From the NCBI GenBank assembly GCA_009869945.1, contig WIXG01000091.1:62001-126000 (forward strand): a stretch of 64,000 nt of DNA, written 5' to 3'. A model generated the notes under the pieces. The model had not been told where the DNA came from. It saw only the letters and a list, made by a program, of their open reading frames with translations, and searched no databases. The DNA is from Mesaphorura yosii (Eukaryota > Arthropoda > Collembola > Poduromorpha > Tullbergiidae). A program made the translations under genes and the position numbers. Of the stretch, positions 1 through 64,000 are shown piece by piece (within the stretch, counting starts at the first letter, position 1; the number at the start of each line of letters is the position of its first letter).

Positions 1-467
1 CTACGTGCTGTCATGTCAGGTATGTTCTTCAGGCCCACCTGATAGCGACAGCAATATTGACACGCAGGTTTACCCATGCCACTTCGACTTTTCAGCTAAT
101 CCTGGATCATGGATCCATTGCCACCCTGCACAATCCTGATACCGAGATAGGCTTGTTCCGGCCCTGCAATTATTCCAGTACCATCCCTGTAAACGATATG
201 AACAAACGCGTGAAATTCATGTCACGTAGCGTCGCTAACGGCAAACAGCGCATCGACATCGAGCCTTATGTGACTTTCCGCCTGAATGCGACTAACGGAG
301 AATCCAGGACTGAGACGCCAAAAGACAATAGCCGATCACAGTCCCCGAGAGACCTGTTTGCAGATATGTTACGGGACGTCAAATTAGGATCACATCCCAG
401 AAAATATACCAACGTTCGGTATTTTGCCAAGTATCATGATCACCACAGCACTCAGTGCAGATCGTAA
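1..467 (+). other. Reading frame open from the left edge, unidentified
   Basis: The frame with codons starting at position 3 is open from the window edge to the TAA ending at 467, about 155 codons. By eye this block is richer in G and C than most of the non-coding DNA further right. The translation has no signal peptide, membrane segment or motif I recognise. The last third is polar, with many Ser, Arg and Asp residues. There is no convincing ATG at its beginning, so if real it would be the 3' part of an exon or a decayed mobile-element fragment whose start lies outside the window. An open frame of this length is only mildly unusual by chance in 64 kb read in six frames. No function is proposed. 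Confidence 0.15.
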
Positions 468-3400
468 TCGCCTACATCAAGTGGAATCAATAAGAGCGTC
501 GTGATGTGACGTTTCACATTTCAGCTTCAACCGTATCCAATTGGAGTGATGAGAGCGACGCGACTATAATGTGTTCCAATTGTCGTCGTCGGGGGAAATG
601 AGACCCGACGTTCAGCTTCATGTCTGCGATTCCGTGGGTGTGGGTGTGCTGTACATTAGCCCACACATGCTGTCGAAATATGATCAAGAGAGCAGCTTCA
701 TGCAAGGTGCGCAAGTGGGCAAATTGAGCACAAATTGTTTCTCGGATCATCTTTCCCGTTAATGAACAAATATTTGCTAAAATAGCCACTTCTCCAGTAT
801 TCCCACTTGCACCAAAGCAGTACTTTGTCATGTGAGACCGGAATTCTCGGTTCTATCTTGGGGAATCGCCTACACATAATTACTACTACCCTCCTTTCTA
901 AACGTTGCCAGGGAAGGATCCACCCATGGAATGCTGTCCATGCACGCAGGAGTTAATCAGGACGTGAAAATAAGACCCCCGACAAATAGGAACCAGAAAG
1001 TGCCAAGTTGACTGTGGCATAAGACAACGAACGAAGGAAGAGCCAGCGAAGTAAACACTGATCGAATCGGAAATCTGAGCGAAATTTTATTATTCGGTTC
1101 TTTGGTCTCGGAATTTTTTCGGTGACTCAGCAGTTGCACATTGGCGTTGGGAACTTATCAGCAATTCACCCGCATACTGATTATATCTACACATCATCAT
1201 CGCGCCGTCCCGATTTGATCCCAGAGTTGACGTCTGAATCTTTGCCCACGTAGTATAGCCCCAATGCATCTTCAAAAGTCAACAGTGGTGTGACTAAATT
1301 GTAGTCTGAGGCATTACCACATGAGTCATCATCATCTGACAATTTATTCAACATTCTCTCCGTCAATTCGAGCCAAGACGGTGACGCTTCCGATCAAAAT
1401 TATACGCAACGCAATTATTCGGGAGGCCTTCACATTTCAAAGCACTGGGGACTTCTCCCCTGCACTTAATCTTGCGAATATGATTGAGTAATGGTAGTGA
1501 CGGCATGTCAGGCGCAATTCATGTGTGGAGGAAAATTTGTATTTGCTGATAATGCCCGTGACAAAATGGAAGCACGCGAGCGAGACTCGATTGTACTTCA
1601 CGCTCATGCATAATTCCGACGAATTTCCCTTGCCATTGGCTTTGAATCCATTTCAATTACTTCAGTGGTGTGTATTTTACTTTACGCATTATTTTGCATG
1701 TCATTTCATAAATGAACCATGAATGAATGAAGTTTTTTGATCTTTTCAAAGTTACAATTAGAAGAAAAGGAAAGAAAGAATGAGACGAAAAAAATCCAAT
1801 AATGAAAAGTTCATTTGCAAACTTATTCGGTGAAGTGAAACGTCTTCTCTGATGATGATGACAAGAGAAAAGAGAAAAGAAAGAAGCCATGAGACAACTG
1901 TTATTGAATTTCTTTGCTTGTAGTAGTAAGGAAAATGATTAAAAGTTGCAGCAGTAAGAAATGAGATTCTTTCGCCTCTGTCTTGCATGGGTATTCTCAG
2001 CCAAGGCAACCTTGTTACTATCATGCCTTCGCTGGCTCGAAGCAAATTTACATTTCGTCAGAGTGCACTTGCATTCCAACGCTTGTGATGTCAAATATTC
2101 GATGAATTCATTTTACAACTTTGTGTCGCAGCGCAGCGCAGTGTGAGCACCAAGACAAGATTCGGGAAAGTCTAAAATGAAACTTTCTTCTTACTGTCAA
2201 ATTTAATCAAATTACTAACAACAAACAAGAATAACCATTCTTGAACTCGAATCGATTTTCATAATGCGTTACGCACGACACAAACGAAAACACTACAGAA
2301 AACAGTATCTGCAGTCAAAAGAGACTCGAGCGCCTTCCATCAACCGGGTTAAGAAAGGTCACATTTTAATTGAAATCGTCAAACAAAGCGTTGCGAAATG
2401 TGAAACTCGGAAGCAGCATTTATACAAACGTTTTTGTACGTTTACTCTGTATGTTTTAAGTGTGACAATTATTTTGAAATTCATCATATACCTTTAGAAT
2501 TAGCTTTTGCATTTTCAATTTCAGCTTCCAGGAACATACATATTATCGAGCTTATTGTCATAAAATGTCCAGTTAAAAGGAGAATAAGGAAGTGTTCACA
2601 CCTTCGCTTCGCAATTTACACCGCACCCCAGCTCACTAGTTATGGTAAATTGAGAAACTCCAATAAAGCCCACACAAAATGAACGGACACAGATGTTTCG
2701 AATCAATTTCGCAACTCAAAAAATGAACAAATAATCTTAATTTTCTTCATACGTGGATAAACCTTTTGAAATTTCAAACTGATGGGCGACCCGCAGCCAC
2801 ATTGTTAACTTTGCTCAAGAAATTCTACTTAAAAGTTCATGGAATTATTCCACAGCCACAGTTTTCTTGCTGGAATGAACCTGAAAGCAACCAGACCAAG
2901 TCAAATCAAGAACAATACGTTTTTCGTGAATGGACGTATTGTGCCAACCAGTTTCTCAAGAAGTGGAAGCGGCAAGTGCGTGGCCCGACATGGAGAAGGA
3001 AACGGTAATTCTTATGAATGCTTGCCCAAGTCTTTGTCGAATCTTATGAATTGACTAACTGGAAGCCACTTTCTATTCATAAAATGTTAGACTGCTCAAG
3101 TGTGTTCCATATTTCATTGTAAATTATAAGCACAAGTCAAGTATGAGAACTAAAACGAATATGAGCAAGCTCGTGAATGCTTAATTTATGATTTTCCTTC
3201 GTTATGAGTATGCTCAGATGCTCAGTGAATGAAGCATAGCGCTATTTAGACTGAAGTACTGTTTCAAGAAAGTTGGCAGTACCATTGAAATTCTTCCAGC
3301 TGCAATTTAGCGGACACGTGCTTCTGCAGTTTCCTTCGCATAAAACTACTGAAGATTTTCATTCAGGAGAAAGCCTTTCATTAAGATCAAGAGTCGAGAG

Positions 3401-6400
3401 TTTTCCCTTTGAATCAACTATTCGTTTACAATGCACGCGTTTGGGGTCTTGCATGCAATGAATACAAGTTTATGCAAATGGAATTTAATAAGTAAGCTGC
3501 TCAGGTTCTGCGTTCAGGTTCAATAATCTGAAGTACGAATAGGAATTCTTGCGTCATTCATCTTTCCTGTCTTCAGGTTTCAGTGCTTTTGTGCTGATTT
3601 GTTATTATCAGCACGCAGTCGCTCCTGCTGCTGTGATGCATCTGGGAGCACTTGAGTCGCTAGTAATTGTACTACTTAAATTTAATGAGCCTAAGTTTGT
3701 CCACACGGCTTGCCCTGGTCAAGGTATTTTTTCTTGTCTCACTGGCAGAATTTATAGTTCCGGACAGTCGTCTCCTGCTGCTGCTGCAGCTGGAGTTGCT
3801 CTCGTTCTCGTAAAATCCGATCATCGAAACGAAACTCGCAACGCCATGCAATGCATGGCGGAGTTTGAGTTACGCAGCAAGTGGAAGCAATAACTCAAGT
3901 AATGGAGAAAGTAGCACAGCGACAGCGCACGAAAGGAAGTGCGTGGAGGCCAGCAGGTTCGTAAATAAATTGAGTCCGATTGGTTTGCTCTTCATGTGTT
4001 TCTGTTACACTACTAGTGCAAAATTTAATGCGGTTGTTTTTGCCAGCCTCCGTTATCCGTTTCCTTTTATCTCCCTTTGGAATCCGATTCTGTGAACACA
4101 AAGGGCATCCTCGAAATTTAATTCGCACTAAATTGAAGCACAATTCTCCTGAATTTACAAGATCACAGGAGAATAAAAACAATTCCCTGAATTCGGAAAC
4201 CAATCATGCCACCAAGCAGCTCGTGCCTGTGGTTCCGAACGAGGGTATGGGAGAAGATTCACGGCCGAACTTCTATGAAATGAAAGACAATTGGCGAGCG
4301 AGCAGGAAAATATCAACGGTCTTGAAAGGTATTATGAAATGAAGTCACAAGTTTAATACTCAAATTCTTGGAATCAAGTTGTTTGTGAGATGTTAAGAAA
4401 AAGGATTACATGAAAGAAGCATTCCTTTTATTTTATTTTTCATCCTTTCATCTTCTTTCTTCCCTAAGCACTGAGAGTAGTGCACGGGGTAAGAAAAAGA
4501 AAGTAATGAGAATTCTGAATTCTGTAATATTTCATTTTAAAGTTGAAATTGCAAAAAAGTCCTTTATTTGAACGGCAAACGTGAAATTCTGCTGATAGGC
4601 AGAAACAGGCCAGAGACCCTTTCTTTACTTTTCCCGACTAGTCGCTTGTCTCGTCGCGTGCATATTTATTTCCTGTGCTGATGGCATATCATCATCGAGA
4701 TCGTGATAACAGGCATCTCACCGTCTTAAACCTTCTTGAGACCAAGTCAAGTTCATCCCAACAGCAAGCAAGCAGAAGCTGAAGTCGAGCCGTTCGATCG
4801 GAGCGGAGCTCGGAGACGAGAACCACAAACAATACGGAAGAATTCAGACTGCTTCCCTTTTAGTAAATGGCTCATTATCTCTTCTCCCAAACTTTTTTCT
4901 GCTTTGCCTGTGCGATGCGATGCGAAAGAAAGATCTTTTGCGTCGGTGCTTTATTCCTTCCTTTTCCTCCGCCACGCCGACCGTGCCGGGCTTTGATCTG
5001 GAATATTATCTACTTTGTTAGCCATGACAAATGCCCCTGAAGACACATTTAAAAAGTTACACTCATTATAATAAAGAAAAGAATCTTATTTCGGGAAGCT
5101 TTACTTTGCGCGTAACATTTTTACCTTTTAACTTTTATGCTCGAGTCTTTCCGAGCGCAGCGTAGCAATTTCTTTCACCAATTTTTTAAAATATATTTCT
5201 GCTGGGGTCCTGTGCGTCTTGCACGCAATGAAATTGTCTATTAATAGTATTACTACAAGGATGCGTTACCTTTTCTCCATATCTGAGGTCTAATAATATC
5301 ACCTTCGTTTTCATTTCAACCGTGTAAAATATCTCAAGCGCCCCGACCAGCCTACGCGTTCGCTGGCCCAAGCTCTCAGCTCAAAGAGTCGGAGCGAGAG
5401 AGGGTACAAATTGATCCCTGAAGTGAACACTTTTATTACACATTAACATGTAATTTTTCCCTTTTGGATTCATTATACCAGCCTCTACTATTAAACTCCT
5501 AACGCGCACGCTGCGCTACGTGTTATATTACCTACAATTAAATAAACGCACCAAGCACTAGCAATGCACCAACAGCCGAGACCGCATCAGCTCAACTCTA
5601 TTACTAAATGCACGAGGTGTACCTGATTTTAATCTATTGTTTGGCTTGAGGATGGCAGGGAATAGAGGACCGACAAATGTGTAATTTGGTTACGTGAAAA
5701 GAAATCTCAGTGCTAACAACGTCTTTGATGCACTCCAGAGATTTGATGAGCTCATTACATTCCTTCTGTGATGTTGATTGGATGTTCGCCTATTACATTC
5801 AGGTTGGTTTTCAGTCACGTACCAGCAACTACATTGTAATGTGATGTGTTATGCATAATGCGAAGTTTATGGGTTGTAAATAGTCCTGTAACGTTGTGGT
5901 AGGCCTGAGCCGAGACCAAGTCCGTTGTAAATCTTGAGAACTGCCTTAACCCTGGGTAATAATTACACTGAACGCCATAATTCGAAACATCCTGAATAGA
6001 GTTTCATTCACTGGAAACTTGAACTGGGAATTCGTAGACTGTCCTGGTCCTACATCATTATGATGTTTTTTAACAGTCTGCAGTATGGCCTGCTAACTGC
6101 GTTATCAATGAAGACCCGGGTATAAAATCTGTCGCATTCAGACACCGACGGCAGCAATTATGTGAATATTTGAATGGTTCCAATGAATTTTGAATGCCTA
6201 TGAGGCTCTTGAGTGCTATTACAAATAATAATGGCCAAGCCAAGTCTGAATTTTAAAAAGTGGAACACTTGACTTGACTTTGCGATGGTGTGGGAGTTGG
6301 CAAATCACGATGCTAGCATCTTGGAAGCCAGGACCTTGAGAGTTGAAACGGAACAATGGAACAAAGAACACCGAGATCAAGAAGTAAAGAATTTCTAATT

Positions 6401-8300
6401 GCTAAACGTAGTAGTCCAAGGTTATCGCGTTTGGCAAATTAATAAGTTGCGAATAAGATAGACTAGACTAGATTCCTTTATTGAGCAAACAAAGAAGTCT
6501 GCAAATTCTTTCGTACAACTTTACAGACATCGTTGTCTTCCTGAAATACGAGGCCATGAATGTCAAAGTCTATGCAAAATCCAAACCAGTCGCGAAAAAG
6601 TGGAAACGCCGAAATTACATTCAGCAGCAGTCATCGCAGTCCGGATGAACAATGCCCAAGTGTTTGGCAAGCAGCTGCACAAAAGAACGAAATTAGGTAA
6701 GTAAGAACAAGTCGTGTAATGTACCCAACTTTCGCCGACATAAATAGGTAATTTAGTTGGCAGTTCATTTCCACACGTCTTGGCGCATTGTTCCCTACCG
6801 GCCGTACGCATGCCTTGCGAAATGTTCAGTCACTGTCTTCTTGTCGTCTCTTCCTTCCTTCATTGCTTTTGCCATCGTGCCCCGAGCCTGACTGCCTGCT
6901 TGCCTGGATGCGGGAATTCCGTTTTCCCCGACTGACACATCAATATGCCAAAGTTTTTTAAAAGTGACTCCAGGGAATTCTCTGCACCGTCTCAAATGTT
7001 TTCTTTGGAAGCGTGCGGGTCTCCGTCGACAATTCACAATGTTTCAATGTTCTAAATAATGTTCACCAGTCAATGAAGTACACGAATAAAAAGAAATGGA
7101 GAACAATTCAGTGCCAATAATATCAACTTTATTTTTATTTTCTTTCCGATATTGTCATCCCCAGCAATACTGCGAGTCCTGTCTCGCTGTGCCGTGGCTG
7201 GAGTCTCTGGCACAGTTTCCCTGAAGGTCTGGATCTGGACAATGTAAGAGGAAGGAATGCCTTACGACTCTTGACAGCCACTATAATTAAATTGTGTTCA
7301 TATCCTCACAGACTTGGACCACTTGGGCTCGGGTGGAATTCACCGGAGCGCGGTATAAGCAAGGCTCTCCACCATCAAATAAAGAGATTTATATTTTAAG
7401 GCAAACAAAAGCGGATTTCTAATCCTTTACATGACCCCAATCCATGTTAAAAGTATGAGGAATGCCAATACTTCAGAAACCAAAATTAAACACGCTTTGA
7501 TCCAAGATGAATGACTTTAGGAAGAAGCGGATAAAGTTTGAAGAATATTTCGCGTAAAGACTGAAATTTCGTCTCATCTCATTGTGAAAGCTCCAGCTCC
7601 TCAACCTCGATCGCCTCCACAGAGATCAATAGTAAGGCAGTAAAAGGAAATGAAAGAATTTTATACACGTAGAATTTGCAAAGACAAACAGAAAAGTATC
7701 ATAATGACTTCAACCCAACTGCCAAGCTTAGCAATAACTCTGGGATGGAATATTTAATGAATGGGAGTGTCATCAGAGAAATGTATCAAAGACGGTTAAT
7801 TGTATAAAAAATCACGAATGGGAATAATTTGTAGCCATCAATTGCAAGACTGCTGATGCTGACAAGCAAAGCACGTGAACTCACTTCCCATGCGTGAGGT
7901 AGTAGTCGTAGCCAAACCAAACCGCAAATTAATCCAGCAAATTTTTGCAATATATTAAGTTGTGTCTCAATTTTCCCAGGTACGAATAGCTTGCTTTCTG
8001 CTTCTGTAGAAATACGAGATACCCTTCCACTAGGATCAAGACCTCCTTCTAGTACGGGATTTTCCCGTGCCACAGTGTACACGTAAAGAGATACAGAATG
8101 GGGCGAGCAGGAGCAGACTATAGCTGGGCTCGCTGTGCTCGAGTGCGACCGTGGCTCCCATACACCGTGTTGTACACGTAGACAAGACCACGCGACTCAC
8201 ACACAGCACAGTGCTACGCAAGAGTACGTGGTTTAGCTGAGCGTCCGCTCCGCCATGTTGTATTTGTCTGAAACCAGCGAGTTGAGCTCCTCTAATTTCT
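468..8300. other. Long stretch without a recognisable gene
   Basis: About 7.8 kb upstream of the transposase-derived gene. The short ORFs on both strands look like chance: no conserved motif, no signal peptide and no consistent splice frame. A roughly 75-codon open frame ending at a good GTAAGT donor (6697/6698) is the most exon-like piece, but it lacks a start and any family signature. The block also holds a TG-rich run near 637-650, purine-rich runs near 1757-1890, and a 19-bp palindrome at 3842-3860. It is probably intergenic or intronic. Confidence 0.5.
3842..3860. repeat. Perfect inverted repeat, 9-bp arms, 1-nt centre
   Basis: The nine bases CGCCATGCA at 3842-3850 are followed by one A and then their exact reverse complement at 3852-3860. 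It sits in a GC-richer patch with CTG-rich sequence just upstream (about 3775-3792). A 19-bp perfect palindrome could be a binding site for a dimeric factor or chance. Nothing around it decides this. Confidence 0.85.
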
Positions 8301-8399
8301 GTGAACAAACGAAATCTGTTCGCATGCTACTACTTTGAACAAGTTCGAGTTTGAAACCCGCTGGTCTGTGTTTTGGTTGTATTTTTCGTGTTGCGAAGT

Positions 8400-8510
8400 T
8401 TTAATCATTGAAATTGCATGAATTAATTAGTGGCACTGCTGTAGCCAGTTCAAATTGTGGCTATTTATTGAATTCATCGACTGAGAACGGGGAAAATGGC
8501 ATAGAATCAG
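8400..8510 (+). other. Probable 5'UTR exon of the MULE-derived gene
   Basis: The sequence ending ...ATCAG at 8510 is followed by a perfect GTAAGT donor at 8511-8516. A matching acceptor lies just before the start codon of the large gene. This implies a non-coding first exon. Its 5' end cannot be fixed from sequence, and 8400 is nominal. If transcribed, it holds two minimal upstream ORFs: ATG AAT TAA at 8418-8426 and ATG GCA TAG at 8496-8504. The latter has A at -3 and G at +4, a good initiation context. Such tiny uORFs often lower translation of the main frame; that they do so here is inference. Confidence 0.55.
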
Positions 8511-8705
8511 GTAAGTTACACTTATAGTAAGGCAGTAATCTTGTTTACTGGAATCTGAGATTGCAATTAGAGTAATTAAGTCAAATTCTTCTTCTCTCCG
8601 GTTTACCCAGCTTTGTTCATTTGTCACTTCTTTATTATTATCACTTCGTACGTCGAGAACCATCAAGTGCAAGTGACAAGTGAATACAATACATCTTAAA
8701 TTCAG
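8511..8705 (+). other. Intron 1, in the 5'UTR, 195 bp
   Basis: It begins with a consensus GTAAGT donor and ends at an AG at 8704-8705 (...TTAAATTCAG). The main ATG follows ten bases later at 8716. No coding frame crosses it. The length matches the other introns of the gene (144 and 132 bp). Confidence 0.7.
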
Positions 8706-8715
8706 GTCATTTGAA

Positions 8716-11700
8716 ATGGGCACGACCACCAAAGCGACGACTTATGTGTTAAATCAGACTACAGGCATGGTTGAAGCCATGAGCGAGCACGGCGAATCGA
8801 TAATTATCTCAGACATTAACACAATCGACGATAATCAAGTGCAGATGGGTCAAGTTGTAATTGGACATGAAGTGGAAGTTGTGTCAGTGAATCCAGACAG
8901 GACATCACGACCGCCAGTGAGATCGAATAGACCGTCGCTGCTACGACGTGGTCCTCGGACAAGCGCATTGTCTTCACATGTCACATCTTATCAGCCACAA
9001 ATTTCGCCAGCGATACTCTCAAGATATGGCTTAAATAATGCAAGTGCCTCTCCCACTGCTTCCTATTTATCGGGACTATCTTCAAGGCCTTCAGGTTCTT
9101 CACTTCACGCTGATCGAAAGCTGGGTGTCAATGCACGCCGTGGAATCACTACACCAGTGGGAAAGAACATCGTTTCTGGGGCAGTATCCGCCACGAAAAA
9201 TAGTGCTGTTGAGGAAATAGTCGTCTGGCCTCAAAATTTGGAAGAATATCAGATTGTTGAAGTTGAAGAAGGGCAACTTCAGCAATACTTTCAAAACCAG
9301 GAGGCCGGGGATGATGATCAGGAGCAGGAATTTAAGTATGAGGAAGAGGAAGAGCAAGCACACGCATTTCAGTTGGAGGATGGTACCCTTATTGATCCGA
9401 CTTCTGGACAGCAGCTGATTCTTTGTGACGATGGTCAAAATTTGAATCTTTCTGGCTTGGTTGTTCAATTTCAAACTATCTCTAATGGACAATTACGCAA
9501 GGCAGCAAAAGTGTCAAAGCGCAAACTCGCCACGGACTTGAAGTGCCAGGAAGAAGGATGTGACAGTGTTGTGCACAATGTCATTGATTTGAGAAAGCAT
9601 TTACAAACTCAACACATGATGGAGTTGGACGAAGAAAACGTCCTGTTCGCAAATGATGATGGTAAGTTTGTTTATGTTAATTGCTTTGAAATTCATTTCC
9701 TTCTTCTCGTTGCTTATTATTAGCTAACGTAGGGCTCAGATTCACACTTCATCTCGTTCTTTTAAGTGACCAAAAACTAAATGTGCTTGTTTCGTTTAAA
9801 TCCAGAATTTAGAACCTGGAGAGCAAATTACGAAAGAGATCGCAAGGTCAGTTTCATTTACCGTGGTGGCACCAAGAAAATTTCATCTGAGAAGGCTGTA
9901 ACGTACCTAATTTGCCACCGGTCTGGAATCTATAAACCGACACCAGGAGCAGCGTCTGAACGTAAAAGGAAAATGAAGCCTCAAGGCAGTTGTAAAATCG
10001 GTACACATTGCACCGCTGGCGTGAAATTGTTGAAGAACTTAATCAATGGAACAATTGAGGCAACCATTTGTCACACGCATTATGGGCACGAATTGGAAAA
10101 CATACAACATTTAAGAGTCAACGTCACCATTAAGGAGATTCTTCTTGGAAAATTTGACGAAGGTTCGAACTCCTTCTTTAGCAAATAGCAAAATTCAATT
10201 CATAGAAACTTCATTTGATTCAAGACCCTAGAGTCCTGAGGGGCTCGGACGCATTAGAGGTTCGAATCTTGATCTTTGTATGTTATTTTAACAGGTATGT
10301 CGTTCGCACAAGTCCTTCAATATGTTCATCATAATCCCGATGGATTAGAAGGACTTCACGTTGTTGACAGACGTGCCATTCGTAACATCTATGACCAATG
10401 GAAGAAACTGAATAACGTTAGCAATCAGCCCCGGCAAAGTTTGGTTGGGCATAGTATAGGTGTAGAAGAGAAAGAAGATCCATTACATGATTCTGTCATC
10501 CTACATACCGCTGAGATTACCGAGGCTGAACCAGGAGATAGTCAGAACGAAGAAATATCCGGACAGCCTGTCAGTAACTCAACTGAAACAGCAAAAGCTT
10601 TGGAGGATTCGCAACATGACATAACAGGGTCAGATATACAAGAACATTTGATACCAACTCTTCTGACCAACAATAGATCTAGCAAATCATCAAAGCAACC
10701 AGTTCCAATTAAAACTATGAACGAATTAGTACATGAATCAATCCATAGCCTATTAGAGCATGGAGAATCAGGCCCCACCGTTCTGTTTTATAAACGAGTC
10801 GGGAGCAAATACCCAGTCTGTGGTGGTGATGAAGGGTATGAAGTTTCGAAATTATTCAGCAAAGACCACCTTTGTGTGGTTTTGCAAACTCCCGTGCAGC
10901 GACAGCTTCTGCAAATGTTTGGAAAAGTATTGTACGTCGATGTCGTTAACGCCAGTGATTTGGACTTGGTCATGTTGGCGGTGCTGGATGAGTTCCTGAC
11001 GGCAATACCTGTGACATGGATGATTGTGAGTGAAGTGACCTCAGAAAATGTGGAACTGTGTTTTCGGTGCATCAAAGAAAATTGTGAGGAAGTGAAATGC
11101 GAATATTTCTACTCCAACAGAAACGTCGACCATCACGCTCTATGGAGCAAAGTGTTTGGCAAAAAACCCCGGTTGATGCTGGCACAAGAAGATACCGTCA
11201 AAGACTTTGCAGCTCTCGTCAGAAGGCAGTTTGATGAGGAAGAGCTTCGTGTGTCATTCAACAAAGAATTAGAAACTTTAGTGATGACACCTGACAGACA
11301 AATGTATGAAGACAGTTTAAAATCAATTAAGCTGAGGAACTCGTCATTGTACAAAACCCTGGCGAGAGACTGGTTACTCAATAAAAGTCAGTGGGCATAT
11401 CACGCTCGACTTCATCTTCCATTTGTGATAGAAGAATCTTTTGCAAGGCTGAAGAAGTTCGTACTATTCAAAGGAACTAAGAAGTTGTCTAGAAACATTA
11501 GTAATGTGCTGAAAATTGGATACGATCGTTGCTTCCAGCGAAATAAGAGTCTATTCAAAGGCGACTTAAAGTTTCAACAGATTCTCGATACAATACAGAA
11601 GAATCACGATACTGACTTCGGTGAAGACGCTAAAATTGTGCAAGTGTCTGCCAATAAGTACTTGGTGCAAAATGCTTTCACTGTTTACGATCTTCGCACG

Positions 11701-12567
11701 GCTTGCAAATGCAAAATACGCTGCAAATCATGTGATGTTTGTGCTCATCGGTATTGGTGTACTTGTGGAGACAATGCAAACTTCTGTGTCCATGCTCATA
11801 AAGTTTGTTCGCATACGAAGCCGACGTCAGTTAAGATGGAAAGACCTGCAATAGTTGAACAAGAACCTGTCCTTGCTCAGTTAGTTGAGACCCAAGATTT
11901 TGCGAAGCTGGAAACTCAGCCAATCCCAATGGAAGAAGACTGGTTTGAGGAGGAAGAAGAGAACGATGAAGAGGAAGTGGAAGCGGAAGAAGTGCCTGAA
12001 GACCCACCTGCATGTGCGCCTGCTGAAGCTGAAATTTCGAAGGGAATAGAAGATGAAGAACCGGAGATTGTCAAGGCCGCATCGTTATCGCCCAGAAGGA
12101 CCCCAAAAAGAAATACTTTCGTGGAGCACACCGAAGCGTCCAAGACCTCCAAGATTAGCTCATTACCCGAACCCAACGCCAGTGAATCAGACCAACGAAG
12201 AACCTCATCCAGGATCAAACAGAAGGTGACAAGACCAATGGAGGGTGAGTTCGGAGCAGTTGCGCACAAAAAGGGAAGGAGAAACTCTAACTTAACACCT
12301 GAACCTCCTACACCTACAACGAATCATGTAGCAACTGTGACCGCATCCGCACCAGTCGCTGATCCTCCCGCTTCACCAAGCAAAGGAAGAAAACCCGGCC
12401 GACCACCAAAGAGACAAGTCGCGTCAGAGACGCATACGTCGCAGGATGACGTGATAGAGGAAATACAAAATCTGTTGTGCCGTCTTTCAAGTATTAAAGA
12501 TGAAAAAATGTTATCGGATATTAGGAGAAGAGTGAGTGATATCACAGGATCGCTTAGTTCTAGCTAA
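8716..12567 (+). CDS. Domesticated MULE transposase-like nuclear protein (C2H2 + FAR1/FLYWCH-like + MULE + SWIM + AT-hook)
   Basis: Exons 8716-9661, 9806-10162 and 10295-12567 join in frame (both junctions phase 1) into 1191 residues. The start ATG has G at -3 and +4. Seen in order: acidic run around 196-215; C2H2 finger C277-x4-C282-x12-H295-x4-H300; a Cys/His module at 317-480 (C352, C378, C384, H407, H410) like the FAR1/FLYWCH part of MULE proteins; VLFYK at 597-601 and a MULE DDE core at about 625-830; a cysteine cluster ending in a SWIM motif C923-x-C925-x6-C932-x-H934; an acidic tract at about 980-1005; an AT-hook (KPGRP, about 1134-1138); and a C-terminal helix from about 1152. In the core D650 and E814/E815 remain, but the middle acidic site reads Y-S-N-R-N (707-711) and the expected Cys-x-x-His is replaced. 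A host DNA-binding or regulatory role in the nucleus is inferred. There are no terminal inverted repeats that I can see, the gene has introns and no internal stops, so a live transposon is unlikely. Confidence 0.93.
9662..9805 (+). other. Intron 2, 144 bp, phase 1
   Basis: It has a GTAAGT donor at 9662-9667 and an AG acceptor at 9804-9805 after ...AAATCC. The G at 9661 joins AA at 9806 to make GAA, which keeps the frame. The intron separates the exon holding the C2H2 finger from the exon holding the FAR1/FLYWCH-like module. It therefore lies exactly between host-like N-terminal sequence and transposase-like sequence. Confidence 0.9.
10163..10294 (+). other. Intron 3, 132 bp, weak donor, phase 1
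   Basis: The donor reads AAG/GTTCGA, which fits poorly after the GT. The acceptor at 10293-10294 (TTTTAACAG) is ordinary. The join G+GT gives a glycine and continues from a ...KFDE-G-MSF context, which fits the family pattern across this position, so the intron is supported by frame and homology. A pol III B-box-like string, GGTTCGAATC, occurs near its 3' end, but no tRNA folds around it. Confidence 0.8.
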
Positions 12568-12657
12568 TACACTTGAACTGTGACAAATATCAACATGAAA
12601 CAATATTTTGTGACAAGAATGTCTTGTTTTCTGCGCTGAATGATTCAAGTTTTCTTA

Positions 12658-12663
12658 AATAAA
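12658..12663 (+). other. Poly(A) signal of the MULE-derived gene
   Basis: A canonical AATAAA lies about 90 bases after the TAA stop (12565-12567). It is the first such hexamer downstream, which suggests a short 3'UTR ending near 12680. Confidence 0.75.
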
Positions 12664-13076
12664 AATTTTAGCACAACTAAATTCTAAACATGCGACTGGG
12701 TCTACTTAATGCTTAATCGGTGGACGACTCGACTAGACCACCGCTCAAACTCTATTTTGGCCGGTTCATTAACTACAGTACAATAATCCGCATTGTAATA
12801 TTGGCATCATTGCTTCAGAAAACTCGTCCGTCGTGCTTTAATCTAGTTCCAAAAATATTTCCATTTGCTCGTTCACAAACACAGCATGTAGTCTTTTTCA
12901 TATTGGACTGGAAATGAAATTACCTTTTCACATGCACCCAAGCTGCCATTATTTGTGAATTTTCAGTCCATTTTACTACTGCTGGACAAAAGTTTTGCTT
13001 AAATTTTTATGTCTTTATACAATTTCTGTAGCTATCCGTATTTCACGACGACATAGGTCTTTTACTCTCCGCTTGC

Positions 13077-13159
13077 TCAGCGCAGTAATCGATTATCTAC
13101 ATGCGAACTGCCCGGTTCCTTCTCCAAGCCGGCCAGCGTGCCTTCGTAAAACATCTTTG
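13077..13159 (-). other. Possible small exon, acceptor directly before an ATG
   Basis: On the minus strand a good acceptor (pyrimidine-rich tract ending TACCTACAG, AG at 13161-13160) is followed after five bases by ATG at 13154. The frame reads 25 codons, beginning MFYEGTLAGL, to a TGA at 13079-13077. The patch is GC-richer than its surroundings. No good donor precedes the stop, and I recognise no family. It could be a terminal exon, a 5' exon of an unseen gene, or chance. Confidence 0.15.
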
Positions 13160-16100
13160 CTGTAGGTAATTCGATTTAGGAAAAGATAAATCTACGATCC
13201 ACACGTTCGAATCCGACTCTGACGGCGGAACGCAGCAGCCATCAGGCAAGTCCATGTCCAAGTGCTTCAAAATCGCTTTGAGTTTTTGGTTATGCTCAAG
13301 TGCACAAGCACAAAGTGACGGTACATTTTCTGCTGCCCGGCTCTGTTGCACAATCCGTATTCCGTATCAAATCTAGAGAACCTATGCACGTTCTATTGAT
13401 TTTATCTTCAGGTCTCAAGTTTGGAGGTTCCAACAAATCGCGGTGGCGAATTCGGGCTAAGGCTACCTGGGATTGATTTCACGAATGAATAAAATATTTT
13501 GTGCTGGACTCGTCTCGAATCTCCAGAAATCTTTCTGGTCTCTGCTCGCTCCCATGTGTTGCGAAATCTTTTCCTATGCAAGGCAGTTTGGAAGTCTCTC
13601 ATCTTTCGTGATGAACAAGAATTAAAGAAATCGTGTATCGCACTGGAGTGGTCGTGGCGTGCGTGCGCCTGAACAATTTTCAGATCGTCCTAAAGTGTGA
13701 TTTTCTTCACCTCTGATTCTGACGCTGAACATGATTGAAAGCAACACTTCGCTCCGGTCGCCGGTCATGGTTTCCTAAGTGTTGTACTCAATTTGGTAAA
13801 CCCTGAACGAAGGTAATGAATGAATGAATTGATCCTGACAGGCGCTAATACGTACATGGATGGCGAAGGATTCGTTCAGAGTGCAGGTTATCGTGACGTA
13901 TTAAGTGCATGATTATGTTCAATGTTCTTTTTTACCTTGGCTTCCTGAAAGTAGCCTTGTCTTACAGTATGCACTGTAAAAGACAGGCTGAGGCTGTCTA
14001 CCTACTGCCCGCAATTGATTTTGATCCTGCATGCAGGAGCTCTGGACGAGTTAACACTTCAGAAGCGAAATGAAATGCGAATGCGAGCTTGTGCCGAGCC
14101 TCGACTTCGGTTGTGGTTGGAGTACTAATAAGAGTTAGCACCACCGGAGAAAGAAAGTTGAGCAAAACGAAGGAGCCGATTACGTACATAGTCTACGTGT
14201 CACGCTGCATTAATTTAGAAAATCAAAGTGAAAGCTTTTCTTACACTTTACCACTTTACTTTCTATTCTCGGGCAGTCTCCCTTCAATTTTTTTCTTTCT
14301 TTCTCCAGCCCAACAGGATTCTTACACACTGGCACTTTCTTTAGCAAATTCAGCCTTCTGTGGCGCCAATTCGAATCCTTCACTCATCCTGTATGCGGAT
14401 ACGTGCTAAACGAATTCAATCTCGTCAGCGTTGCAAACTTCAAAGCTCGCTTCAAAGAATTTTCAAATCCACTGCATGCCAGACCGCACGCAAGTTTCGT
14501 GGAACGTGGATGCAAATGCTTACACCAAGTATATTGTAAAGTATTAAGTACGAGAAATGCAAGCTGCGTGCTGCTTATTGATCGGATGTGTTGTTCTCCA
14601 CTTGCACCAAGTCGGCCATGATCTATAAAATCTTATTTGAACCATTTATCGTCCAACCCTTTCATTCACACGAATTTCTTCAAGTCGGATTTGTTTCAGC
14701 ACAGAAATTCCAAATTCACTAGAAGCTTTATGTCAAGCATTGTCGTGTGCTAATGGCGAGTGGGCACCAAAAGCAGCAGCAGTTTGAACAGAAACAGTTA
14801 TGCTTCATGTGAGCTTTACCACGCAAAAGGCATAACGCACAAGATTACTGAGCCTGCTCTGCAATCCACAATATGAAAATATTCGCAGAGAAAGTTGGGT
14901 CAGAGTTGCAGAAACTTTTACCAGTCCCTCACAATGTGTGAACACGAACAAACTTCATCGCACTCAGAACTGCCGTAACATAAAATAAGTTCAGCACTAA
15001 CCAGTACAATATAGTACATCCTACATATATTGAAAAACTTGAGACACATTAATAACAGTGTAAAATATATGTGTGCTTCTGAAGTCCCAGTGTTTGAAAC
15101 CTCTCTCATTTTGTAATTTTGCAGCTTGCAGTCCGTGGAAAAATAACAAATACGCACGCATTTGGCAATTCCAAAGTTGAACCCGTGAAATATAAAATAT
15201 GGAGATTCGACTTCTAGATTTTACAGTTTGTTGAGAACTGTCGTCGGCTATCGAGTATAATCAAGCGTTTTACCATCGCCGTGGTCAACGTCATTCCCTG
15301 CTATTTTTAAAATTGCTTTGAGTGTGACGGTACAGTCGAATTCGATTCCAACCAACTCTTGTGATGTCGACTCCATTGTGCTCTTCCGACACGGCACGGT
15401 CAGTTACAATGTCAGTGGCAGCACGCAGCAGGCACTCACTAGCACTGATAATATCAGAATTTCAATAAAGGAATGGCCAGCTCAAAACTCAAAAGGCAGC
15501 CCAGAGGCTAGTAGAGGACAAAGCGCACGCTGCCGCACAGTGTGCAGCATCTGTTTCCTAGTACGCACTTTCGCTTTGACTTTCACTTTGCGTTTTTGCG
15601 TTTTGTGAAAAGCTTGCTTGCATATTGTTACTGTAGCCGATCCGTGCCTTTCTTGCGCAAGCAGAACAGAAGCAGAGGAATTTTGATTCTCGCAACGAGT
15701 TCTCATTATACCCTTAATATTCTCCGTAAGTTCACAAAGATCAGTTCAAAAACTTTCGCTATTACTTTGTAGTTTTCGAATATAAATTGTGTCATGTAAT
15801 ATTCGCTGGTTCGTGTGGAGAGAAGAGCTGAACACTTGTATCTTACAAAGTGCGTGGTGCATGGAGAAAAATTGTGCAATTCTAGGTTGATTAAATTTTG
15901 CTGCCCCTCAGCGCCCTTTTGCCCAACTGCACTACTGCTTTTGGTGAAACTTGGATTGCAATATCTTCAGCGTGAAGTTACATTATAAATTGAACCGCCT
16001 TGATGTACGCTGAACATCCGGAGTCAGCGAAAGGGTGAAGTAGCAACTAGCAAGTAGCAAGGCGACTATAGTCTAGTGTCCTAATCATTATCCACCGCCG

Positions 16101-16383
16101 CACTTCTCGTAACCGTCGCCCGCCCTCGGCCTCTCTGTCCTTGTGTGGGCGATGAAGGAAATTGTGTTCATCATTTTATTTATGATAAATTTGTGGTGAC
16201 AAGTTGCCGTGTTCCAATTTATAAGATGGGGAACATGGCTTTTTACTTTCCATTTTCATTTTGGTCACTCTCTTGCCCATTAAGACCAGTCGGCCGAGAT
16301 GGTCAGGCACAGTCGGGCCAAGACAGTGAGATAACTTTATTTATGTTCATTTGAAATGTGTTTTGCTGCCTGCATGCCCGGTA

Positions 16384-16398
16384 CCATGCCATGCCATG
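16384..16398. repeat. (CCATG)3 pentamer repeat
   Basis: Three exact tandem copies of CCATG. Related arrays of CCATG/GGCAT or CATTG occur at 18957-18982, 23281-23297, 38311-38339, 41521-41547, 58521-58543 and 59433-59454, on either strand. They look like one family of short pentameric microsatellites scattered through the non-coding DNA. Confidence 0.8.
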
Positions 16399-18956
16399 AC
16401 CAGACTGCGCTACTTGGGCAAATAAGCTCGGAGTATTGAACCTACTTTTCATCTGGTCTTGTGGGTTAGGGCAGTGTCATGCCCGTGCCACTGCCAACTC
16501 CAGTTTACGCCAAACCATGGATTGAATAAACCACAAGAAAGACCTTTATGCCAGCATAAAACAAGTGAAAGTATAGCAGTCCAGCTCGGGCTCGGCGAAA
16601 GAAGGAAACAAAATTGAGACGAAGAGGATTCATTTTCTAAATCCCACTTTTTCATTTCACTCTCAGTAATGCAGTTGAACTAATACTAATTCCCAGCCTA
16701 CTCCAGAGCACGACGGTCCTTGCACTTGGACAGGACAGTCGCCACGCCACGGCCACAATGGCACTGGCACTGCCATTGCCTGGTATCAAAATATAAATTA
16801 CGGGGAAGAAAACAAGGAGACAACCCATACTTTATTACATTTAACAAAATAGAGAGAAACACTACAAACATCCATTATCTATTTTCAGGGTGAACGGACA
16901 GGGCCCGGGCTAGTGGCACAGCCCGAAATCAAAACGGGCTATTCGGTTCTGGTATTTCACAATGGTCATGGCTTTGCGACGCAGACAGATTTTAGCAAGC
17001 AAGAGGACCGTGCACTCATCTATCTTGAATTCAACACAAAGCCCCGACACGAAAAAGAGACTGATCAGCAAGTGAACAAAACTACGAATCATCATCATCA
17101 ATGGCTTATTTACTTGTGCTGTAATGCAATAGTGAATAGCGAATAGAGCAAGTGAGCGAGTTTTGTCCATTCGGTCGGTCAGCCAAAAAAGAAATTTATA
17201 AAAGTGGTATTTAATTTATATGTACGCACTTGGCCACGGCTGGGCTGGGCTTAGCACAAGCATGTTGTCTGTGTTTAGTCAATAATGAGAAATATAGCCA
17301 GCCGCGCAGGCAAGCAGTCGAAGCGTACACTGCGTACATCGTATCTTAGTTGACTGTGATTTATCTCACGAGTGCGTACGAAAACAGAACTGAAAGTAAC
17401 AAATTGCATTGCCGTATTTCATCGCACAAATTTACCAACTGGCCGTATAACAATTACATGAAAGTGAGCCTCCTTAAATTACTTAATTTGGGCGAAGCTT
17501 GTTCGTTAGTCTACTGAAGAACAAGAACTTTGTACGTACGGAATTAGAAGGCAGGTAAAGAAACTCTTGTCATGATCAGTAATCGACGCATTTTCCGTGA
17601 ATTACTTCTTCTTCCTCGACCTGAGATGAATTACACATGATCTTTTGCGCTGCACTGCATTTGTCTTGGTTTAATCTTAGCAGTAGTTTTACTTACATGC
17701 GATATATTAAACATACACCGGAACAAGCACTAATAAGAAAATTACATGCTCACGAAAGAAAATGCTTCTTCTTTGCTGTTTTCTACGTCCGTCGGCAACC
17801 GCTTAAGATTGAGATTAAAAGCAGTGGAATAATATTAGCTCAATTCGTTGCGTTGCGTGCTCGCAATGTTTCGCTTTCTTGTGTTGCTACTTTCTTTCAT
17901 CTGAAGTCTCGTCCTCTCTTACCAAACTTGTAATGCTAGTCTTTACCGCACCGGACAAAACTTCTGAGGCGGCAGGAAATCTAATCTCTTCCACGAGCCG
18001 CTTGCTTCGGAAAATGCTTAAGGAAAGTCATGCTACGCGACTATACGCGCCTTTCGCAAACTGTAACGATGGTCTGGCCTTGTGGCCGTGGTTTAGCAAT
18101 GCCGTGGAAGTGCGTGCACCAGAAAAGCAACGCAATCACGACGTGATGAAGTAGAAGAAACATATTGCCACTTATTCCAAAAACTATTCCGCCTTAGATG
18201 CCGTGCGCACTCAAACTGCATTGTACTGCGAATCCTTCAGTTAATTATAAAGCTAAGCAGTAAGTTCCTCAACTTATCTATGATTAAAATCTTGCTGTCT
18301 GTCGATTTGAAGTTGAAGGTTGTCGAAATTAATTAAAGCGCATTTCAATTTAGCCCACTGCATCAAAACGAAGTGCATCGCATTCTTTGAGTTGGTTGGC
18401 TCAACTGAATTTATCAGCGAATACGGAAAAAGGAACGGGAGTTACGCAAAAGGCAAAACGCAATATACGCAGGCAGGGTAGGAGACACTATTTCAATAAG
18501 AATTACCGCGTGTCTCCTCGTGTCGTGTGTCGTTTTCGTTCTCGTATCTACTTTGCTGATGGATTGTTGTCACTGCACTGCATCTTCCATTTTCAATGTT
18601 CAGAAAGAGATATTCTATGTTATTTCAACATTATAGGGATTCCATTCAAATCTATTGTGCTGGGATATTCTATTACCAATGTCACTTACCTCACTCACAA
18701 AACATTTTCCTATTTTTGGTATCGCGTATCACAGACGCATGAACATGTGCGTTTCTATGTAAATTCAGCCACTACACAACGCACACTGGCCGTGCTATGC
18801 ACATGCCATCGCTGAATTTTTCTATTTTGAGGAAAGCGTTCTATTTTTCTCAGAGGTTTGCCCTGTCAGGATTTTCCATTCGCAATCCCGAATTCGGTAC
18901 ATATTACGGTACATGTATAATATATTATTGTGCAATATCACTTTCCTTTGCGTACA

Positions 18957-18982
18957 ATGCCATGCCATGCCATGTGCCATGG
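18957..18982. repeat. (ATGCC)n pentamer repeat, over three units
   Basis: Three full units of ATGCC plus ATG, then a diverged copy ending in CCATGG. It is the same motif family as at 16384-16398. Confidence 0.8.
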
Positions 18983-21900
18983 TTTATCCTTTCCTTACCT
19001 TCGCCGCCTTGCCTTGTGCCTTCTCATCATATATTGTAGATATGGATATGGCTACTCAGTCACTTTCTCAATTTCATTTCTCGTCGTCTATCTTCTCACA
19101 ATGCGCCCGTGTACTCACGTCTGACAAGTCAAAGCGACAAAGAAAGTCTGAACTCTCAATTTCGCATATCCACAAAATAAGCAATGGCAAAAAATAAGCT
19201 GGTTCATCTTACGTTACTCAGTGCGGGTACTTCTTATTTGTCGTATCGTATGCACAAACGCGAATACGTGCACGGCACGGACGGTGACGACTCAATGCAG
19301 AGTGGGACGACGAATGGCTTAGCGTAAGCTTCGGCGAAATAATAAAAGAAAACATTTTCTTATAAGGATCTCAGTGTTAAAATAATGTACAAGGAAATCA
19401 AGATCGAAGTCGCAGTCACAGTAGACAGACGCTCTGTCTTTCGTCTTCCCTTTCGCGAAGCAATAGAAAGATAAGGAACTGCGAAGCCCTGAGATGAGAA
19501 ATTGGATTTATATTTTGCCTTACAGCAGCTGCACAAATCGCAAATAAAAACTAGCAAAAATTCAAATTGCTTTCACTTTCATACACGCACAGCAAGTTGA
19601 GAATATGCAGAGCGAAATCGTATATTAATGCTCCACAACTTCTTGGTCTTTGTGCATAGCTTCTGTAGCACAATCTCCGAAACTTATTCCCTTGGGCCAT
19701 ACGCGAGTCTCCGACTGAACCGAAAGGCTCAGGCTCAATATTCCTCCCATGAAATCAGAGAAATTTCTGCAATATTTTGAAAAATTCATTTTAAAAGACG
19801 AATATGAACAAGACGAAGACGCAAATACAATCTGAGTGAACATCTCTGACGATCAAAGCTCTGCTCTTGGTGCTTCGTCAAAATCCATGATAACAACGAC
19901 CACAGAAGAAGAAAGAATGTGAACGTTCGTAGATCAGATTATTTCGATCTAGTAAACGTATTGGGATTCGCGGTTCGTCGTCCCTGCTGGAAGAGGAAGT
20001 CTGGTTCATGCAATATGCATGCTGCGAGCGAGTAGCTCAGAGTCCGACAGTCTCGATTGTAATACATCATTTGTCATTTTATTGTCAAATAACGATTCAT
20101 CAGAGATTTGATTATGGATGCTTCTACATGATTGAGAGTCCTGGACGATCTCACAATTTCAGAATCACGTAACTGGGACGACTTCTAGTCTCTTCTGCTC
20201 TCTAAAGTGATAATCCTCGTCAGAACACAACTGTGTAGAAAGGGAACCGAGCAGTGTTTGGTGAAAATGAGGACAGTGTAGCAAAAAGCATGCAAAAAAT
20301 AAGAGAAATGTTTTTGCTAAAAGACAAGACTCACTTTTACTGTACATTTGTGTAATATATAATATTATGGATCCTTTCGTTTCTGTTTCTTGGAACACGA
20401 CCAAAAAGCATAAAGTGAAAGTGAACCAGTTTTTATTTTTACTTTCTCTTCTCTTTCTCAGTTTCTGCTCTCGGTTTAGCTTGTTCATTCGCACGATGAA
20501 CAGTGCAAAAGTTCATTTGTAAAAACCTTGGTTCCCGTTCTGGTTCATCTGCTCTGCTGCACCTTCACAAGGGCAAGAGCCGGGCGACGACTCCGCGTCT
20601 CACCTCCACAGCAATGCAAGACCCGTCCTTACCCACATGCTTTGGCCTGTTATTGTTATTATTCCAAATCCGTTACTTAAATTTTATATTAGCCATATCT
20701 TCTGCTTCTGCTTGTATGACTTGTGCCTGTGTGTGTCTGCTTCTCTCTTTAATCATAAGGCCCGTGCTCCTCTGACTCTCTTTGTCTTATGGTAAAAAGT
20801 CATCTCCAACATTTTTCTTATATTTTTATGCCTCGCGACTTATTATTACTTTTTAAGTCAACTCAGCGCTTCTTCCTTTCTCCGTGACTCGTAACTTGGA
20901 TTCTTTCGTGCCATGCTCCTCGGCATATTACATAAAATATAATAATAATATAGTTTATTCTGCAAACGGCATTTCATTTCTTACGTCGCTCGCTACTTTG
21001 AATCTTTTTTCAAGGGATTCTTCTGTCCGATCGTAAAGTAATAAATGAAATAAAAAAGAATTCGCAGAAGAAAAAGTTTTGGTGGCCGTAATACTGTGGG
21101 GCCGTTGCTTGGATATCAGCTTTCTTCAGCGCAACGTAGCATGGCTGTAATAACAATACACGAGCTAGATTATGCTACATAAGGACTTAACCGAAGCTAA
21201 AGAAAAGATGACACAGAAAAGAAGAAAGACAAAAAGTCTCGTGTGCATGCAAGAGTACGTAAGTTGAACATTCAAGAAAATGTTTATGTTCTCATTTTAT
21301 GAGTCCAGGCCCTTACCAAGTCCTGGACTTCTCTGCACAGCGGCCCGACAGTGTATAAATCTGTTAGCTGATGAATGGAAGGGTATAAAATGCAGCCAGC
21401 TAGTGAGCTTGAACTCTTTTTTATTACTCTGTATCACTTTTATACGCTTGGGTACTCGGAAAAAGCTTAAACAGCAAAATATATTATTCTGGAAATATTT
21501 TTGAGTCGTAAAACTTTTCCATCGCCGTCACCGAGCACAGCCGGACTTGTGTGAGGCACTTTGGCTTTGTGCGGAGTATGACTTTGACTTTTCTAATTAG
21601 CTTCATGGCAAACACACGTGAACACGAATGTTAGGCCCATTCTCAGATTCTCGCAATCGCCCAGCGGATTTAATAGCCACAAAGTTTGAAAGGCATTGAA
21701 AATATGATTCCAATTTTTCATTTTGCTAAGTGGAAGTCATGTTTTATGGTAATGCGGATGTTTATGCCACCGCTTTCAGCGTTCATATGCTTATTGCGAT
21801 TCCATTGTTCATTGTGACATGAATTTTTTTATACATGATTTATTCTAAAAGTTATGTTGCGCTGCTTTAAAGTGAATGGAGACACGGGGCCGTAAACTTA

Positions 21901-23280
21901 TTGTAAAATTGAACGCATGCATTGCAATAGCAATTACATTAAATAGGCTTTCCATGTCCGCACTTCTGTGTTGAGTTGAGGACGTCGTAAAAACCTGAGC
22001 ATTTAAATCTCAGACGCGTTGATGTGCCCTGGGTGGCAGAGATATGAACTTGTAAACGAAATATTTATGACTGAAATACGATGCAAACCCTTTTCTTGTA
22101 AAGAGCCTGAATATTGGTGGCTAATGTGAGCGCTCAGCAGTTCACACACCCATTTTAAAAGAATTTACGCTAATTTATTTACAAATTATTTACATTGCGC
22201 TCATCCCACCGCGAAGCAATATCAGGCAATCAAGTTTCCTTAAATGCGAGTTTGTGACTTTGAAATGGGTGTAGTCGTGTTGTAGTTGTTTGGGGCCAAG
22301 TGCCAAGAAAAATATACCGAGAATATGCAGCTTGCAGCTCGAGTGCAATTTCCATTGCACTCTCTTATATTACCGAAAAATTCAGCGTGAAATTGGAGAG
22401 CAAATAGTTGACAAATTCAAGTGAAAATATTCAAGTGCTGAATGATGGCCTCTGCACCAAGTCGAATGCAGTCGAACTTTGGAAAATAGGCAGAAAGGAC
22501 TGCAACTATGCATATACACCAAGCAAGTCAAAGAACTTTTGTTGCCAGAAAATGGAAAACAGTTCCACGTTGCTGTTATGCAGCAGCATGGCATTCGTAG
22601 TGAAAGATATGATCTCGAAAAAATAAGTCAAACAAGTTGAAAAGAGGTTTAGTGCTTTAAAAGAAAGCCCAAGCAGCTCATTTATCACTCCCTTAATGAA
22701 TGACGACTAGTTCACTGCCTTCAAGCGCATACATTTTGCGTTAGTGAAAAGCCATCAATTCCACCGGAAAGACAAATCTTTTAGTTCAACAACTCGCACT
22801 GCACTTCTCACCGCATTCACAATTTAACAAGAATCGTGGTCCAGAATCTGGAAACCTACCGTACATTTTAACCGTACTTTCTGCAAGTTTCTGCAAAGGT
22901 ATGGTCATTGTATCAAGTCGAAGGAGGTATCAATCCGACCTTGTCATTGAGAAAGGTCGATCGCCCATGCTGATATCAGAAATCATTGTCAAAATGAACC
23001 GGCAATAAATTACTGTGCACTTAATTCAGATGATGAGGGATGATCACCAGAAGGCAATGCACTAAAAGTAGGAACACCAAATCTCACCAATTAATTCTAC
23101 CACACATTCCCATGATTCCAACAGGCCGTAAAGTTCATTCAGTTCGTAATGTGGATGCGAGTGTGAATGTGAGCACTTAATTTGAATGTATAAATTACGG
23201 CCACCACATATTGGTTAAGCCTTTGGTCTGAGTTTTACCGTACAAATTATATCGTAAGCGCAGGAATGTGGTAGCTGCCA

Positions 23281-23297
23281 CATTGCATTGCATTGCA
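23281..23297. repeat. (CATTG)3 pentamer repeat
   Basis: Three tandem copies of CATTG followed by CA. The unit differs from the CCATG family by a single-base change when aligned in register. Confidence 0.75.
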
Positions 23298-26200
23298 CAT
23301 TTAGACACATAATAAATACAGAAAGCGTGTGAAAATGGTTTAAATAGTAGTGCTGGAATGAGATTGTAAATCTTTTCACGCCTATGGTGGTCTATTCTTG
23401 TATGTGCACAGAGCACATAAAATATAAGACCCACACTCACATACACACTCACTCACACTGAGTGTTTTCCGTACACTCAGCATTCACATGCTTTTGTGCT
23501 GGTATTCGAAATTTATCTGACACAACAATGCAATCGCCACGTTCATTTACCGGTGGATATCCAACCAGCAGGATTCTTTAAGCGTTTTCCAGTAATAATA
23601 TTTTAATGTATTCGATTCATTTTGTTGGCTATTACGGGGAACATAAAATTCTCACTTAAAAAGACACTAAATGACACTGCAAAAATTTATGTCTTCTAAA
23701 TTCCGTGTTGAGTCGTGGAGCGAGGATTTATTAACATGCGCGCGGTGTGACTTCTGCATTGTTTACATAAGAGTGTCAACTTGTGCAAGCTGAATGCAAG
23801 GAACTGCAGCACCAAGAGGAAACCTAAACTGATAATGCCAAAACATCGCTTTTGATGTCCATGCGGATTTTCAACGAGAGAGGACTGAAAGGCTAGTTTG
23901 GTTTCACGATGTAAATGATGCTTACAGTACCTTCATAACACATAGTCATAGTGCCTGAGATGACAGATGAGAGTGTCATCATCACGATGATACGATCATA
24001 CATGCAATATACATAATCGCATCAATCCGTTTGGGCGAACGGAGCGAGGGGAAGTCAGAAGACCAAACACATGGTGAAAGTGAACACCCAAACACGTATC
24101 AAAGGCCAAAAGTGTAAAAAATTGAAGAGATGAAAATTCATTCCAGACGAAGTTGTTGAGAGCAGTGTGGAAGCAGCCAGCATGGATTTTACATAATGCA
24201 CGCATTTTTGTGTTGCTTTTCTTTTAGACTCGCACTTCACAGGCACGTAAGAAAATGAAATGAGCTCGTTGCTCGTACAAATGAATAAAGTTTTCTATTT
24301 TGCAGTTTTATTACCGGCGCTGTCTGAAATGTGTCTCCGTGTAACGTTGTTTTACTTTCTCCCCATTTAACTGCATAAATATGCAATCCCAGCTCCTCTC
24401 TGACCTCGTGACACCCTGAAACATTTCTTGCCCTCGCACGTCTTGCGAGGGAAATGACCTATGAACGCGAATCATTTAGAAAATGTAAATATTTGACATA
24501 ATGCGCATGGAAAAGATGAGACTTCGAATAATTTTTGCATTAAGCCTTCTACTTTTCGCCTCGCAGCCAAACTTTCTCCTGTTTGCAAAATCCTCGAACA
24601 TTTGGAGATGCCATACGCCACGTGCAAGTGATTTGATAAAACTAATCGATCAAAATTCCCTTATGAAAGGCAAAATAAAGTTTTCGGGCCATGTTGTAAA
24701 AGTGAAAAGTGCGCTCTTTGTGCGGTGGCTGAAGTGTTGCTGAAATATGAAATAACTTTATTGCATTACCAAGCAGCAAGCATTACCAACTTTTCTCTTC
24801 GCTTCTTCTTTCACACGTTGCGATTTGCGTCGGCGTCAAGAAAGCAAGGATTTGCGATTTGCCAGCCGACATGATTTGAGCTTGCTGAGCAAGATGCAGG
24901 ACTCCAAGTTCCATTGCCGGAAGGCCTAAGCTGGCACAGAAAATTTCAACGCGCACCAGAAGCAGATGAGTCGGAGCGCGGAAATTAATGTGTGAGCTGC
25001 GTGCCGTAATCATAATCGTGTCGCGTCTCTTGCCCCAGTCCCATGTGCAATTGTCCCTTCTCCTTCGCGTTTCGCGACTGTTCAGAAAAATTGCAGACAC
25101 GATCGTAAAAATCCTTCATTTCTTACCTTTTGCCTTTGTGCCCTGAATTCATATCTGCCTGGGAGTGCGTGTGCGTGTGAGTGTGAGCTCGTTATGAATA
25201 GTCAGGAATCAAGAAAAGTGGGTATTATTCATTCTGCTTATGGTGATTCTCCCTCGAAATTCTTTTATTTCCTCAACTCCCAAGTCTTGTCGCTGCCGTG
25301 GCCGTGCTGCCGCATCCTTAACTCGGCCAATGTGTGGCTGCTGTCTTTTATAATAGTCGTCATAAAGATATACGTACGCATCGCACACGGCAAGCGTCGC
25401 GGCGCAAAGCAGGGCAAGGAACGTGTGGAGTGTGTTGTATATGCGAAAACGTGACATGATTCCAAATGATGTACTTTCTTCTTATTCCTCCTACATATTA
25501 TTATCATCCTCTGCCCCGCTCTGTTCTGCTATTTTACTTTCCCGAAACTCTTGTGAGACTTAGCAACTCTTACAAATATTTTATTCTTATATTCACATTC
25601 ACATCTTCGACTGACACACAGTCACATCATATATTATTTTCCTGTCTCCTGACCGGGCTAACACGGTGAGACAAAGGCAGGCACAAGAAAATCAAATCCC
25701 CACGCACACGCATAAATATGTATTTTCTGTTCTGGTTAATTCGAGACGTGAAAGGAAAGAACCGAGACAAGTCGACGAAATTCAGATTCGAAAAGAATTT
25801 GACCCAGTTTGTAATGATCCAATTGTGCTCTGCTTCGGCACATTTACTATGCATTTGCATGAATAACAAAACCCCACGCAATCAGACCAAATCCAAACCG
25901 TAACTCTAATCTGACCTTCTTTCGCCAATTACTCACGAGTTGCTCCGGTCTGCGTGCCCAAATGCTATTGCGATTCCTGAGTTCTTAGTTCCTGGAGGCA
26001 CGAATGAATGAAAAATGCAGAGAGCAAGTCATGTTGATGTATTTTGCATAAAGATTTGACGTGTAGTGGAGAGAATATTTCACGCCTTTTATGTTCCCTT
26101 GAGCTACAATAAAAGAGCAGAAGAAAGAAAGTGAAAGAAGGTAGATGAACAAGTGAAGAAGCGCAATGTATCATAAAAATCTTATAAAGTAAACTATGAA

Positions 26201-26598
26201 TTTTGTTCACTTCGTGTTACGCAACTGGGTCTCTCGCCTTGCTTGTTTTGTTTCATTTTTGCACGTTACGCGCGAACGCGAAGTCTTCACGAACAGCTCC
26301 AGCGTGGTGCTGCTCTTTGGTACAATAAAATGCGCGCTACTGATGCATGCTGATCTGGACATTGTGTGTTGCTGAGAGGAAGGAAAAGTTAGCTTGGCCG
26401 CTGCTTTGGTAGAAGCGATCCACAAAGGACATGAGAGAGAGGTTTGAGGAAGCGGTGCAAGCAAAGGAAAAGAAAACAGCAGCAACACAAGAGAAACTAT
26501 CCTAAAGTTTCATTCCCATGTCAGGCAGAAGCCAAGGAAAGAAGCTGGAAACCTGGAATCATGCTGCTGGCTATTCTTGCTGCTTGCTTTCACCGCAG

Positions 26599-26736
26599 CT
26601 CAAGAGCAACAGCAAGTTATGCACGAAAGAAAAAAAATAATTTCTGGTGCTGGAGGAAAGAAGGAATGCATTATTGTGGAACCACTGGAATTTAAAATGA
26701 GTTTTCAGAATTGCAAACCTCTGCTCACATCCATGT
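26599..26736 (+). other. Possible exon with the first half of a cystine-knot (CTCK-like) domain
   Basis: A strong acceptor (pyrimidine-rich CTTGCTGCTTGCTTTCACC, AG at 26597-26598) opens a 138-nt frame that would end at a GTGAGA donor (26737). Both edges are phase 1, as is common for modules of secreted proteins. The 46 codons give a hydrophilic Gln/Lys-rich start and then K-K-E-C, fourteen residues, C-K-P, seven residues to the splice point. In CTCK proteins such as bursicon or DAN-family factors, C1 and C2 are separated by 13-14 residues and C2 and C3 by about 9, so the intron would fall just before the C-x-G-x-C motif. Neither a signal-peptide exon nor the second half was found with confidence. 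Chance is a real alternative. Confidence 0.2.
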
Positions 26737-28131
26737 GTGAGAGTAACTTCTACTCTCTCATCGTTGCTGCTGCCGCTGCTCCCGGGTTATGTAAATTATT
26801 TTGTGTGGAGCTTGTGAATAAATATTGCAAAACTAATGTGCAAAATACACGCAACGGAAAGTTATGTGCTACAAAAATTCAATTTAAATGTTGGTCGGTC
26901 TCGGTCCAGCGCAGCGGCAGTAGCAATAGAAATTGTATTTGGCTTGGTCCATTTCGGACTTCAATGGACACGATGTGGGTCATAAATTTTGGAAAGAGTT
27001 TACCCAAGAACGGGGTTAGGCAATAAATACTGGACCGGTTGCCCGTGAATTGATGTAATTGAAAATGGTTAGAGTTGGAATAGCAAGCAAGTAAGCAGAT
27101 TAATGCCGACTTAACCAAAACTCGACTCGAAGCCAGCAGCGCAACGTCCGTCCGGCCATCCTCCTTTTAGCAGGCCTTTAGGCTTGTGCGTGTGTTTGTG
27201 TTTACTTAGTCTCAAGAATCCCAAAACTCATTAGTCGGTTTCTTTAAATAATAAGTGTCTAAATACTTTATTGTTTCCACACACTAATGCTGAATGCTGA
27301 CTGACATGCCGAATGAGTTTTGGCTGACGCTATGCACTTGTTTCTTGCCTTGCTTCTGCCTCTGTCCATGCCCTTTTTGGGGTTAAATGAATTATTGACT
27401 TGAAAGACAACCGTACTTGAATCTTGAACGAAACGGCAAAAGTAACAACGCGTGAATGGAACACCATGAAATACAACAGATGAATTGTTCCTTTTGTGTT
27501 GTTGCTACTGAAGGAGCCACAACGCAGCTTCTGAAGACTGTCTTTGCTCCTTTGTGAATGTTGCCTTGATGCATGCTGGAGTGACTTCGAATCAATTGTA
27601 ATATGCCAGTTTCCTTAGCCTCGTCGTAATTTACCTTCATTAGTCAAACGCGGCGTAAGATGGAGGAGTAAAAAGTGACGCTCATTCTTATTCGGGTTTA
27701 TTCGCTTGCGACAAACCCTCATTGTTATTCTATTGTGGTTCATTTTGCTTGTTAAAACCAATCTTGGCTTCAGCTTCCTTGAATTTCTATTCAATAAAAG
27801 CTTGAAAGGCGGATGCCCAAGTGCATATGAATTTTACAGTGCGTATCTGCGTGCTTCAAGGATTTAACATTGACTCGGTCAACCTGCAAAGAAGCCAGGA
27901 CATAGTAATACAGCCCAAGTCCGAAGCAGATTCCAAAACCCAAAAGGACCATCGTCTCCAGTTTACGACCTCCTCGTTACTGCGTGTCACCGTTTGCTTT
28001 CTCCTTTCTAGCCCACTCATTATAAATTGCATCAATAATTCTTCTTGCAACAAAAGCTCACTAAAACTCTCCTCTGCAGCATTAGCAGATTTTAAGCTCC
28101 CGTTTTAATTGATTTTCCTCGGCTCGGCCTA

Positions 28132-28147
28132 GCTTGCTTGCTTGCTT
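28132..28147. repeat. (GCTT)4 microsatellite
   Basis: Four tandem GCTT units. A similar shorter run is at 34293-34307. A simple repeat with no sign of function. Confidence 0.75.
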
Positions 28148-31100
28148 TAGCCTTCTTGTAGTACACTAAAGAACAAGTAAAATCCAAGCAAAACTTCTTT
28201 GGAGATTAAATGACACGATGCTGAAGCCAGGCCTTTTAAAGTGTTAGATTATACAGGACTCACAAGAGCGATGCTCAAAGTGCAAGTCAGGCAGGCAGGC
28301 GGCACACGCTTTTCAATGAATTAACAGAACAAGAACACATTTCTCCGTCCAACCGAGCGACTCTCGTTCTTGGCTGAAGTCAGATAATAACATTACAGGA
28401 CGGCTAGACTTACAGATCTCACTGAACTGGAAATTTGAACAATAATCTTGAACTGGAATCAATCGACTCGAGTAAAGTGAGAAAGCAGTTCTTCTTTATG
28501 CGTGCGTACAACGCGTACCCTTTCTGTTGGCCGGTCAGGCCACCCGATACGCTACGAGAAATGCGTCTGCCTGACTAAAGGAACATAAAAGCTCAGCCAT
28601 GAAATAAGCCAGGCTCTTGTGCCCGCTCTTCTCTTGTGACAAGATCAGAAAATTCATTTATCATTTTCAAAAGTGAAGGCAAGATGAGTACTTTAGATTC
28701 CTTTCCTCATCTTTACTCGCTCAGTCTCTTGTCTTACCATATTTTTGTTCTTCAAAAATCAAGGCCATCCTGACTGGATCCAGGTGGCCCTTCGCTTTTT
28801 ATGCTTAAGAATATGAAATAGATTTTATTCATAGCGGTGGACCCATCTTGAATATTATTGTCTTTTGCTAGCCCATTGTACTGGCACTGAGAGAAAAATA
28901 AGTGGAAAGAAGGGCAGGCGCAAGGAAGAATGAACCTTTTCAGTTTAACTTCTCAGCAGTTTTGTTTATGATACCCAAATGATCGATCCCTGCTTCCCGA
29001 AGCCAAAAATTAATTATTAGATGGCCTACTTCGCGTATTAATGCTCATTTTGACTGCGCTTCGCAACTAATCTCAAACTACCGTCCACGGCTATTAATCT
29101 TCTTGTTCCGTATTCAAGAATTTTTATTGATTGATAAAATGGCGATTAAAAACTGAAGCCATGATAAATTCTATTTATAGTCACCTGCTTCGCACAGAAA
29201 ACTTGTACTGAAGGAAATAATTATAATGATAATAGCGGTCTGCGGCCAATTTAATTTATAAATTATACACTTGCGGCTAATAAACTATAATTTTGCCAAG
29301 TGTACCCCACGTAAGCCGCTTTCGCGTCCGCGTGTATGTTATCCAATTATAACCCAAAATACTGACCGGTAAGAGCTTTTAATTTAACATGGCATCCTCT
29401 TTCCACTTGAATTTCAGGTTCAGTCGCATTCTCAAGTGTTCGGTCGCGTCTTGACTCCGATGTTGTGTGTTAAAATAATAATTTAAGCGATACCTCCTGG
29501 TTAGATTTTTGTGCTCGTTTTACGATCATCATTCCTCGACCCGACTCCCTTCATTTTGACTTTTGATCTCCTGCTGTGACGTGTTTGACTAAGATTTACA
29601 TATTACATACAGTTTATGCAAATTTTCATGGAAAACATGATGGCAAGAGCAAACATCTTCATTATCAAAAGCATATTTATGTTTTACTTAAAATGCATTC
29701 TTGTTTCGCGTCTCGTTTCAGTAGTAAATACTTGCGCTTGGATGTGGACGTCGACTTTGACACTGCAACCCGTTTTTGGAAGGCGAAAAAGGTTTGGAAG
29801 CGGAGAACTTTTCCCATGAACGATCTCAATTTATATTTTTATATCCGAAACAATTCAACAATCATAAATAATTCGACTGCTAAAATCCCACGTTGCGACT
29901 GCGAGCTCTGCCGCATGACGCCAATAAATATAATTATCATGCTTTACAATCTTTATTCTTCCTGTCTTGAGAGATCAAAACAAATCTGGGGTACCGAGAG
30001 AATAAGATTCATTACCTACCACCGTCAGAGAAAACTACAGTCAATAAATGCCATTATTTATAACCCAAGACTCTGAACGACATTCCGAATTGTTTCGGTT
30101 CTCGCTTCTTGGAAGTCTGTTGTGTCATAAACAAAGAATTGGAGCCACAAGAATTCATTCTAATCTGATTCCGCGCCCTATTCGTCATGGCCCACTGCAA
30201 AAGACACTCGGAGCCATAAAATAATTGAATTATATATAATATTTGTAAACAGTCAACAACGTGCGTTGTGCGTTCTCAAATTTGAAACGCAGTAATGATG
30301 GTCATGATTTCAAAACTTACGTCAGTCCGGCATGACTTAAAGTTCTTGGTAAATGGCGAAGGTTCTTGACTTTTTCGCTTTCCTCGTGATATTGTTATTT
30401 GTTCATTGAATATAATAATAAAATTAATGGAGTTTTGGGGCGCTCTATTTTGCCAGCGTCTCTGTGAGGCAGTCGTCAAGTTCTCGGGGTAAAGAAACTG
30501 TAGAAATTTTTAAATTGAATAAAAAAGTTTTCTCATTTTATTTCTCTTTTACCTCTTTAGCCGCGTAGAGAAAACGTAATGAGTTAATACACTTTCAGCA
30601 AGCAAGTTCATAACGCTTGTATTCGAGCTCAGGTTCTGGCACATTTTTGAAAAATCCGCTTGGAAAGGACGAACATGCTACTTTTCCGAATGCGTGAAGT
30701 TTTTGCTGATTCATTCTCAAAGAAATGAATAAACATATCAGTTCTTTCACCACCATTAAATTGGTAAAACTTACAACTTTGTGCGTGTAGATAGGTTCAG
30801 GCCGAACTTAATTCCTTGCGAAATTAAAACCGGCCATACAGCAGCCGCGGTCACAGCATGAAATATCTTAAGTGAGCGCTTGCAAAAATACAGAAAACGC
30901 AGAATGTGTAGGCGTTTTGCGAAAAAAGTTGGCGAAGTTCGCAGACATATCTCAGGGGCTCAGAGTGAAATGAGCTCTTCTACTTCAATTTAAATAGCAT
31001 CAAAAGCTTGCAGGCCAGCTTCGTATCGCTATCAAAGTCGACGGAGAACATAAAATTTAATAATTCAGATTTTTATGACTTGCGAAATGCGACTCGAGCT

Positions 31101-34100
31101 GGCACACGATGACGACATGCTGTGGCGCACGTAGTCCTTATTCGTGCTAATTTACATATTTTTTGCATGTAATGTCGCCTGCCGAAGCCGATGTACCTTC
31201 GATATTGTATTTCACATCAACAAAGTTCCAGACTTCAAGGCGCGAGGACTGTCGGCACATAGCACAGGCCAAAGACACACATGCCCAGGTTGCACGTTCA
31301 AGAAGCAACATGTCATGAGACCATTAAATGTCGATGAACCATGAAATGAAGCGGATACATTTGGTTCTGTTGTGCCGCCGCCGTCGCCGCCAGGATGTGT
31401 TATGATTCATGATAGAAATGAGCCGTATCCATGTAACATGAATGATAAACAATCATAATGGTAAGTAATTTGAAAACGAAATTCAATACAGACAACAAAA
31501 CCTTGTCTCGTCGCCTGCCTTTAATCATTAATCTTCTTCTGGATTCCAAATCGCCCGCTTCATTCATTATTCACACCGTGGTTACTAAATGCTAACTGAA
31601 TGCTCAATGAGAAGATAATAGGCGATGGTGAACCTGAATTCCAGACGGGGTCGCGTAAACAAAGCGAGTGCAAGACAATAATCGCTTCCGTATCGAATGG
31701 TCACCTTGTTGGTTAACCGTAAATCCGAGTATGAAATAGCATTTCTGTGAAGGCGATTCATTCACTCTAAACTTTGGGTCTTGTGTGATGAACTCGGAGT
31801 TCCTTTCTCAAGTCCCGAACTTGCTATTGCTAAGCAAAAAAATCCTCAGGGCAAGGTTTCGTGGCATACTTCTTGTGGAAGGGACCCAACGACACCACAC
31901 CACAGACTCAGAATATTTTATCTCATCTTCTTTCATCTCGTAAAAGTCTTTGAGGTTTTCTTCGTCTTTGTGGCTGGGTCGGACTGAAGAATAAGTCTAA
32001 CTTTGTAAAGTATTCTGAACCAAATCTTAAACATCTTTTACGCTCGCCTTCCTTCTCTAACCAACTTCACTCGACTCCAACTTCAACTCCAGCCGCTTAA
32101 ACCCTGTTCTGAACTCCTTCCTGGCTGACTGCAGTGGCAATGACATCATGCCACGATAGTCAGGACTCGAAGTGCATATACTTTTCATGCGCTATGTACA
32201 CAGAATAAAAATAGTGTATGAAATCCAAATATTTTGATATGTCTAGCGTGTAATTTGAAGCGCATACAGTTTACCGTACCACACTATAGCCCGGTGTGTT
32301 TAAACTTCCAGCCATAACTTAGCAGGAAACTGAGACACACATGAGCGAAAAACGGTACCGAGAAAAGATAAGGGATGAGTTCGGAGCCTGAGACTGGGTT
32401 TCATTTTGCCGTAATATAAACTTATATCATACGAGGCATGGCACGTCGTAGCCAGGGCAAGCAAGATAATAAAAATGAAATGAAAACTGTGAGAAATAAG
32501 ATATCTTTATACTGGGGCATGGCGTAACCCAGTAATATAGAATTACTTCGGAACTTTTCCTTTGACAATTCAGTTCCAGTTCAACTTCGGTTGTACAAAG
32601 TGCACGATAGAAGGATGAAAAGTGCATTTGGTAGGAAATGTAATCGTGGAAAGCAAGGCAGGAAAGAGGCCGTGTAGAATTGTAATGTAAACATGGCATT
32701 CTTCTGTAATTGGGTTGGTTAACCATAAAATATTGTCTTGGAATCCTGCACTAAACCAGGTTGAATCTCTGATCTGATTTTGGATTAGCCGCATCAGCTT
32801 CAGATTTGAGATTTGAGATAAACTCAAAATTATTGCTAATGAGAAACTCTTGAAGCTGTTTCAATTTCCATTTCTGCCCCTGAGTGGAAATATCTCCCGC
32901 CCTTAATGAGAAACAAACAAGCTCATATTTTTCCGAGTTTATGATTCCAGAAAATGTTAAAATGTGATCTTAGTGTTTGTTTTTCTTTTCTTGTGGGAGT
33001 TTTAATGGGATTTCAAAGTTGGTAATGAGCAAGCAAAAAACTCGAGCTTGGCTTGGGATTTTGGGAAATAGAATCGATGACGTTAAAAAAATTAGGAAAT
33101 ATTAATTTACTGCATATTGCCTGTTTAAAAAAGAAGGAAGTTGTAAATTATTTTAAACCTTTCTGAAACCAATCCGTCGTGGATTACATGGCTTAGCACC
33201 CGGGTTCCGATACTGAAGATCTTGTTTAGCGCTGCATGTGCAGAAGGTTAAGAACCGAGTTATAAGATGTTTTTGCCTTCAAGTACCCAAGGGAAAGAAT
33301 TAATCCACAGGAATTCCCAAACCGGTTCCTGGCCCACTTTTATTTCTTTATTTAGATTTTGTCTCTGAACGAACATTACTTTAAGGAGACAATTAAGCAA
33401 CCAAGTGTCAAAGCAATAATTGAAACATCAAAAGGCAAGGGGTTCAAGTCGGTCATTAAATAAAAGCTAGCGGAATGTCGCTACGCTTGAGTGAAGTTCA
33501 TTGCATGTGCATATGTGAAACTACTTCCAGCTTCTTAACAAGTTGACTTGTGACTGCGACTTGACGACTTGACACCGCTTCTTTCTTTGCTTCAAGTCAG
33601 GTCACATTTTATTGTATCACCACCACGCGTGATTCGGTTCTCACAACCTCACAATGCAGCTCGAAGCACTAGTGCACTCGTAGCCGAGGGTAATTCCAGC
33701 AATTACAGAATGAACCTGTCAACATAAATTAAGGTTTTATACCGTCTACAAGTTTGTTGAGAACGAGAACCCGGATCCAAAGCTCCGGTAAAGGCAGAGA
33801 CATGGGCATGGAGAAGGAATCAATTGAATCATTTTTATCACGTAACTTGGTAGTTAGTCGAGTTAAGAAAGTGTGTAGCACTGCACTAAGTATATTTCTA
33901 TAGTCAACCATGATAAACTGAAAGGCTCATAAAATGAGAGCAACAGAACCGAACAAACTAAGACATGCTCTATACGCCTGGCTTGGGATTCTTTTACGGA
34001 CACAAGAAACGTGAGTATTTAAGATCACAAACAACCGAAACTTTTATCTTGTAAATACTTTTCTTATCTCTCTCTTATACGCATTACGGAAACTTTCCGG

Positions 34101-37100
34101 TAAATTCTGTTCCATCGTCTTCTTGCTTCTTCATCATCTTTCCGCTACCGCTTCCATGTCCGTGATGAGCAACGGCATCGAAAAATTCATCTCTTCTTAA
34201 GCGGGCGAAGAAAGCAAAAGACAAAGAAATAAAAAGAAACACAACAAAACTTTTTCATAATTGTTCCATTTAATTGAATTGTTGCTGGCTTCGCTTGCTT
34301 GCTTGCTGGTAGTTGAACTTTGTGAGGATGTTGTCGATTTTTATACTGCAGTCGTTGTTGAGTGCTTCAATTCTACAATGTAGGCATTCCTTTCTCGGAT
34401 CCTGGTTACGTTTCTAAACAGATCAGCACTCTCAGGAAATAGGATGAAGCCAGAAAATGCTCCAGGCAGTTAAGGATCCGGAATAGGTGCCTGAATTTCC
34501 ACGTGCGTGCGTTCATTTTTGTGACTACTCAAGTGCAGATAAAATTTTGAAGGATCTATTTCTGATGCTGCGAACATTTGCAGTTAAGTCCCCTCGCTAT
34601 TACATCAAGCTGATGGACTCATTTCACCCTCACCTCCGAAGGAGAATCTTTCAAGCTCATTATGTAAACTCCTTGCCATAACACCGACGTTACCATGTGA
34701 CGACTTTGGCCCTCGCTCAACACCAAATTCCCTCCTTGTAATGCTTTACGAAGGGACTCGTTGCAGGTGAAAGATTCTACAGTGTTAGGTCCAAACATTG
34801 TTATCGAACTTGCTTATTAAAATTGCCGGCGACCGGATTCAGTCGCCCGCGCGTAACGAATTGAAAGCAATCAAGCATTCATCTTCTACTAGAAACTTGA
34901 TTTCGGATATTTTCACGGAATATCGACATAAACAAAGTTTTGGAACGCGGAAATTGGTTGCACACGTGCGACCTTTCTGTGGTGTTTTGTGTCAACAATA
35001 CATCGGTCAAATCCTACATTTAGCAGTTTCTTAACTATACATTATTTGCAGGATCGATATAATTATTACTCTAAACAGGCGCCGCAGAATGTTAACAAGA
35101 TAGAAGATGACCGGCTCGGTCGTACTTCGACTTTGACAACTTATTCAATTTACACATAAATTCCATTATCAACGTTGTCTGCTGTTTTGCATATTGATTC
35201 GTTATTTATTGAATTTTTTCAACGTACGGAACGCAAAGAGCAAACATCGTCAATTCGAAGTTACATAATGATGCATAATATTTCGACCTCACTTCGGTTA
35301 AGAGGCAAGAGGTTTGACTTTCAATATCTATTCAGAAGCAATGAATTACTTTAACTTTAACCCGTGTCGTTGCGATTCGTGTTGAGTTTAACGGTACGCA
35401 CGCAACAAGAGTTTTGGAGAAAAATATTATTGGTAATCGAAGCCTTTTCATCAATTTAACTTCACGCATTGCTGAAACGTGCCATTGTTGACCTCTTCCA
35501 TAAATAAACTTTAGCACTTTGAATTCGCCATCAGATTAGAATCGATTTAAGAGTACACAAACACAAATTAAAGCGATAGGAATCTGAAACTACCGATTCA
35601 AAGCACAATTACGCAATTTAAATTGCTACTACACTCACAATCGACACGAACCACAGTCGATGCTCACTTGAGTGCAGCATTTAAAGTGATTCATCTTGAT
35701 TTTTTGTCGAAACACATTATCAAAATGAAAATATTACCAACTTTCTCGCAACACTCTTCTCTCGTCCGCTTTGTTTACACTAAAACTTTTTCTCTCGGCT
35801 TGGAAGGAAGGAAAGAAGGAGAAAAATTATAACAGTAACGCTGCATCAATTCGAGATTCTTATCTCGCAACGCACTTCCCATTCTCTCTGTGCAAAGAAA
35901 TTGAGTTATTGAAGAAGTCTTAGAAGGCGGCACAATTACGACCAGAAATATTCCAACATGAAGCAAAACCCGTCAAATGCAGAAATATTTCCCACTCTGC
36001 CATGCCAGGCAAGGCAGAAGGACCGAAAGAGGTACCGTGTGTCTCACTGTGGAGGAGAAGTGAGACTTTTCCTTTTGAGAGAATCTATAATATCCTCCAG
36101 AGAGAAATCTATGGGGAAAGAAATATTTTTACACTTATTTTATCTCACAGTGCTATTCAAGAGTTCGAGTTTCGCTACGCGTTCAGCAGCAAAGAGAAAA
36201 ATATGATTTATTGAAGAAGAGCCGTTAAAAACGTTTCCTTGTGGGAGTTTGAGTTGAGAGAGTTATTGTAACGCATCTCGAGGATGAATGAACGATACAA
36301 TTTATATAATATTCACAAAAATGTGTAGCATCTCGTCCTGGTGGATCGCTATCATTGTGTCATATCAAATGGATAAATCTAATACATTCATAAATATAGG
36401 CACGGATGAGAAAGAAAGAAATGAGAAATAACAACACAACAATGCCTTGCTAGCCAAGTCAGAATTTTACATTCGTATTCTCAAGTGAACTCTTCATTTC
36501 GTAACTTGCAATTTAGTCATTCAGAGCGAGTTTAGCAGAGCCAAAACAATCGTAGTCCGGCCAAGCAGAGCAGAGCATGTACACTGTCAGTTGATCCGGT
36601 ACAGCAATGGCGATGATGATGATGGCTCGAAAAAGTATGAATAATTAGTGAGAGTCTGATTCGGAGAAGCCGTTAACCATTACTTACACCAGAGCACAAG
36701 TCTCGGCCGCACAAGCACAAGTGGTGCGGCGAATGTAGCCAGCGAGCGGGAAGCAGTTAATGAGAATGGGATGAATGCATTTTAGAATTAATGTATAATT
36801 TATGCATTTGGGTAAACCAGAGAGGAATTAGAACCATGAGCTCAGAATCAAGGGTTTGAGTTGACTGTGAGCAGTCTGCAAGGCAATGTGTGCTGCTACC
36901 ACCCGTACGTGACAACAGAATCTGCTCTGAATTCATCCCAAAGCAAACCTCAGAGGCTCAGTTGTACTATAACTCGATTATGCAGTGCACCGCACCGCTG
37001 GAGCCTTGGCAATAATCATGAGTCCAAGTCCAACAGCACTTTTCCGGTCCCGTCTCGCCTGGCATATTGCACATGTAGTTGCTGATTGTATCAATTCCCA

Positions 37101-39008
37101 TGATAATTACACGCCTCCGTTGGTGCACCGAACTGCATAGAGCAAAAGGCGAGTCGCGAGTGGAGTTACCGAGCACTGACACATGTGCACCAAATTATTG
37201 TTTATCGTGTTCTGGATCCGCAACAACTGCAACTTGCAATTACGGCGATTATGCTTTCATAACCGACAGTGATAGTAGCAGTGACATCACTGCATTACTG
37301 CATTATTTTGTCAACAGACATCTTGCTACAATCTTTGTCTTCGTTCTTTCTTCCTTCTGAAATCAGATTGCATTTTAGAACCTCACAGCAGTCATGTCAT
37401 CATGCCACCGGAGCCGAGCTGATGACGGAATTCTTAAGCATAAGTCGGGTGCGAGAGACATTTGAATCACTAGAATGCGACTAGAGTTCTCGGGAAACTT
37501 CTTTTATTGTCACATTTATTTTTCGCAATAACAATTGAACTTCTTTAGCCTCCTTCTAATTAACTTTCTGCCGCCTTTTTAACTCGGGGCTTAAGAAAAC
37601 TGAAAACTGTTGAAGTGTTAATTCAAAAGAGAATGGAGATCAGGCATCAGGCGCAGAATTGCTTCCAGTTAAGAGTGTTAATAGAATGACAACCAAATGT
37701 AGTACCGAAGGCTAGTCTAAAGTCGAAGCCAAATAGCAAGTCAAGTCATCAGCATTCCAAGACATTGATACATACCGCTTCTGCTTACTGTATCGAAACA
37801 TAAAATTACAAAACAGCGAACTCGAATTGGAGTTGGGCTCTGCAGAAGAGTGACAGTTCTAATCTAGAACTATGCTTTGTTATTTCAGTAGCATTTTATA
37901 AAATGACAATGACATCAAATTAAATAAAAAACGGAATAATAGATTATATGGTGTTGGAAGAGATAATGACAAGGTACGACCAGGGAACGAACGAGCCGCT
38001 TACTGTGAGCAGCGACTTTCTCACTACAGGACTAAGTCAACTTTCTAGAGTGACTTTCAAAATACAAAAAGAAAGAACAATATAATGGCAATGGTAGTAA
38101 TAATGCAAGAGTCGTTTACCATTTATAAGGGCAGCAGTCTTCTAGATGAGTGAAAGAAACAAACTGTACAATGAAAGTTTAAAGAAAACTGAAGCTTAAG
38201 ACAATGGAATGGTATTCTGGAAGTGTGCTTCCTATAAATACTCCATTCCCGTATCCTAAGTGGAATTGAGTACGGCAGAGATCAACGATACGATGCAAGA
38301 GCTGAACTTTCATGGCTTGGCTTGGCTTGACATGGCAAGCATTCATGTTAATTGAAATTTGAGTCACTTTCTACTCTTAACTTTCCGGCTCCCTTTTCAT
38401 TAGCGATCATCATCTCCTTGATTGCATTTTAATTCCAATGAATTTCGAGTTAGCAAAAGAAGTTCGGCTAAAAGTTTGCAACATCCCGACGACGCGAAGA
38501 CGGCAAAAGTCGTTGACCCATTTTCGCGTGCCTGGCGTGAAGTCGACCTTTTTAATTGCCATTGTAGCTGTGTCTGTAATGAATGAATTTCCATTTTACA
38601 AGATGAACATCAAGATTTAATCATTCAAAGAACACGTCTTCATTCTTAATGCCTGGAATTGCATTAACCGATTAAACTTCTCCCGTATTGTCCCCTTCAT
38701 TTGAGCACGCCACTTATCGGGAATTGGATTGGAATTGGCGTAAATACGTGCAAGAATTTTTGACAAGGAAATTCATTGGTGGCAACGGCAAATGGTAACT
38801 TAGTTCTGTATTGAAATCGATTTCGAATGCGAGAATGGATTGATATTTCTCATACCACGCAAGGGCAATCGCAATAACACATGTATATTTACGACTACGA
38901 CACAGGACTCAGGACTGGGAGTTTCGAACTAATATTTGCATTTACTATGCCGAGGGCGTCAATGTGTCCTCGGTCGCTACTGGTAATTTTGGTATCCGTA
39001 TCAGTTAG

Positions 39009-39356
39009 TCAATGCCCGTACCCGCGCTTCGTAAAGTGTAGCACGCGTACGGATTTGGATTTAAGACCATAATTTTCGGGCATAAATGGCCCGGTATCGC
39101 ACTCTGCTATTAGTCGATGGCATCGCGCTTGGCTTGGCCGCGTATTGGTGTATTGAGCTTCTCCCTTATTTTCCAATTTAGTTGTTACCGACACCAGTGC
39201 CTCAATGCAAGTTTGAAGCTGACACATTAATTTAGCTAATACCTTTTCCCCAACCCCGGTTTCATTCATAATTGAACGGAGAGGGCTTGGACACAGGGTA
39301 ATAGCAAACACAGAACAGAACAGGCTACAAGCTATAAACACGGACGACAACGACAT
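39009..39356 (-). other. Possible small secreted protein ORF
   Basis: A 115-codon frame starts at a true ATG at 39356. It begins with a short polar end, a hydrophobic core (VFIACSLFCSVFAI) and small residues, as in a signal peptide. The remainder contains several cysteines (M-C-x4-C and R-C-x6-C) and one N-E-T glycosylation site. No splice signal is needed. No family is recognised, and I see no AATAAA within about 150 bases downstream. ORFs of this length are expected by chance in a window of this size. Confidence 0.13.
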
Positions 39357-41520
39357 AATTCAGAAGAATGGGGACCCAGTGTACAATTTTTTCTATTGGA
39401 CATATGCATGATATCTTCATGTACAGCGCGGAATTACATTATCCGGTATGGTCATAGCACAAAACAGAAAAGGCACAATGCGGAATGAGCCCTTCAATGT
39501 ACTTTGCACATTTTCGATACTTCGAAAGGGAAACGAAGAGTAAAATGATTATTTATGGATTTATTTATGTACAAAACGAGCCAACAATGGATACGGCCCT
39601 GTACAGTGAAATCAATTATTCTCAGAAATGAATGCTCAGTGCTTACGCTGCTTTATGCATAGCACGTTTGCTGTGTGCACGCTCGCTGCCCGCTTGCGCT
39701 TGGTTTGGTTTCATACTCGAAGGCGTAGCAATAAACACGTGTATGGGCTGCATAAATTACAATTTCAATTTCAAAACATTGAGCTCGTATTAACTGCCAA
39801 ATTATGCACCGCATATCTTCTCGGCGATGATCCAGCGACGAGCGACGCTTCGTCGCGTCGAATAATTATTCATCAAAACACAACGCATCGTAGTGGGCCA
39901 CGTCACGGGCACAAAGAAATGCAATTAATGCAATGTGTGCGTGGATGCATGTACATTGATTTATAAGTCTCATTACGTGTAAACCAACACTCATTATGCT
40001 GGCCTGAATTAATTACCATGAATTACGAATTCAATGTCAAGTGCACTCGGATGTGCATAAACTTGTTTTCTGGAATTTGTGTGCATTGCATAAAGCATAA
40101 TTTGATCTATTTTCTCCATGCATGGCGAAAAAGTAAGTTGATGCAGGCAAATTGAAATCCGTTCCATAATTGCACGATAATTCGCTTGCTCATCATTCAT
40201 TTCCAGTCTTGGCCAGACAATCACTTCACTATGCACATAATTATACGAGCAAGAGAGCAAGTGCATCACTTCCTTCGCTATCTGTCACTTTCATCATCCA
40301 GGCGAGACGATCATCGCAAATGGAAATTTACGACTGACTGATCGCAATGATATAAGATTGAGATTGCATTTGTAGGTGGAATCACGTACAAAAGTGAAGA
40401 TTGAAAAAATGGGAATATTATTAAGGCTCAGGCAGGCAAGGATCGAGAAGTCTTCAATCATTCTTCTCCAGTCGTCTCCGAGTCGCGATCGCGAACACGG
40501 AATCGAATGATTTGACTAATCATTATTTCTGACTTGTCTATCAATCGGGAATCGAGTCGAGACGTTAGTCGCTGCCTGGCTGACTTTTCCGAGCTGCGAT
40601 GCAATAAATTCACCGCCAGCAGATCAAACATAAAAATTGAATTCTTTGCAAGCGTAAAGTGCAAGTGCCTCAGTCAAGCTCGGCCGAGAGAGGAATTGCG
40701 GAAACGAAGATGAGAAATTGAAGAATGGTTTCGGGAATCAAAGTCGAGGAAGAACAATTGGGATCTACTATTCCCGAGTAAGAATCGAATTCATTCATTC
40801 ATTTCAAATACGCACCGGTATCAAGTGTGATATGCGGAGAAATGGTGGCATTGGACTTGTAATAATGTATTTCACTCTCTTCCTCCTGTCTCAGCTTCAG
40901 CGTTAGCCTCTGCGTCTGCCTCCGAGTACAAGTCCGCCTGTCTGGTACGGAATAGAATATTGAAATGCCATTTATCACAGTCACAGTTCACAAGTAGGAG
41001 GCGAGCAAGTGAAGGATTTGTGTGAGCACGGATGGGACGTATTACGCGGCCCGAAAAGTGCGTGTGATAAGAGTGCGGAGCACCAAACCGAGAAAGGATC
41101 AGTTGCAAATGCAATGCAGCACGATGCTACTTTAGTTTTTTTCAATTCGTCGTGCCTCCGCTTTCAATTGAACCGGAGCCTGGTATAAAGACTCGGACGA
41201 AAGAATGCGAGTACAAACAGAAAGAGGAAAAAGCAGGCAGTTTTGTGCTCGAGCTTTTGTCAAATTCGATTGCTTTGCTTTGCTTTTCACGTTTTTTTTT
41301 ATTCAACTTCCTTTTGTCTTTGCTTTCATTTCCTCTTTTGTCCTGGTGAAAGTTTTCCTTTCGCGCGTGGACGCACTCTCATGCCAGCGTGTTACTTGTG
41401 CTTGAATACCTTCACAAAGAGATTGTCAAAGAAGAGTTTTGTTGTTTCGAGGAAATGTTGGTGCTGCTTTTGCTGCTGGGTGCATTCAACTGCCACTGCT
41501 GCTTCACTTTGTTTGGTGAG

Positions 41521-41547
41521 CCATGCCATGTGCCTGCCATGCCATGC
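41521..41547. repeat. CCATG pentamer repeat, interrupted
   Basis: Two CCATG units, a TGCCTG interruption, then two more CCATG units. Same family as 16384-16398 and 18957-18982. Confidence 0.75.
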
Positions 41548-41967
41548 CCTAGTCTCAGGTAACATGATTACATCATCGATTAGAGTGCTTCATGTGTGTG
41601 TTCGCATGTTGACGGAACCACGGTCAATTAAATTCGAGCAAATGCACATTTAACTTAATTTCTGATATTGTGATTCTGTTTTAAGTCACTGATGATATTA
41701 ATCCCTCAATTTGGAGCACACCTTGATCGAGTAGTATGCCCGTACCTCCTTCCTAGATTAATTCGCCCTAATTTAATATTCCATTCATGCAGCGACAACG
41801 GCGCTATGTAACGCGACATTTCATAAGCCACAACTTTTTCAATCAATACCAATTTAAAGTCACTCACATCGAAACTCTTACAGTAGCATGCTTTGTTTCG
41901 CCACGCTAATTAAAAATATTTTGTGTTAAGTGTATAAGAAACTTTCTGTTTGCTTTTTGTTTAGCCT

Positions 41968-41973
41968 GCTTTA
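41968..41973 (-). other. Candidate poly(A) signal on the minus strand
   Basis: TTTATT on the + strand is AATAAA on the minus strand. It lies about 235 bases beyond the stop of the candidate exon at 42412-42207, a normal distance for a 3'UTR. The hexamer is common in AT-rich DNA, so it supports the exon only weakly. Confidence 0.25.
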
Positions 41974-42206
41974 TTGCCTTGTCGGGAGTGGGCAAGAATT
42001 TTCATTAGTGGCAAAATTAGCAAGATCAAGACGCTAAGGTAAGAAAGTTTGCCCTGCGATAAGTTTAATTAATTGAGTGAAAATTAAAAATCATAACAGA
42101 ACCGGGCTCACAAGTTCGAAGTCGCAGCTAGAGTACGAATGTGGGTCAGACGAGAATGGTCTCTGCACTAACTTTAATTAAGCGAGATCTAAAACTTTTA
42201 TGTTAA

Positions 42207-42412
42207 TTAATAACGCCAGACAGAGCATGTGAGTACATGTACGTGAGGTGACAACTGACAAGAGTGCGTGTATGTTTCGGAATTTGTAATTGACACAGCA
42301 CTGCAGAGAAATTCTGAAAGTCGTGCAGCAACACTATATTCAATTTTAGTACACGTCAGTTTCCTTCCAATCCAAGCCGTTTGAACTCGCCATTCATTTC
42401 GGAATTTCATCT
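42207..42412 (-). CDS. Candidate terminal exon of a minus-strand secreted protein
   Basis: On the minus strand a long pyrimidine-rich tract (TTTTTGCCTTCGCTTTGCG) leads to closely spaced AGs. Starting after the second AG, at 42412, the frame continues in phase from the exon ending at 44277 and runs to TAA at 42209-42207. It encodes about 68 residues with four cysteines in the second half (L-T-C-T, F-L-C-S, H-S-C-Q, L-T-C-S). The first AG, two bases upstream, would throw the frame out and hit a stop, which weakens the model. No family is recognised. Confidence 0.17.
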
Positions 42413-44276
42413 CTCTACGCAAAGCGAAGGCAAAAATGCAAGTTAATTTGTCAACGAGGCGAAGATATCGCGTCCGCGTCGAACAGATATTTTTATCCTG
42501 CTTTTCGTGCTGAGCTGATACGATGCTCGCCTCGGATACTCAAATCATCAATCAAAATCGGGCCACTGGTATCATAAATATATGTGAACCGGAGCCACGC
42601 CGCATTCATATTCATAATTTCTATTTCAGGACACCGTCGTCGCACTCAAGTCAACTCGAAAAGTTCACACCACCACGCTCATGCACTCAAGTCAAGATAC
42701 GCGAAAGGGAAAATAAATTCATCGCGAACACGATATTGATTTTATGTTTTCATCATCGTCATCTTTTCATAGACTAAAGCAGTTACAGCCAAGCCAAAGC
42801 CAAAGTCATTGCTTTGCTATTCACTCACGTGTAGGCTCGCGGAATGGCTTTTTAAAGGGTTACTAGCATACGAAATGAGAGCATAAACTTGAGAAAATAT
42901 CGGTGATAGGTATTTATTATTATGCGCGCATACGACACTTGACTTCATGACGATGTGACGAAGCCGGAGCCAACCGCCGACCGAAGCAGCAGCGGTGGCA
43001 GAATAGCCAAGCTTATTTACACGTCTGGTTATGTGATGCTGGAGTGGTGTTGTGTTTATATTTTTATTTTATGGTGATATATATTGTCATGTACTTTAAG
43101 TTTGTAGCTTTATTATTATCGTCACCGTCATCGTACCCGCAGTGTCTCAAGCTGTCATACCTCTCCACCGCAACGGCTGGGTCTTCTATGTTTACAAAGT
43201 ATTTATTTACCTTCTCCAGACTCGCATATATAGCACTAGACCTGACTCGCATCTCGTATGTGAGTCCGGAGAACATCTTGGATGAAACCTGGAAACCCTT
43301 TTCTCTAGAACTTCATCTTTGCAACGCAAGGAAAGTAAGCAATAAACTTGAGCACTACACATCACCACACTGCGAGGGAGAATGTGTGTCGTCTACGTGC
43401 TAAACACTAAATTGACAAAAGTGAACATGCTGCCTGGAAAGACCTGGATTGCTTGCACTGTAGGCAAGTACTTTTAAGCATCTTTTATCGTCTACTGTGC
43501 GCCTTGCCTCGGCATGTAATGATTAAAGCTTTAAAACTGAGTCGAGCCGAGATCGATCTCATCTTAACAGCTTCTTCTTCCACTGGCCCTAATTTAAAGT
43601 GCCTGGCTGGCACAACTGCCTAAATTTCCACGCACGCAGGTAAATCAAACCATGTCCCTGTCAGTCAAAGTTAATCGGCTTCAACTCAATTCCCATTGCC
43701 TTGCCTGCTATGCTGCGTCGTTCTGTTCCATGTCATTTGCACGCAGTTCGGTGCTGTGTGATTATAATTCAGTCATGTTTTGTTTTAAGAAGGTAAGGTT
43801 ATCCTGCCATGGGGTACGGGCCGCTACCAGCTACTTATGTACCGCATTAAGTTTTAAAAAACGAGCATAAAAGTTTTTACTACCACTTTCTTATTATAGT
43901 GCCCGAGTAAATTACTCCTCCTCCTTTATAAATATTAAATAGGTTCATAAAGAGAACAGGAACAACGAACCGAGCAAGTCAGCAACCTTCCAGTGTTCCA
44001 GTCGTGCACTGGGATATGGAAACAGGAACAAGCAAACATTCATGCAATATTGAATGTGTAATCATGAGAAAGGAGTAAAATATAAAAGTACAATATTATT
44101 ATATAATATCGCATGTTCGGTTCATGTATCGCTATTGTATTGTGCGTACTTAACTAAATTACATATGCATAAGTTTTCTGTTTGTCTAAACCGAAATAGG
44201 CACAGAGAAAGTTCATAAAGCCTGCTGTCCGCATACGCATACGCAATTACTGGCTTGTTTAAGAAGGGTGACTTAC

Positions 44277-44645
44277 TTGCGCTACGCCACAGCAGTGTAC
44301 GCTTTCGCCTGGCTTCCTGAAATTCCTGCCGTGTGTGAGTCTTGAGTTTACATTTCATATTAAGACCCACTACAACATTGTTATTGCGTCTGAGTACAAT
44401 ACTTGTAACGGGATAAGAAGCAGGTGTTTCACAACAACAATTTTCCTTCTTTTCAAACTCGGGAAGAGAACTTTGAATTGCCTGCCGTGGTTCTATCAGG
44501 CGTTGTAGCCCTTTCTGGAAGTTTAAAACTTCATACAGCTCCGCAACAGCAGACAGCATGATTATATTTTCTGGGTTACATTCCTGATTCCGGGTACAAA
44601 AGAATGGATAAACCTCAAGAGCACTACCAGCAATGTGATGCTTCA
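44277..44645 (-). CDS. Candidate internal exon, 369 nt, phase 1-1, unknown secreted protein
   Basis: The minus-strand frame open from 44646 to 44122 is the longest in the window outside the MULE-derived gene. An AG at 44647-44646 after a T-rich tract gives an exon start at 44645, in phase with the signal-peptide exon that ends at 45601. A perfect GTAAGT donor lies inside the same frame at 44276-44271. The result is a symmetric 369-nt exon. Its roughly 123 residues include a helix-like Leu/Glu/Ala segment, a run of three cysteines (N-C-C-C-E) flanked by other cysteines, and a basic end (ARRKR) that could be a processing site. I do not recognise the family. Stops are only about one codon in 17 by chance, so a frame this long is suggestive but not decisive. 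Confidence 0.3.
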
Positions 44646-45600
44646 CTTAAGTATAAAAACCCAACTGTGTGAGTGCAAGTGCAAGCAACAAGCGCTGGCA
44701 CTCCGCAGCACGTAATCGAATCAAGAATTCACATTCTCTCGCTTACGCTTGGGCTGCCTGCCTCGCCACTTTAGGCCGTCGCTTCTGCTTTCCTTTCGAG
44801 TCTCACCTCTCAGCCTGCCTCGTATTATTCTCTTAATCCAGCAACCTGGCAGCCCAGCCCGGCGCAAGAGAATCCAGCACAGAATCCATACAGGCTTGAT
44901 AATCAATACCTCAACAATGTGTGGTTTCTAATCGGCTATGCTACGCTACGCTTCTCACTTTTAAATAATGATTTGTTGTTATTATATGGTGTGAAAAATA
45001 TCTTAACAAAACACCATCACACATTTTGTCTACGATCACCATCGTTCACTAAAGAAATTCCAATACGGAATACAAACTTGTCGTGGTACATGTGAACTTT
45101 ATGATTAAACTTCTTACAGCAGTGCCGCACCGCAGCAGTATTTTCTCATTCACGCACACAGTGGGAAGGGCAGACGGAGGAGTGGTGGAGGATTTTCAAC
45201 AACCACGTCCAGGTCGTTGCTGCTGAAGTTGTTGTTTTGTGTTGTGGTGGTGGTTCTTGGCATTGACACAACCATTTTCTTAACAAGATCAATCGATTAT
45301 AAAATGATGTACTGCCAGGCAGCGAGACAACGGCAACCTTTCACTAGGAACAGGCCTCGATCTTTCTTGGACTCGGATGTTCTTTATGAAATTCCCATCA
45401 TGAACTTTACAATTTACGGCTACTTAAATGGTTTGGTCACACCTTATCATCAATCGAAAATTTCAATTACTTCACTACGCTGCGCCGTGCGTGCAAGATT
45501 ACAGAATACGAAGCTATTTTGTTCACGTTCGTGGATTACGAATGAAATATAACCATAGGACGTACCATCACCATTACTAAAAATACTTAAAATTACTTAC

Positions 45601-45754
45601 CTTCATCGTGCGGATGCTGATCCATAATTTTGCCATCCACTCTGAGCAGGAGTGGCGATGCGGCCAGAGATAATAATAGAAACACAACATGAATCGAGTA
45701 TTTTGTATACAATTTGTTAGCACGAGAGTGGACATCTCTCCCCAGCCCGCTCAT
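45601..45754 (-). CDS. Candidate first coding exon with signal peptide
   Basis: On the minus strand the ATG at 45754 sits in a near-ideal context (GCCACCATGA). The frame reads about 20 polar residues, then a hydrophobic core (IHVVFLLLSLAASPLLL), a basic/acidic stretch and D-E-G, then meets a perfect GTAAGT donor (45600-45595), leaving phase 1. An in-frame upstream ATG at 45793 would add 13 residues, mostly serine. A signal peptide or signal anchor in a short first exon ending in phase 1 is typical of secreted and cell-surface proteins. The next exon is probably 44645-44277, but a distant exon further left is also possible. Confidence 0.42.
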
Positions 45755-45835
45755 GGTGGCGGATGATGACGATGATCTTGAAAATGATGACATTTTTGAC
45801 AATGGAGATGGGATTCTATAAAATCATACACTTTT

Positions 45836-45845
45836 CATATATAAG
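45836..45845 (-). promoter_or_regulatory. TATA-like element upstream of the minus-strand signal-peptide exon
   Basis: The minus strand reads CTTATATATG here, some 80 bases before the Kozak-context ATG at 45754. If it is a TATA box, transcription would begin near 45810 with a short leader. A spliced leader is the alternative: an acceptor-like CTTGCCCAGCAG lies at about 45868-45879. TATA strings are common in this DNA. Confidence 0.15.
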
Positions 45846-45899
45846 AGCACGGCTAATTGTTGGCTCACTGCTGGGCAAGAATTTTTGCTCAAAACTGAA

Positions 45900-48800
45900 A
45901 CATGAAACAATAATTGTTCCCTGCAATGTACAAAATACGAATAGCTTTCAGAAACAAAGATGTTGTTGTGCCGTGAATCAAGACAACTCTTCAGTGTTAA
46001 ATTTTTTACACTTGGATTCTTGTTCACTGTCACAATGCAATAATGCAAATGCAAATGAATGAATGCACTCTGTCGGCAGTGGAATTTATGAAAGTGGACG
46101 AAGGGCTAAAAATTTTTAAGGAACAGGATTTTAGTTCAAGAGTGTCAGATCACAAACTACGAATCAATTATTCTTCAATCTCTGGTGCATCTTCTCCTGA
46201 ATGAAACAAAAGTGTTGGCCCGATCGTTAATCATCAAGTGTCATCCTGTATCGTGTAATGCACTCTCATAAACTTTTTCTGTGCACAACAATTAACCCAA
46301 CTTTTGAATGAAAAAAGTGTGAAAACTACAAGACGATGATGATGATGAGAGAGATTCTCTTCGTTTTATTTATTTGTTTAGAATTGTGTAGCAGCAGAAG
46401 GAGTGGAATGAAGGATAAATTTTTCACGAAAAAGTTCCAGTTTTGAGGTTGAAGAGCAAAATCTCTTTGGCTCTGCTCTGCGTTGCGTGTATATCAAAAA
46501 GTTTGTAAAGATTTTTTCCAGACTCGGCGACGACTGAGACAGTCAGACTTCAAGTCTGCGTGGAAGTTGGAGGCTGGGCTCACTTGGCTGAATTGGAGGT
46601 TCTTCGTTCTCGCACTCGTACTTTGCGTGCACACACTTTACGCATTACTTGCACTTGACAATTGTATCGTTCATTCGGTTCGTGTGTTCTCTTTGCAGGA
46701 TGCACCGCCACTGCACGCACGTAATAACACCTCAACTCACAATCCTTTGAGAAAAGTTCATTCACAATAATGCACTTCTTCGTGCAACTGAAATCACAAT
46801 CACTCGTCTCGCCTTGGATTTCTTTGCAGTGCTCGTGATTACACAGCTCTCAGATTTCAGTCCTCACTGAACGTCTTTGCATTGCTTTTGAGTGGATGAA
46901 GGAATTCCACTTTAATCTTTCAAATTGAAATCCAATCCTTCATTCCGGGTTCGGAGCCATTTCTCAACACTTTTCACATTCGCAAATGAATTCTTTTAAT
47001 TTGAATGTAATCTTCTGCTCAGGAGCTTGTCGGGTGTACGGCTGGTGAAACAAGATCATAATTCCATTTGGTGCACGTAATTTATTGGTTCAATCACACT
47101 TTCCACGTACAACAACGTTCCACTTTTTGCAATTGGATTAGATTCGATGCACTACCGGCTTGACAGACAGATTATTTTGTAGAACACGCACAATTGGACG
47201 CGAACTTGGTTAACTTTTGCTTATGAGAGCTTGGGAACCGCCCTTTCTTTTTCACAGTCCGGCAATGATTTTATGGTCGAATTTGTATTCCGGTGGACAC
47301 ACAGCAAAACAAAGCTTCTCTCACAATTTACCCACTTCGCGCAACGCGTTGGACAAAATGTCAAGAGAGAGTCTCGTGTTTTTTTTCCGGATTTTATTAA
47401 AAGAACGCCGACGATGACAGTGGCTTGTAGTGTTACAGCAGAGCAGCAGTGCTTGGTACACTGCGTTCCGGTTCTCCAGACATGCGAACGGTGAGAGTTA
47501 ACATTCCATTATTGGCAATTCCCAAGATTCCGATCGATCAATCAGCTCTTGTTCACTTTGCTCCACGTCCTGCGACTGTGTTTTTATTATTCTTTTGTAC
47601 TCTTCACTTTTTAGATTTTACACTCGGTTCGGTCGCTGTTGTGATGTTGATGTTGTTATTTCACATCACATTTTCACATGATACAGTTTAAGTCTCAATT
47701 TCACGTCGCGCTGCTTTGTATCACTTTTTTCCACCAGAGAAACCAACAACCAAATAATACATGTCTGACTTGTCTTGTAAATTCCTTCTTAGGGTGACAT
47801 GATCGAAAGTCTCCGCGCACTCAGGCGATGGCTATTGATGTGACTGACAGTTTGTTGTTGCGGGGAAATCTGGATTCGGTATTCGGTACCCACATCAATC
47901 TGTAAACACACGGTAAAGGTAATACGTTAATTTCGCAGCAAAGAAAAGAGGAAGCTATCAGAGCTCATGTCAGTGCAGGTGACCTTGCTTTTAGGTCGGA
48001 CGTTTCAACTCAGCGGATTACATTTGAATGTCTGTGTGCAAATTCAAATTACAAATTGTATGTTGTACGTAAACAAGTAAGTTGAAATGTCAAACCACAA
48101 AATTATACTGCCCAGAGAAGCCTTAATTGAAATCAGACAAAGCAAGGTGTACGGGTAGACAACCTCACATCGTGATTTATCGTGATATCTGAGCAAATGC
48201 ACATTTTGATTGCATTCCTCCTTGTGCGTTGTACGCTGATTTGTGCACTCAATAATTTCTGAAGATATTCCACCAAACCTCACAGTTTTCGACTTCCTTC
48301 CCTTTTGTGTGGGTGCTTGCGCTTTTGCACCATTTTCATGGAGTCTGACTTTGTCGAGATAAAATATGAAATAGCAGACATTCCTTCACGCCTCAACGAA
48401 GAGTAGAATTTCGGTCACAAAAAATATGAACCAAAGGAATTTACACAACCGGGTCGTAGACGCAGCCGAAGTTGAGCACTGAGCCGGGAAGAATGAAAGA
48501 ATTGCACAGATTTAGAGGGCATAAAATCCACTGCGCTCGTCTCAAGAGCTGAATTATGATCTGTGAACTGGCACTACGTATTTGCTCTCAAATTAAAGGT
48601 TACACGAGGTTTCTTAACTTTCTATTACACTATTGTCTAGTTGGCAAGTTCTTTTGTAGTTTCAAATAAAAATCGAACTTTCATTCCTTCACTGCACCAA
48701 TGCGTTCGTCTTTCGTGCACGACTAAAACAAAAAATCCGGAGAAGTGCTTTCACTTTTTTCATCAGCCTCTTTCTTTCTAGGCTCGGATTCTTGTTATTC

Positions 48801-51240
48801 TGCTCTGCATGTCAGTCTTTGATAAAGAATCCTGTGAGAAAGTAGCAACCCAAGTCAAGCCGTCGAGCATTGCCTAATGTGGTGTCTCAAACAAAGACTA
48901 ATGAAATCTCGAGAGTGTAATAAGGGCAGCAGCACCAGAGAGGGTGGCAACATTAACAGAAAAAGGATTGTGCAGTGGAGAAAAAGAAAGTGAGACTTTC
49001 ACTTATACAGCTACATTAATCTGCTTAATGCGCCGAGCGGAGTGAAAAAGCGGGCTGATCTTGTAATACCACATTACTTAACTAATAATAATTTAACAAG
49101 GACAATTAAAATCTGCCCAATTAATTTCCTCACTTCAACCGGGATGAGCTTCTTTTGTGAATTGAGCATTAACTGTACAGAAATGCAACATTTCAGAACA
49201 AATGCTATGAAATTCCAAAACTTGGCTTCAGGGCATTTGCAATTGCATCTGAAACCACAAACGCAACCTGAGCCTGAGCTGGTAAATCGTTTTGTTTGAT
49301 GTATCCGTATTTATCATAATATCCTCTGGAGAAATTGCATTTCCACTTTATCCACTGCTTTACATGTGGTAGCACTGCGGCTGCCTGGCTTGCCGTATCT
49401 GCATAATAATTTTTCAAACGAATTAGATAGATCTCTTTACAAATGCGCTCGATTCATCTTATAATCTCTTCTCTGGCGTGAAGCTGTAAAATAAACCAAA
49501 TAGAGCACGTACGAAGCACAGCACAGCACAGCAGTACTTGAAACGCACTCAGCTCAGGCCGTTTTATCATACAAACTGCATTAGTCAAGATAATCTTGCA
49601 AAGAACTTGTGGAGCAGCAGCGGTTTAGCTTTTCCAGACAACACTACACGTGCGGTGCGTACAACACTTGATCATATTCACATTTCCTGCGGAATTATTC
49701 TCACTGCATCGCGATTCGAATACTTTAGGTTTTCTCTTTACAAATAAATACACACGGCATGACGAACACGGGCACGAACACGAGATAGAAACTAATTTCC
49801 TATGTTTATACTTTTCCGTCGACGTACTTAGGCTTATAATTTTGTGTACCGCACACGTGCCATCGGTTCAATCATGTGTTCCTGAATTTGCATATATATT
49901 ATCGGAAATCTCGTCAGAAGGTCGTGTTCTTTCTGTTCGGCGTGTTTTCTGCTTTAGAAGAGTAAATATTGCAAAGCGGTACTCCGCATTTATGAATCGT
50001 ATCCCAGAATGTAAATAAATTCATTAAAATTAATCACAAAAGAGATTTTCTCATTACGTCAATGAAAAGCAGTTTTAATTTATTCAATCGCAAAAAGGCA
50101 GGGACAGGGATCTGTTTAATGTAAATCCTCACGTGTTTGTACGCAATCGAAACTCGCATTGTGTCCGTGTGCACGGAGCAAGAGAACAATGCGAAACGGA
50201 GATAATTATTCGCAATGGTGACCAACGCGATGCCGTAAAATATCGCGAATGGCGAATTGTCGTCGTCTTTTATCTCTTCTTAATTTTTGCTACTTGATTA
50301 GAATACAATAGGTGGCGAATACTAATGAGCCACGATTCCATTATCTCGAGTCGAGGTGTGTGACAAATCCACAAATCATTTTTGTAGGAAAAGTGAATCT
50401 CGTTTTGATGACACTTTGCGTTTGCTGAGCGAACTTTAAAATGCCTTGCGAGCGCGCTTGTTTTCCTCTTAAACCGAAGATCACGTACTTCATTATAAGC
50501 TTAAGACTTTTTAATTGTGTTGATTAATTTCACACCTTTTAACGCACAAAGGCTCCTGAAGTTGAATTTCTTCGCACGTTCGACCCAGCAATTGCAATGG
50601 GACAATGAGACAGAACGACCAACAGCATTGAAACACTGCAGCACAAAATTCTTCCAACGCAAATTGCGGCCTACTGACTGCTGGATACAAAAGCCGACTC
50701 CACAACACCACACTGGAAAGGAGCAACTGAAAAAGTTGTACAGATCTTTCCTCTTCGAAACCTCAACTCTGACTGAAGATGTGTTGAAGAAAGGGTGAAT
50801 AACTTTTTGTGTTTAGTCATACAAGCTAGACTTCGAGCCCGCAGTTGTGAGGTGCCGTACGCATAAAAGGCTCTGGCTCGCATTTGTGTTCACCAACTCA
50901 TGGCCCGTGGCTCTTGGTCGTGTAACTGCACTGTATGTTCCAGTGTTTATATTTGGATCATGAGAGAAAGGTCCGACTCGCCGTATTTTTACTCACTGGA
51001 ATTGGAACTTGGTTCCCGTAAACGAAGCGAGTTGCGGCACGCACTGAGTTGTGTGGAGGGAAAAGAAGCGACAGCATCAGGCTGACTGGCATGAAATAAT
51101 TCACTCAAACACACGGTTTTACAGTCGGAGAGATGCATTTACGTTCACCATTACGCTGCGTAACAATAATGAGTGAACCCCGAAAGCTAAATAGAGCAAG
51201 ATCTCAGTCACTCATCGTCAGTTAAACTTCTGGAGTAGTA
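45900..51240. other. Long stretch without a recognisable gene
   Basis: About 5.3 kb with short random-looking ORFs on both strands. A GAT microsatellite is at about 46334-46347. A spliced leader of the minus-strand candidate could lie here, but I can point to no supported exon. Confidence 0.45.
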
Positions 51241-51260
51241 ACAGGAGCAGTGAACATTGA

Positions 51261-51808
51261 ATGGAAGCAGTTTACAGGCTAAAAACCCGCGAGGGTAGTT
51301 CGTTCATTCGACTTGGATATCTCCAAGAAGCTGTCTTGGAACTTTTTCAGGGTTTTTCAGACCACGTCACTGAAGTTCGTGTGTTATGGAGCCGAATGCA
51401 GTGGCTGCGGTTTATATCATTTCAAGTATTTTGATAATGACAGCACAAAAGTTGAGCTGGAGGCTCTTTGAGACTTCATCTCTTCTCAGGCCCACGCCAT
51501 GACCGGAATCCCCTTCAATGCCGTACCTGTGCAAGGTTCTCAGATAACACGTGCAGTCAGGACTGGAGCTCCAGATCTAACGAGCCTGCTCCTGGCGCGA
51601 CTCGGTTTTGCACCGGGTCTGGTTCCCATTTCTATTCTTGTGGACAGTAGACAGTACAAAGTACTTGTCAAAGTTTGGTGACAGAATGGAATTAGGAATA
51701 TGTCAGGAAGGATGCGTCTCAAAAATATCTCGCGGCTCTCTCCTCAATGCAACTCAGTGTGGAAATGGGATGGATGCGTATCAGATGATCCAACCTGCTG
51801 GAAAGTGA
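51261..51808 (+). other. Coding-like patch with a strong acceptor, frame unresolved
   Basis: An ATG at 51261 opens 57 codons with even composition to a TGA at 51432-51434. Next, ATCTCTTCTCAG ends at 51490 and is a very good acceptor. After it, two frames stay open. One has a cysteine-rich pattern (Q-C-R-T-C, seven residues, C, later C-T-G and Y-S-C) up to 51650. The other runs from ATG 51499 to 51681. A third frame further on contains G-I-C-Q-E-G-C-V. The C-x2-C-x7-C spacing recalls the start of Ly6/three-finger domains, but the pieces are in different frames and lack good donors. A decayed gene, a short-exon gene or chance are all possible. Confidence 0.15.
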
Positions 51809-51809
51809 A

Positions 51810-54800
51810 AATTAATTTATTTTGTTCCACGCATTGAACTCGTCCAATTCATTCTGCTGACTATAAAAGTACACGTGATTGGATTCAGGTTTTCCTGCTT
51901 GATACCTCATAGGAATCGAACCAGGAACCAATTGAGCTGAACACGACAAGTTTAGCCCTCGTGGATCCCTATTGAAAATTGGTTTTAAACTTAACGGGAC
52001 TGTAATGGCTATATGATTTATTAATTTGAAACGAGTTTTGGGTTAATCCGTCCGTCGACTTCGTGACACTAAGACAAGGCGAGACGAATTTTTCAGTATC
52101 TCTGGTGCGTTCTTTGAAATGCATTTTAATTATTTCAATTTTAGTTGTAATTGCTAAACCCCTAAACCAAGAGCCCAGGATGTTCAGAATCTATAATCAC
52201 ATAAAATCTAGCGAATCGTTGAACCAGACAGTTGTATTGAAGTTAATTATTTCGATGGAGTAATCATCATTGTCAATAGCTACCTCCAATGAAATTCGAG
52301 ACGAGATTCGTGTTTACGGGACGCCAATTTATCATATGACATTTAGAACAGCAGGACGTACTGGCGACTGCTTATAATGAGAACAATCTTTTGATCCTAC
52401 AGGTAACAGTCTCGTCTGTTCCTTTCAAAGTCCAAATATTCGCGACAGATTGCTGGATGAAAGTAAATTACTTTTTCGTTGCGCATTGAGCATATTATTT
52501 CGTACACCACAAGTTCTTTCCACCTTACCCAGATAAGAACAAAATAAAAATCAATTATTTTTGCTGCCGCTCGAGTCGGCCCTCCGTTGTAAACATACGG
52601 AACGCAAATTCAAAACATCACGCAACATTGCGAACGATTAAATAGCAACATTCTACGTTTTAATTGCAAGTCAGCTAGTGTTATTGTGCTGTGCAGACAC
52701 TCAATACTGCGTGATACCTGTTCCTTCGTATTGGCGATAGCCATTAATGTTCTAATAATAAACGTGTATGTCGTACACTGCAGAAGAAGCGAGCTCATTA
52801 TTGATTAATGGCCAAAGTCAAATCCAGTGTCAAACCAATAATATGATAAACTCGAACGAAGGCACGCACTCGTGTCCGTCTGGGCCAGGCCATCAGCGCG
52901 GTGGTTATATTTACAGTGTCCAATCGATTATCCCAACAACAGTCAATTCTCAAGTGGCAAATTGCACACCTCTGAGCATTCATGTGGTTGACCTGGCTTG
53001 ACTGCGCTGGTAACTACCGGTCGATTCATTTGGATTAATCATGTAAAGTTAATCCCCTGCTTGTAGCTACATCAGAAGCGATACTAGACGATAAAGCCTT
53101 AAAAGTCAAAATTGTCATGTAAAATTGGTTACTTCCGTTATAGTTATCTATTCCGGGACAAAGCCCGAAGTCAATCAACCACCTCAATTACCAGAAAGAG
53201 AAGTCAGAAGGAAATGTTCCTGTCAGGCCATCAACCGTTGGTATTATTGTCCTGACATAAACTATACATCTTGTTTTATTAACACGTCCAAATTTTCCAA
53301 CGTGATTTCAGGTTGGGTTGTATTTTAACTCCTGCTGCCGGAATGTCATTGGGTGACCTGATTGTGTCAATCATCCAGGGAAAAGCTGAAGATATTGATC
53401 TGAGGTGACGGTAGGGCAGTCAAGCTCCAATAGAAATCTGGTGAATAAGCTGGAGCTGATCGAGCCATAAATAAAGTCGGTTATTAGACCCATCGCTAAT
53501 GCACAGCACAATTTTTTTTTTAAATCTGGAGCTTCAAGCGTGATTTTATTATAGACAGCGCACAACTACCGCTTGTTGAATGTTGTGAAAGCGAGGGCTG
53601 AGGACTCATTGCAAGACGACGAGCTAGGAACATGGAATTCCAAGTTGCGAGTGAGTATCTTGTTTAATTTAACAGAAACACCTCAATAAATATTAGCTTT
53701 TTAGACTTTAATCTCTCAAGTTTTACTTGAGCAGATTTAATCCGATTTTCCCTTCCTTCCAGTGCCATCGGTGCTTGAGTTGTTGTCTGCTCGTGTACTC
53801 TTGTGCGTGGCATGGCACTCTACATGAAAATTTGTAGCTGAATTGTTACAGTACGACTACGACTGTTATATATTTTAATCTAAACTATTATTTATCTTGC
53901 TATTCTGCCCGAGATGAACCTCAGCACCTACACGCACGAATTCAGGGCGCTCACAAACACTCAGCGCAAGCAATAGTATTCATTTCAGCAAAGCGAAGCG
54001 TGTAAAGAGTAATCTGCTCATCTCTGAAATTATGTTCACATTATACTCATTTCCATAAAAAACATACACAAGACATGATGATACCCGAAAGATCTCAATT
54101 TCGCAGTTTTATCTTCAAAGTCAAGACCATTTATGTGCAACGCGAATTAAGGAATAAATCAGCGGTAAAAAGAGTGTCTGTCACGCCGTCGAGATAATTT
54201 ACAATTACCGTCTAACATTTTTGTCGTGTGAAATACTATACGGCCTGGCATTCTCTCATTAGCATTAGCATTACCAGGTCGTAACCATAATTGTGACTGG
54301 TGTCAATTAGCAACCTAACTTCATGTCTCTGCGCAGACGATGGATGGATGTGAATCGTAAATGTAAATACGCACCACGCATTTACATGCGTAATTCCACT
54401 GATAGCATAATTAAGTCGTTGAATGAAAGCCTTCGAACAGCGATGAATACGGTGGATGGAATTACTTTTCACAGCTTCATAACAATAACTGTCATCCATA
54501 GACTGAGCAAAATCCAGGTGTTAAGGTCTTAATTGATACTACTTCCAGTTCAACTATCGAGGGACCTATCAATTTGTCAACATGTCCACTTTGAATGACA
54601 AGAGTATGCCTCTGCTCTCTGCATCGAATGTGAGACGATTCATGAGTCGTTTACGGGCAAGAATCTATGTTTTCCATATTTATCTTAATTTTTTATGACG
54701 GCAAGGTGCGTCAGGCAGTGGCTGCTGAACCCCAGACACCGATGCCTAATAATAAAGTCGTTTCTCGCAGTGCAAGCACACAACACCAGACCAAATTATG

Positions 54801-57500
54801 CCAGATCTTTCGAAATAAGGTCAACGAAAAGCACGTCTTTGATCTCCGGTAACGGGTAACAACTCCTTCGAGATTTGGCGATTTGGTGAATAAATATAGA
54901 CTCTTATTCCTTTATTAGAATTACGACGTAAGAAAGATTCCGTGAACGATATCGTTTGTTACACAATTTTTCTAGCACAAGCGTACGCACAACGAGCCGA
55001 GCCGCTGTCCCTGTCTCGCTCATATTTACTTAATTTTGCTGATTGCATTCCGGCTGGGCACATTTTCCCGTTCACTATTTTGCAGATACTATCTGCGCTT
55101 AATTTCCTGTTGGTTCCTAAAGTGGGCCCATGTAAACATGGCAGGCGGATCTTAAATTGCCAATGCGGTTAAATATTAACATTGATGACGATAATTTAGA
55201 TCGATCCACTCAGCACGAGATTATTGAACCACTTTTACCATACATGCTGAAGTCATGGAATGAGAAGAGGTTCCAATTTTTCATAAGTGCCAAGTGCATG
55301 AAAGAATTCAGGAATTCCAAGTCGAAACCTCTCAAGGATTTTCAGCAGGCCTGAGCCAATGCACTCAATTCTGTTGTAGTCAACCACGCAGATGCCCAAT
55401 GACGATGACATCACCGGTTGAAGAAAAGTAACAACTCTTTGTTACATTCGTTAATGTAAACAAAACCTGTGCCGCACTGCAAAAAATCGCCATCACCTTT
55501 ACACAGGAAAGAAGTTAAAGAGCCACATTTCAAGTTCATAAGTGACTCTTTTTGTGCGCTGCAACTCTCTTTTGACTTTGACAACGACGAAAGACTTGAA
55601 AACTGCCTGATTGTTCAATTAATAAAAGAGCACTTCTCAAACGTCAGCGTAGCATTGAATTGTAGATAAGGTATTGCATTCAGCTCGACACGATTGTGAA
55701 CTGGAATCATTTTAATCCATTTTATTCTCCATTTCCGGTGCGTGCGTGCTTGGCCGCAACAAGACTGGCAACGGCACAGCGAATTTTATTGTTATTTCTT
55801 GAAACTTTAACGCTCAGATTCACTTTCAGGCAGTCCAGCGCTTTGCTTTGTCTTCCCATCCCAATTCATTAGTGAATGAGCACGTCTACCTCGAAGAATG
55901 AAGTCGGTGCTATTTTCCATTCCTTGACTCAACCACACCTGGGTACGGTGCATTATTAAGCAGTAATATTGTCTCGCTTTGACTTATCGTTGTCGCGGTA
56001 GCTTATAAATACAGAATGCACTTGTGCGTGAATGAAATGGGATGTGATTCCAAGTCATAGTTTAGCATAGTCGTGGGGTAATAATTTAAGATGTTTATGA
56101 AAACAAGTCATTGCCGCTTTCGGTGCTCGGGCTCGCTTTTCGAACATATTAAGTGGGAGTGTTAAATTAAATCCGTCATGGTTTCAGTTTCTGTGTTAGC
56201 GAGTAGTGGCGCAGGCAGACAAGCATTTCGAAACAACGTGAGTCATTGCAGGGCAGGGCAATCACACTTTTGATTTCTGTTTTATCGTTTAACATTTTTG
56301 GGCAGCGAAAAGCGAGTAAGGTGTGGTTTGATTTGTAACTTGGAAGTTTAAGTTTTATGTGAGCATACAAGTCAAGGTCAAAATCCAACGTCCTAAGAAG
56401 ATTGTTCTTGTACATCTCGACCGCATGCCTACCTGCCGATGGCCTGTGTTTAGGCCTTGTCTACCTGCACGCAAGCTGCACATCCTCAGTTGAAATTTCT
56501 TGAAAAGAATGAAATCACAGACTGATTTATTTGCTAATCAAAAACGGCATCTCTTGTTTCACTTCACGATGCTGGACACCAGCGATAGACACGAAGCATT
56601 TACAATCAATTAATTTGAACTAGATTCTGAATACAAATCGTTAAACCTGTTTCTAGGCGCGCTCAACTGCAAATGCGTGAAAGAGCTGTCAGAGGGCAAG
56701 GAACGATGCAATTATTCATTGTGAGACTTGTTGAAAGTGGAATTAACTACCTGACTGCATTTGCTGAGTACGAGTTTACGAATTCACGATGCATGTCATC
56801 ATCAGTGCTTGCCGTGCGCATTTGCGTTTGTGATTTACTGATTCACTAGCACTCCAGTCACTGTAGCTTACGGTAATTGGCGCCACACACAGAGCGACGG
56901 CTCGTCTAATTAATTAGAGTCAAGAATTTTTCCAGCAAGCTCGTAAATCTGGCGTGTCATTGCGTGTTAACCATGTGTCCATGTTTCAACAGTCAAATAT
57001 TACCCCAGTATTGTTTAAAGTGTCAATGAACGTTCATTATTTTCACCAATACCCCAAAATTATTAAACTGTAAATGGAACAGACGGTTTGTGATTCGCCA
57101 TGGTTCGTTCGAGCTTCACAACTGACAAACGGAAGGTAGAATAACATCCGCAGTCGCTACCGACTGCGAGAAATCGAGAAGTGAGGAAATTAAGTGAGAC
57201 TTATTTCGTGTAATACATGTGAATGCGGTGGTATAATAATTCACCCTTGTACGCTTACATGCCACGGACACACAACGCGGCCCAAAATATTGTGATCATT
57301 ATTATTTTAACGACGTGATATTACATCGGCGCTGAACGACGGGAAAATTTACGCATTTCAAAATTCAATCATAATTTAGTAAGAATCTAAACCACAAAGC
57401 GTAGTGCGATGAGATTTTGCACTTGTAGTCGTACTTCCACTGTCTAAGGCTTTCATAATCAAGATTACCCTGGAGTGTAGTGGAACTGCAATACAGTACC
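51810..57500. other. Long stretch without a recognisable gene
   Basis: About 5.7 kb of AT-leaning DNA. Short ORFs at 54667-54852 and 55157-55354 have plausible amino acid composition but no motif, splice frame or family resemblance. No RNA gene or mobile-element end was seen. Confidence 0.45.
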
Positions 57501-57526
57501 GAAGAAAGCTCAGAAATCCAACTTAC

Positions 57527-57640
57527 CGGGAGGTACGGCTAAGGCCAACAAGGATTATTCAGCCACCACAGCGAAACGACTGCCCGCGCCGGCACGGGAA
57601 CGGAATCGCCAGAGTAGAAAGGGTGCATTCTCATTATTAC
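57527..57640 (-). other. Possible non-coding first exon, GC-richer, ending at a donor
   Basis: On the minus strand a locally GC-rich block containing CCGTGCCGGCGCGG ends at CCG/GTAAGT (exon end 57527). Its longest ATG frame has 27 codons and stops before the donor, so it would be untranslated. It could be a promoter-proximal exon for a minus-strand gene to the left, such as the signal-peptide exon at 45754. The right-hand limit given is nominal. Confidence 0.18.
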
Positions 57641-58520
57641 ATCCATTATATTTTCATTTTGTATTTTACAACGCGTACACTAATTCCAGAATAATTCTCG
57701 CTCGCCTCACCCAATGTAAACAAACGAATCAGTCAAAAACACGTGTGCATCTGACTCGGTAGCGTAGTCTGGCAGTAGTGTAGCGTGAGTTGCCATAAAT
57801 CCCGTGAATCATAATGCTTTGATTTAGCACCCCGACCCGGTTGCCGATTGCATCAGAGACCATGCTACAAATTCTACCCAGAACAAGTGTCTGTTGTCTT
57901 TAACCAGTGCAGGAGCTCACGACACTCAAGCATCAAAGCCCCGCACTTCAAATGCGGCTTCCAATGCCATGTGCAGTATGCAGTCGAGATTGGCACTTAT
58001 TTCCGAGCTCGACTTGATTTGATTTGACTTGACAATTGACATCCACAACGGAAAGTGTTGTCATGATTTTGGTTTTTATTGACGTTCCAAGTATGACAAT
58101 GATAGAAGCATTTATTTCCATTTTCCAGATTTTTGATCACGACATGGAACGCGGAAACTCAGCCGGAGTAGTTTGCGTTTGCAGATGTTACCATTAACGT
58201 GAATTGCCAATCCGAGGCCCTGGTGCATGCATCCTTGCAGTACAGTACATTGAAATGTGTCTCGCTTATGATTCCAGAAAAACTAGAACTGCAATGCCAA
58301 ATGGAACAACAACAGCAGCCAAAGTGCAGTTCACGTGTGTAGCTTCCCAAACCACTAGGCTCGGTTTGCACTGTGAATGTCAATGTGGCTCCCGTGTCCC
58401 ATGCCATATTTTACACTCCAACCTTGTCCGCGTGCTCGTCCTCCTCTGCACTGTCTGCACTTCTTTGTGCTGATTGCAAAATAATCCTTTAATAAGCCAA
58501 ATACATTTGGCGTTAGGTTC

Positions 58521-58543
58521 GGCTTGGCATGGCATGGCACGGC
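58521..58543. repeat. GGCAT/GGCTT pentamer repeat
   Basis: Consecutive units GGCTT, GGCAT, GGCAT, GGCAC, GGC. This is the complement register of the CCATG family seen elsewhere in the window. Confidence 0.75.
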
Positions 58544-59626
58544 TTTGACTGCGTCCTGCCCCTTTTTCAATTTTTAGAAAATTAATCTCTTTTGGTCTCT
58601 TTGTCGTCATCTCTTCCATTGCACTACTTGGTTTGCTTCATTTTTGCTGCGTTAAATAAATAAGCTCTTGAATTACGTAAGCCTCGCTCGCTCATAAGAA
58701 CCCTTTCTAATTAAAGGCCACGGGATTCACATCGGAAAATTACACGCTGTGCCCTCAATCAATAATTGAGCAGATTGTTTTGTTTCATTGACTTAAGTCG
58801 GACCGGATCGAGGAGCGACTAATCCTTTGGACGGACGTTGGTCTGGAAAAACCGTACGAAATCACAAGCCGAATTAATTTGTGGTTGATTTTTAAATCAT
58901 TATCCTGACGCTTCGATTCCACAAAACACGTTTGTACTGCTTGCTCTTCCTTCCTGGTTTGAATGGTAATCTGGTGGTAGCAGATGTTGCCTCGTTCGCT
59001 GGTGGTTCGAATGCAGAATGAATTGCCAGAATTGACGCGAAAGACGGAATGGTTCATTCGAGACTCAAATTGCATCGCTGCATAATATTGGATTATATAT
59101 GCATCGTGTACGTGTTCGTATGCATTCTTATATTCACGTCATTTCCTTGCACTCACGCTTACAATACATAAATAATAAATTTCTTCGAGAGGAGAAAAGC
59201 CAAAGCCGACATTTGCAATAATGTGTTGCATTTTGAAGCGAAATCTCCTTCGGCATTTCCTCGACTTGACTTGAAGAAAAATAACAATAAAGCGGATCAG
59301 ACTTGCATTTCATGTGCAATGCAATGCAAGGCCTGCAAGGGCACAGGCATCATGCGAAAATGAGATTAGTTTGCGTAACAATACACGCCACAGGCTCGCA
59401 TTGTGCTCATGAAGCATATTGTATTCTCCAAAGGCACGGCATGGCATTGCATGGTAAAAGGTAAGAATGCATAAAATAAGAATTTTCCATATTCACACAA
59501 ATCATATTTTTTTCGGTTTGGTGATGACATTGCCCTTATGAACTTTTACTCGCTGTAGCAGCCACCAGCTCCTTGGTTTCATTTTTTATTTATGCATTAC
59601 GTGTCATTGTATATTTTATCCTTACA

Positions 59627-59643
59627 CTGCTGCTGCTGCTGCT
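59627..59643. repeat. (CTG)5 microsatellite
   Basis: Five tandem CTG units plus CT in non-coding context. Confidence 0.85.
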
Positions 59644-60844
59644 ATTATTTGTAGTTGTCGTTGACATCTCCGTTTCATGCCTCTGGTGGCTTAAACTTTA
59701 ATTTCGCCTAATGCCATGTCGGCTTATATACACACAGTGCAGATCTCGGTAAATTGGAATTTATGCCGAGCGGCTGCGGCCATCATCGAACACGATATGA
59801 TTATAATCAAACCCGGCACAAATAATACATTATTTCAATCGAAGTTGGATTATGCATTATTACAGCACAGTGCATTTCAATGGTTCACAAGTACAATTTG
59901 TATTGTCAAATTAATTGTACAAAACCACGTTGCATGGCCCACTGTATTTGAATCAAAGTCTATCGCAAACTCAAATTCAGATGGCTTGTGATAAGAAATG
60001 GGAAGACAATGAATCACATATCGCTGCACCTGTTGTGAATCTCAACTGTGGCAAGGAGCCGATTACATTGCATGATTCACCCTTATCGTTTTAATCTGTC
60101 TGAAGCAGAGTAGGAATTGGCAACGACTCCACAAAGACTTTCTGCTACTGTTTTTGATACCTGTTCTAATGCATTGCAGCTGACTATGCAAGAACAATGG
60201 CTTGAGATGGAAATCAGCTGCTTCTGTTCGTAATTTATGCACAATTTGACCTTTGTTATTGCTACCACCATCAATCTTAGTAATGGTTATGTGAATTCAT
60301 GAAATGGCTGTGGAAATGAAGTTTAATGAAAGCGCATTGCACTAGAGTTTGTTATCTTAAATTATTTCAAGATTTGCAGGAAGAAAGAGAATAAAGTGTC
60401 ATATCTGGAATTCCTGACTACGGCACATGGCAACTTTTTATCTTAATTTCCACCAGTTCACCTACGCACTCGCAAAACCAGGAACCCTCGGGAATTTAGG
60501 ATTACAGCCAATTAAATTAGTTCACCGGAACCGCGCACACTCGCATAACTTGTACTTGGATCTGGATGAAGAGAAGTTACAAAACAGAGCAGCCTAGACA
60601 AGTCAAAAGTGCACGTTTTCGTTTGTTGTATTTTTCGTATATAAAAGTTTAACTCGTCTGCTTGCTTCGTTGTAAGAGTCGGTACACATTGTTTTACCGC
60701 ACACCGGCATAGATTAATTGCTGAGTCTAACTCATGTATTTATACTTCCTGTTCTTGCCCGTTGCATGCTTACTGTGCTTACGGGCTGAGGATTGGAAAC
60801 CGGCAAACGTGCACGATGGTCGCACGTTGAATTTTTGCTTCTAG

Positions 60845-61184
60845 GTTCGTGGATCGATCTTGCTGCGTGTGCCCACTTCTCTTCGATTACGAACGGCTTC
60901 ATTACAAAACATTACAATACAACGGGAAATGTGCGAGTGGAATGGTCACGACAGGGCATCTGCAATCTGCAAGTGCATGGGCTACGTGCGTGGACTACGT
61001 GCACACACTGTACTCGGGCTTACAAATGAATCATACCCTGCATCGCGCCATTGCGTGCCGAAATCGGAGAAATAAAGCACATCGCACAATTTGCACATTC
61101 CACGTCTTTTCTTCATGTTTGCAGATTTCATCGCATTCGTATTCAAACGTCCGGACCACCCGAAAAGGAGTACAAAATAATTAA
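60845..61184 (+). other. Possible terminal exon, cysteine-containing, unidentified
   Basis: The sequence TTGAATTTTTGCTTCTAG (AG at 60843-60844) is a good acceptor. The frame beginning G-TTC-GTG then stays open for about 112 codons to TAA at 61182-61184. It includes S-C-C-V-C near the start and several later cysteines. No start, family or clear poly(A) signal was found. All three frames are fairly open here, which favours chance. Confidence 0.12.
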
Positions 61185-64000
61185 TTAGGCGTACTTTCTT
61201 GGTCACGGAAGTGAGCACAAGTCGAATACAAGTTAATCTGCTCATTTCGCATTTCGCGAGCAGTGCTTGCAATTGCACACTCAAAATGCGGGCACGAATT
61301 TACAGGTTCGCAATTCACACTCTAGTTTTCTGGAATTTAATTTTTATCATTTTAGCAATCTTTCTTAACCAAAAAGCACAAACCTTTTACCTCGCGCGTT
61401 CTCAATTTCCACGCAAAAGCCCTTTGTGCTCTCAATATTTTCTTAGCTCCGAGCAGACATGGACACGCACTACTTCCAAAATATTCTGCATCCACACATG
61501 CGAGAAAGAAGCATGTGGTGAATAAATTGTTGACTCTGCTCGAGTTCTTTCTCCCGAGTCTGAGAAATTTGGCGAGTCGACACATTTTTGCAAATTTCGT
61601 CTCTTTCCCCATGCAAACCCAGGACCGAGTGAGCAGTGTTATGAAGTGGAGAAAAGAGAAATAAATAAAAGTGGGCCACAGGCGTCAAATAATAATAAAT
61701 ACCAACTCATGCTTAAACAGCGAACAGCCACGCGTACTCAGCCTGCAATGCAAGCCCAAATCTTCCCGGAGCTGGAGCTTTCATTCTTGCCTCCTTCACG
61801 GACCAAGTACCGAGCCCGTAGGAGCTGGTCCAGTCCACTTCTTTATTCATATGACTCGAGACATCGTCATGATCACATTATGCAATGCCGTACACTGCTC
61901 ACTAACTGTAAGTCCTAGAAAGCGAGGAGATGCTACAATATTTCTCCATTTTGCTCAAGGATAGTCGCATAACATTTTTCCAATTTGGTATTTATACGAG
62001 TACGAGAAAGGGCGCATAAAGCAGGAAGATAATCTCCGTAAGTAGCGAATATATCACTCATCTTTTTCCTAGAATTTTGCTCTCATAAATGCAAGCCACT
62101 CTTGAATTCTCCTCTCACGATTTAAATCTTTGAGACTTACGCAATGCCATGCGTGGCCGTTCCGCCTGCAGAATTCAGCATTCGAGTGGGCCAACAATGA
62201 GATTAGAGCAGAGAAGTCTGGGGCAATAAATAAATACACTCGTCTCGATCCAGGAAGGCGAAGAGGAAAACGCTGGACGCTCGCTTGCGCGTACGAGGGT
62301 TTATTTTTAGAACTATGCAAAGCACTCGCCCGTCGTCGCCGGTATTTCTTTGCCTTTCAAGTTTTAAAGAGTTTTAGTGAAAGAAAAAGAAAATTTACGA
62401 GGATACGCTCCATACGTGTATAATTAATAGAGTTGTATCCTCCTGCACGGAACACACAAGACACAAGTTCAGGAAGAAGATCAAAGGGAAAGTGGAGGCG
62501 AAGATCTCTGAACTTGCAGGAAGAAAAGATCCTGGAGCGTTGAGCGTGGAACTCAGGTTTGGGAAGGTGGACTGACTGGACGAAGATGCGAGAACTAAAT
62601 ATAGAAGCGTTTTAGACTTAAGGATTTTGTTTCACCGGTTCAGCTCCAGGAAATTATTTGTGATAAAAGACCGATCGTTTCTTGCCTTGTGTTGTACTTC
62701 TTTGGTGTTGTTGCTCCTGCTGTTTGGGGTTGTGTTGTTACTTCAAGCCATCGGCGACTGATTAAAATATTCTCGGGAAATCCTATAAAATGAGTCTATT
62801 TCCCCAGCGTGTTGCTCATTGTTTACTGCTACTGCTCCGTCAACACAACTTGCTGGAGGACGATCAATAATAATCTTGTAATAAAGTCATATAAATTCCC
62901 TTTTTATGAATTTATTGTTCCACAAGGCCGCATTCTTTCCCACTTTACCTGCAGAATGCAGCTTTTAATTATACCAGCTTAGAAATCAAGAACTTCGACA
63001 CACTTTATAAATAGGCAACTACTTTTCATCGCAACCCTTCACTGGTGCACATTCGACCACTTAATTTATGCGTAGCAGCACTTGCTAAGCACGCATCATA
63101 AAAGTAGAACGAGATGCAGACGCGAGTTTAATTGAAATGGAAGCAGCAGGCATTGATGCGAATAGTTAACATGAACGCGACCGGCCGCAGTCGAAGTTGA
63201 AGTTTCAGTTGCTGGTTGCCTGGAAAGTAAATTAGTAATCGTAGTCGGTAACGATGCACCTCTTGGCGCACCCGACGCACATTTGCATTTTGTAAGCGCG
63301 TGCATTAAGGAACTGGAACTGGGTTAGGACAATGACGGCAACAATGAAGGGCTGAGTGAGTAAGTCTGAGTTCTCACTAATACGCGTCATTTCTCGGATC
63401 CGACAGAGCCACCCTGCTGCGTTTTTCCGCGCGGGAGTGCCGTACACAAATGGAAGGAGTGGGAGATAAAAAAGTAGAACGGGTCCACTCATGAATCTTC
63501 ATAATGCTTCAAAGCAGCTCCAAGAAACCGTCAGTCAAAACAAAACTGGGACTCGGACTCGTACTCAGCTCGAAGCGAAGTGCGAGTGAGAGGATGAAGC
63601 GAGATGAATACGCAACGGACTCAATTCATCTCAACCCTTTTGTCTAACACCACTGCTCATCTCGGGCAAGATTCACATCTTGAGCAGCAGCATTTTTTCT
63701 GCTCGTCCATTTAACATTTTACATCATTCCACGTAATAAGTTTTGCATTTACATAACTTGAATTATGTACCCTTTCTTTCTGCTTGCATTTGTCTGTGCT
63801 CATCATCTATTTTAAATAATTTCCTCTCCATTAGCTTTTTAGACTGATTAGAGCACTCAAGCACGTCCTGCATTGTGCCATGTCGTGCGATTGCCAACAT
63901 CAATTTCATCGTTGAAAATGTGTAATCTGGTCGGACAGTCATCTCATGAATGACTTTTAGTCAGCCATCAAGGCAAGGAAAGACAGGACGAAAGCCTTTC
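61185..64000. other. Stretch without a recognisable gene
   Basis: About 2.8 kb to the right edge. Only short overlapping ORFs without motifs, and nothing that looks like an RNA gene or mobile element. Confidence 0.45.

Follow-up and report, generated by a model that had tools for sequence, protein, structure and literature searches.

Gene structure and transcript signals

The window, the whole 64,000-nucleotide stretch of DNA that was analysed, spans positions 62001-126000 of contig C91 and holds an intact, intron-bearing gene on the + strand. The preliminary description had given a single 1191-residue frame in three coding exons (8716-9661, 9806-10162 and 10295-12567), and recomputation reproduced the coordinates, the strand, the number of exons and the protein length. 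The longest stop-free run in the gene is 764 codons. When the window was simulated 60 times with an order-1 Markov model, no run exceeded 299 codons. Upstream, a donor with full consensus points to a probable 5'UTR intron, so the gene would have about four exons. The parts of the gene model are as follows.

8511..8705, + strand, probable 5'UTR intron, CAG/GTAAGT ... TTCAG, donor 9/9 to consensus
8716..9661, + strand, coding exon 1, N-terminal region and C2H2 finger (reading-frame analysis)
9806..10162, + strand, coding exon 2, symmetric phase 1-1, FAR1/FLYWCH-like Cys/His module (frame and phases)
10295..12567, + strand, coding exon 3, RNaseH-like core, SWIM, acidic tract and AT-hook (reading-frame analysis)
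12658..12663, + strand, AATAAA poly(A) signal (sequence motif)

The donor of intron 1 matches the consensus at 8/9 positions. The donor of intron 2 is weak (AAG/GTTCGA, 6/9), but it is still the best of the four GTs within 10061-10200. Among the splice pairs tried in that interval, the open frame is retained by two donors, the one of intron 2 and one at 10070 that scores 3/9. The two coding introns (9662-9805 and 10163-10294) share phase 1 and have lengths divisible by three, yet each contains in-frame stops. Exon 2 is 357 nt long. Skipping it is predicted to give a 1072-residue protein that lacks the FAR1-like module, and with intron 2 retained the predicted product is 442 residues long and contains only the C2H2 finger and the FAR1-like module.

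The rest of the window contains little else. Outside the gene (1-8500 and 13000-64000) there is no stop-to-stop frame longer than 192 codons, none of the 10 longest reading frames has a Pfam match above the cut-off, and scanning the window for Rfam families and tRNAs returned nothing. For a genome of 93 Mb the window appears poor in genes, although genes made of small exons would be missed by these searches. The cuticle family PF00379, a marker of arthropods, has 62 matches in the genome at E<=1e-5, which makes an arthropod the most likely host. The nematode cuticle collagen model has no match in the genome, and it has none in the controls either.

The RNaseH-like core and its predicted catalytic state

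The protein had been described as carrying a MULE core. What stands of this is an RNaseH-like core derived from a transposase. The Pfam family PF21056 (ZSWIM1-3_RNaseH-like) matches at 34.1 bits against a cut-off of 27.2 and is the only family over its cut-off in the protein. The general Pfam MULE model PF10551 does not report the gene, which is absent from the 69 places that this model finds in the genome at E<=10. The ZSWIM1/3 helical domain PF21600 gives a weak match (E=0.092) that is below the cut-off but in the right order. A genome-wide search with PF21056 returned the gene itself and one further place, which is below the cut-off. Searches against solved structures found no relative of the whole protein and only two chance-level matches to the core (E=0.34 and 1.3). 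Structure predictions from the single sequence were poor, with a mean pLDDT of 36.3 over residues 590-960 and 38.1 over exon 2.

10870..11100, + strand, ZSWIM1-3 RNaseH-like domain, residues 627-703 (PF21056, E=3e-8, above cut-off)
10939..10941, + strand, D650, first catalytic Asp, retained (alignment with eight own-genome MULEs; D in 8/8)
11116..11118, + strand, N709, in place of the second catalytic Asp (same alignment; D in 7/8)
11431..11433, + strand, E814, catalytic Glu column (same alignment; E in 5/5 MULEs with letters there)

The core was aligned with MULE frames from its own genome, eight in number and chosen from the fetched loci that have an open frame around the first catalytic Asp. 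All eight have Cys and His in a CxxH motif after the second Asp, where the gene has A731 and D734. If the ends of the Pfam matches are taken as starting points and no gap lies between, D650 and N709 of the gene correspond to model positions of about 46 and 109, as do the two Asp residues of the MULE on contig C305. The assignment of D650, N709 and E814 to the catalytic columns is only probable since the alignment is distant; BLAST of the gene against the SWIM-MULE family of its own genome found nothing significant, and a profile comparison restricted to that family gave E=0.32, which is not significant. Despite the retained first Asp and Glu, DNA cleavage by the core is predicted to be dead because the second Asp is replaced by Asn and the CxxH motif is lost.

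Zinc motifs, acidic tract and AT-hook

The other parts of the protein were recognised mainly by pattern or composition.

9544..9615, + strand, C2H2 finger, C-x4-C-x12-H-x4-H, residues 277-300 (pattern; weak Pfam matches under the cut-off)
11704..11793, + strand, two tandem SWIM-type motifs, residues 905-919 and 923-934 (pattern)
11884..12042, + strand, acidic tract, residues 965-1017 (composition)
12391..12411, + strand, AT-hook-like KPGRPPK, residues 1134-1140 (pattern)

The AT-hook that had been proposed is present as a pattern. The SWIM motif is clear by pattern at residues 923-934 (CxCx6CxH) and is accompanied by a second one at 905-919 (CxCx9CxH); the Pfam SWIM model PF04434 does not report the gene, which is absent from the 14 places found in the genome at E<=0.01. 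The C2H2 finger likewise holds as a pattern, with Pfam matches that stay under their cut-offs. Of 2000 residue shuffles, 22 produced such a SWIM pattern, 6 such a C2H2 pattern and 42 such an AT-hook pattern. Two acidic tracts had been described: the C-terminal one exceeds 45% D+E over 30 residues, and the other is below this threshold.

The module in exon 2 has its Cys and His residues in the order of the FAR1/FLYWCH type. Statistical support for it was found neither with the Pfam FAR1 and FLYWCH models, which have no match, nor with a profile built from six own-genome MULE modules, which gave no significant match. The two Cys of the module are spaced wider than in the own-genome MULE modules. 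A scan of the genome for the codon pattern CHRSG..Y found four places, three of them without the context of the module, and the reversed control pattern found five. The module may be related to proteins of the CaRF type and to tick proteins that occur in multiple copies.

Copy number and related elements in the genome

The DNA from 8100 to 12750 occurs at one place in the 93-Mb genome of 1127 contigs. Protein searches of the genome returned the gene alone and one chance-level match (E=0.54) inside the frame of an intermediate filament protein. The best ungapped inverted pair within about 3 kb on each side of the gene was equalled by 18 of 40 controls, which is the level of chance. Of 15 inverted pairs found, three flank the gene, and these are matches at the level of 76-80% identity over 20-25 nt. 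Therefore, the locus is a single copy with inverted repeats at chance level and not one of many near-identical copies flanked by terminal inverted repeats (TIRs). No relative was found on viral contigs by protein search or by the Cys/His pattern of the module. Descent from a MULE family that is still in the genome is unsupported as far as tested, as no significant protein or DNA relative was found.

This intermediate filament protein is encoded at L020:1411-2358 (Pfam Filament, E=3.8e-32; best match among solved structures, vimentin). Its frame stops about 40 residues past the rod and has no lamin tail. Arthropods are not known to have cytoplasmic intermediate filaments, apart from a springtail case.

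The genome also contains a SWIM-MULE family with 54 matching places, where pieces of one copy may count apart, and 29 of the 54 have in-frame stops. The fetched loci L023-L030 lie on contigs C305, C887, C251, C553, C231, C455, C1049 and C271 and range from open to broken frames; the copy on C305 is less than 3 kb from a beta-tubulin-like fragment. The family resembles the gene in having a DDE-type core, a SWIM motif and a C-terminal AT-hook in the same order. It differs from the gene in its 54 places, in being PF10551-positive, in having D-D-E in two of the three copies aligned and in showing no significant pairwise similarity to it. Elsewhere in the genome, three equal-scoring MULE matches (L006, L007 and L008) follow each other at exact 4044-bp steps on the 12-kb contig C1031, as either a tandem array or an assembly artefact.

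Origin of the additional parts

The C2H2 finger, the acidic regions and the AT-hook had been proposed as acquisitions of the host. For the AT-hook this is unsupported. Seven of the eight fetched SWIM-MULE loci were examined for their C-termini (L027 was left out) and six had the C-terminus in the aligned frame. All six end in KRK(R/P)GRP, an AT-hook, and in five of them the SWIM finger lies about 25 residues ahead of it; the frame of L028 is without the SWIM stretch. Since all six C-termini have it, an AT-hook behind SWIM is a feature of the transposase. The AT-hook of the gene is 200 residues past SWIM, beyond the acidic tract, and given this spacing it is possible that it was a separate gain. 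A gene of this kind can thus carry an AT-hook that the host did not add, which corrects a tempting inference. A host origin of the C2H2 finger is unsupported as well, as Spectre MULEs of arthropods carry a C2H2 finger (PMC6446971). Nothing like the acidic tract occurs in the SWIM-MULE C-termini examined, and by this comparison it may be a later gain.

Interpretation and alternative explanations

The gene is probably a single-copy host gene of an arthropod that arose from a Mutator-like transposase of the SWIM-bearing ZSWIM1/3 type, is catalytically dead and unable to transpose, and acts as a nuclear DNA-binding regulator. The origin of its core from a transposase, as first proposed, is supported. 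The spliced intact frame with its poly(A) signal, the PF21056 match, the single copy, the inverted repeats at chance level and the predicted loss of catalysis speak for the reading as a whole. An open frame of 1191 codons in a transposase that is predicted to be dead argues for domestication. The FAR1-like module, the C2H2 finger and the AT-hook would target the protein to AT-rich or specific sites, the dead core and the SWIM region would dimerise or keep the protein together, and the acidic tract would bring in partners for transcription or chromatin. The whole protein would then serve as a nuclear regulator like plant FHY3/FAR1. A role in regulating transcription or chromatin would be its most likely function because the dead core, the intact frame and the zinc motifs fit the FHY3/FAR1 picture and genes of the FHY3 type have been reported from animals.

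It is also possible, with a lower likelihood, that the gene is a direct orthologue of animal ZSWIM1/3 that goes back to one old domestication, in which case its function would be that of ZSWIM1/3. This is compatible with the domesticated regulator, and the likelihoods given to the readings here are not meant to total one. The domestication, earlier described as probably an independent event, may be either separate from or shared with that of ZSWIM1/3, since the core scores on the model of these animal proteins. The PF21056 match over the cut-off, the weak PF21600 match in the right order and the SWIM-type motif are in agreement with orthology; however, the C2H2 finger, the long N-terminal region and the AT-hook are outside the matched part, and the Pfam matches leave most of the protein uncovered. 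The gene is unlikely to be an old relic, that is, the sole surviving copy from an extinct MULE family, deprived of its ends and its catalysis, still free of stops and without a host function. The absence of TIRs and of siblings in the genome and the weak donor of intron 2 would suit a relic, but 1191 codons have stayed open over three exons despite the lost catalytic residues, while the other MULE family has stops in 29 of its 54 places.

That the gene is a domesticated repressor of MULEs, which kept the parts that bind the element ends and silences related elements, is improbable. MULEs are still plentiful in the genome (69 PF10551 places at E<=10 and 54 places of the SWIM-MULE family), but the gene has no significant similarity to any of them, which makes common binding ends doubtful. 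It is least likely of all that the gene is a low-copy MULE without terminal repeats that is still mobile. MULEs without TIRs do exist (PMC6446971); however, the gene is a single copy, has coding introns and a probable 5'UTR intron, and has a catalytic triad that is predicted to be dead.

For the domesticated regulator, it is conceivable but doubtful that exon-2 skipping or intron-2 retention lets the one gene yield a full regulator together with a short competitor or a core-only partner. In plants, FRS and FRF are separate genes; here, both kinds of product would come from one gene. The domestication of a transposase at this locus is a good case but ordinary in kind, as the process is already known from plants and animals. 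It contributes an arthropod example of MULE domestication that is well preserved and present as a single copy. Should there be orthologues, the gene would make it possible to test how a transposase turns into a regulator in invertebrates.

Comparison with known systems

No description of the gene was found in a literature search of titles and abstract openings that covered few subscription papers. A recent survey of arthropod MULEs treats mobile elements, and such genes are unmentioned in the parts covered (PMC13359780). MULE-derived genes of the FHY3 type are reported from some arthropods, Myzus and Limulus among them, and also from a sponge, molluscs, a brachiopod and a lancelet (PMC10027918).

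The gene resembles the arthropod MULE clade Spectre in its C2H2 finger, and the arthropod clade Ghost in that Ghost is listed with SWIM (PMC6446971). By that description, the complete Spectre element differs in having C2H2 and transposase as two frames and in having perfect TIRs (PMC6446971). With animal ZSWIM1/ZSWIM3 the gene shares an RNaseH-like core over the curated cut-off, a weak match to the helical domain in order and a SWIM-type motif behind it. Compared with the Pfam models of ZSWIM1/ZSWIM3, the gene also has a C2H2 finger, a long N-terminal part, an acidic tract and an AT-hook, all of them outside any match over a cut-off.

The likeness to plant FHY3/FAR1 (FRS) and to the animal FHY3-type proteins consists of a putative FAR1-like module, a predicted-dead core and SWIM in the same order (PMC6000157, PMC10027918). 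The gene differs from FHY3/FAR1 in that it is found by neither the FAR1 nor the MULE model of Pfam and in having an extra C2H2 finger in front and an AT-hook behind. In FHY3/FAR1, mutations of residues in the core or in SWIM abolish activation even though transposition has most likely been lost (PMC6000157).
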